Shown here in pieces: positions 1-64,000 of a stretch of DNA of 64,000 nucleotides. Origin of the DNA: Prosthecobacter vanneervenii (GTDB lineage: Bacteria > Verrucomicrobiota > Verrucomicrobiia > Verrucomicrobiales > Verrucomicrobiaceae); NCBI RefSeq assembly GCF_014203095.1, contig NZ_JACHIG010000013.1:62001-126000 (forward strand), written 5' to 3'. The position numbers and the translations under genes were made by a program. Position 1 is the first letter of the stretch; each line of letters starts with the position of its first letter. The notes beneath the pieces were generated by a model. It did no database searches. It saw only the letters and a list, made by a program, of their open reading frames with translations, and was not told the origin of the DNA.

Positions 1-513
1 GCAAAATTGATTGGCGACGGCTCATCCTCCAATCGCAAAGCAGTGATCGATCAATACATCACGGCGATGTTTGGCGATGCGGCTGGTGCGGGCAGGAGTG
101 CCCGCATTACTGGGGACGCGGGACGTGGAGCGAAGGTGTATGAGACGATGTGCCTGGTGTGCCACCGGCATCTGGACCGTGGGAATGATGTGGGGCCGAA
201 CCTGGGAACGATCAAGGCGTGGACGGATGAGCAGATCCTGACGAACGTGCTGGACCCGAACCGTGAGGTGTCGCCGAACTTTGCGCTCTACATTGTGGAG
301 ACGAATGACGGGCGGACGCTTTCGGGGCTGATCGCGAGCGAGGCGGCGGGAAATCTGACGCTGAAGCGTGCTGATGGCGGTACGGACAGCGTGCTGAGGA
401 GCGAGATCAAGTCGCTGACGAGCCCGGGGATCTCGCTGATGCCGGAGGGGCTGGAGGGGGCGATCACGCCGCAGCAGATGGCGGATTTGATTGCGTATTT
501 GAAGGCGCCGTGA
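1..513 (+). CDS. PVC-type heme-binding domain (c-type cytochrome) protein, C-terminal part
   Basis: The reading frame is open at the left edge, so only the last 170 residues are present. A canonical CxxCH heme-attachment site (C-L-V-C-H, bases 151-165) is followed by a short cytochrome fold and a beta-rich segment with the pattern P-N-F-A-L-Y-I-V-E-T-x-D-G-R, typical of the putative heme-binding domain that ends very large secreted proteins in Planctomycetes and Verrucomicrobia. In those proteins the domain usually follows a membrane-bound-dehydrogenase or propeller region, which would lie outside the window. The likely role is extracytoplasmic electron transfer coupled to sugar or alcohol oxidation, which is family inference. 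It converges on the DUF1501 gene with four bases between the stop codons. Confidence 0.85.
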   Translation, partial: AKLIGDGSSSNRKAVIDQYITAMFGDAAGAGRSARITGDAGRGAKVYETMCLVCHRHLDRGNDVGPNLGTIKAWTDEQILTNVLDPNREVSPNFALYIVETNDGRTLSGLIASEAAGNLTLKRADGGTDSVLRSEIKSLTSPGISLMPEGLEGAITPQQMADLIAYLKAP

Positions 514-517
514 GCCT

Positions 518-1876
518 TCAAGCCACGACCGGTGTGATGACGTCGCCATACACATCGGTCAGCCGGAAGTCGCGCCCTGCGTAGCGGTAAGTCAGCTCTT
601 CGTGGTTAATGCCCATGAGGTGCAGGATGGTGGCATGCAGATCGTGCACGCTGGTGGGGTTTTCCTGCGCCGCGAAGCCGAATTCATCGGTGCTGCCGTG
701 CACGGTCCCGCCTTTGATGCCGCCACCGGCCATCCAGACGGAGAAGCCGTAGTGGTTGTGGTCGCGGCCGAGCTTTGATTTCGCCCCGCTCATTTCGACT
801 GTGGGCGTGCGGCCGAATTCACCGCCCCAGAGAATGAGGGTGTCCTCCAGCATGCCACGCTGCTTGAGGTCTGCGATCAGCGCGGCAATGGGCTGGTCGA
901 TTTCGGCGGAGAGCTTGCGGTGGTTTGTTTCGATGTTGTCGTGATTGTCCCAAGGCTGGCCAGCGCCATGCCAGAGCTGCACCATGCGCACGCCACGCTC
1001 CAGCAGACGCCGTGCGATGAGGGTCTGCCGCGCATGCACGCCTTCGCCATACATGTCCCGAATGTGCTGAGGCTCGCGCGAGACATCGAAAGCATCTGAA
1101 GCCTCCATCTGCATGCGGTAGGCCAGCTCGAAGCTCTGGATGCGAGCCTCCAGCCGGGGATCGCTGCGCTCCCTGCGGTGAGCTTCATTGATGCGGCGCA
1201 GCAGATCGAGCTGGCGGTTCTGCACACGCGAATCTGCATGCGGACTGCGGATGTTTTCAATCAGGCGGTCCACCTGCTCATGCTTTGAATCGACGTAGGT
1301 GCCCTGATAGGCACCTGGAAGAAATGCGGCCTGCCAGTTTTCCGCGCTTTTGATCGGCATGCCGCCGGGGCACATGGCGATGAAGCCGGGCAGGTTTTCG
1401 TTCGCACTGCCGAGACCATAGGTGAGCCAGGCACCGAGGCTCGGGCGTGCCTGTATTGAGTCTCCGCAGTTCATGAGCATGAGCGAGGGCTCATGGTTCG
1501 GCACCTGCGCCTGCATGGAACGGATGACTGCGATGTCATCAATGTGAGCCGCCGTTTTGGCAAAGAGCTCGCTCACCTCAATGCCGCTCTGGCCGTAGCG
1601 CTGGAATTTGAACGGCGAAGGAAAGGCTGCGCCCGTTTTTCGCTCGGTGAGGCGATGACTCGGCACCGGCTTGCCGGCAAAGCGCTCCAGGGCGGGCTTG
1701 GGATCAAAAGTGTCCACATGGGAGGGGCCGCCATTGAGGAAGAAATGGATCACGCGCTTCGCCTTGGGAGCATGGTGCGGCTTTGCGCCTGCCATCGCAT
1801 CGCCCAGGCCTAGCATCGCCATGCCCATGCCGGAGCGGCGCAAAAAATCCCGGCGTGTGAGAGGGGGAGTGTTCAT
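518..1876 (-). CDS. DUF1501 family secreted protein with Tat signal
   Basis: 452 residues. The N-terminus has a twin-arginine motif (T-R-R-D-F-L-R-R) followed by a hydrophobic Met/Gly/Leu stretch, so Tat export is likely. The body shows DUF1501 hallmarks: F-L-N-G-G-P-S-H-V-D-T-F-D-P-K near residue 48, G-W-G-F-type metal-site contexts (L-W-G-G-E-F-G-R-T-P) and a late G-R-D-H-N-H-Y-G-F motif. DUF1501 is related to the sulfatase/alkaline phosphatase superfamily; its biochemical role is not established. I chose the ATG at 1876 over an upstream TTG because it follows the stop of the preceding DUF1549/DUF1553 gene by one base and gives a clean Tat signal. The pair is an operon, as is common for these two families in PVC bacteria. 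Confidence 0.9.
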   Translation of the reverse strand: MNTPPLTRRDFLRRSGMGMAMLGLGDAMAGAKPHHAPKAKRVIHFFLNGGPSHVDTFDPKPALERFAGKPVPSHRLTERKTGAAFPSPFKFQRYGQSGIEVSELFAKTAAHIDDIAVIRSMQAQVPNHEPSLMLMNCGDSIQARPSLGAWLTYGLGSANENLPGFIAMCPGGMPIKSAENWQAAFLPGAYQGTYVDSKHEQVDRLIENIRSPHADSRVQNRQLDLLRRINEAHRRERSDPRLEARIQSFELAYRMQMEASDAFDVSREPQHIRDMYGEGVHARQTLIARRLLERGVRMVQLWHGAGQPWDNHDNIETNHRKLSAEIDQPIAALIADLKQRGMLEDTLILWGGEFGRTPTVEMSGAKSKLGRDHNHYGFSVWMAGGGIKGGTVHGSTDEFGFAAQENPTSVHDLHATILHLMGINHEELTYRYAGRDFRLTDVYGDVITPVVA

Positions 1877-1877
1877 A

Positions 1878-4499
1878 TCAATCGACAAACATGAACTCGT
1901 TGGAGAGCATCAGCACCTGCACCAGCTGCTCCCAGGCATTGAGAGGCTGCTTTGGCTGCGCGGAGAAATCTTTTTCGGCATCCCAGGTTTCCTGAGAGGA
2001 GTCACCACCGGAGCCAGTGGCATGGGTGCTCGGTGCAATCTTGGGCGACCAGAGAAACTGATCGCTGTTCAGTCCGTCGGCGATGTCCACGATGAAGTCG
2101 AGTGTGTCGCCGGTCTGGAACTCGATGGCGGTCAGGCTGAGGTCCGCCTTGGAGTTCTTCAAATGGGCATCGCGCAGCTTGCCCAGCCGGGAGTGGCTCA
2201 TGAATCCACGGATGCCATCTCCGACATCGGGTTCGTGGATCAGCATGGACTGGATATCGTATGTTCCACTGGCAGGAGCGATCCACCGGCGTACTACCGC
2301 GTGCCTGCGGTCATTGCCGGGGTGACCGCCTGCGGCGGTGAGCTGAGCCCAGCCGAGCTGTGGGTTTGGCCAGGCATCCGCGCCCTGCCAGGCGCTGCCG
2401 GTGAAGTGCGGCAGAGGCGTGAAACTCTTCACGCGGCCGGTGTCTTCATTCCATTCGCCGTAGCCATACTGCCAGGACTTTGAGTGGTCTGGTTCCACCG
2501 CGATGGTGGCGGGCTCTTCCTGCACGAAGCGAAGGGCGGCTTCGACTTCTGCCTGGGTGGGATGGCGCTGGAAAAGCTGTGCGTAGAGCCGATTGATCCT
2601 AGCGGTGTCTGAAGGAGCTGATGTCGTAGCTTTCACCAGCGCCCGGGTCTGCTGCACCACAAACGGGTGGTTCATCCCAAACAGGGCCTGCTGTGGCACG
2701 CTGGTCTCGCTGCGCTGTGGGATGGAGAGGTCGGGATTGGCGAAGTCGAAGGTGCGCATCACTGCGGGCACATTCTCGCGATCCACGAGGGTGTAGAGCG
2801 TGCGGCGCTTGTTGCTGGCGCTGAACAAGGCCTCGGGAGGGCCTCCCACTTTTAGATCCAACTGACCCGCTGCTGTCAGCCAGGCATCGCGGGCTTCCTC
2901 GAAGCTCAGGCGATGCGGGTTCATGCGCGAGAGCAGGCGGTTGTCAGGATCGCGCGAATCGCTCTTCAGGCTGCTCTGCTGATAGGTTTCCGAGAGCATG
3001 ATGAGCCGGTGCATGGTTTTGAGGCTCCAGCCGGAGTCCATGAAGCGCTGGGCCAGCCAGTCGAGCAGTTCCGGGTGAGTCGGGGTGCCGCCTTGCTTGC
3101 CAAAATCGCTCGGTGTGCTGACCAGCCCGCGTCCGAAATGGTGCTGCCAGATGCGGTTTACCATGACGCGGGCAGTGAGTGGATTATGCGGATCAATGAT
3201 GGCCTGGGCGAGTTCCAGCCGTCCGCTTCCTTTGGTGAAAGGCCGCTGATTCCCAAACAGGCTCAGAAACTGCCTTGGCACCGCATCGCCCTTCGTCAGT
3301 GGATTGCCTCTGAGGAGCACGCGTGGGCTGCTGGGCAGCGGGCGATCGAGCAAGACGGTGGCATGCGCCGGGGTGTTGCTGGTTTTGAGAAGATGGCGGT
3401 CCACCTCAGCCTGGGCCTTCCAAAGCTCGGTGATGATGCCCGTGGGGAAGTACATCTCATTGTTTGCGATATGCTCGTCAGGCACGTAGGCGGGTGAATC
3501 TGCCTGCTTGAGCGTTTCCTCATTCAGCTCGGCTCCGGGATGAGCGTCCATCCATGCCTTCCAGCGATGGACGATGAAAGGATTGAGATCCTTTTCATCG
3601 ATGATCTGGTCGAAGCCCTGCTCGGGGTACTTGTCCAGCTCTGACAGCGCCTTCTGATAATCGGCGGCCCGCGCACGTGTGCGCGCCATCTGCTCCTCAC
3701 GGCGTTTCGTCATGAGGCCCCGGTTCTTCTTAACAAGCTCGGCGAGTTTTGGGTCTTCCCCCGCCGCGCAGGGGACCAGGGCCTCCGCACTGCTCTGGAA
3801 GATGCCGTAGAGCGAGTAGTAGTCGCGTGTGGGGATGGGATCGAACTTGTGATCATGACAGCGCGCGCACGCTACTGTCATGGCCTGGGTGCCACGCATG
3901 ACCACATCAATGCGGTCATCAATGATGTCATGCGACACGCCGAGAAAGCGACGCCCGAGCGTGAGGAAGCCCATCGCGGCCAGATCGGGCGACCTGGGGG
4001 GCACCACCTGGTCTGCTGCAAGCTGCAGCAGCAGAAAACGGTCATAGGGCATGTCTGCGTTCAGTGATCTAACGACCCAGTCCCGATAGGGCGTGGCATG
4101 CACCCATTTCTTTTCTTCGCGCGCATAGACGTAGCCCTTGGTGTCGGAATAACGTGCGACATCCAGCCAATGGCGTGCCCACTGCTCGCCATAGTGTGGC
4201 GAGGCGAGGAGACGCTCGATCAGACGAGGATAAGCATCGGGAGAGGCATCGCGGACAAAGGCCTCCGTTTCTTCCGGCGAGGGGGGCAGCCCGGTGAGGT
4301 CGATGCTGGCGCGGCGGATCAGCGTGCGAGTGTCCGTGCGTGGCGAAGGTGACAGTCCCTGCTCCCGCAGCTTGAGGTGAATGAATTCATCCACGCCCGC
4401 CGCTTTCACGGGCTTAAGCGGTTGAAATGCCCAGTGCTCCGCCGAAGCAGCGATCAAGGGTGCAAGCAAAGCACCCAGGTGGACGATGAAGCGTGGCAT
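1878..4499 (-). CDS. DUF1549/DUF1553 (PSCyt2/PSD1) protein
   Basis: 873 residues with a short signal peptide (hydrophobic residues 4-19, A-S-A site). DUF1549 occupies roughly residues 30-230 and contains C-A-R-C-H-D-H-K-F-D-P-I at about 211, a CxxCH motif suggesting covalent heme. DUF1553 follows from about residue 400 (N-P-L-T-A-R-V-M-V-N-R-I-W-Q-H-H-F-G-R-G). A beta-rich segment, W-Q-Y-G-Y-G to about residue 830, looks like an appended carbohydrate-binding-type module. An N-terminal PSCyt1 cytochrome domain, frequent in this family, is absent. The frame is open upstream to 5090, but that extension is antisense to riboflavin synthase, so I start at the ATG at 4499 in front of the signal peptide. 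It is the first gene of an operon with DUF1501. Confidence 0.88.
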   Translation of the reverse strand: MPRFIVHLGALLAPLIAASAEHWAFQPLKPVKAAGVDEFIHLKLREQGLSPSPRTDTRTLIRRASIDLTGLPPSPEETEAFVRDASPDAYPRLIERLLASPHYGEQWARHWLDVARYSDTKGYVYAREEKKWVHATPYRDWVVRSLNADMPYDRFLLLQLAADQVVPPRSPDLAAMGFLTLGRRFLGVSHDIIDDRIDVVMRGTQAMTVACARCHDHKFDPIPTRDYYSLYGIFQSSAEALVPCAAGEDPKLAELVKKNRGLMTKRREEQMARTRARAADYQKALSELDKYPEQGFDQIIDEKDLNPFIVHRWKAWMDAHPGAELNEETLKQADSPAYVPDEHIANNEMYFPTGIITELWKAQAEVDRHLLKTSNTPAHATVLLDRPLPSSPRVLLRGNPLTKGDAVPRQFLSLFGNQRPFTKGSGRLELAQAIIDPHNPLTARVMVNRIWQHHFGRGLVSTPSDFGKQGGTPTHPELLDWLAQRFMDSGWSLKTMHRLIMLSETYQQSSLKSDSRDPDNRLLSRMNPHRLSFEEARDAWLTAAGQLDLKVGGPPEALFSASNKRRTLYTLVDRENVPAVMRTFDFANPDLSIPQRSETSVPQQALFGMNHPFVVQQTRALVKATTSAPSDTARINRLYAQLFQRHPTQAEVEAALRFVQEEPATIAVEPDHSKSWQYGYGEWNEDTGRVKSFTPLPHFTGSAWQGADAWPNPQLGWAQLTAAGGHPGNDRRHAVVRRWIAPASGTYDIQSMLIHEPDVGDGIRGFMSHSRLGKLRDAHLKNSKADLSLTAIEFQTGDTLDFIVDIADGLNSDQFLWSPKIAPSTHATGSGGDSSQETWDAEKDFSAQPKQPLNAWEQLVQVLMLSNEFMFVD

Positions 4500-4596
4500 G
4501 GCAGCGGGTACTACGCGGCCGTGCGAAGTGTTTTTCCTGCCAAGATTTGCCGCAACAGCGCATCGACAGCGGGCTTTGGCCCGTTTATCTCGGTGC

Positions 4597-5196
4597 ATGT
4601 TTACAGGTCTTGTAGAAACTACCGGGAAAGTGCTCGCGCTGGAGGCGCGGGGAGAGAGTGCGCGGTTGACTCTGAATGTGGGGGCGATGGCGTCGGAGCT
4701 GGCGGATGGAGAGAGCGTGGCGGTGAACGGATGCTGCCTGACAGTGACGGCGAAAGATGCGGCGGCGCAGACGGCGTGCTTTGACCTGCTGATGCAGACG
4801 CTGAAGGTGACGAGTCTGGGGGATCTGCATGAGGGATCTCTGGTGAACCTGGAGCGGGCGATGGCGCTGGGAGCGAGGTTTGGCGGGCACTTGGTGCAGG
4901 GGCATGTGGATGCGACGGTGAAGGTGCTGGACTGGAGCGAGCATGGACAAGACCACCGGCTGGAGGTGGAGATACCGGCGGAGCAGCGCGGGCTGGTCAT
5001 TCCGAAGGGGTCGATCTGCCTGGATGGCATCTCATTGACTGCAGCGGAAGTGACGGAAAGCAGCGTGGTCTGCTGGATCATTCCGCACACGTTTCAACTG
5101 ACGAACCTGCACACGAAGAAGGCCGGGGACCGGCTGAATGTGGAGTTTGACATGCTGGGCAAGTATGTGCGCGAGCTGATGCGTGCGATGAAGTAG
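4597..5196 (+). CDS. ribE: riboflavin synthase, alpha subunit
   Basis: 199 residues, the normal family length. It condenses two 6,7-dimethyl-8-ribityllumazines to riboflavin plus the pyrimidinedione, in the cytoplasm. The start M-F-T-G-L-V-E is the canonical riboflavin synthase N-terminus, which fixes the ATG at 4597 although the frame is open 111 bases further upstream. The two lumazine-binding halves are visible: N-G-C-C-L-T-V in the first barrel and D-G-I-S-L-T in the second, with G-G-H-L-V-Q-G-H-V-D-A between. It is divergent from the DUF1549/DUF1553 gene with a 97-base shared upstream region, in which I see no FMN riboswitch. Other rib genes are not in the window. Some schemes call this gene ribC. 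Confidence 0.95.
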   Translation: MFTGLVETTGKVLALEARGESARLTLNVGAMASELADGESVAVNGCCLTVTAKDAAAQTACFDLLMQTLKVTSLGDLHEGSLVNLERAMALGARFGGHLVQGHVDATVKVLDWSEHGQDHRLEVEIPAEQRGLVIPKGSICLDGISLTAAEVTESSVVCWIIPHTFQLTNLHTKKAGDRLNVEFDMLGKYVRELMRAMK

Positions 5197-5230
5197 CATC
5201 CGAGCAGGATGGCAGGCCGTTTCCATTCCG

Positions 5231-5896
5231 ATGCCGGTTCTTGAAGTACAGTCCCTGAGCAAAAGCTATGCGCAGCGCGCGATCCTGCGCGGGGTGTCGT
5301 TCAGGCTTGATCGAGGTGAGCGTGTGGCGCTACTGGGGCCATCGGGGAGCGGGAAGACGACGGTGCTGAACTGTGCAGGTGGTGTGGATCGCGCGGATGG
5401 CGGGAGCGTGGTGATCGCGGGGCAGGAGCTGGGGGGATTGAGCGCGGACGGGCTGGCGCAGCTGCGTCGCAAGCAGATCGGGACGGTGTTTCAGTTTTAT
5501 CATCTGCTGCCGACGCTGAGCGCAGCGGAGAACATCGAGCTGCCGCTGCAACTGCTGGGCGTGCCGCCGGGTGAACGTGAGGCGCGTGTGCGGGAGCTGA
5601 TGGGGCGGGTGGGCATAGCGCACCGTGCGGCGGCTCTGCCGGGGCAGCTTTCGGGCGGAGAGATGCAGCGGGTGGCGATCGCGCGAGCGGTGGTGCACCG
5701 GCCTGCACTGATCCTTGCGGACGAGCCGACGGGGAGCCTGGACACGGCGACGGGCGAGCAGGTGCTGGATCTGCTGGCGGAGGTGGTGAAGGAGACGCAG
5801 GCGGCGCTGCTGCTGGTGACGCACAGCCCGGAGGCGGTGAAACATTGTGAACGCGTGCTGCGCATGCAGGACGGGCAGATCGTCGAAGGCGCATGA
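5231..5896 (+). CDS. ABC transporter ATP-binding protein (AttE/LolD/MacB type)
   Basis: 221 residues, a single nucleotide-binding domain of the LolD/MacB/FtsE class. Walker A is G-P-S-G-S-G-K-T (about 37-44), the Q-loop lies in V-F-Q-F-Y-H-L-L, the signature is L-S-G-G-E-M-Q-R-V-A-I-A-R, Walker B is L-I-L-A-D-E-P-T-G-S-L-D, and the switch histidine is in L-L-V-T-H-S. It overlaps the following permease gene by four bases (ATGA), so the two are translationally coupled. With the AttH-like protein that follows, it matches the known att-type arrangement of ATPase, FtsX-type permease and lipocalin-like secreted protein. The substrate is unknown; envelope lipid or peptide handling is inferred. Confidence 0.93.
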   Translation: MPVLEVQSLSKSYAQRAILRGVSFRLDRGERVALLGPSGSGKTTVLNCAGGVDRADGGSVVIAGQELGGLSADGLAQLRRKQIGTVFQFYHLLPTLSAAENIELPLQLLGVPPGEREARVRELMGRVGIAHRAAALPGQLSGGEMQRVAIARAVVHRPALILADEPTGSLDTATGEQVLDLLAEVVKETQAALLLVTHSPEAVKHCERVLRMQDGQIVEGA

Positions 5897-8430
5897 GCAC
5901 GGTGCTGCTCATTCTGAGGCGCTGTGCCCTGAGGCACTGGCGGCTGGCATTGAAGCAGCAGGTGGCGCTGATGCTGATCCTGGCGCTGGGGTCGAGCGTG
6001 TATCTGGCGGTGAGGCTGGCAAGCAATGCGGCGCTGGCGGGCTTTGAGACCTTTACGGATGGAGTGACACGACAGCCGGACTGGACGGTGCAGGCGGAGG
6101 CTGGGGCGCTGCATGAGGCTGATCTGCGAGAGATGCGAAAGATGCTGGGAGTGCGGCCGGTGAGCCTGATTCCGGTGGTGGAGGAGACGGTGACGCCGGA
6201 GGGAGACACGGGGAATGGGGAGATCGGATCGCGCGCGACATGGCGGCTGCTGGGCGTGGATTTTGTGGGGCTGCTGAATTTGCGTGGCGAAGCACCTGCC
6301 GGACTGGGGGCGAATCTACAGGCGGTGAAGCGCGGGGTGTATGTGAGCCCGAAGCATGGAGCGAAGGCGGGGGATGAACTGAGGGTGATCCTGGATGACC
6401 GGGTGGTCGCGCTGAAGGTGGCGGGTGTGGTGCCGGAAGTGCCTGGTGTGCCCGGATTACCGGCGCATCTTCTGCTGATGGATTTGCCAGACGCGCAGGC
6501 GGTGCTGCAACGGGGTGATGCGGTGGACCGTGTGGAGGTGCTGGCGCAGGATGGTGCGGCCTTTCCGAAACTGAGAGAGGAAACGGGGGAACTGCTCAAG
6601 ACCCGATGGCAGGTGAGAGGCGGTACGGACCGGCGGCAACTGGCGGGGACGATGACGCAGGCTTTCCGGCTGAATCTCACGATCCTCTCTCTGCTAGCGC
6701 TGCTGGTGGGCGGGTATTTGATTTTTCAGGCGCTGGATGGTGTAGTGCTGAGAAGGCGGGAAGAGATCGGGATTTTGAAATCTCTTGGTGTGACGGACCG
6801 GGCGATCCAAGCGGCGTTTTTGTGTGAAGCGGGAATGCTGGGGCTGTGCGGGGGCGGGCTGGGAGTGCTGCTGGGATGGCTGGGCGCGCAAGGAGCGGTG
6901 GGTGGTGTGACGAAGACGATGAATGCGCTGTATGGTGCGACGAGCGAGCAGCAGGCGGCGCTGAGCTGGAGCGAGGCGCTGCTGGCTCTGGGGATCTCGG
7001 TGACGGCGAGCCTGATTGCGGCGTGGTGGCCGGCGCGCATGGCGGCACGGACGCCACCTGCACACATGCTGGGCAGGCATGCGGCGCCGTTTGAAGGCGG
7101 GCGTGTGTGGCGAGTGGAATGGATTGGCTGGGCGATGCTGGCAGCGGCGGTGCTGCTGGCGCAAGTGCCGGTGTGGAGACTGGCGAACGGCACGCGGATG
7201 CCGCTGGCTGGTTATGCCGCAGCCTTTTTCTGGCTGGTAGGAGCTGGCTTGGTGGCGGGTGCGGTGCTGCGCTTTCTGGCGAGCAAGAAGGTGATGTCTG
7301 CGGTGTGGCGCGTGGCCTTGTCCCAACTGCGGCGGCCAACGGTGAGGCATCGCTTTGCCGTGGCGGCGCTGACGAGCGCGGTGGCGATGACGACGGGGAT
7401 GGCGGTGATGGTGGCGAGCTTTGACCACACGATGCGGGGCTGGATCGACCGCACGATGAAGGCGGACATTTATGTGAGCAGCGCGGGGGCGCAGAGCGCG
7501 TCATCGACGAATGCGATCTCCGCAGCGACGGTGAAAGAGCTGGGCGGCGGTGCCGAAGTGGCGGAGCTGGCGGCGATCCACGCGAAGACGATGATGTGGC
7601 GCGGCGGGGAAGTGCTGATCCTGGGAACCCAGGCGGAATTTGCGCACAAGCATAGGCTGTATGCGTGGGTGCAAGCACCGAGGAACGAGGAGTGGTGGAG
7701 GAGTGAAGATGGAGCCACGAATGCGATCATCAGCGAGAGCTGGAGCGAGCGATTTGGGACGAAGGTGGGAGAGGTGATTGATGTGGCGGGGCATGCAGTG
7801 CGGGTGGTGGCGATGAATGCGGAATATGGGAATGAGCGTGGATCGCTGACGCTGCCAGCGGGGGTGTTTAGAGAATGGTTCAAGACGGATGAGGCGTGGC
7901 GTGTGGCGCTCATGCTGAAGCCGGGGGTGGATGCGGAGGCGGTGAGGAACCAGATCGAAGCCAGCCATGCCGGGCTGCGGGTGTTTACGAATGCGCATCT
8001 GCGGCGCGAGGCGCTGCGCATTTTCCGACAGACCTTTTCGGTGACGCACGCGCTGGAGGTGATTGGTGTGATCGTGGCGGTGGCAGGGCTGGGACTGGCG
8101 CTGACGAGCCTGCTGCTGGAACGGCGCGCAGTCTTAGCGACGCTGCACTCGCTGGGGATGACGCGAAGTGAGATCGCACGAGCGGCAGCTCTGGAGGGGC
8201 TGGGCGTGGCGGGAGCGGGGGCGTGCACGGGCATCGTGGCCGGTCTGTGGCTGGGCTGGCTGCTGGTGTATCGCATCAACAAGCAGTGCTTTGGATGGAC
8301 GCTGCAGTTTCACGCGGTGTGGTGGCACCTGGCGGTGCTGGGGACCGCGGTGGTGGCCGTGGGCATGGCGGTGGCGGCGCTGGTGGGACGATGGGCTGCG
8401 CTGCTGCCTGCAGAACACTCGGAGGAATGA
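5893..8430 (+). CDS. ABC transporter permease, FtsX/MacB-like, long form
   Basis: 845 residues. One N-terminal membrane segment (about 20-40) is followed by a large extracytoplasmic domain. A three-helix block (about 260-395) has the FtsX signature G-Y-L-I-F-Q-A-L-x-G-V-V-L-R-R-x-E-E-I-G-I-L-K-S-L-G. Then come further membrane segments, a second extracytoplasmic domain and a second FtsX block near the C-terminus (R-R-A-V-L-A-T-L-H-S-L-G-M-T). The whole is a duplicated permease in one chain, equivalent to two AttF/AttG-type half permeases. It is coupled to the ATPase gene by an ATGA overlap and to the AttH-like gene by a one-base gap. The family mostly acts mechanically on periplasmic substrates rather than conducting them, which is family knowledge. 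Confidence 0.9.
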   Translation: MSTVLLILRRCALRHWRLALKQQVALMLILALGSSVYLAVRLASNAALAGFETFTDGVTRQPDWTVQAEAGALHEADLREMRKMLGVRPVSLIPVVEETVTPEGDTGNGEIGSRATWRLLGVDFVGLLNLRGEAPAGLGANLQAVKRGVYVSPKHGAKAGDELRVILDDRVVALKVAGVVPEVPGVPGLPAHLLLMDLPDAQAVLQRGDAVDRVEVLAQDGAAFPKLREETGELLKTRWQVRGGTDRRQLAGTMTQAFRLNLTILSLLALLVGGYLIFQALDGVVLRRREEIGILKSLGVTDRAIQAAFLCEAGMLGLCGGGLGVLLGWLGAQGAVGGVTKTMNALYGATSEQQAALSWSEALLALGISVTASLIAAWWPARMAARTPPAHMLGRHAAPFEGGRVWRVEWIGWAMLAAAVLLAQVPVWRLANGTRMPLAGYAAAFFWLVGAGLVAGAVLRFLASKKVMSAVWRVALSQLRRPTVRHRFAVAALTSAVAMTTGMAVMVASFDHTMRGWIDRTMKADIYVSSAGAQSASSTNAISAATVKELGGGAEVAELAAIHAKTMMWRGGEVLILGTQAEFAHKHRLYAWVQAPRNEEWWRSEDGATNAIISESWSERFGTKVGEVIDVAGHAVRVVAMNAEYGNERGSLTLPAGVFREWFKTDEAWRVALMLKPGVDAEAVRNQIEASHAGLRVFTNAHLRREALRIFRQTFSVTHALEVIGVIVAVAGLGLALTSLLLERRAVLATLHSLGMTRSEIARAAALEGLGVAGAGACTGIVAGLWLGWLLVYRINKQCFGWTLQFHAVWWHLAVLGTAVVAVGMAVAALVGRWAALLPAEHSEE
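8421..8426 (+). promoter_or_regulatory. ribosome binding site of the AttH-like gene
   Basis: GGAGGA lies inside the last codons of the permease gene, six bases before the ATG at 8432. It decides the start of the downstream gene, whose frame is open far upstream within the permease. Good Shine-Dalgarno sequences are uncommon at the starts I inspected in this window, so this one suggests coupled but strong translation of the secreted component. Confidence 0.75.
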
Positions 8431-8431
8431 C

Positions 8432-9511
8432 ATGAAGCTCTTCTTTTTACTGACCTTGATCCTGACAAGCGTGCTGCACGCGCAGACGACGGCGGACGGT
8501 TTTGAACTGCCGAGGGCGGGAAGAGAATTTGTGTTTCCGCGTGATCATGGGAGCCATCCGAATTTTCGTACCGAGTGGTGGTATGTGACCGGGCATCTGG
8601 ACGGGAAGGACGGTCGGCGGTTTGGATTTCAGGTGACGTTTTTCCGGCAGGCGCGGCGCGAGGATGGACGCACGCTGCATCTGCACCTGGCGCATGCTGC
8701 GCTGCTGGATGCGGCCACAGGAAACTTTATTCATGAGGAACGGCTGAATCGGGAAGGGTGGGATGCTGAGGCGTCTGAGACAGCGCTGGAGGTGCGGAAT
8801 GGGAACTGGTCACTCAAAATGGATGAGCAGACGCAGCGCATTCAAATTGCAGCAACCGTGAAGCATGAGGTTGTGATGCAACTGGAGTTGGAAGTGGTGA
8901 AGCCGCTGGTGGTGTTTGGGAAAGACGGTGTCTCGCGCAAAGGGGTATCGGAGTCAGCAGCGAGCCACTACCTGACGTGGCCGCGTCTGAAGACCAACGG
9001 CATGGTGAAACTGGGGGCGACGGAGCATGCGGTGAGCGGCGAGGCGTGGATGGATCATGAGTTTAGCAGCAGCCAGCTAGACGAAGGACAGGTCGGCTGG
9101 GACTGGGGCGCGCTGCAGCTCAAAGACGGGCGTGAGATCATGGTTTACCGCATGCGGCGGAAGGATGGCACGGCGGACCCGGCCTCGACGCTGGCGGTGG
9201 TGGGCAAGGATGGCAAGGTGAGGCATCTGGCGAGAGATGCCTTCTCATGGGAGGTGCTGGGCACGTGGAAGAGCCCGCGCAACGGGGCGGAGTATCCCAA
9301 CCGGGTGAGGGTGCGTTTTGAAGGGGAGTCCTTTGAACTGAGGCCACTGGCGATGGATCAGGAGCAGGACGGGGGCATCACGCGGCTGCCGTATTGGGAG
9401 GGGGCGTGTGATGTGGTGGATGCGCAGGGGCAGAGCGCTGGCAGGGCGTTTCTGGAGCTGGCTGGGTATGCGGGGGATCTGACGGGGTATCTGGCACCGA
9501 AGGTGGAGTGA
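8432..9511 (+). CDS. AttH-like secreted protein (lipocalin-like / hydroxyneurosporene-synthase fold)
   Basis: 359 residues with a signal peptide (M-K-L-F-F-L-L-T-L-I-L, cleavage near H-A-Q). The mature start has the hallmark F-R-T-E-W-W-Y-V-T-G-H-L of the AttH/CrtC family, followed by Q-V-T-F-F-R. W-M-D-H-E-F-S-S and W-D-W-G recur in the second half as in AttH proteins. This fold is two lipocalin-like barrels and is typically encoded next to a LolCDE/MacB-like ABC transporter, as here. The function is unproven: a periplasmic lipid carrier or a hydratase-like enzyme are the main possibilities. The start is set by the ribosome binding site and by the signal peptide. Confidence 0.9.
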   Translation: MKLFFLLTLILTSVLHAQTTADGFELPRAGREFVFPRDHGSHPNFRTEWWYVTGHLDGKDGRRFGFQVTFFRQARREDGRTLHLHLAHAALLDAATGNFIHEERLNREGWDAEASETALEVRNGNWSLKMDEQTQRIQIAATVKHEVVMQLELEVVKPLVVFGKDGVSRKGVSESAASHYLTWPRLKTNGMVKLGATEHAVSGEAWMDHEFSSSQLDEGQVGWDWGALQLKDGREIMVYRMRRKDGTADPASTLAVVGKDGKVRHLARDAFSWEVLGTWKSPRNGAEYPNRVRVRFEGESFELRPLAMDQEQDGGITRLPYWEGACDVVDAQGQSAGRAFLELAGYAGDLTGYLAPKVE

Positions 9512-9600
9512 GGGCGGGGCGGGGAGTACTGCGGCGGTGTGACGATGAGACGCTACTGGAGGGCGCGGATTGTGGAGAAAGTTTTGGGTTTGCTTCCCTG

Positions 9601-9680
9601 AGGGGGCGCTCCTATCCAGGGGTGGCGCTCGCTACGCGAGCTTACCCCTGGCTACCGGCTGTGATCCCTCCGGGATCAAA
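9601..9680. repeat. intergenic palindromic element with two hairpins
   Basis: The 210-base gap between the AttH-like gene and the Dabb gene contains two strong inverted repeats. The first spans 9616-9651: CCAGGGGT pairs with ACCCCTGG and GCTCGC with GCGAGC, separated by a small internal loop and closed by a three-base loop. The second spans 9663-9677: GATCCC, TCC loop, GGGATC. Neither is followed by a T-run. Short frames crossing it give Pro/Gly/Arg-rich peptides of the kind often mis-annotated from dispersed repeats in PVC genomes. I see no second copy in this window, so dispersion is inferred. Confidence 0.55.
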
Positions 9681-9721
9681 ATACACTGCTGCGGCGCTGG
9701 TCTGCTCAAGAGACAGACTGG

Positions 9722-10039
9722 TCAGGAGTATTTGACGTCCTTGCGGGGCTCCATCTCGAAGGCAGTGGATTCCTGCTCGGAGATGTTGGGCTTGAGGACT
9801 TCCTCGCGGAATTTGATGTAGTGGGGGTCATCCTGGCAGATGGCGAGCTTGTCCATGCTCTCGACCTCGATGTAAACGAACCAGGGATAGGGGTCTGAGT
9901 TGTTGACGCGCTTGCCGGTTTTGACGGTGAGCACCTCGGGCACGCGAAGGAGCATGACGCGGGTCTGGGACATCATGGTCTCCAGCTTTTCCTCATCGAC
10001 CTGGGGCTTGAGCTGAAACAGGCTGAGGTAGGCGATCAT
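9722..10039 (-). CDS. Dabb (stress-responsive alpha/beta barrel) family protein
   Basis: 105 residues. The start M-I-A-Y-L-S-L-F-Q-L-K-P and the pattern of a beta strand, a helix containing a V-P-E-V-L-type stretch and a further strand (F-V-Y-I-E-V-E-S) followed by D-D-P-H-Y-I-K-F match the small ferredoxin-like dimeric barrel (Dabb). Related proteins include plant stress-responsive barrels and some cyclases or monooxygenases; most bacterial members have no assigned function. No signal peptide, so cytoplasmic. It lies 39 bases downstream of nuoA on the same strand and could be cotranscribed. A second Dabb protein lies at 16371-16667. Confidence 0.75.
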   Translation of the reverse strand: MIAYLSLFQLKPQVDEEKLETMMSQTRVMLLRVPEVLTVKTGKRVNNSDPYPWFVYIEVESMDKLAICQDDPHYIKFREEVLKPNISEQESTAFEMEPRKDVKYS

Positions 10040-10078
10040 GGAGGCGGATGAAGCGGCGGCCCGTGCAGGTCAGACAGA

Positions 10079-10453
10079 CTAGGATTTCCAGTCGAGCACG
10101 CCTTTTTTCCAGGCGTAAACGAAGGCAACCAAGAGCACAGCGACGAAGCCGGAAGCCACGGCGAGAATGGAGGGGCCAAAGGCGGCGAGGTAGTCCTTGT
10201 AAACGATGGACCAAGGGTAGAGGAAGACGACCTCGATGTCGAAGAGGACGAAGAGCATGGCTACGATGTAGAACTTCACGCTGAATCGCGGCTGGCTGTC
10301 CCCCACAGGAAGCATACCGCACTCGTAGGCGGAGTCCTTGATGGCGTTGCGCTTGGCGGATTTGCCGAGGAGCGCGGAAGCGATGAGGGTCACGACTGCA
10401 AAGCCACCGGCAAGGACGATCTGAAGCAGGACGGGGATGTAATTCTCAAACAT
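10079..10453 (-). CDS. nuoA: NADH-quinone oxidoreductase subunit A
   Basis: 124 residues with three membrane helices, the standard NuoA size and topology. The diagnostic loop Y-E-C-G-M-L-P (about 43-49) is followed by R-F-S-V-K-F-Y-I-V-A-M-L-F-V-L-F-D-I-E-V-V-F, the conserved second helix with its acidic residues. It forms part of the membrane arm of complex I near the quinone site. The frame is open upstream to 10759, but the ATG at 10453 precedes the usual M-F-E-N-Y start and follows a terminator. No nuoB or other nuo gene lies beside it in this window, which is unusual because nuoA normally heads the nuo operon. Confidence 0.93.
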   Translation of the reverse strand: MFENYIPVLLQIVLAGGFAVVTLIASALLGKSAKRNAIKDSAYECGMLPVGDSQPRFSVKFYIVAMLFVLFDIEVVFLYPWSIVYKDYLAAFGPSILAVASGFVAVLLVAFVYAWKKGVLDWKS

Positions 10454-10511
10454 GTGGGGGAAATGTTGGGGAATGGGTAGCAAGAGCTGGTGCAGCGTCA
10501 AACCCGGAAAC

Positions 10512-10545
10512 AAAAAGGGCCGCCCTGCACGTGGCAGAGCGGCCC
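10512..10545 (-). terminator. intrinsic terminator of the 10566-10919 gene
   Basis: On the minus strand GGGCCGC (single-base bulge) CTGC, a five-base loop, GCAG (bulge) GCGGCCC folds into an 11-bp GC-rich stem at 10517-10545, followed directly by five T residues at 10516-10512. This is a textbook Rho-independent terminator placed 20 bases after the stop codon, and it separates the hypothetical gene from nuoA. Confidence 0.85.
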
Positions 10546-10565
10546 GAAAGGAAACCCAGATGCGA

Positions 10566-10919
10566 TCAAGCACGAGCGGCAGCGGCAGCCGAAGTGCGGG
10601 CCACGACGGCGGCGCTACGGGCGGCGATGGCTGCATTGTGCGCAGCGCGCAGACCGTCAAGGCCACGGTAGGTCTTGCCCACTTTGGCACAGAGGCCACG
10701 GCTGACGAGATTCTGCAGCTTCTCGTAGGAACGCAGACGGAGCATTTCTTCACCACCACTCACTGCATTTTTCAGCTTGAGATTGTCATAAACCAAGCCA
10801 AACAACGTGTTGAACTCATAAGTCTCAGGCTTTGAGAGGACATTAACCAGCTCGTCAGTGACATGATCAGGTACCCGGCGAGAGAAACGTGTCTTGCGTG
10901 TCGGTGTAGTGGTAGGCAT
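10566..10919 (-). CDS. conserved hypothetical basic protein with Ala-rich tail
   Basis: 117 residues, no signal peptide or membrane segment. The N-terminus is basic (T-R-K-T-R-F-S-R-R), the middle (about 20-85) is predicted helical with a V-L-S-K-P-E-T-Y-E-F-N-T-L-F motif and a compact E-K-L-Q-N-L-V-S-R-G-L segment resembling a small winged-helix or helical DNA-binding fold, and the last 28 residues are almost only Ala/Arg/Ser. I do not recognise the family. It has its own terminator and a 190-base upstream region, so it is probably an independently and well expressed gene. A nucleic-acid-binding role is a guess from charge and shape. Confidence 0.75.
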   Translation of the reverse strand: MPTTTPTRKTRFSRRVPDHVTDELVNVLSKPETYEFNTLFGLVYDNLKLKNAVSGGEEMLRLRSYEKLQNLVSRGLCAKVGKTYRGLDGLRAAHNAAIAARSAAVVARTSAAAAARA

Positions 10920-11043
10920 ATGGACCTTTAGCCTAGCACAGGACAGTCGTGTTCGCGACGCTTTTATGTGCGGTGGAGGCTTTTTCTCCTATGACGCATA
11001 AGGATTGATAGAAAGCCTCAGCTGGCCTCGTTATAGCGCAATA

Positions 11044-11074
11044 CCATGCCTTAATTTGTATTTACAAGGCATGG
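11044..11074. repeat. long inverted repeat in the gap 10920-11111
   Basis: CCATGCC at 11044-11050 pairs with GGCATGG at 11068-11074, and inside it TTGTA (11056-11060) pairs with TACAA (11063-11067) across a two-base loop, giving 12 pairs with one five-base bulge. No T-run follows on either strand. It lies between the 3' end of the PQQ-like gene and the start of the 10566-10919 gene, both on the minus strand, so it could be an operator for the latter or a weak terminator of the former. Nothing else is evident in this 192-base gap. Confidence 0.5.
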
Positions 11075-11111
11075 CTAAATTACGGTGGTTTAAATGCCTA
11101 TGCGGCGTCGG

Positions 11112-12425
11112 TTATTTCTTGGCAATCTTGTAAATTGCCCCGCTGCTGCGAATGTAGAGCGCGCCATCGGCGATAGCTGGGGATGCCGAGATGGATTCAC
11201 CAAGCAGGTTCTGGCCGAGGACCTCGAATTTTTCGGGAGAGGCGCGTACGATGAAGCTTTCTCCGCGATCATTGGAGAAGAGCAGCTTGTCGCCAAAGGC
11301 AAGGGGTGCGGGGACGTGCTTGCCGGCCAGGCGGTCGTCCCAGAGGTCTTTGCCGGATTTGACATCCACGGCGCTGACGATGCCGCCACGGGTGATCTGG
11401 TAAAGGGTGCCATTGACGATGACGAGTGAGGCCTCGCTGGCATTGCGCTTTTCGCGATCCCAGAGCACGTGGCTTTCGGTGATGTCGCCGGTCATCTTGT
11501 CGTCGATGCGGACGCAGACGGTGTGGGCGCGCTCGGAGCCGGTGTTGAGGATGAGCATGTCTCCGAGGCGAAGGGGGGGGATGGCGGCATTGAAGCCGCC
11601 GTGGCGGATGGTCCAGAGCTCCTTGCCGGTGGTGACATCATAACCGAAGGCGGCGCGGGAGCCGATGGAGACGAGGACCTGCCTGCCGCCGATTTCGAAC
11701 ACGCCTGGGGTGTGGTAGGCTTTGCGCATGTCTCCATCACGGGTGGGCTTGCCTTCTTTGTCGAGATCTCCGTAGTCGGTGGTGCGGGAGGTTTTCCAGA
11801 CGCTCTTGCCGGTCTTTTTGTCGAGGGCGGTGACGAACTGCTGATCGATGCCGTCGAAGGTGAGGATGATCAGATCGCCAAAGATGATGGGGGAGGAGCC
11901 GGGGCCGCGGAAGTGGCGCACATTGATGTCGCGGCGCTCCCAGACTTTTTCGCCGGTGGCGGGGTCGAGGCGGGCGGTGCCGTAGGTGCCAAAGTGGACA
12001 TAGAGCGCGTCCTCCTCCAAAACGGGGGAGGGGGCGGCGTAGTTGTTCATGGGATTGCCGAGATCCTCGGGGGAGGTGTTTTCGAAGACCAGCTTGTGAT
12101 GGATGATCTTGCCGCTCTGGCGATCAATGCCATAGACGTACTGTTTGGTGCCGTCTGTGGTGGCGGAGGTGAACCAGATCATGTCGCCGCCGATGACGGG
12201 GGAGGAGTGGCCCTGGTCCTGAAGCTCGGTGCGCCAGATGATGTTTTTGCCGGTGGTGCTGTCCCACTCCAGCGGGATGCGAGCCACCTCGACTGCGGGG
12301 ACGATGTTGTCCTGAGCGGGGCCGCCTTTGGCCGGCCAGAACACAGGCTTGGTGGCAGGCTGGGCGTTCGCAAGAACGGACAGCAGGGCGAGGGAAAGGG
12401 CGGAGAGGGCTGGCGTGCGGATCAT
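11112..12425 (-). CDS. secreted PQQ-like beta-propeller protein
   Basis: 437 residues: signal peptide (hydrophobic 5-20, A-N-A-Q site), then blades with the repeated pattern of an Ala-x-D-x-x-T/S-G-K-x-x-W type, for example L-D-P-A-T-G-E-K-V-W-E, L-D-K-K-T-G-K-S-V-W-K, Y-D-V-T-T-G-K-E-L-W and V-D-V-K-S-G-K-D-L-W. These are the blade motifs of the PQQ-binding-like (BamB/YfgL) propeller. No dehydrogenase active-site Asp or disulfide-Cys pair is obvious, so binding or scaffold function is likelier than PQQ catalysis. It is a paralogue in architecture of the N-terminal part of the protein at 31414. It is divergent from the gene at 12519. Confidence 0.88.
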   Translation of the reverse strand: MIRTPALSALSLALLSVLANAQPATKPVFWPAKGGPAQDNIVPAVEVARIPLEWDSTTGKNIIWRTELQDQGHSSPVIGGDMIWFTSATTDGTKQYVYGIDRQSGKIIHHKLVFENTSPEDLGNPMNNYAAPSPVLEEDALYVHFGTYGTARLDPATGEKVWERRDINVRHFRGPGSSPIIFGDLIILTFDGIDQQFVTALDKKTGKSVWKTSRTTDYGDLDKEGKPTRDGDMRKAYHTPGVFEIGGRQVLVSIGSRAAFGYDVTTGKELWTIRHGGFNAAIPPLRLGDMLILNTGSERAHTVCVRIDDKMTGDITESHVLWDREKRNASEASLVIVNGTLYQITRGGIVSAVDVKSGKDLWDDRLAGKHVPAPLAFGDKLLFSNDRGESFIVRASPEKFEVLGQNLLGESISASPAIADGALYIRSSGAIYKIAKK

Positions 12426-12518
12426 GAGCCTGAAGTTGACGGCGCAGAAGGGAAATTCTTTCGCCGATGGACAAGAGCATGATTGCTGTGCAGCATCCAG
12501 CTGTATCCCCGACTGACC

Positions 12519-12977
12519 ATGAAAAAAGCCCTTCTCACCTGCCTAACCCTGAGTCTAAGCCTGAGTGCGCTCCATGCTGAAGACAGCCTCAACGAGCAAC
12601 TGCGCCGTGCAGCGGAGAAGCTCAAGAATGAATTCGCGAAAGTGAAGGAGCAGAGCGAAGTGAAGGGACGGGAGTGGTATAAGAAAGCCAAAGAGCGACT
12701 GACGACCAGCCGTGAAGAATATCTGAAGCAGGCGGGAGCAGCGCTGACCGGGTGGAAGGCAGACATCGATGTTCTCAAAGACCAGGGCGGGCGAGACTAC
12801 TTTAAGACGCGAGTGAGCGCGCTGGAGCAGCACCACGCCTTTGCGGTGAAGGAGATGGAAACGCTCAGCGGCATCGCTGACGATGCGCAGTTCCGTGCGC
12901 GTCAGAAGAGCTTTGACAAGACGCTCTGGACACTGGAGGCCGCCGTGGAGCAGGCCCAGGAAGAAGCGGGGCTGTAG
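12519..12977 (+). CDS. secreted coiled-coil protein, unknown function
   Basis: 152 residues with a signal peptide (M-K-K-A-L-L-T-C-L-T-L, cleavage near L-H-A-E). The mature part is almost wholly charged and helical: heptads of Leu/Ala separated by Glu/Lys from about 25 to 75 and again from 110 to 150, suggesting a helical hairpin or elongated bundle. I do not recognise a family. The ATG at 12519 is chosen because the signal peptide starts there. It is 90 bases upstream of the universal stress protein gene, with a weak 7-bp hairpin and no T-run between them, so shared transcription is possible. A periplasmic chaperone-like or structural role is only a guess. Confidence 0.7.
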   Translation: MKKALLTCLTLSLSLSALHAEDSLNEQLRRAAEKLKNEFAKVKEQSEVKGREWYKKAKERLTTSREEYLKQAGAALTGWKADIDVLKDQGGRDYFKTRVSALEQHHAFAVKEMETLSGIADDAQFRARQKSFDKTLWTLEAAVEQAQEEAGL

Positions 12978-13067
12978 GCGCAAGCCCGGCCCAGCATGCC
13001 GCAAGCCGAGAGCGGCATTGCCCGCGAAGCATGAATATGGTGAAATAACTTCAACCCAAAGACTGCC

Positions 13068-13973
13068 ATGAAAAAGCTGCACCACGTCATCGCCGCCATT
13101 GATTTCACCGACTGCTGCAGGGCCGCCCTGCGCGAAGCGGCGCGCCGCGCCTCCCTCGATGGAGCGGCCATCACCGTCGTCCATGTGATGGACGAATTTC
13201 TCGTGCATGAGCTGAAGAACGCGCTGGCCACCGACCAGGCGACCGTGCGGGCGGATTGGCTGGAGCGGCTGAAGAAGTTTGTGGCGGATGCGGAGGTCAG
13301 CAGCGCCGTGAATGCGGAGGTGCGGATCGGCACGCCATTTACCGAGCTGGTGGAGGCGTGCCGCGCGCACAGCGCCGACCTGCTGGTGATGGGGGCTAAA
13401 GGATCGCGCAATGAGCCGCACCGAATCGGAGTGATCGCCGCGAAATGTGTGCGAAAGGCTCCGGTGGATGTGCTGGTGGTGAGGGAGGATGCACAGGGGC
13501 CCTTTAAGAAGATCGTGGCGTGTGTGGATTTTTCCGAAAACTCCGCCAAGGCGGTGCAGTGCGCGCTGCATGTGGCGCAGCAGGACAGCGGTGAGCTGGA
13601 CTGCCTGCATGTGTTTCAGAGCGCGCTGGCGATGTCTCTAGACTACGGCGGCTTTGCGCCCTCTCTGCCGGCCACGTATGACCCGCAGGCGGTGGACAAC
13701 TGGCGCAAGGAACTGGCAGCATTTCTGGAGCCGCTGACCCGTGAGGGTGAAGGTGTGAGTGTGGCTCAGCATGTGACGGAACGCGTGAACATCCGCGAGG
13801 CGATCCTGGACCACGTGAGCGAGACGCATGCGTCTCTGGTGGTGCTAGGAACCAGCGGAAAAACCGGACTGCGGGAGATGCTGATCGGCACGACTGCGGA
13901 AAAGATCGTTCAGCACGTGCCGTGCTCGATCCTGGCGGTGAAGCCTGATGGTTTTGTGATTTCTCCTGATTGA
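13068..13973 (+). CDS. tandem-domain universal stress protein (UspA family)
   Basis: 301 residues made of two Usp domains (about 1-145 and 146-300). The second carries the full ATP-binding pattern G-T-S-G-K-T-G-L-R-E-M-L-I-G-T-T (G-2x-G-9x-G-T), while the first has G-A-K-G-S-R with a less complete G-V-I-A end, so one nucleotide site is probably active. Cytoplasmic. Its stop codon is 11 bases before the PAS histidine kinase gene, followed by a response regulator, so the three form an operon. In other bacteria, Usp genes are commonly targets of oxygen- or redox-responsive two-component systems (DosR in Mycobacterium), which agrees with the sensor type here. Confidence 0.92.
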   Translation: MKKLHHVIAAIDFTDCCRAALREAARRASLDGAAITVVHVMDEFLVHELKNALATDQATVRADWLERLKKFVADAEVSSAVNAEVRIGTPFTELVEACRAHSADLLVMGAKGSRNEPHRIGVIAAKCVRKAPVDVLVVREDAQGPFKKIVACVDFSENSAKAVQCALHVAQQDSGELDCLHVFQSALAMSLDYGGFAPSLPATYDPQAVDNWRKELAAFLEPLTREGEGVSVAQHVTERVNIREAILDHVSETHASLVVLGTSGKTGLREMLIGTTAEKIVQHVPCSILAVKPDGFVISPD

Positions 13974-13984
13974 CCTTTTCAGCC

Positions 13985-15055
13985 ATGAAGAAAAAAGCCG
14001 CGCCTGAAGATCCCAGCATCGCCGAGCTGCAGGCGGCGCTGCAGGCGAGCGAACAGATCTCAAGCGCGATCGTGGAGACGGCGGTGAACGCGATCATCAC
14101 GATCGACGAGAACTGCTTTATCGAGACGGTGAACAGCGCGACGGAGCGGCTGTTTGGCTACAAGCGCGAAGAGATGATCGGCCGGAACATCAGCATGCTG
14201 ATGCCGCAGCCGTACCGGTCGCGGCATGACCGGTACGTGAAGAACTACCTGGAGACAGGAGTGAAAAGGATCATCGGCATCGGGCGAGAGGCGGTGGCGC
14301 AGAGGAAAGACGGCTCTGTGTTTCCCATCGACCTCTCCGTGGGCGAGGCTGTGCTGCCAACCGGGCGGCGTATTTTTACGGGCATCATCCGAGATCTGAC
14401 CGACCGAAAAGAGCTGGAGGACAAGCTGCTGCACATCAGCGAGGAGGAGCAGGCGAGGATCGGGCAGGACATTCACGATGACCTGTGCCAGCAGCTGGCG
14501 GCGATCGGGTGCCTGGCGAAGGTGGCGCAAAAAAACCTGGCCAAGTCGGGATGCCCCGAGGCGGAGAATCTGGCGGAGATCGTGCAGCTTGTGAGCAAGG
14601 CGAACACGCGTGCGCGTGAGACCTCGCGCGGGCTGATGCCGGTGGTGCTGGACTCCGGCGGACTGATGGCGGCGCTGGAGGAACTGGCTGAAAGCACCGC
14701 GCGTGCGTATGAGATCGAGTGTGATTTCCGCTATGACAATCCGGTGCAGGTGGCGGACAACAAGATGTCTGTGCAGCTTTTCCGCATTTCGCAGGAGGCG
14801 GTATCCAATGCGGTGAAGCACGGGCAGGCGAACCGCGTGGACATTCATCTGGCGAGGCAGAGCGGGAATATTGTGCTCACGGTACGTGACAACGGGGTGG
14901 GGATTCCTGATCTGGCCTCGAAAGGAACCGGCATGGGGCTCTTGACCATGAATCATCGCGCTCAAATGATAGGAGGCACACTCAAAATCGAGCCGCGCAC
15001 CGGCGGCGGCACCCAGGTCATATGCAGCGTACCCGCACCAGCGAAAAATCAGTGA
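13985..15055 (+). CDS. soluble PAS-domain histidine kinase with FixL-like heme pocket (HisKA_3)
   Basis: 356 residues, no membrane segment. A PAS domain (about 25-142) has the FixL-like stretch M-P-Q-P-Y-R-S-R-H-D-R-Y, with H81 at the position of the FixL heme ligand, followed by I-I-G-I-G-R with R101 at the oxygen-sensing arginine position. The HisKA_3 dimerisation helix has Q-D-I-H-D-D-L, phospho-acceptor H164. The HATPase_c domain closes the protein (N-A-V-K-H near 275, D-N-G-V-G and G-T-G-M-G-L boxes). ATG at 13985 is preferred to an upstream in-frame TTG overlapping the usp stop. It overlaps the response regulator gene, its likely partner. Heme binding is inference; many PAS domains share part of this pattern. 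Confidence 0.9.
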   Translation: MKKKAAPEDPSIAELQAALQASEQISSAIVETAVNAIITIDENCFIETVNSATERLFGYKREEMIGRNISMLMPQPYRSRHDRYVKNYLETGVKRIIGIGREAVAQRKDGSVFPIDLSVGEAVLPTGRRIFTGIIRDLTDRKELEDKLLHISEEEQARIGQDIHDDLCQQLAAIGCLAKVAQKNLAKSGCPEAENLAEIVQLVSKANTRARETSRGLMPVVLDSGGLMAALEELAESTARAYEIECDFRYDNPVQVADNKMSVQLFRISQEAVSNAVKHGQANRVDIHLARQSGNIVLTVRDNGVGIPDLASKGTGMGLLTMNHRAQMIGGTLKIEPRTGGGTQVICSVPAPAKNQ

Positions 15056-15699
15056 AGCGTGTCATCCTCGTGGATGACCACCCGATCATGCGGCATGGGC
15101 TGGCGCAGCTCATCCGTGCCGAAGATGGACTGGATGTGATCGGAGAAGCAGGCAATGCAAGGGAAGGGCTGGAGGTGGTGGGCAAGCTGAAGCCGGACCT
15201 GGCGGTGATCGACCTGACGCTGCCGGACAAGAACGGGCTGGAACTGGTGAAGGACATCCGGGCGATGCATGCTGCGACGCAGTGCCTGGTGCTCTCCATG
15301 CATGATGAGACGATGTATGGTGAGCGCGCCCTGCGCGCCGGAGCACGAGGCTATGTGATGAAGGAGGAGGCTGCGGACCAGCTCGTAACCGCCATTCACA
15401 AGGTGCTGGGCGGCGGGCTGTATGTGAGCGAATCTCTCAACGCCCGAATGCTGGAGCAGGTAACCGGGGCGGCGAGATCGAAAGCGACGGGCATGGATTC
15501 ACTGACGGACCGTGAACTGGAGATCCTGACGATGATCGGAAAAGGTGTGGCAACGAAGCTCATCGCCGCGCAGCTGAGCATCAGCGCGAGGACGGTGGAA
15601 GCCCACCGTGCGCACATCAAGGAGAAGCTGAGCATGACCGATGGTGCAGCGCTGGTGCGCTATGCGGTGCAGTGGGTGGAGAGCCAGGCGAAGCTGTAG
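15022..15699 (+). CDS. NarL/FixJ-family response regulator
   Basis: 225 residues: receiver domain (about 12-128) with acidic pair D18-D19, phospho-acceptor D64 in V-I-D-L-T-L-P-D, a Ser/Thr switch and K in V-M-K-E-E; then a LuxR-type helix-turn-helix (about 155-220) with L-T-D-R-E-L-E-I-L-T and the recognition helix S-I-S-A-R-T-V-E-A-H. It regulates transcription when phosphorylated by the kinase encoded just upstream. The ATG at 15022 overlaps the kinase gene by 34 bases; a GTG at 15052 that overlaps the kinase stop as GTGA is an equally plausible start and would remove ten residues that add nothing to the fold. Confidence 0.93.
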   Translation: MQRTRTSEKSVKRVILVDDHPIMRHGLAQLIRAEDGLDVIGEAGNAREGLEVVGKLKPDLAVIDLTLPDKNGLELVKDIRAMHAATQCLVLSMHDETMYGERALRAGARGYVMKEEAADQLVTAIHKVLGGGLYVSESLNARMLEQVTGAARSKATGMDSLTDRELEILTMIGKGVATKLIAAQLSISARTVEAHRAHIKEKLSMTDGAALVRYAVQWVESQAKL

Positions 15700-15726
15700 C
15701 ATGCAGAAGGCGGCGGATGATCTGAG

Positions 15727-15761
15727 AGTCATGCGATCCAAGCATGACTGATTCGTTTTTT
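15727..15761 (+). terminator. probable terminator after the usp-kinase-regulator operon
   Basis: AGTCATGC at 15727-15734, seven-base loop, GCATGACT at 15742-15749: a perfect 8-bp stem, then six bases and a run of T from 15756. The distance from stem to T-run is longer than ideal, so termination efficiency is uncertain. It lies 27 bases after the regulator stop codon. Confidence 0.5.
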
Positions 15762-15913
15762 GAGAGAAGGAACACGGTGCGCCGGAACGGGCCGCAGCGG
15801 GTGTGATGGAGTGAGGTGAATGCTTTGTGAAAGCCCGCCTGCGTCCAGGAATGGCACTGGGCATGGAGCGGTTTTACGAAGGGAAACAACCACAAATATT
15901 GATTAAATTTGCG

Positions 15914-15941
15914 TTGACGCTCCGCAGGGCGCTCTCATAAC
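15914..15941 (+). promoter_or_regulatory. sigma-70-like promoter of the SWIB gene
   Basis: TTGACG at 15914-15919, 16-base spacer, CATAAC at 15936-15941, preceded by an A/T-rich stretch (about 15889-15910) like an UP element. It would start transcription about 25 bases before the ATG at 15974. The rest of the 274-base gap 15700-15973 holds only the terminator listed above; I see no gene in it. Confidence 0.5.
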
Positions 15942-15973
15942 CTCTTCACACGGCAACAGCCGCCAACAACACT

Positions 15974-16282
15974 ATGGCCAAGAAAGCAACCAAAGCAAAA
16001 CCAGCAGCCAAGAAGGCTGCCAAAGCAAAACGGAAACCCAATCCTGCTCTCATGAAGCCGGTGCAGCCTGATGCGGTTCTCGGAGCCGTCGTCGGTAACA
16101 AAGCTGCTCCTCGTGGTCAGATCACGAAAAAGCTGTGGGACTACATCAAGAAGAACGGTCTCCAGGACGCGAAGAACAAGCGCAACATCAATGCTGATGA
16201 CGCATTGAAGGCGGTGTTCGGCGGCAAGAAGACGGTGACGATGTTTGAGATGACCAAGCTGGTCTCCAAGCACATCTCCTAA
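15974..16282 (+). CDS. SWIB/MDM2 domain protein with histone-like Lys/Ala tail
   Basis: 102 residues in two parts. Residues 1-22 are nearly all Lys, Ala and Pro (A-K-K-A-T-K-A-K-P-A-A-K-K-A), like histone H1 tails and bacterial Hc1-type proteins. Residues about 24-101 match the SWIB fold: G-Q-I-T-K-K-L-W-D-Y-I-K-K-N-G-L-Q-D, then N-I-N-A-D-D-A-L-K-A-V-F-G and a C-terminal T-M-F-E-M-T-K-L helix. SWIB is a chromatin-remodelling domain in eukaryotes; standalone copies occur in Chlamydiae and other PVC bacteria. A nucleoid role is inferred from the tail. It has its own promoter and a strong terminator, so it is monocistronic and probably abundant. Confidence 0.93.
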   Translation: MAKKATKAKPAAKKAAKAKRKPNPALMKPVQPDAVLGAVVGNKAAPRGQITKKLWDYIKKNGLQDAKNKRNINADDALKAVFGGKKTVTMFEMTKLVSKHIS

Positions 16283-16305
16283 TCTGAGATCCTGCATTCC
16301 ATGAC

Positions 16306-16342
16306 GCCGCGCCGGGGTGACACCAGGCGCGGCGCTTTTTTT
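16306..16342 (+). terminator. intrinsic terminator of the SWIB gene
   Basis: GCCGCGCC at 16306-16313 pairs perfectly with GGCGCGGC at 16326-16333 across a 12-base loop, followed by GC and seven T residues (16336-16342). It starts 23 bases after the stop codon. Confidence 0.85.
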
Positions 16343-16370
16343 GTTTGTGTGGCGCACCGGTGTTTAGTGA

Positions 16371-16667
16371 TCAGGGAACGTGCGCGACGTAGTCGAGCTC
16401 CATGAATTCGGCGACTTCGGGGATCCAGCGAGTCTGGACGAAGGCTGTGTGATCCGGGTGGCTGCTGTAGAAGGTGTAAGCTGCCTCGTCTGCAAACTCC
16501 ATGGAGAGGCCGAAGGTGAAGCTGTTCTTGGGGCTGGTCTGGCGGAGGCACTCGAAATTTTGCACTCCGGAGATTTGGGCGAGTGCGCAGGCTGCACGGA
16601 GGAAGTCTCCTTCAGCGGCAGAGCCGAGAGGGTGTTTGAGGCGGAAGGCTACGGTGTGGCGGATCAT
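16371..16667 (-). CDS. Dabb (stress-responsive alpha/beta barrel) family protein
   Basis: 98 residues. M-I-R-H-T-V-A-F-R-L-K at the start, F-T-F-G-L-S-M-E-F-A-D in the second strand and Y-S-S-H-P-D-H-T-A-F-V near residue 70 are the classic Dabb pattern; the last contains the H-P-x-H motif common in this family. A small cytoplasmic dimeric barrel with no assigned reaction. It sits 30 bases after the sulfatase stop on the same strand and may be cotranscribed with it. The Dabb protein at 9722-10039 is more divergent. Confidence 0.9.
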   Translation of the reverse strand: MIRHTVAFRLKHPLGSAAEGDFLRAACALAQISGVQNFECLRQTSPKNSFTFGLSMEFADEAAYTFYSSHPDHTAFVQTRWIPEVAEFMELDYVAHVP

Positions 16668-16697
16668 GGCCGAAGGATGGATGGGACAGGCGTGATG

Positions 16698-18632
16698 TCA
16701 AAAGTCCCAACGCTGGGGCTTTCCTTTCAAGGGAGCGACTTCGATGAAGTCGATCTCGGAATCCGGAAGATAGAGACGAAGTGTGCCGAGAGGGCCTTCG
16801 TCTTTCAGGGGGACTTTTAGCTGCTGCCAGTCTCCGGCTTTGACCTCGAATGGGGTGGAGTGGATAACACTGGGCTCTGAGGAGGTGTGCGGCAGGGAGT
16901 CGATTTTTGCTGCGCCTCCCTGCGTGCTGCGAATGCGCAACGTGACTGTGGCGGGGCCGGTGAGTTTGGCCATACCATGACCGAGAAAGGCGGTGCCAGG
17001 CTGGCCGGTGCCTTTGAATGTGATGATGCCGGCGCTGACGGTGGCTTTGCACTGGCGCTCCTTCCAAGCATCGAGCGGGTCGGTCTTGGCGGCAGGGGGG
17101 TTAGTGGAGGCAACGGGTTTGTAAGCTGGATTGGGGCGGGGATAGGTAGCGCCGGTGTCTTTGAGAAAGCCGTCGATGAGGGCATCGAGCTCCTTCACTT
17201 TGTCCGGCATCTGTGAGGCGAGATCGTGAGTTTCGCCGAGGTCATCGCGAAGGTTGTAGAGCTCGTGTGTGTTGGGATTGCCAAACCAGCGCAGCAGCTT
17301 GAAGTCGCCACTGCGAACCCAGACCCCGCCTGCGCGGTTGGCTCCGGCGTGCGGGTGGTAATTGAAGTAGGCCTGGCGTTTGAGGACACTCTCTCCTTTG
17401 AGGACATTGGCGTAGCTCACTCCGTCGATGGTCTGCTGCGCGGGCTTGGCGATGCCGAGGAGATCAATGACGGTAGGATAAATATCGATGGGGCCGACGA
17501 CGGCTTCGCTATTGGTGCCGGGCTTGATCTTGCCTGCCCATGACCACATGAGGGGGACACGGGTGCCGCCTTCATAGAGGGTGCCTTTGCCATCGCGTAG
17601 AGGGGTGTTCATGGTGGGGGGCTGGTTGCCGGCCCACTTGCGCCAGTCAGTGAGGAAAGCGCTTTTGTTCTTCTCGGCTGCTTCGGTCTTTCCGCTGCCA
17701 GGGACGTTGCTGTGGGTGTTGCCGCCGTTGTCGGAGGTGAAGATGACGATGGTGTTGTCGGCGATGCCCTGGTTTTCGAGTTCGGCAAGGATGCGGCCGA
17801 AACATTCATCCACGCTTCTGAGCATGGAGGCCATGATGGGATTTCCCTGCCGTCCACTGGGATCTTTTTTGGCGGCGAAGTCTTTGGTGTACTCTTCCTT
17901 GTGGCCCCAGGGGCCGTGGACGCCGTAGCACCAGAGATTGAGGAAGAAAGGGGTGTCTTTGCTGGATGAGATGAACTTCACAGCCTCCGCCGCCTGGCGG
18001 TCAACAATGTACTCGCCCTGCGGACCATCGGTGATGGTGCCGACGCGGTTTTTGGAGGTGGGATTGCCCTCGGCGGTGACGCCATAAGGGGAGAAGTACT
18101 CGCCGGGTGGGCCGGGGTCGGGATGGCAGTGAAAGGCGACATCAAAGCCCTGCTGCTCGGGCCAGTGAGGCTGGGTGAGTCCGAGGTGCCATTTGCCGAT
18201 GTGGGCGGTGCGATAGCCCGCGCCCTTGAGAGTTTCTGCCAGGGTGATCTGAGCGGGCTCCAGGTAGTTTTTACTCTCCGGCAGAAGCATGGGGGCATTG
18301 GCCGGGGCGGTTTCACGCATAAAGACGTGACCCGCAGGTTGAGGAGGCTGGTGACCGCTGGCGGTGGTGATGCCGTGGCGAGCGCTGTACTGGCCGCTGA
18401 GAATGCTGCCGCGCGTGGGGGAGCAGAGAGGCTGCGAGTAGGCGCTGGTGAAGCGCATGGCACGCGTGGCAAACTTGTCGATGTTGGGGGTTTCGTAGTA
18501 CTTCGATCCCTGAACACCGCAGTCCATCCAGCCCATGTCATCGACAAGGAAGAGGACGACGTTTGGCCTGGCCGCCGAGGCGGAGTGAACGATGGCGAAC
18601 GATGACAGGAGCAGGGCCAGGATGCATTTCAT
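16698..18632 (-). CDS. secreted type I (formylglycine) sulfatase with C-terminal beta module
   Basis: 644 residues, signal peptide (hydrophobic 4-19, S-A-S-A site). The sulfatase core starts at R-P-N-V-V-L-F-L-V-D-D-M-G with the metal-binding Asp pair, and the formylglycine motif C-S-P-T-R begins at C70. Further hallmarks are G-K-W-H-L-G near 145, T-S-D-N-G-G near 300 and G-G-T-R-V-P. Residues about 515-644 form a separate beta-rich region resembling a carbohydrate-binding module. It hydrolyses sulfate esters, probably on polysaccharides, outside the cytoplasm or in the periplasm. It needs a formylglycine-generating enzyme, which is not in this window. It is divergent from the purine permease gene across 108 bases. 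Confidence 0.93.
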   Translation of the reverse strand: MKCILALLLSSFAIVHSASAARPNVVLFLVDDMGWMDCGVQGSKYYETPNIDKFATRAMRFTSAYSQPLCSPTRGSILSGQYSARHGITTASGHQPPQPAGHVFMRETAPANAPMLLPESKNYLEPAQITLAETLKGAGYRTAHIGKWHLGLTQPHWPEQQGFDVAFHCHPDPGPPGEYFSPYGVTAEGNPTSKNRVGTITDGPQGEYIVDRQAAEAVKFISSSKDTPFFLNLWCYGVHGPWGHKEEYTKDFAAKKDPSGRQGNPIMASMLRSVDECFGRILAELENQGIADNTIVIFTSDNGGNTHSNVPGSGKTEAAEKNKSAFLTDWRKWAGNQPPTMNTPLRDGKGTLYEGGTRVPLMWSWAGKIKPGTNSEAVVGPIDIYPTVIDLLGIAKPAQQTIDGVSYANVLKGESVLKRQAYFNYHPHAGANRAGGVWVRSGDFKLLRWFGNPNTHELYNLRDDLGETHDLASQMPDKVKELDALIDGFLKDTGATYPRPNPAYKPVASTNPPAAKTDPLDAWKERQCKATVSAGIITFKGTGQPGTAFLGHGMAKLTGPATVTLRIRSTQGGAAKIDSLPHTSSEPSVIHSTPFEVKAGDWQQLKVPLKDEGPLGTLRLYLPDSEIDFIEVAPLKGKPQRWDF

Positions 18633-18740
18633 GGTGCGCGGAGAACGATGTCGGAAGCGGGATCATTTCGTGGAAATGGCGGATGATCTGCGCGGAATGA
18701 ATTTGCGGGGTGGGGCTTTCGCGCTCCTCTGCACACCAGC

Positions 18741-20111
18741 ATGAGCGACTATTTCAAGCTGCGTGAACATGGTTCTTCGGTGCGCACCGAGATTGTGGGC
18801 GGGGTGACTACATTCATCACCATGGCGTACATCATGGTGGTGAATCCTGCGATCCTGTCGTTTGCGGGCATTCCGACGGGGCCGAGCACGGTGGCGACGA
18901 TCCTGACGGCGGCGGTGGGATGTGCGCTGATGGGATTGATCGCTAACCGGCCGATCGCGGTGGCGCCCTACATGGGAGAGAATGCGTTCATTGCGTTTGG
19001 CCTTGTGGCGCTGGGGATCGGATGGGAGCAGCGGCTGGGGGCGGTGTTTGTGAGCGGGGTGCTGTTTTTGATCATCACGCTGCTGGGGGTGCGCGGCTGG
19101 CTGGCGAACGCCGTGCCGGTGGGGCTGAAGCACAGCTTTGCAGTGGGGATTGGTTTGTTTCTGGCCTTCATTGGTCTCTATGAAACGGGGATGGTGACGA
19201 GCTTTGTGTCTGGGATGCCAGCGCAGGCCCTGCAGGCGGATGCGCGGGGGCTGCTAGTGGCTCCGGCGGTGCCGGTGAAGATCGGGAATCTGCGTGATCC
19301 GCAGGTGCTGCTGGCGATGGGAGGCTTTTTGCTGATGACTTTGCTCATGATCCGCAAGGTGCGAGGGGCGCTGCTGCTGGGCATCGTGGGTGCAGCGGTG
19401 GTCGGCGTGGCACTGGGCTTTGGTCATGCGCCCAAGGCAGTGACAGCGATGCCGTTTACGGGTGAGTATGATCTGAGCAGGATCGCTTTTAAGCTGGATG
19501 TGGCCGGTGTGCTGAAGCTGACTTTCCTGCCAGTGCTGCTGACACTGCTGCTGATGAGTTTTCTCGACACGCTGGGTACGCTGACCGGGCTGGGAGCTGC
19601 AGCCGGCATGCTGGATGAGAAGGGCAATTTCCCTGAGGTGGAAAAGCCGATGCTGGTGGATGCGCTGACGTGCCTCTTCAGCGGCCTGGTGGGGACTTCG
19701 ACGAGCGGGGCGTACATCGAGTCAGCTACAGGGATCAGTGCCGGAGCACGAACGGGACTGGCTGCGGTGGTAACGGCGGGGCTGTTTGTGGTGTCGCTGT
19801 TTTTCATTCCGCTGATTGAGCCGCTGCAGCAGCTGCGGTTTGCGTATGGCCCGGCGTTGATTGCGGTGGGGGTGCTGATGACTGGCTCGGTGAGGCGGAT
19901 CGATTTTGATGACCTGACAGAATGGGTGCCAGCCTTTGTGACGATCGTGATGATGCTCTTTACCTATAACATTGCCAACGGGCTGACGGCCGGGCTGGTG
20001 GTGCATCCGGTGCTGAAGCTGGCGGCGGGGCGGGGAAAAGAGCTGAACGCGGGCACGGTGGCGCTGGCGCTGCTATGCGCGGCGTACTACGGAGTTGGGC
20101 TGCCACACTGA
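18741..20111 (+). CDS. NCS2-family purine permease (AzgA/GhxP type)
   Basis: 456 residues with about 12-14 membrane segments. The N-terminus E-I-V-G-G-V-T-T-F-I-T-M-A-Y-I-M-V-V-N-P is diagnostic of the AzgA-like branch (hypoxanthine/guanine/adenine:proton symporters), with A-P-Y-M-G-E-N-A-F-I-A-F in the substrate region and a G-T-S-T-S-G-A-Y-I-E-S-A-T-G motif in the second half. It acts in the inner membrane for purine uptake. No purine enzyme or guanine riboswitch lies beside it. It converges on the ABCG-type gene with 15 bases between stops. Confidence 0.92.
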   Translation: MSDYFKLREHGSSVRTEIVGGVTTFITMAYIMVVNPAILSFAGIPTGPSTVATILTAAVGCALMGLIANRPIAVAPYMGENAFIAFGLVALGIGWEQRLGAVFVSGVLFLIITLLGVRGWLANAVPVGLKHSFAVGIGLFLAFIGLYETGMVTSFVSGMPAQALQADARGLLVAPAVPVKIGNLRDPQVLLAMGGFLLMTLLMIRKVRGALLLGIVGAAVVGVALGFGHAPKAVTAMPFTGEYDLSRIAFKLDVAGVLKLTFLPVLLTLLLMSFLDTLGTLTGLGAAAGMLDEKGNFPEVEKPMLVDALTCLFSGLVGTSTSGAYIESATGISAGARTGLAAVVTAGLFVVSLFFIPLIEPLQQLRFAYGPALIAVGVLMTGSVRRIDFDDLTEWVPAFVTIVMMLFTYNIANGLTAGLVVHPVLKLAAGRGKELNAGTVALALLCAAYYGVGLPH

Positions 20112-20126
20112 AGCAGGAGGCTCCGA

Positions 20127-21944
20127 TCATGAATCCCACTGGCTGCGCTGCACACCGATGAAGCACATGCCGAGGCCGACCAGCACGTGGACGAATAGGA
20201 CGAAGCCGGCGATGGCGGGGTTGATGATGTCGGTGTCGGTGACCTGCTTTACGGCATCGTAGAAGGCGGTGCTGCGCATGCTGCTGAGGCTGCCGCTCCA
20301 GCTCCAGAAAGCGACGACGAGAGGCTGGACCCAGTTTTCCAGCCAGTCGGGGAGGGTAAGGACAGCACCTGAGAGAGGGAGCTGGAAGCCGACGAGGTAG
20401 ATGCAGAGGATGGTGGCCTTTTCCGGTGTCTTGCTGAGAGCGGAGATGCCGAGACAGACACTGGTCATGGCCGCTGAGGCGAGGACGAGCAGAATGAGCT
20501 TGGTGATCAAGTCGCCGGGCAATCCGCCGGTGACCATGTCCACGAAGAAGCCCATCCATAAACTCTGGGCGAGGACGAACATGCCGAGGAAGATGACCTT
20601 GCTGCCGATGTAGGCGAAGGGGTGCAAACCGCCGAGCTTTTCACGTTCAAGGATGAGGCGCTCCGAGGCGATCTCGCGGGCGGCGTTGTTGCTGGCCATG
20701 AGCGTGACCAGCACGACCTGCAGCATGACGAGACCGGAGACAAGGCCGCCTGCCTTGGACTGCTCTTCCTTGTGCTGCCCCTGCTGCCGGAACTCCTGTT
20801 CGATGTTTGAATCTTGATAAGTTGAGAGGGCACGCAGCGGCTTGATGCCATCGAGCGCAAAAATGACGACCAGCAGAGGGAAACCGACGAGCATGGCGAG
20901 GTGCATCCAGACCTGGGCCTTGTCCCTGCGGAAGATGGTGATGCGGCGGCGAAGCAGCTCAAAGAGCTGTGTGAGCATGGAGGGCATCTCGACCGGGTGA
21001 ATCTCCTGGGGCTCTGCCGAAGGAGCCTGCTCAGGCAAAGCCACGGAGCGGCTTTCACGAACATAGGTCTTGGAAGGGCCGCTGCTTTTTCTGGCCCTCT
21101 CCTCCGCCGGCTCCGTGGGTTTGCCGTCGAAGCCGTGGCTGCTGTAGTAGGCGTCGCGGTGCTTTGCCCAAGACTCATGCCAGTCTCCGGCTTTGCGCTC
21201 CGTGAGCTTGAGGTAAATCTCTTCCGGATGCTCCACGGCAAAGTAGTGCAGCATGGCACCGGGCGGGCCGTGGTAGGTCAGCACTCCCTGGTACATGACC
21301 ATGACGCTGTCGTAGGCATCCAGGCTGGCGAGGCTGTGGGTGACGTTGATGACGACGCGCTTGGGGTGGCTCCTGGAGAGGACGCGAAGGAGGTCTGTGA
21401 TTTCGCGTTCTGATTTGGGGTCCAGGCCGCTGGTGACTTCGTCGCAGAGGAGCAAGCAGGGGTCGGTAACAAGCTCAAGCGCGAGACCGAGACGGCGCTT
21501 CTGACCGCCGGAGAGGACCCTGACCTGACGGTCTGAGAGCTGGGAGAGACCGGTGACCTCCAGGATGTGGTCGAGGGCAGGAATGAAGTCCTCGGTCTGG
21601 GCCAGCTGGGTGCGCATGGCCATGGCGCTACCGATGCTTTCCTCCACGGTCAGGAGATCATAAGCCAAGCTGAACTGAGGGACGTAGCCGAGGTCTCCGG
21701 GGTGGAGATCCTCCTCGTCACTGAGATCCCTGCCATCCCAGAGCAGATCTCCGGATGTCTGCTGATGGATGCCGGTGATGACCTTAAGCATGGTGGTCTT
21801 GCCGCAGCCGGAAGGCCCCACGATGGCGACAAGATGGGCCGGAGGGATATTGAAGCTGACCTCCCGAAGCAGGTGCACAGTGCTGTTGTTTTCCGAGTCC
21901 GGCGGGCCATCGACTTCAAGACAAACGTTGTGTGCTTTGAGCAT
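20127..21944 (-). CDS. ABCG-type ABC transporter, ATPase fused to ABC-2 permease
   Basis: 605 residues. The N-terminal ATPase has Walker A G-P-S-G-C-G-K-T-T, signature L-S-G-G-Q-K-R-R, Walker B L-L-L-C-D-E-V-T-S-G-L-D and H in T-H-S-L-A-S-L. A polar low-complexity linker (about 285-340, rich in Pro, Glu and Ser) leads to about six membrane helices of the ABC-2 type. Domain order and the G-P-P-G-x-M-L-H-Y-F signature match eukaryotic ABCG/White half transporters and their bacterial relatives. It probably exports a lipid or hydrophobic compound as a dimer. The ATG at 21944 is used; an upstream TTG frame adds 27 residues with no domain. It is divergent from the AsmA-like gene. Confidence 0.9.
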   Translation of the reverse strand: MLKAHNVCLEVDGPPDSENNSTVHLLREVSFNIPPAHLVAIVGPSGCGKTTMLKVITGIHQQTSGDLLWDGRDLSDEEDLHPGDLGYVPQFSLAYDLLTVEESIGSAMAMRTQLAQTEDFIPALDHILEVTGLSQLSDRQVRVLSGGQKRRLGLALELVTDPCLLLCDEVTSGLDPKSEREITDLLRVLSRSHPKRVVINVTHSLASLDAYDSVMVMYQGVLTYHGPPGAMLHYFAVEHPEEIYLKLTERKAGDWHESWAKHRDAYYSSHGFDGKPTEPAEERARKSSGPSKTYVRESRSVALPEQAPSAEPQEIHPVEMPSMLTQLFELLRRRITIFRRDKAQVWMHLAMLVGFPLLVVIFALDGIKPLRALSTYQDSNIEQEFRQQGQHKEEQSKAGGLVSGLVMLQVVLVTLMASNNAAREIASERLILEREKLGGLHPFAYIGSKVIFLGMFVLAQSLWMGFFVDMVTGGLPGDLITKLILLVLASAAMTSVCLGISALSKTPEKATILCIYLVGFQLPLSGAVLTLPDWLENWVQPLVVAFWSWSGSLSSMRSTAFYDAVKQVTDTDIINPAIAGFVLFVHVLVGLGMCFIGVQRSQWDS

Positions 21945-22019
21945 GCAGGTTAAATAAGTGACTGACACTAGGCCGGGCTGAACAGCTCTGGCGATTAAAA
22001 AATTCAACCCGCCGCCAAA

Positions 22020-23555
22020 ATGCAACGCCGCAACCGACCGGGCAAGCGTTCCTCCGCCTCATCTTTCCGCTGGATCGGGGGGCTGGTGGTGATGGGCCTC
22101 ATCTGCGCAGGCGTGCTGGTGATGCTGGCCCCGACCCTGGTGACCAACTACATCCGCGCCTACCTGCAAAAAGATGACTTTCGCCATAAGGTGGAGGAGC
22201 TTGTCGCTGCGAGGGTGGGGGGCAGTGTGCACCTGGCGCCGATCCTCTGGAATGACGACAACGCGACGGCGGCTGATTTTTCCGTGGATTCCCCAGTTTG
22301 GAAGCTGGAGGCAAGCGGGCTGCATGCTGCGCTGGAGTTTAGCGCCATCCGGAATGGCAAGTGGAGCATTCAAAATGCCGGAGCGGATGAACTGATGGTG
22401 AAGCGCATGCCGGCCGGAGAGATGAGCCGTGCGGACGAGGGGCTGGCGGCAGATTTTGACAGCAGTGGTGATGGGATTCCGTCCTTTTTACGGCGTTATA
22501 TTCCGACCAAGACACGCATCAGTGGTTTTGATGTGCACCGCTTTGTCTTTGAGCAGGAAGGCTGGAAAATCTCTGAAACGGGGCTTTCTCTGGGAGGCTG
22601 GCAGAGCGGGGAGGTTTCCGTCCAAGCCAAATTGAATGGGGGCAAGCTGCAAACACCCATCCAAGCTCCGGAGCAGAAAGAGCCCCTGCAGTTTGATGTG
22701 GCCAAGGCAACGCTCCGTGCCGGCAAGAACCAGATCCAAGTCAGTGATGCCACGCTGCGGTGGAAACAGGGGGCCGAAGCGACCATGCGAGGCAGCCTAA
22801 AGCATGATACCGGAGCCTGGCAGATGCTTGTGCATGCCAAGGCCGTGCCGCTGGATGAATTTCTGGATGAATGGTGGAGGCAGCGTCTGAGTGGCAAAGT
22901 GGAGGGCGACGTGGAGCTTTCCGGGGCACATGGCGCTCCCATGGCGTGGAAAGTCAATGCTGCACTGAAAGGCGGGGAACTGACGGGACTGCCGATCCTC
23001 GACAAACTGGTGACCTATACGAATACCCAACGGTTTAAAAGGGTGGTGCTGGACATCTGCAGCGCCTCCTTCCGGCCGCAGGGGGATGCCCTGCGGGTCG
23101 AAAACATCATTGTGCAGTCAAACGGGCTGCTACGGGTGGAGGGAAGCCTAAACATCCGCGGCAGGGTGGTGGATGGCGATTTCATGCTGGGGGTGACTCC
23201 CGAGACGCTAAGCAGCATCCCAGGTGCTGCCAGCCGAGTCTTTGTGGAGGCTGGAAGCCCGGGTGCACCTCCGGGGCTCAAGTGGGCAAGGGTACGAGTG
23301 GCCGGAACGATCGAGGCTCCGCAGGAGGATCTGAGCAGCCGACTCGTGGGGGCGGCGGGCATGTCCCTGCTGTTTGACACCCCGGGAACGCTGGTAGGGA
23401 CGGGGGCGGAAACTCTACTCAAGCCGGTTCTGGGGGAGGATGCCGCCAAGATGCCTGGCAAAATCCTAGATAGTGCGAGCGGTGTGATTGAGAACGGTGT
23501 GAACGCCGGTTCGGGGCTGATCAACAAGGTGCTGCCTATCTTTCCCGTAAAATGA
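22020..23555 (+). CDS. AsmA-like membrane-anchored protein
   Basis: 511 residues. A basic N-terminus is followed by one membrane helix (about 19-40), then a long beta-rich extracytoplasmic region with the repeated strands seen in AsmA/YhdP-type proteins: an early S-V-H-L-A-P-I-L-W-N strand, a middle V-T-Y-T-N-T-Q-R-F-K-R patch and a late F-M-L-G-V-T-P-E-T-L segment. AsmA-like proteins span the periplasm and are implicated in phospholipid transport to the outer membrane; assignment here is by architecture rather than strong motifs. The C-terminal part (G-T-G-A-E-T-L-L-K-P-V) resembles DUF3971/AsmA_2 endings. It precedes hisI by 44 bases. Confidence 0.6.
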   Translation: MQRRNRPGKRSSASSFRWIGGLVVMGLICAGVLVMLAPTLVTNYIRAYLQKDDFRHKVEELVAARVGGSVHLAPILWNDDNATAADFSVDSPVWKLEASGLHAALEFSAIRNGKWSIQNAGADELMVKRMPAGEMSRADEGLAADFDSSGDGIPSFLRRYIPTKTRISGFDVHRFVFEQEGWKISETGLSLGGWQSGEVSVQAKLNGGKLQTPIQAPEQKEPLQFDVAKATLRAGKNQIQVSDATLRWKQGAEATMRGSLKHDTGAWQMLVHAKAVPLDEFLDEWWRQRLSGKVEGDVELSGAHGAPMAWKVNAALKGGELTGLPILDKLVTYTNTQRFKRVVLDICSASFRPQGDALRVENIIVQSNGLLRVEGSLNIRGRVVDGDFMLGVTPETLSSIPGAASRVFVEAGSPGAPPGLKWARVRVAGTIEAPQEDLSSRLVGAAGMSLLFDTPGTLVGTGAETLLKPVLGEDAAKMPGKILDSASGVIENGVNAGSGLINKVLPIFPVK

Positions 23556-23599
23556 GATTGTTGCACGGCGGGGATGTGCCGCTAGCATGAGGCTACGTC

Positions 23600-24016
23600 A
23601 TGTCTGCTCATCCCCCCATCTCGTTTGCCGCCCGTGAGTCCAAGCAAGCCGTCGAAGAAGGCATGCTGTTTGCCCCGAAGTTTGACGAGCATGGCCTGAT
23701 GCCGGCGATGGCTGTGGATGCCGACACTGGAGCACCCTTGATGCTGGCGTACATGAACGAGCAGTCGCTCAAAATGACACTCGAACTTGGGCAGGCGGTG
23801 TACTGGAGCCGTAGCCGGAACCAACTCTGGCACAAAGGAGCGACCAGCGGGGAGTTTCAGGAAATCATCGAAATCCGTACGGACTGCGACCAAGATGCAC
23901 TGGTGCTGCGTGTAAAGCAGCATGGTGGTGGCTGCTGCCACACCAAGAGACCAACCTGCTTTTACCGTGTGGTGAAGGCGGCTGATGGCGAGGCACTGCT
24001 GGAGCCTGCGGCCTGA
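23600..24016 (+). CDS. hisI: phosphoribosyl-AMP cyclohydrolase
   Basis: 138 residues, monofunctional HisI without the HisE pyrophosphatase domain. Signature motifs are M-L-A-Y-M-N-E-Q-S-L, Y-W-S-R-S-R-N-Q-L-W-H-K-G, the metal-binding D-C-D-Q-D-A and the zinc-cysteine motif H-G-G-G-C-C-H-T. It opens the adenine ring of phosphoribosyl-AMP, step three of histidine biosynthesis, in the cytoplasm. No other his genes are in the window, so the pathway is dispersed, as is trp (single trpC at 28151). The upstream 44 bases contain only weak short repeats. Confidence 0.95.
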   Translation: MSAHPPISFAARESKQAVEEGMLFAPKFDEHGLMPAMAVDADTGAPLMLAYMNEQSLKMTLELGQAVYWSRSRNQLWHKGATSGEFQEIIEIRTDCDQDALVLRVKQHGGGCCHTKRPTCFYRVVKAADGEALLEPAA

Positions 24017-24058
24017 GCCGACTTTCGGCTCAGGAAACGAGCATCAAACAATCCGTGC

Positions 24059-24253
24059 TCAACGGCTGACTGGAACCATGCCGCCGTAGCGGGCATTGCC
24101 CTCCCAGGAACGTGGGCGATTCCATGGAAGGTTGCTGTTGCCGCTGTCCGGACCAACGACTTTTTTACGCTTAGGCTCGTCCGAAGTGCAGGACGTCAAA
24201 GAACATGCAATCGTGATGGCCGAAAGGAGAAGGCAGAAAAAGCGTGTTTTCAT
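24059..24253 (-). CDS. small lipoprotein, unknown function
   Basis: 64 residues. The N-terminus is a lipoprotein signal peptide: K-T-R, hydrophobic 5-17, then lipobox L-T-S-C with the acylated cysteine at residue 22. The mature part is about 40 residues, basic then Gly/Asn/Trp-rich (S-N-L-P-W-N-R-P-R-S-W-E-G). A short W-N-R-P motif near the C-terminus is a recognisable feature of small PVC lipoproteins, but I cannot name the family. It lies 25 bases downstream of the coiled-coil gene at 24279 on the same strand and is probably cotranscribed with it. Confidence 0.7.
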   Translation of the reverse strand: MKTRFFCLLLSAITIACSLTSCTSDEPKRKKVVGPDSGNSNLPWNRPRSWEGNARYGGMVPVSR

Positions 24254-24278
24254 GACGCTGTTCTATGCAGCCGGTTGG

Positions 24279-25076
24279 TCAGTTTTGCACCAAGTTTTCG
24301 AGGATCACGTGATCTCCTGGCATGATAACCTGGCCGTTGACGACGGCGTCAGGAACGATGGATGCCATGGAGTTTTTCCCTTCGACGGTCATCACGCTGA
24401 CTTTACCCACTGTCTGAGCGCCGCGGGTGACGATGAGCTTGGTCTGTTCAGTAAGGCCGCTGTCCTTACCTGCGTCGATGACAACGAAACCCCAGTCGTG
24501 GTTAACGGCCACAACACGAGAGGAAAGGCTGTTGCGCTCGAAGTTCTTGCCGCGGTCCTTAATCTTCTGCAGGACGTCATCCAAGCGCTTTTGAATGCCT
24601 GCCACCTTCTCTTCCTCGGCAGTGACTTCCTTTTTCTTGGCTTCGGCCTGTGATTCGAACTCAATCTTGTCCTTCTTGAGCTTGTTGATGCTTTCCACCA
24701 TGGTTTCTGGGGTGATGCCAGCGGGCAGCCCGCTAAGTTCAGCAGCCAGCTCCTTCATCTTCTTTTCCTTGGCTTCCAGTTCCTGCTTCGCTGTTTCGAT
24801 TTCGCTGCTGGAATTGGCCAGACGATTTTTCTGGGCTTTGAGCTTTTCGCTTTCGATATCCATCTCGCTCTGAATACTTGCGATTTCTGTTTTGACCTTG
24901 GAAAGGGCGCCACCAGGGCTGAGAAGCTTGGCTTCAGCCTGCTTTTCGAGCAGGATGCTGGCATTGATTTCCGCGATCTTGGTTCGAACGCTGGCAAACT
25001 CGCGACCGTTTTGATACGCGAAGAAGCTGGCAACGAGAATCACCACTGCGCTGAGGATGAAAAGGACTTTTGTCAT
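24279..25076 (-). CDS. membrane-anchored coiled-coil protein with C-terminal beta domain
   Basis: 265 residues. One N-terminal membrane helix (about 4-21), then a long coiled coil (about 25-170, Glu/Lys/Ala heptads with short breaks at L-S-P-G-G and L-S-G-L-P-A-G-I-T), then a beta-rich domain beginning V-A-V-N-H-D-W-G-F-V-V-I-D-A-G and ending P-G-D-H-V-I. The beta domain has the pattern G-x-x-x-G-L, V-x-R-G, V-G-K-V, which resembles MreC and FlgT-type SH3-like domains. The layout of helix, coil and beta domain is also MreC-like, though length and motifs do not establish homology. It is a paralogue of the next gene upstream at 25128-26225, sharing the D-W-G-F-V-V motif. An envelope scaffold role is inferred. 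Confidence 0.75.
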   Translation of the reverse strand: MTKVLFILSAVVILVASFFAYQNGREFASVRTKIAEINASILLEKQAEAKLLSPGGALSKVKTEIASIQSEMDIESEKLKAQKNRLANSSSEIETAKQELEAKEKKMKELAAELSGLPAGITPETMVESINKLKKDKIEFESQAEAKKKEVTAEEEKVAGIQKRLDDVLQKIKDRGKNFERNSLSSRVVAVNHDWGFVVIDAGKDSGLTEQTKLIVTRGAQTVGKVSVMTVEGKNSMASIVPDAVVNGQVIMPGDHVILENLVQN

Positions 25077-25127
25077 GGGGAAGGAAAGGCGGGAATGAAC
25101 GAAGAGATAGAAACAACCAAAGTTAAA

Positions 25128-26225
25128 TTACTTGGCGGCGGGAGGTGCGGCACCAAAGGGATCTGCCGTGCTAGGAGCCGGAGTGGCAGCACCACCAGCT
25201 GGCGGTGCTGCAGGAGCGCCAAAGGGATCGGAGCCCATGGCTGGTGCTGCTGGTGCGGGAGCTGCCGGGGCGGCAGCAGGAGCGCCAAAAGGATCGCTGC
25301 CCATAGCGGGAGCAGGTGCGGCGGCGGGAGCACCAAAGGGATCAGCACCCATGGTAGCAGGTGCAGCGCCAGGGGCTGCAGGTGCAGAGGGGGCTGCTCC
25401 TGCAGCAGGAGCGGCGCCAGCGGCTGCCTTGGGGGCGGCCGTGTTAGCACTCTGCTCGGCTGCGGCCACTACGAGGTCGCCTGAGCGAATGTTATCCCCT
25501 TCGGAGAGGCTGCCTTTGACCAAGTCAGCCACGCAGGAATTGGGCTCCACGTCGCGCACTTTGAGCTTGGCGATCACGTTTTTGCCGCGCTTCACTTCAA
25601 GGTCTGCATTGGCGAAGACGCCACCTGCATTGCCCTTGTTGAGAACGACGAAACCCCAGTCGGTGTAGGAGTGAGCAACTTTGGCGGTGAAATCACTGTC
25701 CACGACGCCGCGACGTCCACGTGCTTCGCGTTCTTCGGCGGCTTTGGCTTCATCGTTAAGCTTGTTGACGCGTTCCTGAGCGGCAGCCAGACGCTGATTT
25801 TGGTTGGCGAGAGCGGATTCAGCCTGAGCAGTTTCCTTTTTGATGGATTCAATCTGAGCGACCAGAGCCTTGATGTTGCCAGCTTCGCGGATTTTTTCCT
25901 CGCTTTCAGCCAGCCTTTTCTGGATCTGCTCCAGACTGGATTTGACCGTATTTAACTCTTTGTCAGTGTTCTGAACCTTGCTGCTTGTGTCCGTCACGCC
26001 GGTTTTAGCGCTATCCAGTTCCTGTTTGGCTGCGGCAAGCTGGCCTTCGAGGGTTTTTTTGGCCTCTTCCGCTTTGGCGATATGGGCTTTGATTTCTGCC
26101 AAGTTGGCCTGGGTGTAGGTCTCGCGTTTACGCTCCTCGACAAGCAGTTTTTGATTCGACCATGCGAAGTAGCAAGCGGTGCCAAGGCACACGACTGAGA
26201 GGGCTGAGAGGATTTTCCAGAGCAT
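25128..26225 (-). CDS. membrane-anchored coiled-coil protein with beta domain and DPFGAP repeat tail
   Basis: 365 residues: membrane helix (about 4-20), coiled coil (about 25-170), beta domain starting Y-T-D-W-G-F-V-V-L-N-K-G with K-L-K-V-R-D-V-E-P-N-S and G-D-N-I-R-S-G-D, then a Pro/Ala-rich tail (about 265-365) holding four D-P-F-G-A motifs (three D-P-F-G-A-P, one D-P-F-G-A-A). The first three parts match the 24279 protein and point to duplication; the tail is unique to this copy. It is the first gene of the probable three-gene unit with 24279 and the small lipoprotein. A TATAAT lies 11 bases before its ATG, implying a very short leader. Function unknown. Confidence 0.75.
   Translation of the reverse strand: MLWKILSALSVVCLGTACYFAWSNQKLLVEERKRETYTQANLAEIKAHIAKAEEAKKTLEGQLAAAKQELDSAKTGVTDTSSKVQNTDKELNTVKSSLEQIQKRLAESEEKIREAGNIKALVAQIESIKKETAQAESALANQNQRLAAAQERVNKLNDEAKAAEEREARGRRGVVDSDFTAKVAHSYTDWGFVVLNKGNAGGVFANADLEVKRGKNVIAKLKVRDVEPNSCVADLVKGSLSEGDNIRSGDLVVAAAEQSANTAAPKAAAGAAPAAGAAPSAPAAPGAAPATMGADPFGAPAAAPAPAMGSDPFGAPAAAPAAPAPAAPAMGSDPFGAPAAPPAGGAATPAPSTADPFGAAPPAAK
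25151..25343 (-). repeat. four degenerate in-frame repeats encoding DPFGA motifs
   Basis: On the plus strand the 13-base core CRCCAAARGGATC occurs four times (about 25151, 25216, 25281 and 25331), with longer flanking similarity between copies. On the coding strand each encodes D-P-F-G-A-(P/A). Unequal spacing with conserved reading frame suggests expansion by slippage or recombination under protein-level selection. Confidence 0.7.
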
Positions 26226-26236
26226 ACGAAAGCGCT

Positions 26237-26242
26237 ATTATA
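26237..26242 (-). promoter_or_regulatory. candidate -10 element of the 26225 gene
   Basis: A perfect TATAAT on the minus strand ends 11 bases before the ATG at 26225 in a locally A/T-rich region; no good -35 hexamer is visible at 16-18 bases. If used, the mRNA would have a leader of only about five bases and no Shine-Dalgarno sequence. The rest of the 237-base gap to 26462 contains an 8-bp hairpin (26316-26334) without a T-run and no gene I can support. Confidence 0.4.
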
Positions 26243-26462
26243 GAGAATTAAGGAACCATTTTTTACCGGAAACGCTCGGATTCGACAACAGCAATTTTTT
26301 CGCATTTTACTCTTCCAAGCGGGAATCCTGCTTGTGCATGCCATGGCCCGAGTCTAGAACAGCCTTTGTCAGGGGCCGCGGATGTTCAGCTTGCGAACCC
26401 CGCCAGGTCCTGACGGAAGCAACGGCAGCCTGCCTGTCCATGTCGCGGTTCCCTGGCACTTA

Positions 26463-27779
26463 TCAAGAGGCGGCTTGCAATGGATGTTCTTCAGAGCCGG
26501 TCATATCCATGCGGATCTGTCTCTCCAGCGAGTCCAACTCTTCCCGGGTAACAGCCTTTTCCCGCCATGCCAAGGTGATGGTGATACGCCCGGCATAGTC
26601 GGAGGCAAAAATGCCGAGACCGGGTGGCGCGCAAACACTGGGAATGGTGCAAATGTTTTGCAATGCTGCACCCGCAAATGCCGAGTGTCCTGGTAGAAAG
26701 GTGCCCGTGTGGGAGTGGAACAGGCTGCAGATCTGCCCCCGATTGGTCAGGCGGACTGCTGGGATGAATGCGCCCAACGGCATGTGAGATGCCAAGCTCA
26801 TGAGAGCCTCGGATGACTGGGCTACCTTTAGGCGGACAGCTTCGCGATATCTGTCTAAGAGGTGCGCAATCGACTGATCCACAGTTGTCAAAGAGGATGA
26901 TTCGAGAAACAGGGGCAGGGTACCCATGTGGTTGCCAAAAATCAGTTCCCGGCTGCGGCCGCGGATCTGGACTGGCAACTGAAGGTGGATCTGGGGGCTA
27001 GTCCAGCCGCGCTGTGTGTGAAGCAAACGCAGGGCCCGAGCAGCGATGGCGGCATAGAAGGGCATTTGCATGAAGTCTCCGCACAAGGAGCGCAACAGCG
27101 CCGTGGCTCGCTGGGATTCTGCGGCCGAGAACTCGATCAGCCGATATTCGGGCGGTCCGTCCTGGCGCATGCCGCGGCGCCAAGCAGACAAGCAACCAGC
27201 CGAGGTCATGGCATGCAGCCGGTCGATCAGCGGTTTTGCTTTACTATATAGAGAGGCAAAGCTTTCGCGTTTGGGGGAAACGGGAGTCGGGGGCCCGTTC
27301 TCGCAGGAGCCTGAGGCCAGTTGCTCCAGCAGGAGATTGATTCCAGTGCCGTCCAGAAGTGCATGCCGCCATGTGAGAAGGATGACGTGGGTATCGTCGT
27401 GTCCGCAGGGAAACACGTCCATCCACAATGGGGAGGTGAGGTGGGCCGTTTCTGTGTGACCAAGCAGCCTCAGCTGGATGGTGGCTGGTGCTGGAGGGTG
27501 CTCTGCCCAGGGATGCCAATGGATGGCAGGTGCAGGTGGGGGCTTTTCGGGAGTCTGCCAGACCCACTTCCAACCGCGCCACTGGCGCCTGAGCCGGGCA
27601 CCGAGCATGGGATGGTGTGCGTGGATCTGCTCCCAGGCGCGAGTGAGGAAATGCTGATCGGGCCTGCCCCTGAGCTGCAACTGAGTGACGCCCCAGTGCG
27701 TGCCCTGACCGCTCCGCCGCATGAAGGATTCGAGCCCGGCGAGAAAAAAATCGACCGAAGTGGCTGGCAGAAGGGGCAT
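26463..27779 (-). CDS. condensation-fold acyltransferase (NRPS C-domain / WS-DGAT / PapA superfamily)
   Basis: 438 residues. The catalytic motif appears as R-H-A-L-L-D-G-T-G with H139 and D143-G144 (HxxxDG; the first His of the usual HHxxxDG is Arg). The N-terminus L-P-A-T-S-V-D-F-F and the later F-G-N-H-M-G-T-L-P-L-F (about 300) match latch and floor elements of CoA-dependent acyltransferase folds. It should transfer an acyl or aminoacyl group from a carrier protein to an alcohol or amine. The start ATG shares one base with the stop of the acyl carrier protein gene (TGATG), so the pair is coupled and the carrier protein is the probable donor. Substrates unknown. No adenylation domain or phosphopantetheinyl transferase is nearby. 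Confidence 0.8.
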   Translation of the reverse strand: MPLLPATSVDFFLAGLESFMRRSGQGTHWGVTQLQLRGRPDQHFLTRAWEQIHAHHPMLGARLRRQWRGWKWVWQTPEKPPPAPAIHWHPWAEHPPAPATIQLRLLGHTETAHLTSPLWMDVFPCGHDDTHVILLTWRHALLDGTGINLLLEQLASGSCENGPPTPVSPKRESFASLYSKAKPLIDRLHAMTSAGCLSAWRRGMRQDGPPEYRLIEFSAAESQRATALLRSLCGDFMQMPFYAAIAARALRLLHTQRGWTSPQIHLQLPVQIRGRSRELIFGNHMGTLPLFLESSSLTTVDQSIAHLLDRYREAVRLKVAQSSEALMSLASHMPLGAFIPAVRLTNRGQICSLFHSHTGTFLPGHSAFAGAALQNICTIPSVCAPPGLGIFASDYAGRITITLAWREKAVTREELDSLERQIRMDMTGSEEHPLQAAS

Positions 27780-28039
27780 CAGGAGGCCTGGAGTCGTTTT
27801 TCTTCCAAAAAGGCCGCCAAGGCGGCGGGTGAGGCAAAACGCTCCCGTGTCATCTCAGCTGGGCTGACTGCCAGGCCGAAGCGCATCTCGATATGGAGCA
27901 GCAGCTGCATCATGGCCATGGAGTCCAGTCCCATGGAAAACAGATCGGCCTCTGGAGCGATGGGCTCATGGGATTCGATGATCTGTTCGGAGGTGAGGAG
28001 TTCGATTACGGCGGCGGGGCTGATGGGCACTTCGGGCAT
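27779..28039 (-). CDS. standalone acyl/peptidyl carrier protein
   Basis: 86 residues, a PP-binding four-helix carrier. The 4'-phosphopantetheine site is in G-L-D-S-M-A-M-M-Q, with S40 as the attachment serine, and D-L-F-S-M-G-L-D-S gives the D-S-L-like context. It is less acidic than a fatty-acid AcpP and resembles carrier proteins of secondary-metabolite or lipid-tailoring operons. It overlaps the acyltransferase gene by one base. It is divergent from trpC, with a shared 111-base region containing both promoters. Fatty-acid synthesis is an unlikely role because no fab gene is adjacent. Confidence 0.88.
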   Translation of the reverse strand: MPEVPISPAAVIELLTSEQIIESHEPIAPEADLFSMGLDSMAMMQLLLHIEMRFGLAVSPAEMTRERFASPAALAAFLEEKRLQAS

Positions 28040-28150
28040 TCCTTGTAGTGAGAGCCTGCAACCCCTAGGCCGTCAAGAGGGCCCTCTGAGTGTATTTTGG
28101 CGTGAGGAGAAGGTTGCACATCGCCGTGCGAAAGGCACCATGCGCGCCCC

Positions 28151-28945
28151 ATGAACAAGCTGGACGAAATCATCGCCCATAAGCACACTGAACTGCAAAA
28201 GCTGCTGCCGCGCGCGGAAAAGCTCCGTGCCGCCGCGACGCAGCGCAATGATGTGCGCTCTTTTTACGACGCACTGCGCGCCGATCCGACCCGCCTGAGC
28301 ATCATTGCCGAGGTGAAGAGAGCCTCGCCCTCCGCAGGCACGATCGCGGCTGATTTTGACCCGCTGGCCATTGCACGAGGGTATGAGAAGGCCGGTGCGA
28401 GCGCGATCTCCGTGCTGACGGACGAAAAGTACTTTCAAGGAAGGCTGGAGTATCTGTCGCTGATCCGCGAGCAGCTGGACATTCCCTGCTTACGGAAGGA
28501 CTTCATCATCCATGAGGCGCAGATCTTTGAGGCCGTCGTGGCCGGGGCGGATGCCATTCTGCTGATCGTGGCGGCGCTGGACCAGCCGACACTGGAGCAT
28601 CTGCTGGAAGTGGCGCATACGTTCCAGCTCGATGCGCTGGTGGAGGTGCATGACATGCCAGAGCTCGAGCGCGCGCTGGCCACGGATGCACGCATCATCG
28701 GGGTGAACAACCGCAACCTGAAGTCCTTTACGGTGGATCTGGGTACGACGGAGGCGCTGGCTGAAGAGGTGCCGGATGATATTGTGCTGGTGGCCGAGAG
28801 CGGGATCAAGACGCCTGCTGACGCGGCCCGACTGGCTGCGGCAGGCGCGGATTCGCTGCTGATCGGCGAGACGCTGATGAGGAGCCAGAACATTCTGGTG
28901 GATCTGCCACAGTTCAGAGCTGCGACCGGTGAAGCCCTGGAATAA
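28151..28945 (+). CDS. trpC: indole-3-glycerol phosphate synthase
   Basis: 264 residues, a monofunctional (beta-alpha)8 barrel. Family motifs are I-I-A-E-V-K-R-A-S-P-S (catalytic Glu and Lys), A-I-S-V-L-T-D-E-K-Y-F, L-R-K-D-F-I, A-D-A-I-L-L-I, L-V-E-V-H, G-V-N-N-R-N-L and V-A-E-S-G-I. It converts CdRP to indole-3-glycerol phosphate, the fourth step of tryptophan synthesis, in the cytoplasm. The other trp genes are not adjacent. It converges on the LysR gene with 11 bases between stop codons. Confidence 0.96.
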   Translation: MNKLDEIIAHKHTELQKLLPRAEKLRAAATQRNDVRSFYDALRADPTRLSIIAEVKRASPSAGTIAADFDPLAIARGYEKAGASAISVLTDEKYFQGRLEYLSLIREQLDIPCLRKDFIIHEAQIFEAVVAGADAILLIVAALDQPTLEHLLEVAHTFQLDALVEVHDMPELERALATDARIIGVNNRNLKSFTVDLGTTEALAEEVPDDIVLVAESGIKTPADAARLAAAGADSLLIGETLMRSQNILVDLPQFRAATGEALE

Positions 28946-28956
28946 GCGCGTGGGTG

Positions 28957-29874
28957 TCAGCGGCGGTCGCGCAGGTCTTTAGCGATCTGCGCGGCCAGTT
29001 CGGCGATGAGGCTGGTGAGCGTGATGAGCTCGCGGCTTAATTCCTGTCTGGGTAGCACGAGCAGCAGCTCCGTGGTGGGGACCGGGGCTGCAAGCGGGAC
29101 AAAAATGCACCCCGAGTGGGGCAGCTTCCGGCAGTGCTCGGGCATGAGGGCCACACCTTCTCCTGCGGTCACCGCACCGATCATCATGGAGAGGGAGTCC
29201 ACCTCGCTGACGATCTCGGGCTCGAAGCCGGCTTTGGTGCAGAGGTTGCGTAGAAACTCACGCCTGCCCGGGAAAAAAGCATCTGAGAGCGAGATCCAGC
29301 GCTCCCCTTTGAGAGCGGAGAGGCTGATGGATTTTTTTCTGGCCAGAGGGTGGTCTTCAGGCAGAACGGCGGCCATCTTGTGACGGGAGAGAGTGCGAAT
29401 GGTGAAGAGCGCGCGATCACCCTCGGAGATGTTGCCAAGAATGGCCGCGTCGAGTTCATGATTGCGCAGGCGGTCAAGCTGAGCGCGAGGCGGCAGCTCG
29501 AAAAGACTGACCTGCGCCCGTGGGTGTCTTTGGCGGAACTCGCGCACGGCAGGTGCCACGAGGTCATCGAGGAAGGGAGGGAGGAAGCCGAGGCGGAGGG
29601 TGCGGCGCGCTTTGCCAAACTGCTCGCGCAGCTGCTGTGCGCCTGTCTCGGCGTCGCACACGATCTGCCTGGCCTTGGGCAGGAAGAAGCGTCCTGCCTC
29701 GGTGAGGTGGATGCGTTTGCGAATACGGTCAAACAGGGAGACGCCCAGCTCCGCCTCCAGCACGGCGATCTGCCGGCTCAGTGCCGGCTGAGTGACGTGC
29801 AGGCGTTTGGCGGCGGCAGAGATGCTCAGATCCTCTGCGGCGGCGATGAAGTAGCGAAGCTGGTGAAATTCCAC
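28957..29874 (-). CDS. LysR-family transcriptional regulator
   Basis: 305 residues. The N-terminal winged helix-turn-helix is M-E-F-H-Q-L-R-Y-F-I-A-A-A-E followed by A-A-K-R-L-H-V-T-Q-P-A-L-S-R-Q-I (recognition helix), then the linker helix, and a type-2 periplasmic-binding-like effector domain (about 90-300) with L-R-L-G-F-L-P-P-F. It probably senses a small aromatic or carboxylate ligand; CatR/CbnR-like features (L-R-Y-F start) suggest an aromatic-compound subgroup, which is a weak inference. It is divergent from the DUF1501 gene across 94 bases, which contain a perfect 16-base palindrome, the likely operator. LysR proteins usually control the divergent neighbour and themselves. Confidence 0.95.
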   Translation of the reverse strand: MEFHQLRYFIAAAEDLSISAAAKRLHVTQPALSRQIAVLEAELGVSLFDRIRKRIHLTEAGRFFLPKARQIVCDAETGAQQLREQFGKARRTLRLGFLPPFLDDLVAPAVREFRQRHPRAQVSLFELPPRAQLDRLRNHELDAAILGNISEGDRALFTIRTLSRHKMAAVLPEDHPLARKKSISLSALKGERWISLSDAFFPGRREFLRNLCTKAGFEPEIVSEVDSLSMMIGAVTAGEGVALMPEHCRKLPHSGCIFVPLAAPVPTTELLLVLPRQELSRELITLTSLIAELAAQIAKDLRDRR

Positions 29875-29914
29875 CCCTGATCAGACCACAGTCCGGCAAT
29901 GTGCGCAAATCGTC

Positions 29915-29930
29915 CGCTTGCAAGCAAGCG
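29915..29930. promoter_or_regulatory. 16-base palindrome, candidate LysR operator
   Basis: CGCTTGC-AA-GCAAGCG is a perfect inverted repeat, centred in the divergent region of the LysR and DUF1501 genes. A CATAAT at 29934-29939 just downstream could be the -10 of the DUF1501 promoter, so a bound regulator would overlap or flank RNA polymerase. A T-N11-A match (T29919 to A29931) is present but off-centre. Confidence 0.5.
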
Positions 29931-29968
29931 AGACATAATAAGGAGCGTTGGTGGCATGTTCGCATCTC

Positions 29969-31402
29969 ATGGATATTCCGCTGTTTCGTCCTTCGATGGA
30001 TCGCCGGGCCTTTCTCACGGCCTCGACGATGGGGCTGGCGTCGCTGCGTTTTGGATCTGGGCTGAGAGCCTCCACAGGGCCGGGAGCGGCTGCGCCCACA
30101 CTGGCCAAGCCGGCGAAATCGACGGTGCTCTTTTTCCTCTGCGGTGGAGCGTCGCACATCGACATGTGGGACATGAAGCCGGAGGCGCCGCTGGAGTATC
30201 GCGGTGAGTTCAAGCCCATGCGCACGACGGGCGAGGACATCCGGCTGTGCGAGCACCTGCCGCTGCTGGCGAAACAAGCGCACAACTTTGCGCTGGTGCA
30301 TGGTGTGACGGATGGAGGACGTGCCACGGGGGATCATCACGCCGGGTATTATTACAATCTCACCGGCCACGCGCCTGACCCGACCTTCAAGCAGCAGGGG
30401 AATGACCGGCGGCCGTATCCCGAAGACTGGCCCTACATGGGCAGTGTGGTGGGGATGAAGCGCCCGCAACATCCGACATTGCCGCAGATCATCTCCCTGC
30501 CGCACAAGCCCAGCAAGCTGCCCTTCACCCGGCCGGGCCAGTTTGCGGGTCGCATCGGCATGGAGTACGATCCCTTTTACCTGAACGGCAGCTTTGATGA
30601 GCCGCTGAAGTTCAGCGCGCCGACGATCTCGATGTCTGGCAGCATGAGCGCAGCGCGCATGCAGGACCGCCATGCACTGCTGAGCGCGATGAACCAGGCC
30701 CGGCGTGATCTGGACCATGAAGCTGCCGTGCAAAACTATGTGAAGCAGCAGGAGCGTGCGTTTGAGCTGCTGTCATCCGGCAGCACCACGAGCGCCTTTG
30801 ACATCAAGGCCGAGCCTGAAAAGTTGAGGGAGCGCTATGGGCATACGATCAATGGCACCAGCCTGCTCATGGCGCGCCGTCTCGTGGAGGCAGGTGTGCC
30901 TTTTGTGACGGTGTTTTGGAAAGAGGATGAAAGCACCGCCGCCCAGTGCAAAAGCGCCGGCGGCTGGGACACGCATGGCGACAACTTCAACTGCCTGCGC
31001 AAATACCTCCTGCCGCAGTTTGACCAGGCGTTTTCCGCCTTCATGGAGGACATGTCCGCACGGGGGCTGCTGGATGAGACGCTGGTGCTGGTGACGAGTG
31101 AAATGGGTCGCATGCCCAAGGTGGGCGACCGGCGCTCCGGAGGCACGCTGGGAGCGGGCCGTGACCACTGGACTGCCTGCATGAGCGTGCTCATGGCAGG
31201 GGCTGGCATACGCGGCGGACAGGTCATTGGCGAGACTGATGCGCGCGCTGAACTGCCCAAGGATAGACCGATCTATCCCGAGGACATCACCAAAACGGTC
31301 TATTATGCCATGGGCATTCAGGACCTGGAGGCCAAAGACAAGCTTGGCCGTGCCTACAACCTCCTCGATGAAGGCAAGCCTCTGACTGATCTGTTTGGCT
31401 GA
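29969..31402 (+). CDS. DUF1501 family secreted protein with Tat signal
   Basis: 477 residues. A Tat-like signal (M-D-R-R-A-F-L-T-A-S-T-M-G-L-A) is followed by F-F-L-C-G-G-A-S-H-I-D-M-W-D-M-K, the DUF1501 opening motif, and later G-G-W-D-T-H-G-D-N-F and V-T-S-E-M-G-R-M-P-K, with G-A-G-R-D-H-W near the C-terminus. ATG at 29969 is chosen; an internal ATG at 29996, directly before D-R-R-A-F, is equally possible and gives a tighter Tat signal. It precedes the PQQ/EF-hand protein gene by 11 bases, so the two are cotranscribed. Unlike the 518-1876 copy it is not paired with a DUF1549/DUF1553 gene here. Confidence 0.9.
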   Translation: MDIPLFRPSMDRRAFLTASTMGLASLRFGSGLRASTGPGAAAPTLAKPAKSTVLFFLCGGASHIDMWDMKPEAPLEYRGEFKPMRTTGEDIRLCEHLPLLAKQAHNFALVHGVTDGGRATGDHHAGYYYNLTGHAPDPTFKQQGNDRRPYPEDWPYMGSVVGMKRPQHPTLPQIISLPHKPSKLPFTRPGQFAGRIGMEYDPFYLNGSFDEPLKFSAPTISMSGSMSAARMQDRHALLSAMNQARRDLDHEAAVQNYVKQQERAFELLSSGSTTSAFDIKAEPEKLRERYGHTINGTSLLMARRLVEAGVPFVTVFWKEDESTAAQCKSAGGWDTHGDNFNCLRKYLLPQFDQAFSAFMEDMSARGLLDETLVLVTSEMGRMPKVGDRRSGGTLGAGRDHWTACMSVLMAGAGIRGGQVIGETDARAELPKDRPIYPEDITKTVYYAMGIQDLEAKDKLGRAYNLLDEGKPLTDLFG

Positions 31403-31413
31403 TTCTTTTTCTT

Positions 31414-33750
31414 ATGCTGCGCTTCATTCTAGCCGTACTGTTTCTCACCATCACACTTCAGGCCGAGGACTGGCCGCAGTTTCGAGGGGGCAATGGATCA
31501 GGGGTTTCTTCCTCCAAGGGGCTACCGCAGGAATTTTCCGCTGAGAAAAACGTCGCGTGGAAGGCGAAGATCGGTGAGGGCATCGGTTCGCCCATCGTGA
31601 AGAGCGGGCGGGTGTACACCACGGCGATGGTGGGAGACCAAAAAGTGGGCGTCTTCTGCTTTGAGGCTGCTGATGGGAAAGAGCTCTGGCGCAGCGATTT
31701 TGACACCGGCACGCTGCCGCGCATCACGCCGCCAAACAGCCATGCGTCCTCCACACCGGCGACTGATGGTGAGCGCGTGTATGTTTACTTCAGCACGATC
31801 GGCCTGATGGCCTTTGACTGCTCGACTGGGAAGGAAGTCTGGCGCCACACGATGACGCGCCCGGCTTACCTGATGGACTGGGGCGCTGCGTCGTCACCCA
31901 TTGTGCACCATGGCATGGTCATTTTCTGTCAGGACGATGATCTGGCTCCGTTCGTCGTCGCCGTGGATGCGAAAACTGGTGAGGAGAAGTGGAAGACGGC
32001 GCGCAAGGACATGCTGGCCGGCTACGCGCTGCCGGTGCTGTGTGAGGCCAATGGCAGAACTGACCTTGTGATTGCCGGCAGCGGCAAGCTGAAGGGCTAT
32101 GATCCCGCCACGGGGAAGGAACTCTGGACGTGTAACACGCTCCTGCGCACGATCATGACATCGCCCGTGGTGCATGATGGCGTGATCTACATTGCTGTGC
32201 AGAGCTATGGCGATGCCACACGCACCTTGAAGCATGCCCTGCTGGAATGGCTGGATACGAATCAGGATAAAATCCTTTCGCGTGAGGAGACGCCGAAGGA
32301 GTTTCACGAGCGCTTTGATGCCTCTGACAAAAACGGCGACAAAGTGATCGGCCCTGAGGAGATTGACACCGCCTTCCAATCGCCGGACAACATGGCCGCG
32401 GGCGGGAACATCATCCAAGCCATCAAAGGCGGCGGCAGCGGCGATGTGACTAAGACGCATGTGCTTTGGAACATAGATCCCAAGACACCTTCGAATCTTT
32501 CGTCGCCGCTGTTTTTCAACGATCGCCTCTATGTGGTCAAAAGCGGCGGGATGTCGAGCTGCTATGACGCAAAGACCGGCAAGGCGCTGTGGGATCGAAG
32601 CCGGCTCGGAAATTTTGGCGACTACTTTGCCTCTCCGGTTGCAGCGGAGGGCAAGGTGTACATTGCGGCCAAGAACGGCTTCATTGTGGAACTGGAGGAT
32701 GCTCCCCAGCTCAAAGTGGTTGGGAAGCATGACATGGGGGAGGAGATCATAGCCACACCAGCTATTGCCGACGGGCGTCTCTTTGTCCGCACACGGGAGA
32801 GCCTGATCTGTGTCTCCTCGTCTGCTGTGGCACCGGCTTTGGTCGAAGCTGGGACGGGAATGGTGAGGTCTGACGCCATCGAAATTATTACTGCGCAGCC
32901 TCCGCATGGCTCGCGCGTGTGGAATGGCTACACAGGGAATGCCATGGGTCAGGAGTCCTGGACGCAGGACGAGCTGGAACAACTGCTGAAGCGGCTGCAA
33001 ACCCTGAAATACACTGGTATCGCCATCCCGGCAAAGATTGCGCCATTCAAGCCCATCCGCGTGGATGGAGACACCGGGGGGCGCAAGGCCTTTCACGGCG
33101 CAACCATCTTTGAAAACCCCAAGGTGGCGGACATCACGGTCCGTTTCCGTGAGCATGCTGAGAAACTCGGCTTTGAGATCATCACGGCGGAACCTGTGGC
33201 TGCCTCGGTGCTGCCTCAAAACAACTTTGCCAGCGAAAAAGCTTTGAGCGATTTCGTGACACCGATGTGTGGTGAAGGAGTGGCAGAACGTCTGTGGCTG
33301 GGCTTTCAGGCGGCCGAAAAAGCCGAGAAGCTCATCGCACAAAACGATCCCGGTCTCGGTATTCCCGCGCCGGCCATGCTGCTGCGCCATTTGAATTCCA
33401 AGAAACGCCTGCCCGAATGGCTGACCGAAGCCAAAACCTTTTACGCCACAGCGATGAGCGAGATGTACCGGGCCAACACACGGGCAAGAGAAGGCTCACG
33501 GACTTTCACGCTTTACAATGCCAAGCGCTTTGAGTTCACCTTTCACTTCATGAGCTGCATTGAGGCTTTGTACAAAGCTCACGATGCCGCGACGCGTGCC
33601 GAATCTCTCGAAGCGGCGATGGACAGCATCTACAACGGCCTGAACTCCTGGTCCGATGTGGCCCGCGACTCCACTGACCGTGGTGCGATTGCGCTGCTCA
33701 ATGAATACGGTTATCGGCCGCTGGTGAGGGTGGTCAAGGGTGGTGAGTGA
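31414..33750 (+). CDS. PQQ-like propeller with EF-hand insert fused to glycosidase-like C-terminal region
   Basis: 778 residues with a signal peptide (2-17). Residues about 19-475 are a PQQ-like propeller (W-P-Q-F-R-G-G-N-G start; blades such as A-A-D-G-K-E-L-W, P-A-T-G-K-E-L-W, A-K-T-G-K-A-L-W), interrupted near 280-320 by two EF-hand calcium loops (D-T-N-Q-D-K-I-L-S-R-E-E and D-K-N-G-D-K-V-I-G-P-E-E). From about 490 the sequence changes character: it runs A-I-E-I-I-T-A-Q-P-P, P-I-R-V-D-G-D-T-G-G-R and ends with a helical domain (N-A-K-R-F-E-F-T-F-H-F, D-R-G-A-I-A-L-L-N-E-Y-G-Y-R-P-L) that resembles ends of glycosidases of the alpha-glucuronidase type. I am confident of the propeller and EF hands, not of the C-terminal assignment. 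Confidence 0.8.
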   Translation: MLRFILAVLFLTITLQAEDWPQFRGGNGSGVSSSKGLPQEFSAEKNVAWKAKIGEGIGSPIVKSGRVYTTAMVGDQKVGVFCFEAADGKELWRSDFDTGTLPRITPPNSHASSTPATDGERVYVYFSTIGLMAFDCSTGKEVWRHTMTRPAYLMDWGAASSPIVHHGMVIFCQDDDLAPFVVAVDAKTGEEKWKTARKDMLAGYALPVLCEANGRTDLVIAGSGKLKGYDPATGKELWTCNTLLRTIMTSPVVHDGVIYIAVQSYGDATRTLKHALLEWLDTNQDKILSREETPKEFHERFDASDKNGDKVIGPEEIDTAFQSPDNMAAGGNIIQAIKGGGSGDVTKTHVLWNIDPKTPSNLSSPLFFNDRLYVVKSGGMSSCYDAKTGKALWDRSRLGNFGDYFASPVAAEGKVYIAAKNGFIVELEDAPQLKVVGKHDMGEEIIATPAIADGRLFVRTRESLICVSSSAVAPALVEAGTGMVRSDAIEIITAQPPHGSRVWNGYTGNAMGQESWTQDELEQLLKRLQTLKYTGIAIPAKIAPFKPIRVDGDTGGRKAFHGATIFENPKVADITVRFREHAEKLGFEIITAEPVAASVLPQNNFASEKALSDFVTPMCGEGVAERLWLGFQAAEKAEKLIAQNDPGLGIPAPAMLLRHLNSKKRLPEWLTEAKTFYATAMSEMYRANTRAREGSRTFTLYNAKRFEFTFHFMSCIEALYKAHDAATRAESLEAAMDSIYNGLNSWSDVARDSTDRGAIALLNEYGYRPLVRVVKGGE

Positions 33751-33828
33751 GTGGCATAATTCATTACTTCGAGTCATGAACTTGTGAAGCAAGTGGCATT
33801 GGAGGAATGAAGGCGGCGGTGCGAAAGC

Positions 33829-34539
33829 ATGGTCGTTATGAAACTCAAACTTCGCCTCTCCAATGAACGCGGTCATGCCCAGCATGGCTGGCTGGACAGC
33901 TACCACACCTTCAGCTTTGCCGACTATTACGATCCGGCGCACATGGGCTTCCGCAGCCTGCGTGTGATCAACCAGGACGTGATCGCCGCCGGGGCTGGAT
34001 TTCCGACGCACCCGCACCGGGACATGGAAATCTTCAGCTACATTCTCTACGGAGCGCTGGAGCACAAGGACAGCATGGGCAACGGACGTGTGCTGAAGCC
34101 CGGCCAGATCCAGCTCATGAGCGCCGGCAGCGGTGTGACACACAGTGAATTCAACCCCTCGAAAACGGAGCCTGGCAGCCTGCTGCAGATCTGGATCCGC
34201 CCGCGCCAGAGCGGCCTGAGGCCGAGCTACACGGAGTGGCATCCGAAGCCGGAACATGAGACTGCCGAAAAGGTGCTGGTCATCTCTTCCGACGGCCGTG
34301 AAGGATCGGCAACGATCCATCAGGATGCGGACATCTACCGTGTGCGACTGGCCGCAGGCAAAGCGACCACGCACGAGGCCAAGGCGGGCCGTGGCGTGTG
34401 GATTCAACTGATCAAGGGCACCCTTGCTGTGAATGGAACCACGCTGAACCCCGGCGATGCCGTGAGCACTGAGGATGCCGGAACTCTGAACCTCAAGGCC
34501 GGAGAGGATGTGGAAGCCCTGCTTTTCGACCTCGCCTGA
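33829..34539 (+). CDS. pirin-family protein (YhhW-like quercetinase)
   Basis: 236 residues, bicupin pirin fold. The opening R-G-H-A-Q-H-G-W-L-D-S-Y-H-T-F-S-F-A and the metal-site F-P-T-H-P-H-R-D-M-E-I in the first cupin, with a later G-V-T-H-S-E-F-N, are the diagnostic pirin motifs; the His/Glu ligands are intact. Many bacterial pirins are quercetin 2,3-dioxygenases; others act as redox-sensitive cofactors. Cytoplasmic. A second in-frame ATG at 33838 is an equally good start. It heads a run of quinone and electrophile-stress genes on the same strand, with 50 bases to the DoxX gene. Confidence 0.92.
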   Translation: MVVMKLKLRLSNERGHAQHGWLDSYHTFSFADYYDPAHMGFRSLRVINQDVIAAGAGFPTHPHRDMEIFSYILYGALEHKDSMGNGRVLKPGQIQLMSAGSGVTHSEFNPSKTEPGSLLQIWIRPRQSGLRPSYTEWHPKPEHETAEKVLVISSDGREGSATIHQDADIYRVRLAAGKATTHEAKAGRGVWIQLIKGTLAVNGTTLNPGDAVSTEDAGTLNLKAGEDVEALLFDLA

Positions 34540-34589
34540 TACTTACCGACCCAATCGACAACAAACATCAAACACAGACTACAAATCCT

Positions 34590-34967
34590 ATGAAACACAT
34601 CCCTACAGCCGCCCGACTGCTTCTCGGTCTCATCTTCACTGTTTTCGGTGCCAACATGTGGCTGCACTTCATCCCGATTCCGCCGCCGCCGGAAGGGCCA
34701 GCTGCCAACTTCATGTTTGCCATCTACGGCAGCGGCTATCTGACGGTGGTGAAGGTGCTGGAAGTGACCGGCGGTCTGCTGCTGCTGAGCGGACGCTTCA
34801 CCAATCTGGCCCTCACATTGGTGGGCCCTGTGGTGGTCAACATCGCGCTGTATCACTTCTTCCTCGTCAAAGGCGGATATGAAATGCCGGTGGTGCTGGG
34901 CGTGCTCTCGCTGGTGGCTCTGGCGGGACGCAAAGACTACCTAGGCACCCTCTTTGCTGCGAAATAA
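34590..34967 (+). CDS. DoxX-like small membrane protein
   Basis: 125 residues with four predicted membrane helices (about 8-25, 45-65, 72-90, 98-115) typical of the DoxX/DoxD fold. A-A-R-L-L-L-G-L-I-F at the start and V-L-E-V-T-G-G-L-L-L-L-S in the third region match the family. DoxX proteins act in the inner membrane, some as part of thiosulfate:quinone oxidoreductases and some in detoxification complexes with other redox proteins; which applies here is unknown. It lies between pirin and the VOC protein, and is followed by a perfect 13-bp hairpin. Confidence 0.8.
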   Translation: MKHIPTAARLLLGLIFTVFGANMWLHFIPIPPPPEGPAANFMFAIYGSGYLTVVKVLEVTGGLLLLSGRFTNLALTLVGPVVVNIALYHFFLVKGGYEMPVVLGVLSLVALAGRKDYLGTLFAAK

Positions 34968-34978
34968 TGCATCCTACG

Positions 34979-35010
34979 GCGGACCGGATTCGTCACTGAA
35001 TCCGGTCCGC
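34979..35010 (+). terminator. perfect 13-bp hairpin after the DoxX gene
   Basis: GCGGACCGGATTC at 34979-34991, six-base loop, and the exact complement at 34998-35010, 12 bases after the DoxX stop. The nearest T-run starts about 18 bases beyond the stem, so it is not a classic intrinsic terminator. It may be a weak terminator, an mRNA 3'-end stabiliser, or an operator for the VOC gene that starts at 35055. Confidence 0.5.
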
Positions 35011-35054
35011 ATCGCTGGTGCTGCGTCTGTTTTTTTCCTGCTGATTTTTATTTT

Positions 35055-35549
35055 ATGGACAAGCCCATTCATCCTGGTGTGCGCATCGGTCATGTGCACC
35101 TGAAGGTGGCCGATCTTGAAAGAGCGCTGGCTTTTTACTGCGGCGTTCTCGGCTTCGAACTGACGCAGCGCTACGGCACTCAGGCTGCCTTTGTGTCGGC
35201 CGGAGGGTATCATCACCACATCGGGCTGAACACGTGGGAAAGCCGCGGAGGCAAGGCACCGCCGCGTGGCACCACGGGGCTTTACCATGTGGCGATCCTG
35301 TATCCTGATCGTGCTTCGCTGGCGGATGCTCTGCGTCGGTTGATCAAGCATGGTGTGCCACTGGACGGGGCCTCAGATCATGGCGTGAGCGAGGCGCTGT
35401 ATCTGCATGATCCGGATGGCAATGGACTGGAGCTTTACGTGGACCGTGATCCTGCGCTGTGGCCACGTGATGCCAAAGGTGAACTGCAAATGGTCACCGA
35501 CCCGATTGATCTTAAAGCGTTGCTTGCGGAAGCGCCCGTCCAACCCTGA
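35055..35549 (+). CDS. VOC-family (glyoxalase/extradiol dioxygenase fold) protein
   Basis: 164 residues with the two beta-alpha-beta-beta-beta modules of the vicinal oxygen chelate superfamily: I-G-H-V-H-L-K-V-A-D-L-E-R-A-L-A-F-Y opens the first, Y-H-V-A-I-L-Y-P the second, and L-H-D-P-D-G-N-G-L-E-L-Y is the classic C-terminal metal-ligand motif. Conserved metal positions H13/H15 and E near 139 are present. It could be a glyoxalase, fosfomycin-type or ring-cleavage enzyme; context (pirin, nitroreductase, KefFC) favours handling of quinones or aldehydes. It precedes the rhodanese-YceI gene by eight bases, so the two are an operon. Confidence 0.9.
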   Translation: MDKPIHPGVRIGHVHLKVADLERALAFYCGVLGFELTQRYGTQAAFVSAGGYHHHIGLNTWESRGGKAPPRGTTGLYHVAILYPDRASLADALRRLIKHGVPLDGASDHGVSEALYLHDPDGNGLELYVDRDPALWPRDAKGELQMVTDPIDLKALLAEAPVQP

Positions 35550-35557
35550 ATACCTTT

Positions 35558-36454
35558 ATGAAGACGATCACTGCCAAGGAACTGAGCGCCCTGAAGAACG
35601 GGCCGGTGTTGATTCATGTGCTGCCGGAGGAGCATTATGAGTGCGCGCATCTGCCCGGAGCGGTCAACGCCTGTGTGTATGAAATGGTCTTTGTGGACCG
35701 AGTGGCGGAGCTGGTGCCTGACAAGGAGGCTGCGGTGGTGGTGTATGGTACGGGTGACGGATCGCTGGATGCTGCGACTGCGGCTGAAAAGCTGGCGAAG
35801 GTGGGATACACGAATGTGAGCGTTTTTGAAGGCGGACTGGCCGAGTGGCGGAGCCTGGGTCTGCCGCTGGAAGGTTCAGGTGCTGAGGCTTGCGAGCTGA
35901 CACCCGAGGGGCTTTTTGAGGTGGATACTTCCACGAGCGTGGTGCGCTGGACCGGGCGGAATCTGTTCAATCATCACCACGGAACGATCAAGCTGGCAGG
36001 TGGCAGGATCGAAGTGGAGCGCGGAGTTTTGAAGCATGCGCGTTTCACGCTCGACATGAACAGCATCGCCTGTGAGGACCTGGTGGACACGGCTTACAAT
36101 GCGATGCTGATCCGCCATCTGCGGGATGAGGACTTCTTTGCCGTGGAGCGCTTTCCCACGGCTGAGTTTATCTGTGAGCGAGCGGAGGCACTGGCGGCCT
36201 GCACCGCTGGGACGCCCAATTTTAACATGCACGGCAGCATAACCCTGCGCGGCGTCACCCGGCCGCTGAGTTTTCCGGCGGTGATTGCAGCGGCGGATGC
36301 TGATCATCTGACTGGTCAGGCGCAGTTTGAGCTCGACCGCACCCAGTTCGGCAGCCACTACGGCTCCGGCAGACTCTTTGCCTTCCTAGGAAAGCATATC
36401 GTAAACGACCATGTGCATCTGCACCTCAAGGTGCATGCAAAACGCAGCCGCTAA
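35558..36454 (+). CDS. inactive rhodanese domain fused to YceI-like lipocalin domain
   Basis: 298 residues. Residues about 1-110 are a rhodanese fold (H-L-P-G-A-V-N near 32, F-E-G-G-L-A-E-W near 95), but the active-site loop reads V-V-Y-G-T-G-D-G-S instead of V-V-Y-C-x-x-G-x-R-S, so the sulfur-accepting cysteine is missing. Residues about 118-298 are YceI (F-E-V-D-T-S-T-S-V-V-R-W-T-G-R, G-S-I-T-L-R-G-V-T-R-P-L), a lipocalin-like barrel that binds isoprenoid quinones or other amphipathic lipids. No signal peptide, although most YceI proteins are exported. The fusion suggests the dead rhodanese serves as a docking module. Same operon as the VOC gene, followed after 28 bases by nitroreductase. 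Confidence 0.88.
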   Translation: MKTITAKELSALKNGPVLIHVLPEEHYECAHLPGAVNACVYEMVFVDRVAELVPDKEAAVVVYGTGDGSLDAATAAEKLAKVGYTNVSVFEGGLAEWRSLGLPLEGSGAEACELTPEGLFEVDTSTSVVRWTGRNLFNHHHGTIKLAGGRIEVERGVLKHARFTLDMNSIACEDLVDTAYNAMLIRHLRDEDFFAVERFPTAEFICERAEALAACTAGTPNFNMHGSITLRGVTRPLSFPAVIAAADADHLTGQAQFELDRTQFGSHYGSGRLFAFLGKHIVNDHVHLHLKVHAKRSR

Positions 36455-36482
36455 ATTCATTTCCCCCTAACTAACACACCCA

Positions 36483-37085
36483 ATGAACACCCTCGAAGCC
36501 ATCAACACACGCCGCGCCATCAAGCACTATGATCCTGCCCATCGCATGACTGAGGCGGAAATCCGCCAGTTGCTGGAGGCGGCAATGCAGGCACCGACCG
36601 CCTTTAACATTCAGAACTGGCGGTTTGTGGCTGTGACTGATCCGGAGGTGCGCAAGCAGATCCGTGCCGCAGCTTGGGATCAGGCGCAGGTGACGGACGC
36701 GTCTCTGCTGATCGTCCTGTGTGCTGACAAGGATTCGTGGAAGAAGGACCCTGCGCGTTACTGGAAAAATGCGCCGCAGCCGGTGCAGGATTTTTTGGTG
36801 CCTGCCATCGGCCAGTACTATGGAGGGCGAGAGCAGGTGCAGCACGATGAGTGCATGCGGTCCTGCGGCCTGGCGGGCATGACGATCATGCTTGCAGCCA
36901 AGGAGATGGGCTATGACTCCTGCCCGATGGACGGTTTTGATTTCGATGCCGTAGGCAAGATCATCAAGCTGCCGGAAGATCATGTGATCTCCTTCATGAT
37001 CGCCGTGGGCAAGGGGACGCAGCCCGCTTGGCCGAAGCCAGGGCAGCTGGCGTTTGAAGAAGTGGTGATCCGGGATCACTTTTGA
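36483..37085 (+). CDS. nitroreductase-family oxidoreductase
   Basis: 200 residues, FMN-dependent NfsB/NfnB-like fold. The start N-T-R-R-A-I-K-H-Y-D-P and A-P-T-A-F-N-I-Q-N-W-R-F are the conserved FMN-phosphate and isoalloxazine-binding segments, and G-Y-D-S-C-P-M-D-G-F and A-V-G-K-G near the end complete the pattern. It reduces quinones, nitro-compounds or enones with NAD(P)H in the cytoplasm. It follows the rhodanese-YceI gene closely and is followed by a 76-base gap containing the rpiB leader hairpin, so transcription probably continues or restarts there. Confidence 0.93.
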   Translation: MNTLEAINTRRAIKHYDPAHRMTEAEIRQLLEAAMQAPTAFNIQNWRFVAVTDPEVRKQIRAAAWDQAQVTDASLLIVLCADKDSWKKDPARYWKNAPQPVQDFLVPAIGQYYGGREQVQHDECMRSCGLAGMTIMLAAKEMGYDSCPMDGFDFDAVGKIIKLPEDHVISFMIAVGKGTQPAWPKPGQLAFEEVVIRDHF

Positions 37086-37104
37086 TGTCATCCGTCCTGA
37101 TTGT

Positions 37105-37150
37105 CTTATCATGCGTCCCGTCGCTTGCCAGCGGTCGGGCGTATGATAGG
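37105..37150 (+). promoter_or_regulatory. 20-bp RNA hairpin overlapping the rpiB ribosome binding site
   Basis: Bases 37105-37124 pair with 37131-37150 across a six-base loop: 14 Watson-Crick pairs, five G-U wobbles and one C-C mismatch. All wobbles are G-U on the plus-strand RNA; on the opposite strand they would be A-C mismatches, so the structure belongs to the rpiB transcript. The 3' arm ends in AGG of the Shine-Dalgarno AGGAG (37148-37152), nine bases before the ATG at 37162, so folding would hide it. There is no T-run, which argues against a terminator. Confidence 0.7.
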
Positions 37151-37161
37151 AGAATATTGAT

Positions 37162-37590
37162 ATGAAAATCGCCATCGGCTCCGATCACGCAGGCTATGCC
37201 TACAAGCAGGCCATCATCAGGCATCTGCGGGAGGCGGGGCATGAGGTGGAGGATTTTGGCACGCACTCGGAGGCAGCGGTGGATTATCCACGCTTCATCC
37301 GGCCAGTGGCCGAAGCTGTGGCGGCAGGCAAATTTGAGCGGGGCATTGTTCTTGGCGGTTCCGGCAATGGCGAGGCCATTGCCGCGAACCGTGTGCGGGG
37401 TGTCCGCTGCGGTCTGTGCTGGAATGTAGAGTCTGCGAGGCTGACGCGCCTGCACAATGATGCAAACGTGCTCTCCTTGGGGGAGAGGATGATGGATTTG
37501 GATACGGCGCTGCAGATTGTGGAGGTATTTCTGACCACTGCCTTTGAGGGCGGACGACACCTGGCGAGGATCCAGCAGCTGGATGAGTGA
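37162..37590 (+). CDS. rpiB: ribose-5-phosphate isomerase B, actinobacterial-type active site
   Basis: 142 residues, RpiB/LacA/LacB family. The start I-A-I-G-S-D-H-A-G-Y matches the phosphate and ring-opening site. The catalytic loop reads G-G-S-G-N-G-E-A with E71; Escherichia coli RpiB has a cysteine base in C-G-T-G-x-G, while the mycobacterial enzyme uses a Glu in G-G-S-G-N-G-E, so this protein belongs to the latter type. It interconverts ribose-5-phosphate and ribulose-5-phosphate in the pentose phosphate pathway, possibly also acting on related sugars. Its leader hairpin suggests control of translation. The DMT exporter gene overlaps its last eight bases. Confidence 0.93.
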   Translation: MKIAIGSDHAGYAYKQAIIRHLREAGHEVEDFGTHSEAAVDYPRFIRPVAEAVAAGKFERGIVLGGSGNGEAIAANRVRGVRCGLCWNVESARLTRLHNDANVLSLGERMMDLDTALQIVEVFLTTAFEGGRHLARIQQLDE

Positions 37591-38464
37591 CAAGGCTGCA
37601 AAGAAGGCCTCTGCATGGACCGCCGTGATCCCGTGGCTATTTGTGCTGCTGTGGAGCAGCGGCTTCATCGGGTCGAAGCTGGGAGTGCCGTATGCGGAGC
37701 CGTTTACTTTTCTGACGCTGCGTTACTGCATTGTGCTCATGATTTTGGTTCCGATAGCACTGATTACACATGCACCGTGGCCGAAGGGGAATGGGCAGAT
37801 GGCGCATGTGGCGTTTGCAGGGCTGATGATTCACGCGCTGTACCTGAGCGGATGTGTTTGGTCGCTGAAACTGGGGCTGCCGGCCGGGATCCTGAGTTTG
37901 ATCGTGTCGCTGCAGCCGCTTTTCACCGCTGCGTTTGCAGGCGTGGTGCTGGGTGAGAAGGTGGTGCCACGGCAGTGGGGCGGGCTGGCGCTGGGATTTC
38001 TTGGTACGATATTGGTGGTGGCGCACAAGACGGGCAGCGGGCTGACGTTTTTGATGACGGTGCCAGCCATTGCCGCGCTGGTGGGAATCACGGTGGGGAC
38101 GATGTGGCAGAAGCGGCACTGCCCGGCGTTTGATCTGCGCACGAGCACGGTGGTGCAGTATGCGGCGAGCCTGCTCATCACGGCGGTGCTGGCTGTGAGC
38201 ACCGAGACGATGCAGGTGCAGTGGAGCGGGCAGTTTGTGTTTGCGCTGCTGTGGGTGGCGCTGGTGCTTTCCATCGGGGCGATCAGCCTGCTCAACCACC
38301 TGATCAAAAGCGGAACGGCGGTGAATGTGGCGAGCCTCTTCTATACGGTGCCTGCGGTGACGGCGCTGATGGCGTGGGGGATTTTTGGCGAGACTTTGAC
38401 GGGGCTATCACTCATCGGCATGGCTTTTGCTGCGCTGGGGGTGTGGCTGGCACGTGGCCGGTGA
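37583..38464 (+). CDS. DMT/EamA-family transporter
   Basis: 293 residues with ten predicted membrane helices in two EamA repeats. The opening P-W-L-F-V-L-L-W-S-S-G-F-I-G-S-K and P-F-T-F-L-T-L-R-Y, and the mid-repeat L-Q-P-L-F-T-A-A-F-A and G-E-K-V-V-P-R-Q-W-G-G-L are the family markers. It exports or imports metabolites across the inner membrane; substrate not predictable. The ATG at 37583 overlaps the end of rpiB by eight bases, so the two are translationally coupled; the frame is open another 39 bases upstream inside rpiB but the extension adds nothing. Confidence 0.9.
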   Translation: MSDKAAKKASAWTAVIPWLFVLLWSSGFIGSKLGVPYAEPFTFLTLRYCIVLMILVPIALITHAPWPKGNGQMAHVAFAGLMIHALYLSGCVWSLKLGLPAGILSLIVSLQPLFTAAFAGVVLGEKVVPRQWGGLALGFLGTILVVAHKTGSGLTFLMTVPAIAALVGITVGTMWQKRHCPAFDLRTSTVVQYAASLLITAVLAVSTETMQVQWSGQFVFALLWVALVLSIGAISLLNHLIKSGTAVNVASLFYTVPAVTALMAWGIFGETLTGLSLIGMAFAALGVWLARGR

Positions 38465-38513
38465 CGGTTCCGTGTGTTGAATTTTGGATTTCTGGTGCCT
38501 AGCTCATTCAGTC

Positions 38514-39077
38514 ATGAAAAATTGCTTCTCTTTCTTCTGCTTTGTTTCCGTTTGTCTGGTGTCCACACTGAATGCCGAGGAACCCAAAACCCCGGTGCCT
38601 GCAGAACTGAAGGCGCTGGTGGAGGCGTTTGTGAATGCGCTGAAGTCTCAGGATGACGCCGCCATGGCGGCGTGCTGGCACAGCCCTGAAGTGCTGGCCA
38701 AGCGCAGAGAGGCCGAGGCTCTGGCGGAGTCGGGCACCTCGCCCACCGAGATCAACGTGGCCAAGGAGCGGGAAAAAGAACTGAAGAAGCGGGAGAAGGA
38801 CATGACCCGCAACAAGCAGCGAATCGACATCATCCGTGGACTGATTGCCAAGCACTTTGGAGACCCTGCTGGGCTGAAGCTGGTGAAACTGGAGGTCGAT
38901 CCTGAGGAGGATGCGACCGAGGCCGAACCGGCGTTTGACGAGGTGGAACTGCACCTGACGGCGGCCGATGGAACCGGACTGCGGCTGGATGTGGATGATG
39001 CCATCCGGATTGACGGCGTGTGGAAATTCAAGGGCCGGGTGGAAAACAAACTGGGCATCGAATTCGCCGATCCGTGA
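38514..39077 (+). CDS. secreted protein of unknown function (SnoaL-like candidate)
   Basis: 187 residues with a signal peptide (M-K-N-C-F-S-F-F-C-F-V, cleavage near L-N-A-E). The mature N-terminus A-L-V-E-A-F-V-N-A-L-K-S-Q-D-D-A-A-M-A resembles the first helix of SnoaL/NTF2-like folds; a charged helix (about 75-115, R-E-K-E-L-K-K-R-E-K) is inserted before the beta-rich end (F-D-E-V-E-L-H-L-T, D-G-V-W-K-F-K-G). An NTF2-like secreted protein is the best guess, not a firm call. It sits between the DMT exporter and the KefF-like gene on the same strand with gaps of about 50 bases. Confidence 0.65.
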   Translation: MKNCFSFFCFVSVCLVSTLNAEEPKTPVPAELKALVEAFVNALKSQDDAAMAACWHSPEVLAKRREAEALAESGTSPTEINVAKEREKELKKREKDMTRNKQRIDIIRGLIAKHFGDPAGLKLVKLEVDPEEDATEAEPAFDEVELHLTAADGTGLRLDVDDAIRIDGVWKFKGRVENKLGIEFADP

Positions 39078-39125
39078 AAACGATTGCCGCCTTGGATTGA
39101 GGGGGCATTCTGGGGCGCATTACTC

Positions 39126-39719
39126 ATGGCCAAGGTTCTTGTTCTCCACGCTCATCCGGCTCCGCATAAGTCGCGCATCAACCGACGGCTGGCGGCTGCG
39201 GCGCGTGAAGTGGAGGGGCTGACTTTTCGCGATCTTTACGAGCTCTATCCCGACTACATGATTGATGTGGAGGAGGAGCAGCGGCTGCTGAGCGAGCATG
39301 ACGTGATCGTTTTTCAGCATCCGTTTTACTGGTACAGCGCGCCGTCTCTGGTGAAGGAGTACCTTGACCTGGTACTGACGTATGGATGGGCCTATGGAGA
39401 AGGAGGGACGGCATTGCGAGGTAAGTGCATGATGCAGGCCATCAGCGCAGGTGGGTCTGAGGAGGTGTACTGCCCGCAGGGGCGGAACCGTTTTACCATC
39501 CGGCAGCTGCTGGCGCCTTTTGATCAGACCGCTTTTCTCTGTGGCATGCGCTATCTGGCTCCGCACGTCATTCATGGGGCGAACCAACTGGCGGATGCTG
39601 CGAGCATTCAGCCGCTGGCGCAGAGGTATGCGCGGATGCTCAAGGCGCTGAGGGACGAAACTCTGCCGCTGGAGCAGGCGACGCAGGCAGAAAAAATCAA
39701 CGACCTCATTCCAGCCTAA
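39126..39719 (+). CDS. KefF-like NAD(P)H:quinone oxidoreductase
   Basis: 197 residues, flavodoxin-like fold of the MdaB/KefF family. K-V-L-V-L-H-A-H-P-A-P-H-K-S-R (FMN phosphate loop), F-Q-H-P-F-Y-W-Y-S-A-P-S-L-V-K-E-Y-L-D and G-W-A-Y-G-E-G-G-T-A-L are characteristic. In Enterobacteria KefF is the ancillary subunit that activates the KefC potassium efflux system and also reduces quinones; the gene directly precedes a KefC-type antiporter gene (three-base gap), so the same partnership is expected here. The ATG at 39126 aligns with the family start; the frame is open 42 bases further upstream. Confidence 0.92.
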   Translation: MAKVLVLHAHPAPHKSRINRRLAAAAREVEGLTFRDLYELYPDYMIDVEEEQRLLSEHDVIVFQHPFYWYSAPSLVKEYLDLVLTYGWAYGEGGTALRGKCMMQAISAGGSEEVYCPQGRNRFTIRQLLAPFDQTAFLCGMRYLAPHVIHGANQLADAASIQPLAQRYARMLKALRDETLPLEQATQAEKINDLIPA

Positions 39720-39722
39720 GTC

Positions 39723-41585
39723 ATGCACGCGCCGCATTTTTTTATCTCCGCCTTCATCTACCTCTCTGCTGCCGTGCTGCTGGTGCCGGTGGCGCACCGC
39801 CTGGGACTGGGCAGTGTGCTTGGGTATCTCATCGGCGGAGCGTTGATCGGACCCTTTGCTCTGGGATGGGTCGGTGGAAGGCAGGGAGAAGAGGCGATGC
39901 ACTTTGCGGAGTTTGGCGTGGTGATCATGCTTTTCATGATCGGGCTGGAGTTGGAGCCTGCGAGGCTGTGGCGCATGCGCGGACCGATTTTTGGACTGGG
40001 CGGACTGCAGGTGTCTCTGACCGCGCTGGCAGCGATGGGCGTGGCGATTTGGTGTGGACTGGAGGCCAAGCCAGCACTGGCGACGGGGATGATCCTGGCG
40101 CTGTCATCCACGGCCATCGTGATCCAAACGCTGCAGGAGAAGGCGCTGATGCGTACGGACGGAGGGAGCGACTCGTTTGCAGTGCTGTTGTTTCAGGACA
40201 TCTCGGTCATTCCCATGCTGGCGGTGTTTCCGCTGCTGGCTGCGAGCGGGGCCAAGGTGGAACATCATGGCTGGCTGCAGGAGCTGCCGCACTGGGCGCA
40301 GCCGATCGTCACGCTCGGCGCGGTTGTGGCCATCGTTTTTGCCGGGCAGTATGTGGTGCCTCGTGGGTTTACGATTCTGGCGAAGACGGGGCTGCGAGAG
40401 CTGCTGACCGCTGCAGCGCTGCTGCTGATCGTGGGGGTGGCGCTGCTGATGACGCAGGTGGGGCTGTCTCCTGCGCTGGGGGCCTTTGTGGCAGGCGTAG
40501 TGCTGGCAGGAAGCCACTACCGGCATGAGCTGGAGAGCAATCTGGAGCCTTTCAAGGGGCTGCTGCTGGGGCTGTTCTTTCTTGCCGTGGGGGCGTCGCT
40601 GGATTTTGGCGTGATCGCCGGAAAGCCGCTGCTGGTGGCCGGACTGGTAGGAGCTTTGATCTTGCTCAAGGTGGTGGTGATCTATGGGATCGCCACACTG
40701 CTGAAGATCCGCGGGAGCCACCGCTGGTTGCTTTCACTGGCACTGGCGCAAGGTGGGGAGTTTGCGTTTGCGCTGCTTTCGATGGCGATCCAGCAGGAGA
40801 TTCTGGAGGCTGAGACGGCCCGGCTGCTAGTGGCGGTGGTCGCGCTTTCCATGGCTGTGACGCCGCTGCTTTTCATCCTTTATGAGCGTGTGCTGGCACC
40901 ACGCTACACGGCCGTGAGCAGGGAGGAGCGGGCACCTGACCGGATCGACGAGCATGCGCCGGTGATCCTGGCCGGATTTGGCCGGTTTGGGAATTTCGTG
41001 GGCCGCTTCATGATGTCTCAGGGGGTGAAAGTGACGGTGCTGGAAAGCGACCCCGACCATGTGGACATGCTGCGCAAGTATGGCTTCAAGGTGTTCTATG
41101 GAGATGCCACGCGGCTGGATCTGCTGCATGCGGCGGGCATCGAGCATGCGCGGTTGCTGATCATCGCGCTGGCAGATCAGGCCAAGGTGGCACAGCTGAT
41201 CGCAGAGGTGAGGGAAAAATTTCCGCGGCTGCACATCATGGCGCGAGCTCGCGACTATGATCAGCGGTTTGAACTCATGAGCCTGGGGCTGGAGGCAGAG
41301 GACAGCGTGCACGAGCAGATGCACAGCGGGCTGGAGCTGGCCGTGCGAGCCCTGCGCGCGCTGGGGAAACCGGCTTATGCCACCGAGCGCGCCGCGCGCC
41401 GGTGGAGGCGCTATGATGAAGAGACCGTGCACCTGCTGCTGCCGGTGCAGGAGGACGATGACGCCGTGGCCAGCATCGTGCGCGAGCGACGCATCGAGCT
41501 GACGCAGCTGTTTGAAAAAGACCGTGCTGAACTCCCAGATGCGAGTGACACGGGCTGGGAGATCAACCGGGCAGAAGAGAGCTGA
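39723..41585 (+). CDS. kefC: KefC-type K+/H+ antiporter with RCK domain
   Basis: 620 residues. About 12 membrane helices (1-390) form a CPA2 Na+/H+-exchanger-type domain (R-L-G-L-G-S-V-L-G-Y-L-I-G-G, F-M-I-G-L-E-L, S-S-T-A-I-V-I-Q-T-L), followed from about 410 by a cytoplasmic RCK/TrkA-N domain with V-I-L-A-G-F-G-R-F-G-N-F-V-G-R (Rossmann NAD motif) and Y-G-D-A-T-R-L. In E. coli Kef systems glutathione keeps the channel closed and glutathione adducts of electrophiles open it, acidifying the cytoplasm for protection. Whether this one senses glutathione or a different thiol is not visible. Coupled to the KefF-like gene; converges on the DUF1080 gene with four bases between. Confidence 0.93.
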   Translation: MHAPHFFISAFIYLSAAVLLVPVAHRLGLGSVLGYLIGGALIGPFALGWVGGRQGEEAMHFAEFGVVIMLFMIGLELEPARLWRMRGPIFGLGGLQVSLTALAAMGVAIWCGLEAKPALATGMILALSSTAIVIQTLQEKALMRTDGGSDSFAVLLFQDISVIPMLAVFPLLAASGAKVEHHGWLQELPHWAQPIVTLGAVVAIVFAGQYVVPRGFTILAKTGLRELLTAAALLLIVGVALLMTQVGLSPALGAFVAGVVLAGSHYRHELESNLEPFKGLLLGLFFLAVGASLDFGVIAGKPLLVAGLVGALILLKVVVIYGIATLLKIRGSHRWLLSLALAQGGEFAFALLSMAIQQEILEAETARLLVAVVALSMAVTPLLFILYERVLAPRYTAVSREERAPDRIDEHAPVILAGFGRFGNFVGRFMMSQGVKVTVLESDPDHVDMLRKYGFKVFYGDATRLDLLHAAGIEHARLLIIALADQAKVAQLIAEVREKFPRLHIMARARDYDQRFELMSLGLEAEDSVHEQMHSGLELAVRALRALGKPAYATERAARRWRRYDEETVHLLLPVQEDDDAVASIVRERRIELTQLFEKDRAELPDASDTGWEINRAEES

Positions 41586-41589
41586 CGTC

Positions 41590-42225
41590 TTACTTTGCGG
41601 TCAGCTTGATGTTGCGGAACCAGGTCTCGTCTCCGTGCTCGGTCAGCATGATTTTGCCTTTGCCAGGGGCGAAGCCTTCTTTGTTCTTGAATTTGCTTTT
41701 GGCGATGCGCTCCTTCCACTCGGGAGTGGTGGTGTCTGCCTCGCAAGCCAGTGCGCCATTGAGCCAGTGCTGGATCTTGCCGTCCTGAACGATGATCTTG
41801 CTGGTGTTCCACTCGCCAGCGGGCTTCAAGGCCTTGCCGGCCACGGGCTCCTTGATGTCGTAGATGGATGCAGTGGTGTGGGAGCCGCCCTTGAGGCCGT
41901 CGGGGTGGCCGCTGTCGTCGATCATCTGGTATTCGATGCCGAGCCATTCCTTGCCACCGATTTTGGCCACCCAGTATTTGATGCCGTTGTTGCCCTTGGC
42001 GTTGACCTTCCACTCCCATTCCAGCTCGAAGTTGGAATATTCGTTTTTGGAAATGAGGGCGCCTGCTCCTTTGCCAGCGAGGTGGATGGTGTTGTCTCCT
42101 TCAGTAACCCAGCCGCTAGAGGGGGGCTCGCCTTTGGCATCAGTGAAGTCTGCCAGTGTGAGGTGTACAGGTTCGGCTGCGGTGGCGATGGTGGCCAGGG
42201 CGAGGAGGGAGAGCAGGATGCGCAT
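41590..42225 (-). CDS. secreted DUF1080 (3-keto-disaccharide hydrolase-type) protein
   Basis: 211 residues with a signal peptide (M-R-I-L-L-S-L-L-A-L, A-T-A-A site). The mature part is a concanavalin-like beta sandwich with DUF1080 motifs: Y-S-N-F-E-L-E-W-E-W-K, N-N-G-I-K-Y-W, G-I-E-Y-Q-M-I-D-D, G-E-W-N-T-S-K-I and W-F-R-N-I-K-L near the end. The family is very expanded in Planctomycetes and Verrucomicrobia; some members hydrolyse 3-keto-glycosides and many are assumed to bind or cleave glycans. The ATG at 42225 is chosen for the signal peptide over an upstream in-frame start. It is divergent from the SGNH hydrolase pair across 114 bases. Confidence 0.92.
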   Translation of the reverse strand: MRILLSLLALATIATAAEPVHLTLADFTDAKGEPPSSGWVTEGDNTIHLAGKGAGALISKNEYSNFELEWEWKVNAKGNNGIKYWVAKIGGKEWLGIEYQMIDDSGHPDGLKGGSHTTASIYDIKEPVAGKALKPAGEWNTSKIIVQDGKIQHWLNGALACEADTTTPEWKERIAKSKFKNKEGFAPGKGKIMLTEHGDETWFRNIKLTAK

Positions 42226-42339
42226 GGTGGTCGGAGGAGATAGGGTTGTAGGGGCATGAAACGTCGTGCGGGCGGAGTTGCCAGCATCTTTTTTCACGGG
42301 GTGATATTCTGTCGGCTAGGCGGCGTTTAAACTGGCCTC

Positions 42340-43065
42340 ATGAAATTCATTCTGCTCCTAGCCCTGACCGCGAGTGCAGCCCTGGCTGCTGATGCCCCCA
42401 AGCAGGCACCCAAAAAAGCTGCGAAACGCGGGCCGCACCCCTCGCTGGTGAAGGTGGAGGATGTGGCCGACCTGCCGCGGGTGCTGCTGATCGGCGACTC
42501 GATCTCGATGGGCTACACGCTGGATGTGCGCGAGATGCTGAAGGGGAAGGCCAATGTGCACCGGATACCCACGAACGGAGGTCCGACAACGAACGGACTC
42601 AAGAACATCAAGGCATGGCTGGCGGAGTCGAAGTGGGATGTGATTCACTTCAACTGGGGACTGCATGACTTGAAATACATCGGCGAAGATCCCGCGAAGC
42701 TGGAAGACCCCAAGGCACCGGGGGCGCATCCGCAGGTGGCGCTGGCTGACTATGAAAAGAACCTGGCCGAGCTGGTGAAGATCATGCAGGGGACTGGAGC
42801 CAAGCTCATCTGGTGCAATACCACGCCAGTGCCTGCCGGATCCGCAGGACGTGTGGAAGGTGACGAGGTGAAGTACAACGAAGCTGCGGCGCGGGTGATG
42901 AAGGCTGCGGGCATCTCCACTGATGACCTCTGCGCACATGCTGCTGCCAAGCTCAAGGACGTGCAGCTGCCCGCGAATGTGCATTATTCTCCCGAAGGCT
43001 ATCATTATCTGGCTGAGAAAGTGGCCGCTGTGATCGCCGAAAACCTGCCGAAAAAACAACCATGA
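42340..43065 (+). CDS. secreted SGNH/GDSL hydrolase, first tandem copy
   Basis: 241 residues with a signal peptide (4-16, A-L-A-A). SGNH blocks: L-L-I-G-D-S-I-S with the nucleophile Ser, a G-x-x-x-N-G region (N-G-G-P-T-T-N-G), H-F-N-W-G-L-H-D and a C-terminal D-x-x-H pattern (A-N-V-H-Y-S-P-E-G). It likely deacylates a glycan or other ester outside the cytoplasm. It overlaps the second copy by four bases and shares long identical segments with it (L-P-R-V-L-L-I-G-D-S-I-S, G-Y-T-L-D-V-R), so they are tandem duplicates. Substrate unknown. Confidence 0.9.
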   Translation: MKFILLLALTASAALAADAPKQAPKKAAKRGPHPSLVKVEDVADLPRVLLIGDSISMGYTLDVREMLKGKANVHRIPTNGGPTTNGLKNIKAWLAESKWDVIHFNWGLHDLKYIGEDPAKLEDPKAPGAHPQVALADYEKNLAELVKIMQGTGAKLIWCNTTPVPAGSAGRVEGDEVKYNEAAARVMKAAGISTDDLCAHAAAKLKDVQLPANVHYSPEGYHYLAEKVAAVIAENLPKKQP

Positions 43066-43880
43066 AACACTTCCTGCTTTTGCTGGCCCTTACGGGGCTG
43101 GCGCATGCCCAGATCAAAACTCAGAACGAACCGACCAACGCTGCCGAGGCTGCCGCCAAAAAGGCAGCCGAGGACAAGGCGGTGGATGAAAAGTACCAGG
43201 CATGGAAGGCCACGCTGCCGCCGGATGAGCAAGCATGGGAGACGGTGCTGGAGCAGAATTTGGGCAACGGCTTCTATCTGCCGCTGCACAAGAAGGACAA
43301 GGTGGCCGGGCGCTCGAATGCCTGGGACTTTGTGAAGGACGATCCGAAGCTGCCGCGTGTGCTGCTGATCGGGGACTCCATCTCACGCGGCTACACGCTG
43401 GACGTGCGCAAGGTCATGGCAGGTAAGGCGAACGTGCATCGTGCACCGGAGAACTGCGGACCGACGGCCAACGGGGTGAAGAAGATCGACATCTGGCTGG
43501 GAGATGGAAAATGGGATGTGATCCACTTCAACTTTGGCATTCACGACCGCAAAACGCCCGCTGCTGACTATGAGCAGCGGCTGGAGACACTGATCGCGCG
43601 GATGCAGAAGACGGGGGCCAAGCTGATCTTTGCCACCACCACCCCGGTGCCGCCGGACACGAAGGACGGGCCTGAGCTTGTGAGCCAGATCGCGGAGAAG
43701 AATGAGATCGCGCTGCGGGTGATGAAGAAGCATGGGATCGTGATTGATGATCTGCATGCCTTCCTGACGCCCCAGCTCACGGGCATCGCCAATCCGCAGG
43801 ATGTGCATTTCAATGCCAAGGGCTACGAGCTGATGGGACAGCAGGTGGCGAAGTCAATCGAGGCGGTGCTGCAGAAGTGA
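43062..43880 (+). CDS. secreted SGNH/GDSL hydrolase, second tandem copy
   Basis: 272 residues, signal peptide (M-K-H-F-L-L-L-L-A-L, A-H-A-Q). Same SGNH blocks as the neighbour: L-L-I-G-D-S-I-S-R-G-Y-T-L-D-V-R, N-C-G-P-T-A-N-G, H-F-N-F-G-I-H-D and D-V-H-F-N-A-K-G-Y-E. It has an extra charged N-terminal segment of about 55 residues (A-E-A-A-A-K-K-A-A-E-D-K) before the catalytic core. The ATGA overlap with the first copy makes them a coupled pair; sequence drift between them suggests related but different substrates. It converges on the response regulator gene with nine bases between. Confidence 0.9.
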   Translation: MKHFLLLLALTGLAHAQIKTQNEPTNAAEAAAKKAAEDKAVDEKYQAWKATLPPDEQAWETVLEQNLGNGFYLPLHKKDKVAGRSNAWDFVKDDPKLPRVLLIGDSISRGYTLDVRKVMAGKANVHRAPENCGPTANGVKKIDIWLGDGKWDVIHFNFGIHDRKTPAADYEQRLETLIARMQKTGAKLIFATTTPVPPDTKDGPELVSQIAEKNEIALRVMKKHGIVIDDLHAFLTPQLTGIANPQDVHFNAKGYELMGQQVAKSIEAVLQK

Positions 43881-43889
43881 GTGCCAGTC

Positions 43890-44549
43890 TCAGACCAGGC
43901 GGTCCTTCAAAGCCCGCGCCACTGCGGCGGCTCGGCTGTGGACATCGAGCTTGGTAAAGAGATTGCGGGTGTGGGTGCTGGTGGTGTGAATGCTCACCTG
44001 CATGCGCTCGGAGATCTCCTTGGCCGTGAGGCCCTCCACCAGGAGCTTGAGCAGAGCGTGTTCACGTGGTGAAAGGGAGACGGGTTGGGAGGCGGGCTGG
44101 GTGAGTTTGGCGAGCATTTTGACCACGCTGGCGGCGACCTTGGGAGACATTGGCGAGCCGCCGTGGGCGGCCTCATGGATGGAGGCAACAATGGTCTCCG
44201 CAGGGGAGGTCTTGATGAGATAGCCACTGGCTCCTGCGCCGATGGCATGGCCGATTTTCTCCTCGTCTTCAAAGACGGTGAGAATGACGATGCGGCAGTC
44301 TGGAGCGAGCCTGTGCACATCGCCAATGATTTCAAGGCCGCTGCGCCCAGGCAGACCGACATCCAGCAGCAGGACATCCGGCTTCTGCGAGTCTGCGGCG
44401 GCTTTAAGGACGGCGAGCATGGTTTCGGCGTTGGCGAATGCGGGAGCGGCGGCGAGGCCACGCTCTGGGGTGCAGAGGCGCTGCAGGGAGCGGCGGAAGG
44501 TATCGTGATCCTCGACGATCCAGGTCTGGATAAGCGGCTCTGGTTTCAT
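43890..44549 (-). CDS. NarL-family response regulator
   Basis: 219 residues. Receiver domain with I-V-E-D-H-D-T-F at the start, phospho-acceptor D63 in L-L-L-D-V-G-L-P-G and K in Y-L-I-K-T-S; C-terminal LuxR-type helix-turn-helix (L-S-P-R-E-H-A-L-L-K-L, T-A-K-E-I-S-E-R-M-Q-V-S, T-T-S-T-H-T-R-N-L). It overlaps the sensor kinase gene by four bases (ATGA) as a cognate pair. Candidate targets are the divergent amidase operon beyond the kinase gene or the SGNH pair; no binding site is recognisable. Confidence 0.93.
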   Translation of the reverse strand: MKPEPLIQTWIVEDHDTFRRSLQRLCTPERGLAAAPAFANAETMLAVLKAAADSQKPDVLLLDVGLPGRSGLEIIGDVHRLAPDCRIVILTVFEDEEKIGHAIGAGASGYLIKTSPAETIVASIHEAAHGGSPMSPKVAASVVKMLAKLTQPASQPVSLSPREHALLKLLVEGLTAKEISERMQVSIHTTSTHTRNLFTKLDVHSRAAAVARALKDRLV

Positions 44550-46612
44550 AAGGCAGGCGGAGAAAGCTCCCTGGCGGTGGCTCGTACCCAGCGATGAGTG
44601 AGGGGCAGATCCAGCACGATGAGTGTGCCGTGGCCGGGTGTGGAGGTGAGGTCAAAAGCGGCGTGCATGGCTGCGGCGCGCTCACGCAGATTTCCAAGGC
44701 CATGACCGCTGAATGTGGCCGAAGTATTAAAGCCTGCACCGTTGTCTTGAATCTCGATGCGCAGACCGTGGGTGCCGGGGATGAGATGGAACCGCACATG
44801 AGTGGCACCAGCGTGCTTGGAGATATTGTTGAGCACCTCCTTGCAGAAGAGATAAATCTCACGCCGGGTCTCAATGTCTGGCTCCATTGTCAGAGGTGAA
44901 GCCGGAAGAGCACAGTCAAGCCGGATGCCGCGCAGCAGGCGCTCGGTGAGGCGTTGAAGCACATCCACCCAGTCGTCCTGCGATGCTGCCTTGCGGCGTG
45001 TGCTGATGAGATCAACCATGTCCCGCATCGAGTCCGCAGTTCCTGCCGCCACCCGCTCGATTTCTGTGAGCTCCGATTTGAGAGATTCCAGCGTGGCATC
45101 TGGCTGATTGGCCATGGAACAGATGAGTGTGATGCTGGCGAGGTTTGAGCCGATCTCGTCGTGGAGATCGCGGGCGATTTTGTCGTGCAGACGCTGGGTG
45201 TCGCGTTTGCGCTGGAGCTGCTGTTTCCAAAGCAGGCCGCCAGCAATGAGGATGATGAAGCAGACGCTGCCAAGGCTGCCATAGACGAGCTGCCGCTGGG
45301 CATGCTCGGCCAGAGCCGTGCGTCGCGACTGAAGCTGTTTGTTTTCGACTTCGAGAGTCTGGCGAGTTTCGAGCTGCGAGAACCATTCTGGCAGGCTGAT
45401 AAGCCGGCCGTCTGCGGTGAGGCCATCATTGAGGGCGTCCAGCCCCCAGCCGACGGCGTCTTCGCCCATGAGAGTGTCGCTCGAAGTGAAGCTGCCCTGA
45501 GGAGCGATGTTTTCCTGTCCGTGGAAGACCTGCATCTCAGCAAGCGCAAAGGCATAGTCATTTTTGCGATACCAGAGCTCCTTGGTGGTGATGCGGATGA
45601 ATTTAGCCCGGGTGTGGCGGGCTGGAATGCAAACAAAGTTCATACCAGGGGAGGGCTGGAATTCATCGGTGACGTCCAGAAGAGTGACGGCATCGCTGAA
45701 ATCTTCCTTGGTGGCCGTTTCCACGGTATAGAGCTTGGGGAAGCCATAGTCATACCATAGAGGCACTTCCTTGAGATGTACCGGAACGAGGCGGACTTCA
45801 TCAATCGTGGTGATTTCGGGCAGGGTGAGAGTGAGCCACTTCTTTTCCGACTTGGTGCTGGTCGGCGTGCTGTGGAATCCTTTTTTACCGCCTGGCCCGG
45901 GCTGAATGGGAAGGCCGAGCGGTGTGACCATGTCATTGAGATTGGCGCGCATCCATGCTCGTGGAGCGTTGCGGCTGCTGGAGCTGGAGACAGTGGCGTC
46001 GATGGCCAGATTGCGCGAGCCTGAAAGCACCAGCATTTCGGCAAGGGCGAGAACTTCAGGGCCGTCGATGGACCAGGGCTCGATGGCAGTGAGGCGCACT
46101 CGCCTGACCTGACGTGGAGCAAACCGGGCGATGACAGGCTGGCAGCCGGGATTGGGAAAATCCTGCGAGGTATGATCCAGCACGACATGCGCCGCGCCAG
46201 CATCATCAAAGACCTCCAGCCTAAAACGAACGGGGAAGCCATAGCCTGCCACCACGGCTTTGGCCGCCTTGGCCAAAGGAGGGACAAGGATAACGGCGTC
46301 CACTGGTGCAGCTTCACGGAGGGTGATCTCCATCCAGCGGACATCCTCTTCGGTGCTGTAGCCAGTTTTCAGTCCGACGCGAATGCAGCTGTTGATCAGT
46401 GCAATTTCCGGCAACGCCTGCAATCGCTGCGTGTGGTCCAGGATGGATGCGTCAAGCGTTTGGAGATCTCCCCAAGACCAAAAGGCGAGGCGCTCAGCCC
46501 AGTGCGACTCTGCCGCAGTGGTGGAGTGGGCATGTAAAAGCCAGGTGATCAGCAGTGCTGAAAAGAAGTGCAGCCTGGGTGCGCACACACGAATGCGCGA
46601 CGCCTTGGTCAT
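44546..46612 (-). CDS. sensor histidine kinase with two discoidin-like extracytoplasmic domains
   Basis: 688 residues. A signal peptide or N-terminal anchor (about 15-30) is followed by two F5/8 type C (discoidin-like) beta domains (about 85-197 and 205-365), whose closing strands R-R-V-R-L-T-A-I and K-F-I-R-I-T-T-K are alike. A coiled region and membrane helix (about 442-462) lead to a HisKA_3 helix with R-D-L-H-D-E-I-G (H484) and a HATPase_c domain (N-N-I-S-K-H-A, D-N-G-A-G, G-H-G-L-G-N-L). It probably senses a carbohydrate or glycoprotein outside the cell and phosphorylates the overlapping NarL regulator. I start at the ATG at 46612, where the signal peptide begins; the frame is open 96 bases further upstream. 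Confidence 0.88.
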   Translation of the reverse strand: MTKASRIRVCAPRLHFFSALLITWLLHAHSTTAAESHWAERLAFWSWGDLQTLDASILDHTQRLQALPEIALINSCIRVGLKTGYSTEEDVRWMEITLREAAPVDAVILVPPLAKAAKAVVAGYGFPVRFRLEVFDDAGAAHVVLDHTSQDFPNPGCQPVIARFAPRQVRRVRLTAIEPWSIDGPEVLALAEMLVLSGSRNLAIDATVSSSSSRNAPRAWMRANLNDMVTPLGLPIQPGPGGKKGFHSTPTSTKSEKKWLTLTLPEITTIDEVRLVPVHLKEVPLWYDYGFPKLYTVETATKEDFSDAVTLLDVTDEFQPSPGMNFVCIPARHTRAKFIRITTKELWYRKNDYAFALAEMQVFHGQENIAPQGSFTSSDTLMGEDAVGWGLDALNDGLTADGRLISLPEWFSQLETRQTLEVENKQLQSRRTALAEHAQRQLVYGSLGSVCFIILIAGGLLWKQQLQRKRDTQRLHDKIARDLHDEIGSNLASITLICSMANQPDATLESLKSELTEIERVAAGTADSMRDMVDLISTRRKAASQDDWVDVLQRLTERLLRGIRLDCALPASPLTMEPDIETRREIYLFCKEVLNNISKHAGATHVRFHLIPGTHGLRIEIQDNGAGFNTSATFSGHGLGNLRERAAAMHAAFDLTSTPGHGTLIVLDLPLTHRWVRATARELSPPAL

Positions 46613-46778
46613 GGGATAGATCGTGATGGAAGGCGCCTGCTTCATCGGTGCCAGAATTTTCCATGATGTCTGGATTTCTTCATTCAGCATTTTGTCATCG
46701 GAACTCACCTATTTTGGTGAGCTGACGGAAGCGGTAGCCGGTGCAGAGTCAAGATGTCAAAACCACTCATCCTTGATC

Positions 46779-47627
46779 ATGAATTCGCGTCTTTCACTTC
46801 TTCTCGCCTTCAGTCTGATGAACTGCACCGTCCTTGCCCAGCAGGAGGAGGAAGAGACATCGAAAAAGAAGTTTGTCATCCCCGCAGATGTGAATGGGAT
46901 GAAAACGATCTTTTCGGCTCCCGAAAATGTGCGGGCACTCAAGGTGGGTATTTACTTCGGTCCGGGAGCGCCGGCGTCGGGGGTGGAAAATGTGACGAAC
47001 GTGCTGAAGCCATTCAGCCAGATCAGCGTGGTGAGACTGAGCGGAGAGGAAATAGGCACGCAGAATCTCGGCGTGTATGATGTGCTGGTCTTTCCTGGCG
47101 GCAGCGGTTCCAGCCAGGCGAAGGGAATCGGGGAAGCAGGGGCCAAGAATGTGCGGGAATTTGTCCGCAATGGTGGAGGCTATGTGGGCATCTGCGCAGG
47201 GGCGTATCTGGCGTGCTCGAATTTTTCCTGGGGCCTGGGTGTTTTGAATGCAGGAACCGTTTCACCCAAATGGCGAAGGGGGCAGGCTTTTCTGGACCTT
47301 GAAACGACATCTGAAGCCACCGAAGTGCTAGGTGAGGCGAAGGGAGTTTTCAAGGTGCGGTACAACAACGGACCTATCCTCAAACCCTGGACGCGCACGG
47401 ACCTGCCTTCCTACCAAACGCTGAGTGTCTTCCGCTCTGAAGTGGCGAAGTATGGGGCTCCTGAAGGCGTGCAGGTAAACTCCCCGGCGCAGGTCATCGC
47501 TCCCTTCGGCAAAGGACGTGTGTTTGTATCCAGTCCGCACCCAGAAAACACACCTGGGCTGGAAAACCTGATCCCGCGCGGCATCATCTGGGCTGCAGGC
47601 CCTAAAGCGAAGGAGGTGCTGCCTTGA
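46779..47627 (+). CDS. secreted BPL_N-like class I glutamine amidotransferase fold protein
   Basis: 282 residues with a signal peptide (M-N-S-R-L-S-L-L-L-A-F-S-L, V-L-A-Q). The fold resembles the N-terminal domain of fungal biotin-protein ligase (BPL_N): V-L-V-F-P-G-G-S-G-S, the nucleophile elbow G-Y-V-G-I-C-A-G-A-Y with C139, and H254-P-E256 near the end complete an apparent Cys-His-Glu triad. Secreted amidotransferase-like enzymes of this type are uncharacterised; peptide or amide hydrolysis is inferred. The ATG at 46779 begins the signal peptide. Its stop overlaps the NlpC/P60 gene start, so it heads a coupled operon divergent from the sensor kinase gene, 166 bases apart. Confidence 0.85.
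   Translation: MNSRLSLLLAFSLMNCTVLAQQEEEETSKKKFVIPADVNGMKTIFSAPENVRALKVGIYFGPGAPASGVENVTNVLKPFSQISVVRLSGEEIGTQNLGVYDVLVFPGGSGSSQAKGIGEAGAKNVREFVRNGGGYVGICAGAYLACSNFSWGLGVLNAGTVSPKWRRGQAFLDLETTSEATEVLGEAKGVFKVRYNNGPILKPWTRTDLPSYQTLSVFRSEVAKYGAPEGVQVNSPAQVIAPFGKGRVFVSSPHPENTPGLENLIPRGIIWAAGPKAKEVLP
47611..47617 (+). promoter_or_regulatory. ribosome binding site fixing the TTG start of the NlpC/P60 gene
   Basis: AGGAGGT, a near-perfect anti-Shine-Dalgarno complement, ends six bases before TTG at 47624. No ATG or GTG lies in frame close by that would give a complete signal peptide, so TTG is taken as the start. Translation is coupled to the upstream gene, whose TGA overlaps it as TTGA. Confidence 0.8.
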
Positions 47628-48454
47628 TCATTCGCGTGATTGCATTGATCTGCAGCCTGGCTGGCATCACGCAGGCTCAGAATACCTACACGTCTCCTTA
47701 CACCGTCAAATTTTCCTTCAAGGAAGAGGATTTGATCGGAGATCTTCTGAAGGGCCCGCGTGCAGATTCGAAAGAGTACGCCAGTGTGCCTTTTCAGGAA
47801 TGGTATAATCCGGCCAACCAGACCCGCTGGACTTACCGCGGGCCTCCAGCGAAGCATTTCAATCCACCTGCCGGACTGAGCAACAAGAGCCCCCAGTGGT
47901 CCCGCGAGCGTGTGATAGCCGCTGGCATGAGATACATTGGATACAGCTACCAGCACCATCATGTGCCGGAGTGGGATCCTCCTGCAGAATGGCCGCGAGA
48001 TTCGGAACAAAAGACTCCAGCTGGCAAAGGGCTGGATTGCAGCAACTTCACCGCGTTTGCTTACAACCTAGCTTTGGGCATCAAGCCGACAGGAGACATT
48101 CGTGATCAGTCTGAGATGACTGAAGTGAAGGGGCCCGGCCCAGGCCGGATCATACCTGTCACGCGTATTGAGCTGCCAACCAAGCATGAGGATTTTGAGA
48201 AAGAGCTGCTCTCGGGAGATCTGCTCTACATAAAAAACACCAAAGGTGTGCTGTCCCATGTGGTGCTGTGGGTGGGCAGTATCGGGCGCTCACCTGACGG
48301 GATGCCGCTGATTCTTGACAGCACTGGCAGCGGTAATTACGACGCCAAAGGCAGTGAGATACCAGACGGCATCCAGCTGCGCGCGTTCACGCCGCGTTCC
48401 TGGTATTTTCGTCAGGCCAGTCATGTGCTGCGCATCATTCCGAAGGGCAAGTGA
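47624..48454 (+). CDS. secreted NlpC/P60-like cysteine peptidase
   Basis: 276 residues, signal peptide (I-I-R-V-I-A-L-I-C-S-L-A, T-Q-A-Q). After about 85 residues of unique sequence the NlpC/P60 core begins: A-A-G-M-R-Y-I-G-Y, G-L-D-C-S-N-F-T-A-F with catalytic C139, S-G-D-L-L-Y-I and S-H-V-V-L-W-V with H212. NlpC/P60 enzymes usually cleave gamma-D-glutamyl-diaminopimelate bonds in peptidoglycan or related N-acyl amides. The substrate-binding region is longer than in typical endopeptidases, so it may act on free peptides or amide-linked lipids. It is the middle gene of the operon. Confidence 0.85.
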   Translation: MIIRVIALICSLAGITQAQNTYTSPYTVKFSFKEEDLIGDLLKGPRADSKEYASVPFQEWYNPANQTRWTYRGPPAKHFNPPAGLSNKSPQWSRERVIAAGMRYIGYSYQHHHVPEWDPPAEWPRDSEQKTPAGKGLDCSNFTAFAYNLALGIKPTGDIRDQSEMTEVKGPGPGRIIPVTRIELPTKHEDFEKELLSGDLLYIKNTKGVLSHVVLWVGSIGRSPDGMPLILDSTGSGNYDAKGSEIPDGIQLRAFTPRSWYFRQASHVLRIIPKGK

Positions 48455-49419
48455 CTCGCATGAATCACCTATCAGCCATCCTTTTAACCTTCACTTGCGG
48501 ACTGGGTTTTGCGGGCGAGCCGACACCGGGAAGTCATGTGTATGGTCTGCGTGATTTCATCGAATATATTCCAGGTGATCTTCCGCTGGTGGTCGCAGCG
48601 CCACATGGAGGGCACTTGACGCCGAATGATCTGCCCGACCGAAAGAGTGGTGAGACGAGCGCCGACGCCAACACGCAGGATCTGGCGCGGCAGATCGCAA
48701 ATGTGATTCACGAGCAGACAGGACATCACATTCACCTTGTCATCTGCCGTCTGCACCGAAGGAAACTCGATGTGAATCGTGAGATCATGGAGGCTGCGCA
48801 GGGGGACAAAGAGGCAGAGCTGGCATGGAAGGAGCACCATGGATTTATCGAACAAGCGTGTGCAAGCGCTGTGAAAAGATTTGGCGTGGCTTTTCTCATT
48901 GATCTGCACGGCCACGGCCACCCCGTTCCCCACGTGGAACTGGGATGCCTGCAGAATGTGCAGCAACTGGCAAAAAGCGATGAAGCACTGAATGAGAAGG
49001 AATGCATTGAGGGCAGCAGTCTGCGCTGGATTGTTGAACATGGAACTCACAGCCATGCAAAGCTGTTGCGTGGACCGATGAGTTTTGGAGCGATATTGGA
49101 AAGCAACGGCTTTGCCGCCACTCCGAGCCTGAGCATGCCGGTGCCAACGCAGCCGTTTTTCCGAGGTGGCTACACCATCTCAAGGCACTGCAGGAGTGAA
49201 CGTAACGTCACGGGACTCCAGATTGAGACGAATCGTCCGCGTCTGCGAGATACTGCGGCAAACCGCCTGAAATTTGCACAGGCCCTGTTTGCGACCCTTG
49301 AGAGTTATCTTCCCGTCCATATCGGCCTTGGGATCGACGGAATGAAAACCACGCTGGCGAAGCATCATTCCGAGGCCGGTCTTGAACAGACGAAAACTTC
49401 CGACCAAGCCCCCCCATAG
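48451..49419 (+). CDS. secreted N-formylglutamate amidohydrolase-like protein
   Basis: 322 residues. Motifs V-A-A-P-H-G-G-H-L-T-P, D-V-N-R-E-I-M and L-I-D-L-H-G-H-G-H-P are those of the N-formylglutamate amidohydrolase (FGase) family, a zinc hydrolase related to carboxypeptidases. The N-terminus is a signal peptide (L-S-A-I-L-L-T-F-T-C), whereas typical FGases of histidine catabolism are cytoplasmic. GTG at 48451 is preferred because it overlaps the previous stop (GTGA) and supplies the basic residue the signal needs; the ATG at 48460 is the alternative. Third gene of the operon. Release of N-acyl groups from glutamate or glutamyl peptides is a reasonable inference. Confidence 0.82.
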   Translation: MTRMNHLSAILLTFTCGLGFAGEPTPGSHVYGLRDFIEYIPGDLPLVVAAPHGGHLTPNDLPDRKSGETSADANTQDLARQIANVIHEQTGHHIHLVICRLHRRKLDVNREIMEAAQGDKEAELAWKEHHGFIEQACASAVKRFGVAFLIDLHGHGHPVPHVELGCLQNVQQLAKSDEALNEKECIEGSSLRWIVEHGTHSHAKLLRGPMSFGAILESNGFAATPSLSMPVPTQPFFRGGYTISRHCRSERNVTGLQIETNRPRLRDTAANRLKFAQALFATLESYLPVHIGLGIDGMKTTLAKHHSEAGLEQTKTSDQAPP

Positions 49420-49429
49420 CCCCCAAACC

Positions 49430-49476
49430 CAATCAGTGTCGCCGCTCCCCAACCACGGTGACGCTGGCGCTGATTG
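49430..49476 (+). promoter_or_regulatory. leader hairpin before the beta-strand repeat gene
   Basis: CAATCAG (49430-49436) pairs with CTGATTG (49470-49476), and CGCC (49440-49443) with GGCG (49466-49469), with a three-base bulge between, making an 11-bp stem whose 3' arm ends four bases before the ATG at 49481. Folding would cover the region where a ribosome must bind. No T-run follows. Confidence 0.45.
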
Positions 49477-49480
49477 AGAC

Positions 49481-52156
49481 ATGAAAAAAAACCCACGTTT
49501 AGAATACGGCAAACTCCACCTTTTGATCTCACCGCTGCTTGCAGCAGCATGTCTGGCCCAGACGCCAGTTTCCGCCCAGAGCACTTTCACCACGGCATCC
49601 GGCAACCAGTCATGGGGCACGGCTTCGAACTGGTCTCCATCAGGGGTGCCCAATGCCGTGGGAGCTTCCGTGATTTTCAACACCCCCTCCGGAGGGAATC
49701 AAGCCATCAACAGCTTTGGAGCAGTGCGTACTGTGGGTTACATGACCATCAACAACGATTCTGCCAATACATTTTCGATCACCACTACAAACACCCTGAC
49801 CTTTGACGCCACCTCTGGCAATGCGGCGCTGACGGTGGCAGGATCAGGAGACAATCTGAGCACTTTTGCATCGAGTCTTAGCGTTGTTTTAAATGATTCC
49901 CTGGACCTGTCTGTGACCAATACGGCGAGCTCCGCTGCGGACGGAGCTCTGAAAATCAGCGGGGCTATTTCCGGAGCGGGACGTATCATCAAAACAGGCG
50001 CAGGCATCATGACTCTAGCCAGCTCGTCCAACACCTTTACCGGAGGTGTGTCCATTCTAGGCGGAACTGTGCGCATTTCGGCAGGGGCTGCGCTCGGAGC
50101 CGCACCGGCCAGTTACGTGCCGGACCAGATCATCATCAATGGAGGCACGCTAGAATATACCGGTAGCGGGGTCACCTCTGCATCGAATCGGGGTTTTGCT
50201 CTGGGAAGCAGCACCGGAACGATCAGCGTGACGGGCACGGGCTCCTACCAGATCGCCGGAATTGTTTCGGATGTTACTGGGCAGTCGGGCGCGCTGCGCA
50301 AGACGGGGTCTGGAACGCTTTACATCAATCCAGGCAGCGCCAATACGTATTCCGGCGGTACCACCATCGTATCTGGCACTCTTCAGATTGGGATTGCAGG
50401 CAGCTTGGGTACTGGGACTGTCAACCTGGGCAGCACCGGCGGGGGAAATGCCACTCTTGAGAACACCCTCGGAGGTTACACGTTTTCAAACAACATCAAT
50501 GTCATCTCTGGCAGCGGGGGCGTGCTGACCTTGTATTATTCTGGGGCGGCCGCTTTCAACAGCACTTTCAGCGGAGCCATCAGCATGGGGGACAATCTGG
50601 TCATTCGCAGCGATGCGATCAGCGGTCAGGCCATGCGAATCACGGGAGCTGTTTCAGGTGCGGGTAGCATCACCAAGACCGGCACAGGAGTTCTGAGGCT
50701 GGAAAACAACAATGCATCTTACACGGGGATCACCACCATTTCAGCTGGGACCTTGCAGATAGGCAACGGCAGCACGACAGGGGGAATCGGCACGGGTGCG
50801 ATTGTCAACAACAGCAGCCTTGTGGTCAATCGCAGCAATTCGCTGACCCTGAACAATGACATGAGCGGGACGGGAGCATTGGTGCAGGCTGGAACTGGCA
50901 CAACCACCATCAACAACACCAACACCTATTCCGGAGGCACTGTGGTCGCCAAGGGGACTTTGCAGTTCGGGCGCACATCATCCCTCGGCAGCGGAGCCGT
51001 GACTCTCGGCAGTGTCGGAGGAGGAGATGCCACCATGGAAAACTATCTGGCAGGCTGGATCACCAGCAATGACATCAGCACCGTGTCAGGAAGCGGTGGC
51101 ACCTTGACGCTTTCGTACACCAGCAGTGTGACAGGGTTTGGCAGTTCGGTCTTCTCGGGAGCGCTGACGTTAAACGACAGCATTGTCATTCGCAGCGAGG
51201 CCGCTACGGGACTGGCCATGCGCATGCAGGGTGCCATCAGCGGTTCAGGTGGGATTACCAAAACCGGGGCGGGCGTGGTCCGCCTGGAAAACAACAACGA
51301 TGGTTATTCTGGGACCACGACCATCTCTGCCGGCACGCTGCAGGTGGGAAATAATGGCAGCACAGGCGGTCTGGGATCCGGCAACGTGGTGGACAACAGC
51401 GCGCTCCTCATCACGCGATCCAACAGCTACACTCTGGCCAATCAGATCAGCGGCACGGGCACGCTGACTCATTCAGGTTCCGGCATCACAACCCTGAGCA
51501 ATGCCAACACCTATAGTGGTGGCACAAATGTTACTGCAGGTTCATTGCTGGTGACCAACACGACAGGCTCGGCGACTGGCACCGGCGGCGTGATTACTTC
51601 TCCAGGCACCGCTTTGGGCGGGAAAGGGACAATTGCGTCCACAGGCTCCAACAGCGTCGTCATCGGAGGAGCCGTGTCACCTGGGGTTCCGGGAGAAAAT
51701 TCCGGGGTGGGAACACTGACATTCACACCTGTGGATGGAACGCTTTCGTTTCAGAGTGGAAGCGCGGTGGTATTTGAGCTTCTGGCCAGCGGCAGCAATG
51801 ACAAGATCGTCTTCAATGCCACTGGCGCAGGAGTGATGGATTTTTCGGCCATGGGTGCGGGCGGTCTCATCGTTTCGTTTTCTGCCGGTTATATTCCGCA
51901 GCCGGGCCATTCCTTCGATCTGATTGACTGGGCGGCGGTCTCTGGCACTGGGATCAGCGGCCTGACTGAGTCGCTGCTCAACCTGAGCACTGCCGGCTTT
52001 GATCCCTCCTGGCGCTGGGACACATCATTGTTCAGCACAAGCGGGGTGATTTCGGTTGTTGCCACTGTGCCAGAGCCTTCGCTGGGGTTGATGCTGATGG
52101 CAGGTCTCATGGCGCTGGCGCTCAGGCGTAAACGGCTGAGGTGCGTATTTGAGTGA
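49481..52156 (+). CDS. autotransporter-associated beta-strand repeat protein with PEP-CTERM-like tail
   Basis: 891 residues with a signal peptide (about 1-32, V-S-A-Q). The body is Gly/Ser/Thr/Asn-rich beta helix with the autotransporter-associated repeat (G-x-G-x-L-x-K-T-G-x-G-x-L-x-L, N-T-Y-S-G-G-T). It contains two tandem units of about 195 residues (roughly bases 50281-50868 and 50869-51456) and the start of a third. The C-terminus V-P-E-P-S, a hydrophobic helix and R-R-K-R match a PEP-CTERM sorting tail, so an exosortase would anchor or release it; no autotransporter barrel is present. Surface adhesin or extracellular matrix component is likely. It is not obviously cotranscribed with neighbours. 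Confidence 0.88.
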   Translation: MKKNPRLEYGKLHLLISPLLAAACLAQTPVSAQSTFTTASGNQSWGTASNWSPSGVPNAVGASVIFNTPSGGNQAINSFGAVRTVGYMTINNDSANTFSITTTNTLTFDATSGNAALTVAGSGDNLSTFASSLSVVLNDSLDLSVTNTASSAADGALKISGAISGAGRIIKTGAGIMTLASSSNTFTGGVSILGGTVRISAGAALGAAPASYVPDQIIINGGTLEYTGSGVTSASNRGFALGSSTGTISVTGTGSYQIAGIVSDVTGQSGALRKTGSGTLYINPGSANTYSGGTTIVSGTLQIGIAGSLGTGTVNLGSTGGGNATLENTLGGYTFSNNINVISGSGGVLTLYYSGAAAFNSTFSGAISMGDNLVIRSDAISGQAMRITGAVSGAGSITKTGTGVLRLENNNASYTGITTISAGTLQIGNGSTTGGIGTGAIVNNSSLVVNRSNSLTLNNDMSGTGALVQAGTGTTTINNTNTYSGGTVVAKGTLQFGRTSSLGSGAVTLGSVGGGDATMENYLAGWITSNDISTVSGSGGTLTLSYTSSVTGFGSSVFSGALTLNDSIVIRSEAATGLAMRMQGAISGSGGITKTGAGVVRLENNNDGYSGTTTISAGTLQVGNNGSTGGLGSGNVVDNSALLITRSNSYTLANQISGTGTLTHSGSGITTLSNANTYSGGTNVTAGSLLVTNTTGSATGTGGVITSPGTALGGKGTIASTGSNSVVIGGAVSPGVPGENSGVGTLTFTPVDGTLSFQSGSAVVFELLASGSNDKIVFNATGAGVMDFSAMGAGGLIVSFSAGYIPQPGHSFDLIDWAAVSGTGISGLTESLLNLSTAGFDPSWRWDTSLFSTSGVISVVATVPEPSLGLMLMAGLMALALRRKRLRCVFE

Positions 52157-52252
52157 ATATCTGCGGCTCTATGCTCAGCAAAATAAGTGAATCATACACA
52201 TTGGACTTTTGGCACGAAAACCGCATGTGTTCCTCAGCCTCCCCAAGAATGT

Positions 52253-54079
52253 ATGACACCGATTCCCTCAACCAAACCCCTGAGTAAAAACATTCACCTT
52301 CAGAGATGGGTCACTAAAATGGCTGCGCTGTGCAAGCCTGACCGCATCTACTGGGTGGACGGCTCCAAGGCCGAATATGACCGTCTGTGTGATGAGATGG
52401 TCGAAGCTGGCACCTTCATCCGGCTGAACCAAAAGAAGTGGCCGGGGTGCTTTTACGCCAAGTCCGACCCCAGCGATGTGGCGCGTGTGGAGGAGCGCAC
52501 CTTTATCTGCAGCCACTCCAAGGAAGGAGCCGGGCCCACCAACAACTGGGTGAACCCCTTTGAGATGAAGGAGAAGCTGCGCAAGCTTTTCAACGGCTGC
52601 ATGCGAGGCCGCACCATGTATGTGCTGGCCTACAGCATGGGGCCGGTGGACTCCCCGATGTCGCAGATTGGGGTGCAGCTCACGGACTCTCCCTATGTGG
52701 TGGTGAACATGCGCATCATGGCTCGCATCGGAAAAAAAGTGTTTGAGAAGATCGACCAAGGCAAAAAGCGCGTGGTGCCGTGCATGCACACAGTGGGCGC
52801 GCCGCTGAAGAAGGGACAGAAAGACGTGCCCTGGCCCTGCAACAAGGAGAAGTACATCGTGCATTTCCCCGAGTCGCGTGAGATCTGGAGCTACGGCTCC
52901 GGCTACGGCGGAAACGCGCTGTTGGGCAAGAAGTGCTTCGCACTGAGAATCGCCTCTGCGATGGCGCGAGACGAAGGCTGGATGGCCGAGCACATGCTCA
53001 TCCTGGGAGTCGAGGATCCGAAGGGCAAGAAAACCTATGTGGCTGCCGCCTTTCCAAGCGCCTGTGGCAAGACGAACTTTGCCATGCTCATTCCGCCGAA
53101 GCATTTTGCGGACAAGGGGTGGAAGGTCTGGACGGTGGGCGATGACATCGCCTGGATCAAGCCGGGCGCAGATGGCAGGCTGCATGCCATCAACCCAGAG
53201 GCCGGGTTCTTTGGCGTGGCCCCGGGCACCAGCGACAAGACGAATCCAAATGCGATGGCGTCGCTGCGGAAGAATACCATCTTTACCAATGTGGCACTCA
53301 CACCCGATGGAGGTGTATGGTGGGAGGGCATGACGGATGAGCCGCCGAAGCAATGCACCGACTGGCAGGGCAACCTGTGGACGCCGGATATTGCCAAGGA
53401 GAAGGGCACCAAAGCTGCGCATCCGAATTCACGCTTCACTGCGCCGGCCTCACAGTGCCCCACGATCGACCCCGACTGGGAGAAGCCGGAAGGAGTGCCG
53501 ATCAGCGCGATCATCTTTGGCGGACGTCGTGCCACGACGATGCCGCTGGTGTATCAGGCCTTCAACTGGAGCGGTGGTGTGTATGCCGGTGCCACGATGG
53601 GCAGCGAAATGACGGCAGCTGCGGCTGGCACGATCGGCAAGGTGCGCCGCGATCCGATGGCCATGCTGCCTTTCTGCGGCTACAACATGGGCGACTATTT
53701 CCGCCACTGGATCAGCATGCAGCGCACGCTGAGCGAAACGCCACGCGTCTTTCACGTGAACTGGTTCCGCAAGGATGCCGATGGCAAATTCCTGTGGCCC
53801 GGATTCAGTGAGAACATGCGCGTGCTGAAGTGGATTGTGGACCGCGCTAATGGACACAGCAAATCCAAGGAGACACCCATCGGCTGGGTGCCGCAGTATG
53901 AGGACATTGACTGGAAGGGCATGGATTTCCCGAAAGAGAAATTCGATGAGCTGCAGCGCTTTGACCGTGCCGCCTGGCGTGCGGAGATCCTCTCGCACGA
54001 AGAGCTTTTCATCGATCTCAAGACACATCTGCCCAAGGAGCTGATCTACGAGCGCGAGCTGCTGATCTGCCGAATGTGA
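52253..54079 (+). CDS. pckG: phosphoenolpyruvate carboxykinase (GTP)
   Basis: 608 residues, the normal GTP-PEPCK length. Landmarks are the P-loop F-P-S-A-C-G-K-T-N (about 267-275, with the hyperreactive cysteine typical of GTP enzymes), G-D-D-I-A-W-I (metal site), [13 protein letters not shown] and a C-terminal F-N-W-F-R-K-type guanine-binding region (V-N-W-F-R-K). It converts oxaloacetate to PEP, the first gluconeogenic step. A GTG 66 bases upstream is in frame, but the ATG at 52253 fits the family N-terminus. It ends with a strong intrinsic terminator and is likely monocistronic. Confidence 0.97.
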
Positions 54080-54109
54080 TGCCTTGCGATTGTATAGAAA
54101 GTGACTTTG

Positions 54110-54144
54110 ACCGGCCTCCTTTAGATGGAGGCCGGTTTTGTTTT
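54110..54144 (+). terminator. intrinsic terminator of pckG
   Basis: ACCGGCCTCC (54110-54119) and GGAGGCCGGT (54127-54136) form a perfect 10-bp stem with a seven-base loop, followed by TTTG and TTTT. It begins 31 bases after the pckG stop. Confidence 0.9.
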
Positions 54145-54236
54145 GACCCAACATTGAAGAGGCAAGTTTCCGGCTTTTTTGCGAAGGCTGAATTTAGCAA
54201 GTCTTGATTCCGGGGACGCGTAGTGGTCTCCCGCGT

Positions 54237-56600
54237 ATGACATTCCGTGTTCTCGTTTTTCTATTGGTGCCACTGGCGGGTTTTGCGGCAGATGCCGTCC
54301 GACAGGTGGGCGTGGCCTCGGTGGACATTTCGCCAGATTATCCGGTGAGACTGAGCGGGTATGGCTACCGCCGGGCTCCCAATACAGGTGTCTCGCAGCA
54401 CATTTTTGCCAAAGCACTGGCCTTCGGCACAGATGCCGAAGGCCCAGCCATCCTCGTCACCGTGGACAACGTTGGCGTGCCTGCTTCCATGCGTGACGAG
54501 GTTCTGCGACGCCTCAAGCCTGACACCAAGGTGGAGAGCGAGCGTTTCGCCATCTGCTCCAGCCATACGCACTGTGCGCCGATGCTCATCGGTGTTCTGC
54601 CAAATCTCTTTGGCATGGACATTCCGGCAGAGCACTTGCCCGCCATTGAGCGCTACACTCGTGAGCTGACGGATTATCTGGAGAAAGTGGTGCGGGCGGC
54701 TCTGGCGGATCGCAAGCCTGCCACGCTGTCTTGGGGAGTGGGAAAGGTAGGATTTGCGGCGAACCGGCGTTTGTTTCCGCTGAAACCGGTCGATCATGAC
54801 TTGCCGGTGCTGCGAGTCACAGGTGTGGATGGCAAGGTGCGTGCGATTTTCACCAGCTACGCCTGCCACTGCACCACTATCGGCATCGATGAAATTCATG
54901 GGGACTGGGCTGGTGTAGCTCAGGAGGCTCTGCAGCGGGAGTTTCCAGGAGCCATCGCACTCACGGCGCTCGGCTGTGGTGCGGACCAGAATCCGAATCC
55001 ACGCCGCACGATGGAGCTGGTGAAACAGTATGGTGAAGCTCTGAGTGCTGAAGCAAAACGTCTGGCCACGGGGGAGCTGCGTCCGATCAAGGGTGCGCTG
55101 ACATGCAAAGCGAAGCAGATTGATCTGGCCTATGACAAGCTGCCAACGCGTGAGGAGTGGCAGGTGCTGGTTGAGTCGAAGACGGCGGCAATCGCTTATC
55201 ATGCGAAGAAGAACCTCGCGCGTCTGGACCGTGGCGAGAAGCTGCCGACGGAGCTGCCTTATCTGGTGCAGCGCTGGAGTTTTGGTGATGACATGGCGAT
55301 GGTGTTTCTGCCGGGGGAGATCACGGTGGATTACTCACTGCGCATCAAGCGCGAGTTTGACCGATCACGGCTGTGGGTGAACGGGTACTCGAATGATGTG
55401 CCGTGCTATGTACCCTCGCGGCGAGTTTTGGAGGAAGGGGGCTATGAAGGTGCTGGAGCGATGGTCTATTACGACCGGCCGACGAAATTTGCGCCGGATG
55501 TCGAAGAGCGGATCATGGGGGCGGTGCATGAGGTGATGCCGGGAGATTTTTTGACACGGCCGGAGCAGGTGAAGCCGATTGAAGAGCCTGCCGCAGTGGC
55601 TTATCCGGTTCATTCCAATCTGATGGTGGTGCGCGATGAAGCTGGTGGTGAGCGGCCGGTGCAGAGTGCGGCGGACTGGGCTGTGCGTGTGGCGCACATC
55701 AAGGCGGGCATGCAGAAGGCGATGGGTGCGCTGCATGATACCTCGTTGTGGGCGCCTCTGAATGTGGAGACAGTTTCGGAAGAGAAGACGGAGAAGTATG
55801 TGAGGCGCAAAATCCGCTTCACACCTGAGCGGGGAGACAGTGTGCCAGCGTGGCTGCTGATCCCGAACGAGCTGCCCCCTGGCGCCAAGGCGGCAGCCAT
55901 GCTGTGCCTTCACCAGACCACCAAGAGCGGCAAAGATGAGCCTGTCGGTCTTGGCGGCAAGCCCTCGCTGCACTATGCGCATGAGCTGGCGGAGCGTGGG
56001 TATGTGTGCCTGGTTCCGGATTATCCATCCTTCGGGGAGTATCCGTATGATTTTAAAAAGCAGGGGGTGCATCGTGCGAGCGGTTCCATCAAGGCGGTCT
56101 GGAACAACATGCGCGCTGTGGATCTGCTGCAATCTCTGCCGGAGGTGAACAAAGATCGTATTGGCGTGATTGGGCACTCACTGGGCGGGCACAATGCGCT
56201 TTTCACGGCGGTATTTGACGAGCGCCTCAAGGCCGTGGTGACGAGCTGCGGATTCACGCCGTTTCATGACTACTATGGCGGCAAGGTGGCGGGGTGGACC
56301 AGCGATCGCTATATGCCGCGCATCCGGGATGTGTATGAAAACAATGCAGACAAGCTGCCTTTTGATTTTTATGAGGTGATCGCCGCCATTGCTCCGCGTG
56401 GTGTCTTTTCAAACTCGCCGGTGAGCGACAGCAATTTTGACGTGGGTGGCGTGCGCAAAGCGATGGCAAAAGCCGGTGAGGTTTTTGCTCTACTGAAAGC
56501 GGATAAAAATCTCCGGCTGGTCACTCCGGATGCCCCGCATGATTTTCCTGAGGCGGAGCGTCGGGCGGCGTATGAGTGGCTGGATCAGATGCTGAAGTAA
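54237..56600 (+). CDS. neutral-ceramidase-like domain fused to alpha/beta hydrolase
   Basis: 787 residues with a signal peptide (M-T-F-R-V-L-V-F-L-L-V, G-F-A-A). Residues about 20-440 resemble the neutral/alkaline non-lysosomal ceramidase N-terminal domain: V-G-V-A-S-V-D-I-S-P, S-S-H-T-H-C-A-P with zinc-type H110 and H112, and Y-A-C-H-C-T. Residues about 510-787 are an alpha/beta hydrolase of the dienelactone/acyl-peptidase type: I-G-H-S-L-G-G-H-N with nucleophile S648 and A-P-H-D-F near the C-terminus for the catalytic His. Two hydrolases in one secreted chain suggests sequential attack on a lipid or ester-amide substrate. ATG at 54237 starts the signal peptide. Confidence 0.88.
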   Translation: MTFRVLVFLLVPLAGFAADAVRQVGVASVDISPDYPVRLSGYGYRRAPNTGVSQHIFAKALAFGTDAEGPAILVTVDNVGVPASMRDEVLRRLKPDTKVESERFAICSSHTHCAPMLIGVLPNLFGMDIPAEHLPAIERYTRELTDYLEKVVRAALADRKPATLSWGVGKVGFAANRRLFPLKPVDHDLPVLRVTGVDGKVRAIFTSYACHCTTIGIDEIHGDWAGVAQEALQREFPGAIALTALGCGADQNPNPRRTMELVKQYGEALSAEAKRLATGELRPIKGALTCKAKQIDLAYDKLPTREEWQVLVESKTAAIAYHAKKNLARLDRGEKLPTELPYLVQRWSFGDDMAMVFLPGEITVDYSLRIKREFDRSRLWVNGYSNDVPCYVPSRRVLEEGGYEGAGAMVYYDRPTKFAPDVEERIMGAVHEVMPGDFLTRPEQVKPIEEPAAVAYPVHSNLMVVRDEAGGERPVQSAADWAVRVAHIKAGMQKAMGALHDTSLWAPLNVETVSEEKTEKYVRRKIRFTPERGDSVPAWLLIPNELPPGAKAAAMLCLHQTTKSGKDEPVGLGGKPSLHYAHELAERGYVCLVPDYPSFGEYPYDFKKQGVHRASGSIKAVWNNMRAVDLLQSLPEVNKDRIGVIGHSLGGHNALFTAVFDERLKAVVTSCGFTPFHDYYGGKVAGWTSDRYMPRIRDVYENNADKLPFDFYEVIAAIAPRGVFSNSPVSDSNFDVGGVRKAMAKAGEVFALLKADKNLRLVTPDAPHDFPEAERRAAYEWLDQMLK

Positions 56601-56603
56601 TCG

Positions 56604-57872
56604 TCACGGCTTCAGCAGCGTCGGCTCTGCCCAGATGGCGTAGTTGCTCTTGGAATCGACGCCACGTGAAGTGAGGGTTAGTTGGAGTTGTGACACGCCG
56701 CTGACGTCGCATTCGATCAGTGTGGCCGGATCGGTGCCGTTGAGAGTGATCGTGCGAAGAGGTTTGCCATCACCGCTGACGGCAAACTCCACACGGCCTT
56801 TGGCACCAAGCTCAGGGTGCAGACCGGCCAAGACCGTGAAGCGCGCGTAAACCTCTTTGGGCAGCAGGAAGGTGAGTGTCTTGCCCATGCCAGCGCTGAT
56901 GCCGTTGGCGAACTCCTTTTCGCCGGAGGCCAGTCTAAGCTTCAAGGGCATGGCCTTGCTGCCTCCTGCCAGGATGACACCGCTGCGCGGATGGCTCCAG
57001 TGTGGCGAGCTGTAGAACTGCTGCTGCGGATAGTAGAGACTCGCTGCCTCAAGAGGGAAGAAGCTGCCGAACTGCACCTGCTGCAGAGAAGTTTTTTCCT
57101 CGGCAGAATATTTTTCCGAGCCGAGGCAGAGGATGGTATAAACCGCATCAGCGACGACTTGGGCGTCCATGGTGGCTGCGCGCAGCTGATGCTTCACAAC
57201 GGATTCCTGATCACCGGCGTACAATGACTGGATGATCGGCACGGTGGTGCTGCGTGCATTGAGGATCTCATCATGCACTCGATGCATGAGCCGCCAGGAG
57301 GCCTCATTAACGGTGGTGCCGAGCAGTTTTGGAGAGTAGCCGGCGATGCTCACTTTGAAGTCGCCGTTTTCAATGGGGCCGTGCATGAGCTGGTCCTTCA
57401 TGACCTCGGTGGGCGGCAGAAACTGCTGCAGGAGAGTGAACATGTTGTCTCCAGGCACAGTGTGAGAAGGACTGCCGTAGTCTTCAATCTGGTGGCAGAT
57501 CGTACCGATGTAGCGTGCCGCATCTCCCCGCCTGCCATCGCGTAATGATTTGACGGCCAGATCCATGAAGTAGCGCATGACTTCCAGGTATTCCGGCTGC
57601 TGAGTGGGAAGGTGGAGGATTTTAAGATACACTTCGCCAGGGGCTGACTCCATTTTGGCAAAGCGTGCGTTTTGCTTGTCTGAGAAAACGTTATCGGGAA
57701 TCATGCAGTAGCTGTCTCCCAGCTGCGTGAACTCTGCTCCCAGCAGATCCTTTTGCCATGCTGGAAGAACCTCCAAGGCTCCACGTGTAATAGCATGATG
57801 AGGCTGACCCCAGCCAAGGGCCAATGTGGGCAGGGAAAGACTGAAAAGAAGGGCGCGAGCTTGGTATCTCAT
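56604..57872 (-). CDS. secreted zinc-dependent phospholipase C / P1 nuclease-fold protein
   Basis: 422 residues. The signal peptide ends L-A-L-G followed by W-G-Q-P-H-H, so the mature protein begins with the tryptophan whose amino group ligates zinc in phospholipase C and P1 nuclease. H-Q-I-E-D-Y-G-S-P-S-H (about 130-140) supplies further zinc ligands. Residues about 300-422 are a beta-sandwich (V-L-A-G-L-H-P-E-L-G, Y-A-I-W-A-E-P) resembling the NPCBM carbohydrate-binding module. It probably cleaves phosphodiesters of lipids or nucleic acids in the periplasm or outside. It converges on the ceramidase-like gene (three bases apart), an interesting lipid-hydrolysis pairing. Confidence 0.85.
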   Translation of the reverse strand: MRYQARALLFSLSLPTLALGWGQPHHAITRGALEVLPAWQKDLLGAEFTQLGDSYCMIPDNVFSDKQNARFAKMESAPGEVYLKILHLPTQQPEYLEVMRYFMDLAVKSLRDGRRGDAARYIGTICHQIEDYGSPSHTVPGDNMFTLLQQFLPPTEVMKDQLMHGPIENGDFKVSIAGYSPKLLGTTVNEASWRLMHRVHDEILNARSTTVPIIQSLYAGDQESVVKHQLRAATMDAQVVADAVYTILCLGSEKYSAEEKTSLQQVQFGSFFPLEAASLYYPQQQFYSSPHWSHPRSGVILAGGSKAMPLKLRLASGEKEFANGISAGMGKTLTFLLPKEVYARFTVLAGLHPELGAKGRVEFAVSGDGKPLRTITLNGTDPATLIECDVSGVSQLQLTLTSRGVDSKSNYAIWAEPTLLKP

Positions 57873-57922
57873 GAGCAGTTATTGGTATTAAAGTGACATC
57901 CCAATCATTCTATTGCGAAAAA

Positions 57923-60163
57923 ATGGGACCAAAATCCGTAGTTTTAGCTGTGAAGACAAAGAAAGTCCCGCTGAAAGCATGGATGCTACTGTTGTGTGCC
58001 GGAACGAGTTTCGCGGCGGAAGCATCGCGCCCGTTGAGCTTTGTGAATGACATTGAGCCGATCCTGACCAAGGCGGGCTGCAATGCAGGGGTGTGTCATG
58101 CCAAGGCGATCACAGGCCAGCGCGGATTTCGCCTGAGCGTGTTGGGGTTTGAGCCTGAAGAAGATTATGAGGCCATCGTGAAGCAGGGTAAGGGACGGCG
58201 TGTGTTTCCGCCGGCTCCGGAAGAGAGTCTCCTCATTACCAAAGGGGCGGCGATCGTGCCACATACGGGCGGGAAAAAGCTGGAGCCCGGTTCGGAAGAT
58301 TACAAGACACTGGTCCGCTGGATCGCGGAAGGCATGAACTATACGGTGAAGGATGAGGCCAAGCTCACCGGCATCAGTGTGGAACCTGCGCGTGTGACGA
58401 TGAAGGTCAAAACGACCCAGCAGCTCAAGGTGACGGCACACTACTCCAACGGGGGCAGTCGTGATGTGACCAAGCTGGCGCTCTATGAAGCCAATGACCG
58501 CGCCATGGCCGAGGCGAGTGAACTGGGAATGGTAAAGACGCTGGACATCCCTGGCAATGTGGCGGTGATGGTGCGCTATGGTGGGCGTGTTTCAGTGTGT
58601 AGCGTGTCGGTGCCCCTGGGTGCACCGGTGGACTCCATGCCACCGGTGAAAAACTTCATCGACCAGCATGTCTTTGCCAATCTGAAGCAGATCGGCGTGC
58701 CGCCTTCGCCGCTGTGCGATGACTCCACTTTCCTGCGCCGGGTGTACCTCGACATCGGTGGTCGTGTGCCTACGGCAGAGGAGACCAAGGCCTTCCTGGC
58801 CAGCCATGAGCCGGACAAGCGAGACAAGGTGATCGACACTCTGCTCAACAGTCCGGACTACGCGGACTATTTTGCCAACAAGTGGACAGCACTTCTCAAG
58901 AACACGCGCTCGGAAAACGCGGACATCACCTCCAACTTTGCCTTCCACGCCTGGATGCGCGACAGCCTGCTGGCTAACCTGAAGTACGACCAGATCGTGC
59001 GGCAGATCCTGGCCTCTACGGGCACGATTGTCTCGAATCCGCCCGTGGCATGGTACAAGCGCGTGAAGGAGCCCACAACCCAGCTCGAAGACGTGGCGCA
59101 GCTTTTCCTGGGTGTACGCATGCAGTGTGCGCAGTGCCACCACCATCCTTTTGAGCGCTGGACGCAGGCTGAGTATTATCATCTGGCGGCGTTCTTCAGC
59201 CAGATCGGCCGCAAACCGACTGCCATCGCGGGTGAGGACCTTATCTTCCACAAACGAGGCATCGCACAGACGGAACACCGCAAGACTCGGGTGATGCTGA
59301 AGCCTGCCGGACTCGGTGAGCCTGAGCTCGACATCGCACCGGATGATGATCCGCGTCTTGCGCTGGTGGACTGGATGAGTAAAAAGGACAATCCTTTCTT
59401 CGCCAGGGCGCTGGTAAACCGCTACTGGAAGCATTTCTTCAAACGCGGCCTGGTGGAACCCGAAGACGATCTACGTGATTCGAACCCACCGACGAATCCG
59501 GAGCTGTTTGATGCGCTGGCCAAGAGCTTTACTGACAGCGGGTATGACCTGAAGGAGCTCGTGCGCACCATTGCTCAAAGCCACGCTTATCAACTCAGCT
59601 CCACCCCAAACCAGTACAATGCCATCGACCGGCAGGCCTTCTCCCACTATTATCCACGACGCATGACGGCGGAGGTGATGCTGGACAGTATTGACATGCT
59701 GACCGGATCGAAGACGGACTTTGCCGATCTGCCGCCCGGCACGCGTGCTATCTCGCTGCCGGACAACAGCTACAACCGTGCGGCGCCCTTCCTGAAAGTG
59801 TTTGGCCGCCCGGAAGGAGCCAGTGTATGCGAGTGCGAGCGTGTGCAGTCCGCCAGCCTGGCACAGAGCCTGCACCTCATGAATGCCTCCGATGTGAAGG
59901 CCAAGCTGACTGCCAGTGGTGGACGAGCCGAGCAGTTGACCAAGGCGGAAATGCCCGAGCCCAAGCGTATTCGTGAGCTGTATCTGGCGGCTTTTTCCCG
60001 AGAGCCCACGGCGGATGAAGTGAAAATCAGCGAGTCCTACATCGCCAAACCCCGCACCGATGCCGCTGGCAAGCCGCTGGATTCGCAGCGCGCCCGCAGG
60101 AACGGGTATGAAGACCTGCTCTGGGCGCTGCTGAACACGAAGGAATTCATGTACAACCACTGA
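57923..60163 (+). CDS. DUF1549/DUF1553 protein with CX4CH heme-like motif and Ig-like domain
   Basis: 746 residues. After a signal peptide (about 18-32) comes C-N-A-G-V-C-H with C53, C58 and H59, a CX4CH variant of the heme motif common in this PVC family; then a Big2-like Ig domain (about 150-235, L-K-V-T-A-H-Y-S-N-G-G), DUF1549 (about 240-430) with Q-C-A-Q-C-H-H-H-P-F at about 401-410 (CxxCH), and DUF1553 (about 480-720) with A-L-V-N-R-Y-W-K-H-F-F-K-R-G. ATG at 57923 is chosen over an upstream GTG. It heads a tight operon with PPC and cytochrome-WD40 genes (gaps of three and minus one bases). An extracytoplasmic electron-transfer or glycan-oxidation role is inferred. Confidence 0.9.
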   Translation: MGPKSVVLAVKTKKVPLKAWMLLLCAGTSFAAEASRPLSFVNDIEPILTKAGCNAGVCHAKAITGQRGFRLSVLGFEPEEDYEAIVKQGKGRRVFPPAPEESLLITKGAAIVPHTGGKKLEPGSEDYKTLVRWIAEGMNYTVKDEAKLTGISVEPARVTMKVKTTQQLKVTAHYSNGGSRDVTKLALYEANDRAMAEASELGMVKTLDIPGNVAVMVRYGGRVSVCSVSVPLGAPVDSMPPVKNFIDQHVFANLKQIGVPPSPLCDDSTFLRRVYLDIGGRVPTAEETKAFLASHEPDKRDKVIDTLLNSPDYADYFANKWTALLKNTRSENADITSNFAFHAWMRDSLLANLKYDQIVRQILASTGTIVSNPPVAWYKRVKEPTTQLEDVAQLFLGVRMQCAQCHHHPFERWTQAEYYHLAAFFSQIGRKPTAIAGEDLIFHKRGIAQTEHRKTRVMLKPAGLGEPELDIAPDDDPRLALVDWMSKKDNPFFARALVNRYWKHFFKRGLVEPEDDLRDSNPPTNPELFDALAKSFTDSGYDLKELVRTIAQSHAYQLSSTPNQYNAIDRQAFSHYYPRRMTAEVMLDSIDMLTGSKTDFADLPPGTRAISLPDNSYNRAAPFLKVFGRPEGASVCECERVQSASLAQSLHLMNASDVKAKLTASGGRAEQLTKAEMPEPKRIRELYLAAFSREPTADEVKISESYIAKPRTDAAGKPLDSQRARRNGYEDLLWALLNTKEFMYNH

Positions 60164-60166
60164 TTT

Positions 60167-62377
60167 ATGTTCGCGAAAACCACACTCACCCTGGCATTTT
60201 GTACTCTGGCAGGGGCTTCGGCCCTGGCCCAGCAAGTGACTCTGCCCCTGCCGCGTCTGCTGACTCTCATGCCGATGGGCGGACAGGCTGGCACCCAAGT
60301 GGAGATCACTCTCACCGGAGAGAACACCGAGGATGTCAGCGAGCTTCTTTTTTCTTCGTCAAAGATCACGGCCAAGCCGGTGGCTGGAGCGCCGAACAAG
60401 TTTACCGTGAGCATTGCCGCAGATGCACCTGCAGGTGTCTATGATGCCCGGGTGATTTCCCGGCTGGGGGTTTCTTCTGCGCGTGCCTTTTCCGTGGGCA
60501 AGCTGCCAGAGGTGACGCGTGCGAAGGCAAATAACACCGTGGAGACCGCCATGGAACTGCCAGTGGGCACGATCTGCAATGCCACCATGACCAAGCGTGC
60601 GGTGGATTTTTATTCCTTTAAAGGTATGAAGGGCAAGCGCTTGGCCGTGGACTGCGCCGCCATTGGGATCGACTCACGCCTGACTCCTGTGCTAATTTTG
60701 GCGGATGCCAAAGGCGGTGATCTGAAGGTGAACCGCACGGGCGGGGTCATTGACTTCACACCGCCTGCAGATGGGACGTATTTGATCAAGGTCAGCGACC
60801 TGACCTATCAAGGCGGAGAGCGTTTTTTCTACCGCCTGGCCCTGCAGGAAGTAGCTGGCAACGGGCCTGCTCCTCGCCAGCCGCAGACCCAGACAGTGAG
60901 CGCCATGTCCTGGCCGCCTGCTGGACTGGCCGAGGCTGCCAAGATGCATGAATCCGAGCCGAATAACAAAGCGGCTGAGGCGCAGAAAATCACGCTGCCC
61001 TGTGACATAGCCGGCTCGTTCTTTCCGGCAGCGGATGTGGACACCTATGAGTTCACCGCCAAGAAGGGCGAAGTCTGGTGGGTGGAGGTTGCCTCCGAGC
61101 GACTGGGGCTGAACACCGACCCCTTTGTGCTTGTGCAGCAGGTGAAAAAGGAAGGCGACAAAGAGAAGCTCACTGATGTGGCTGAGCTGTATGACATCGC
61201 GCCGCCGATGAAGGTCACCAGCAATGGCTACTCCTATGACGGCCCGCCGTATGATGCGGGTTCGCCGGATATCAATGGCAAGTTTGAGATCAAGGAAGAC
61301 GGCACCTACCGCCTGCAGGTGCGCGATTTGTTTGGCGGCACACGGAGCGATGCGAACAACATCTACCGCCTCATCGTGCGTCAGGCTGCGCCAGATTTCT
61401 CGTTGGCCGCATGGGCGGTGCACATGACTCTGCGCAACGGAGACCGTGCCGCGCTTTCCAAACCCATGGCGCTGCGTGCAGGCGAGACGCGCGCGTTCGA
61501 GGTGGTGGTGCAGAGGCGCGACGGGTTTGATGGCGAAATCGAAATCGGCATGGAAAATCTGCCACCAGGAGTGAGCGCAGCCGGATTGAAGATTGCCAAG
61601 GGCAAGCCCTACGGGCATCTGATCCTGACCGCTGCGAGTGATGCCAAGCATGGCTTCTCGCTGGCCAAGATCACGGGCAAGGCAACAGTCAACGGTGCTG
61701 TCGTGACACGACCTGTGCGTCTGGCCAGCATGGAATGGCCGGTGAAAGATGCGAAGGGGGAGATTCCCGCGCCGCGTCTCATGGCGGATGTGCCTGTGTC
61801 TGTGAGCGATTCTGAGCAGGCTCCGCTGACCATGGCACCAGCCGAAAACAAAGTTCTGGTGGCCACGGCGGGCGACAAGCTCAAGGTGCCTCTCAAGTTG
61901 ACGTGGAGAAATGAATTTAATGGTGCTTCGATCAAAGTGAAGGCTTATGGCGATGGATTCAGCGCCATCAAGGAATTCGACATTCCGCTCAAAGCGGCTG
62001 CCTATGAGGCGGTGATCGATCTCGCTGCTCTCAAGATCGTGCCGGGAGACTACACCTTTGCCTTCCAGAGCCTGGGCATCTGCAAGTACCGCTACAATCC
62101 TGCTGCGGTGCCTTTGGCAGAGGCGGAGCAGAAGAAGGCCGCACAAATGGCTGAGGCTGCGGCAGCAGAGGCCAAAAAAATCGCCGCCACCGATGCTGAG
62201 GCGGCCAGAAAAGCGGCTGAGAAACAAAAGCAGGCTGAAGCTGCGATGGCCACCGCCACCAGCCGCATGAAGGCCGTGACCACTGCGGCCTCCCCCACCG
62301 ACACGGTGGAGATCCTGATTTCGGAACCGATTCGTGTTTCCATCAAACCGGCCGCCGCCACTACCGCCAGCAAGTAA
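60167..62377 (+). CDS. secreted PPC-domain protein
   Basis: 736 residues with a signal peptide (A-L-A-Q). Two bacterial pre-peptidase C-terminal (PPC) domains are clear: about 120-225 (D-F-Y-S-F-K-G-M-K-G-K-R, D-G-T-Y-L-I-K-V-S-D) and about 265-410 (D-T-Y-E-F-T-A-K-K-G-E, D-G-T-Y-R-L-Q-V-R-D). Further Ig-like beta regions follow, and the last 60 residues are an Ala/Lys/Glu coiled coil (A-E-A-A-A-A-E-A-K-K). It probably serves as an extracellular scaffold for its operon partners. The stop and the next start share one base (TAATG). Confidence 0.9.
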   Translation: MFAKTTLTLAFCTLAGASALAQQVTLPLPRLLTLMPMGGQAGTQVEITLTGENTEDVSELLFSSSKITAKPVAGAPNKFTVSIAADAPAGVYDARVISRLGVSSARAFSVGKLPEVTRAKANNTVETAMELPVGTICNATMTKRAVDFYSFKGMKGKRLAVDCAAIGIDSRLTPVLILADAKGGDLKVNRTGGVIDFTPPADGTYLIKVSDLTYQGGERFFYRLALQEVAGNGPAPRQPQTQTVSAMSWPPAGLAEAAKMHESEPNNKAAEAQKITLPCDIAGSFFPAADVDTYEFTAKKGEVWWVEVASERLGLNTDPFVLVQQVKKEGDKEKLTDVAELYDIAPPMKVTSNGYSYDGPPYDAGSPDINGKFEIKEDGTYRLQVRDLFGGTRSDANNIYRLIVRQAAPDFSLAAWAVHMTLRNGDRAALSKPMALRAGETRAFEVVVQRRDGFDGEIEIGMENLPPGVSAAGLKIAKGKPYGHLILTAASDAKHGFSLAKITGKATVNGAVVTRPVRLASMEWPVKDAKGEIPAPRLMADVPVSVSDSEQAPLTMAPAENKVLVATAGDKLKVPLKLTWRNEFNGASIKVKAYGDGFSAIKEFDIPLKAAAYEAVIDLAALKIVPGDYTFAFQSLGICKYRYNPAAVPLAEAEQKKAAQMAEAAAAEAKKIAATDAEAARKAAEKQKQAEAAMATATSRMKAVTTAASPTDTVEILISEPIRVSIKPAAATTASK

Positions 62378-64000
62378 TGAAACCGCATGCTCTCCTGGCT
62401 CTCTGCTGCCTCACATCTGCCGCCACGGCTGCGGAGGAGCTGGACTATTACCGGGATGTCTATCCCTTCCTGAAGGCGAACTGCATCTCCTGCCACAACA
62501 AGACCACGGCCAAGGCGGATCTGAACATGGAGACGCCGGAGCTGATGATCAAAGGTGGAGAAAACGGACCTTCGATCATTCCTGGCAAAGGCGCGGAGAG
62601 CCTGATCGTGCAGGCGTCATTGCATACCAATGACATGGAGATGCCGCCGCCCAACAACAAATCTGGCGCGGTGAATCTTATCCCGGAGCAGATCGCCATT
62701 TTGAAGAAATGGATCGACCAAGGGGCCAAGGGTTCTGTCATGGAAGAGCGTGCGGTGGTGTTGCAGGCTTTCTCCGCCAGCATCGACCCAATCTACACAG
62801 TGGCGCTTACCCGCGACGGTCGCTACGTGGCATGCGGAAGATCAAACCACATCTATGTTTATGATCTGGCCACGCGTCAGTTCATTGCACAACTGAGTGA
62901 TCCTGCGGAAAAAAACGGTGCGGCGCACCGGGCGCTGGTGCAGTCTCTGGCCTTCAGCCCGGATGGCACGCGGCTGGCTAGCGGCAGCTACCGTGAAGTG
63001 AAAATCTGGAAACTTGCAGAGGGCAAGCCCACGACCAGCGGCGAAAAGTCCAGCTCTGCACCTGCGAATGCGGATTTAGTCAAAAAGATCGCCGCTGCGG
63101 GCAAGTTGACGGTGCTGAACAGTGCGATGTCCGCCGATGGCAAGCAGGTGGTCACGGGCTGTGCCGACGGCTCTGTGCGTGTGTGGGATGTGGCTTCAAC
63201 GAAGCAACTGGCTGAAATGCGCGGCGGAGTGGCGGCAGCCAAAAAAATGGCGGAGCTGGACTGGGCTATCGCAGCACAAACGCTGGAGCAAACCTTCCAG
63301 AAGAGCGAGATCACCCGTGTCGAGACACAAGAAAAGGCGCTCGATGTTCTGCTGGGCAAGGCGAAGGAAGCCATTGTGGCGATGAACAAGGTGCTGCCTG
63401 AAAAGCAGAAAGCTGTGCCAGCGACGACTGAGGCCAAGACGAGTGCTCAGAAAGTCGTGGATGAAGTTGCAGCCAGAATCAAAGCACTGCCCGCCGGCGG
63501 CAAGGCTGATGCCGCGCTGGAAAAGCAGCTCAAAGATGCGCAGGACAAGCTGATCACCGCGAAAATGACGGAGGTGTCTGCGCAGGCTGCAGTCTCCGCC
63601 GCGCAGAGCAATGTGAAGGATGCCGAGGAGGACATGAAGCGCATCACGGATGCCAAGGCTGCCAATGCCAAGATCGTGGAGGCTGCCAACAAAGCCATCG
63701 CGTCAGCCAAAGCGCTCCAGGACAAGGCCGCTGCTGAACAGGCTGAACTGAAAAAATCGCTGGCGGCTGCTACGGTAAAGCCAGCCGCCGTTTCCTTCTC
63801 CGCCGATGGGCGCCGTGTGGCAGGCTTCTTTGAAGATGGCACGCTGCGAGTGTTCGCCACGGCCACGGGATTGCCCCTCGAAGAAGGTTCTGGCAGTCTG
63901 ACTGTCACGGGAATTACCGCATCATCTGACGGCTCTTTTACAGCAACGAAAACGCTCATCCAATCTGTCGGCAGCTCTTCGCGCTGGTCACTGGAGCGCA
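62377..64000 (+). CDS. cytochrome c-WD40 repeat protein with coiled-coil insertion (runs off right edge)
   Basis: At least 541 residues; incomplete at the right edge. Signal peptide (A-L-L-A-L-C-C-L), then a PSCyt1-type cytochrome domain with C-I-S-C-H (about 36-40) and a methionine-rich D-M-E-M-P-P-P axial-ligand segment. WD40 blades start near 145 (V-A-L-T-R-D-G-R-Y-V-A-C, A-F-S-P-D-G-T-R-L-A-S-G, G-S-V-R-V-W-D-V). Between blades lies a long helical coiled coil (about 290-465, Ala/Lys/Glu heptads), after which blades resume (V-S-F-S-A-D-G-R-R-V). Start ATG shares a base with the PPC stop. The operon partners are the DUF1549/DUF1553 and PPC proteins. Confidence 0.9.
   Translation, partial: MKPHALLALCCLTSAATAAEELDYYRDVYPFLKANCISCHNKTTAKADLNMETPELMIKGGENGPSIIPGKGAESLIVQASLHTNDMEMPPPNNKSGAVNLIPEQIAILKKWIDQGAKGSVMEERAVVLQAFSASIDPIYTVALTRDGRYVACGRSNHIYVYDLATRQFIAQLSDPAEKNGAAHRALVQSLAFSPDGTRLASGSYREVKIWKLAEGKPTTSGEKSSSAPANADLVKKIAAAGKLTVLNSAMSADGKQVVTGCADGSVRVWDVASTKQLAEMRGGVAAAKKMAELDWAIAAQTLEQTFQKSEITRVETQEKALDVLLGKAKEAIVAMNKVLPEKQKAVPATTEAKTSAQKVVDEVAARIKALPAGGKADAALEKQLKDAQDKLITAKMTEVSAQAAVSAAQSNVKDAEEDMKRITDAKAANAKIVEAANKAIASAKALQDKAAAEQAELKKSLAAATVKPAAVSFSADGRRVAGFFEDGTLRVFATATGLPLEEGSGSLTVTGITASSDGSFTATKTLIQSVGSSSRWSLER

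Follow-up and report, generated by a model that had tools for sequence, protein, structure and literature searches.

A modular operon of predicted exported amide hydrolases with a linked two-component system in Verrucomicrobiota

What do three overlapping genes for predicted exported hydrolases of different families do together, and do they form a fixed pathway? The genes lie on the forward strand of a 64,000-nucleotide stretch of Prosthecobacter vanneervenii DNA (the window): gene A (46779..47627) encodes a BPL_N-type class-I-GATase-like hydrolase, gene B (47624..48454) an NlpC/P60 peptidase and gene C (48451..49419) an FGase-like zinc hydrolase. Assignments used Pfam and homologue alignments, with a signal-peptide heuristic for all three and structure models for B and C. 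An ORF check found the end-to-start overlaps described in a first-pass annotation: A and B share the 4 nt TTGA, with TTG as the start codon of B, and B and C share the 4 nt GTGA, with GTG as the start codon of C. An in-frame ATG at 48460 follows the GTG at 48451, and we are unsure of the exact start of C. Export of all three products, claimed in the same annotation, agreed with a heuristic scan, by whose judgement A, B and C each have a signal-peptide-like N-terminus, in which an n/h-region is hydrophobic and cleavage by signal peptidase I is plausible. No peptidoglycan-binding domain was found in A, B or C.

Homologues of the trio differed by dN of 0.23–0.43 against dS above 1.3 or saturated; dN/dS was ~0.15–0.2 for A and B where dS was computable, and synonymous sites in C were saturated. 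Downstream of the operon lies a PATR-repeat, PEP-CTERM autotransporter-like protein (49481-52156), which is kept only in close relatives. We rejected it as a fourth operon member, as members of its protein cluster occur only in the window, G100, G017 and G123. A PEPCK-like ORF, assigned by reading the sequence, lies beyond it at 52187.

The families proposed in the first-pass annotation all scored above their Pfam cut-offs, and the catalytic residues that it had named in A and B were present and invariant among homologues; invariance here and below refers to homologues down to ~35–40% identity. A matched BPL_N (PF09825; 2.9e-18, 66.2 bits versus a cut-off of 24.2) and carries a GxCxG nucleophile, C139, and an S-P-H-P-E motif with H254 and E256. 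This Cys-His-Glu triad was intact, with all three residues invariant in 19/19 homologues. A thus shares the GxCxG and HPE triad and the BPL_N match with BPL_N and class-I GATase-like proteins, but is predicted to be secreted and stands alone, without a biotin ligase or synthetase domain. We know of no function for secreted BPL_N proteins. That A acts specifically on glutamate-linked substrates was not supported, as the Pfam scan gave no C26 gamma-glutamyl hydrolase match. A PDB profile search with A gave only a weak match to PdxT. In distant Verrucomicrobiota with up to 7–8 A matches per genome, we observed tandem double A (BPL_N-like) domains in exported proteins (L208:4971-7283 and L209:1027-3534).

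B matched NLPC_P60 (PF00877; 4.7e-6, 27.0 bits versus a cut-off of 23.0), and its C139, H212 and D232 were invariant in 22/22 homologues. Its structure model (pLDDT 92.4), a papain-like fold holding the catalytic Cys and His, gave 20 PDB matches at E<1e-3, all of them NlpC/P60 proteins and most of them murein hydrolases, with 3h41, a YkfC-like B. cereus protein, at the top. By sequence and fold, the nearest PDB relatives were murein peptidases: MepS/Spr, Acd24020, SagA and 3h41. B shares the catalytic fold and the DCS and SHV motifs with the NlpC/P60 gamma-D-Glu-diamino acid endopeptidases (YkfC-like 3h41, MepS/Spr, SagA), and MepS and SagA are secreted, as B is predicted to be. It differs from them in sequence (~12–18% identity in structure alignments), in a conserved extra N-terminal region of ~90 residues and a YQHHHxPDW insert, in lacking an SH3 or LysM domain and in having Asp as the third catalytic residue. 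No plasmid relatives of B were found. One B homologue (L211:5963-6779; G417:C410) is spread over several reading frames, and one of its pieces has a reported internal stop; it is a pseudogene or an assembly error.

The proposal that C resembles N-formylglutamate amidohydrolases held for family and fold and failed for the enzyme identity. C matched FGase (PF05013; 5.3e-10, 40.2 bits versus a cut-off of 28.9), and H52, D72, D107, N109-R110, H153 and E259 were invariant in 20/20 homologues; H52, D72, H153 and E259 are candidate metal or catalytic residues. FGase structures led the fold matches of its model (pLDDT 89.8; 2q7s at 4.6e-8, and 2odf), followed by the muramoyl-alanine amidase AmiB, YndL (gamma-PGA complex) and CwlD. 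The PH-G and DLH motifs align with those of HutG and FGase, but identity to 2q7s and 2odf was 12–17%, and C is predicted to be secreted. We rejected N-formylglutamate deformylase (HutG) on the equivalog score, which fell ~260 bits short (TIGR02017; 18 versus 278.75 bits), and no hut genes were identified in the neighbourhood examined. Outside HutG, the FGase family is, to our knowledge, largely uncharacterised. Two loci from another order (L202:5835-8540 and L203:5631-8309) encode, directly 3' of A, an FGase-like C with a C-terminal extension of ~550 residues containing repeat-like segments.

Degradation of gamma-polyglutamate or N-acyl-glutamates, alternatives raised in the first-pass annotation, would suit the FGase fold of C and its weaker matches to the gamma-PGA hydrolase YndL and to succinylglutamate desuccinylase. 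We consider it improbable, given the distance from HutG, the lack of specific PGA relatives for A and B, and the secreted calpain-like peptidase, C2, that takes the place of C in some relatives.

Comparison of loci showed a recurrent but modular arrangement. Among 142 genomes of the order, A was present in 54, C in 52 and B in 15 (16 copies), and all 16 B copies adjoined another exported hydrolase: A in eight cases, an M20 amidohydrolase in seven and C2 in one. The wider tally combined the order genomes with a GTDB scan and six-frame profile searches; relatives' genes were called by a simple codon score backed by such searches, and some genomes were fragmented MAGs. The adjacency A-B-C, whose conservation the first-pass annotation had proposed as a check, occurred in the same order in eight genomes (the window, G100, G017, G008, G114, G123, L098 and L105; in G123 the contig end cuts C), and most A-B loci had a 4-nt overlap. 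Because the adjacency is conserved in other genomes, it is not a matter of chance. That annotation would have given up its proposal had the trio not been conserved, had homologues lost catalytic residues or had structural matches pointed to non-hydrolytic relatives, and we saw none of these.

The stepwise trio that it envisaged fared less well. Four Verrucomicrobiaceae carried A-B-C2 (L100, L106, L107 (=G025) and L108), and no third member was recognised beside A-B in G103 and L103. L116 and L118, both grouping with a Chthoniobacteraceae row, had the reversed order B-A, and B was missing from A-C loci in G080 and G132. B-C2 was present in Brevifollis (L110) and C2-B in Trichlorobacter (L142). 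Beyond the order, in another family of the same class, A adjoined C in G290 and G393 and C2 in G205. In two separate orders, then, the third position is filled either by an FGase-like zinc hydrolase or by a calpain-like cysteine peptidase. At least one such exchange left the genomic slot unchanged: the calpain gene of L100 lies between B and a PEPCK gene (confirmed by Pfam), where the window has C, the PATR protein and the PEPCK-like ORF. In a tree of B, A-B-C loci were paraphyletic to A-B-C2 loci, implying more than one change of the third gene, and M20-linked copies formed one clade (100/100). This clade's arrangement also occurs in the genome of the window, where a second B paralogue (L088:9782-11936; G000:C6) adjoins a secreted M20 amidohydrolase at a locus kept in seven relatives; a protein with an LprI domain (lysozyme-inhibitor family) is encoded nearby. 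Since C is replaceable, the genes are unlikely to form a glutamate pathway of three fixed steps.

At the other extreme, A, B and C could each be useful on its own as a secreted hydrolase, clustered with the others but sharing no pathway with them, as each is also found alone or with other partners. This seems very improbable to us, because A-B, A-C and A-C2 adjacencies recur across orders, most A-B loci keep their overlaps, and the loci share a conserved regulatory site.

That site lies between A and a divergent gene pair. A sensor histidine kinase (HisKA_3/HATPase) with a discoidin-like (F5/8 type C) ectodomain is encoded at 44546..46708 on the reverse strand, with its true start probably near 46612, and is followed by, and kept together with, a NarL/LuxR-type response regulator (43890..44549, reverse strand); both were identified by Pfam and neighbourhood comparison. 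Most A-B loci have this pair, oriented divergently from A. Alignment and motif search revealed a palindrome, CTCACC-TATTTT-GGTGAG followed by TGAC (46704..46726, forward strand), 53 bp upstream of A. Between kinase and A, a near-invariant CTCACCTATTTTGGTGAG-N-TGAC stood out from otherwise poorly alignable intergenic DNA. It was present at 10/10 kinase-A loci found without the motif (the window, G100, G123, G103, G025, G017, G008, L100, L103 and L106); four further loci, found through the motif itself, were left out of this count as circular. Where A lacks the kinase, the palindrome was nearly absent (G140), and L108 had a variant. The exact palindrome occurs once in the genome, at the operon. 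One-mismatch matches in this genome equalled those of a reversed-pattern control, so no wider regulon can be inferred. From this distribution we infer a candidate site of the response regulator, and its own sensor probably turns the operon on. The first-pass annotation mentions neither the two-component pair nor the palindrome, nor does it note that the third gene is interchangeable or that A can be fused to an M14-type hydrolase.

In these fusions, which occur in the f2 and f3 families of the order, A forms the C-terminal half of an exported protein of ~500–570 aa, and the N-terminal half, with HGNE, DLNRNFP and DLHEG motifs, is an M14/AspA/M99-like zinc hydrolase (L077:1471-2988; L148, L149, L151-L153 and L156). 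The best Pfam match of this domain was AstE_AspA_cat, above cut-off in L077, L148, L151 and L156, and scores for Peptidase_M99 (PF17033) stayed below cut-off (23.5–25.4 versus 27 bits). A PDB search with the L077 fusion returned Csd4/Pgp1-type chains among its matches (4wcm and 4q6m, ~1e-6, and 4wck). The window differs in carrying a separate FGase-type gene in place of a fusion to a Csd4/Pgp1 (M99) or AspA/AstE domain. FGase and the Csd4/AspA-type zinc carboxypeptidases are members of a single zinc-hydrolase clan, which makes the fusion a counterpart of the A-C pair. Csd4 cleaves the gamma-D-Glu-mDAP bond of muramyl tripeptide (PMC4220969).

We favour, at a probability of roughly 0.42, a two-component-controlled operon whose exported amide hydrolases act in the periplasm or extracellularly, where they degrade stem peptides from peptidoglycan or gamma-glutamyl peptides much like them. 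B, as a thiol NlpC/P60 peptidase, would cut the gamma-D-Glu-diamino acid bond; A would hydrolyse a glutamyl-type amide through a Cys-His-Glu acyl-enzyme; and C, or C2 in its stead, would take off a terminal residue or acyl group. We infer which substrate is used, which bonds are cut, how the steps follow one another and that the regulator binds the motif. Murein is favoured because the nearest relatives of B, the fusion partner of A and occasional YkuD neighbours point to it. In Brevifollis (L110), B-C2 comes after the gene of a YkuD L,D-transpeptidase that also matches peptidoglycan-binding domains weakly, and YkuD likewise precedes distant relatives of B in M. gordonae. The fold neighbours AmiB and YndL of C and the linkage to the kinase-regulator pair and the palindrome count in favour of this reading too. 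The link to murein or glutamyl peptides suggested in the first-pass annotation thus survives through the gamma-D-Glu/DAP-type relatives of B and the Csd4/AspA-like domain fused to A, without the fixed pathway. Against murein, the trio lacks a peptidoglycan-binding domain, the M99 scores of the fusions stay under the Pfam cut-off, YkuD adjacency is rare, the Pfam matches of A carry no glutamate specificity, and the kinase ectodomain looks carbohydrate- or ligand-binding rather than murein-specific.

What speaks most strongly against murein is the calpain-like alternative, from a protein-peptidase family: exchange of C for C2 argues for a broader peptide substrate and fits general scavenging of extracellular peptides and proteins by environmentally induced secreted peptidases, with C and C2 interchangeable, M20 as another partner of B and peptidoglycan as at most one substrate. 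We regard scavenging as rather unlikely. C2 partners in L100, L106-L108, L110, L142 and L205, M20 partners in eight loci and the discoidin-like sensor ectodomain fit it, but the nearest solved relatives of B are all murein-type NlpC/P60 proteins, a Csd4/AspA-like domain is fused to A, and the A-B loci that we compared showed no recognisable gene for a transporter or for amino-acid catabolism. Alternatively, the two-component pair could sense the envelope and induce trimming enzymes that serve to remodel the wall of the cell itself, for shape, prostheca or the response to envelope stress, and not to feed the cell. A dedicated kinase-regulator pair with a motif found once in the genome, fusions resembling the shape-determining Csd4/Pgp1 and the YkuD neighbours would suit such a role, which we judge unlikely given that B is patchy (15/142 genomes of the order), odd for a core shape factor, and that we noticed no cytoskeletal or bactofilin genes nearby.

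Stem-peptide degradation remains our preferred reading of the window's operon. The component families are known. The literature searched gave no description of the trio, its control or BPL_N function, so that the modular operon seems not to have been described; as most subscription papers lay outside this search, their silence is weak evidence of novelty. Novelty lies in how the modules are combined and regulated, and in a lead on secreted BPL_N proteins. Tentatively, at somewhat below even odds, these loci represent an extracellular amidase system of Verrucomicrobiota that is inducible, modular and previously undescribed, with A as its core, NlpC/P60, FGase-like, calpain-like or fused M14 enzymes as plug-ins, and dedicated two-component control through the palindrome. 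If so, secreted BPL_N proteins would gain their first assigned function. Verrucomicrobiota wall biology has long been debated, and the conserved operon, the fusions and the apparent cognate two-component system with its defined DNA site offer testable handles on how these bacteria may digest or remodel wall peptides.
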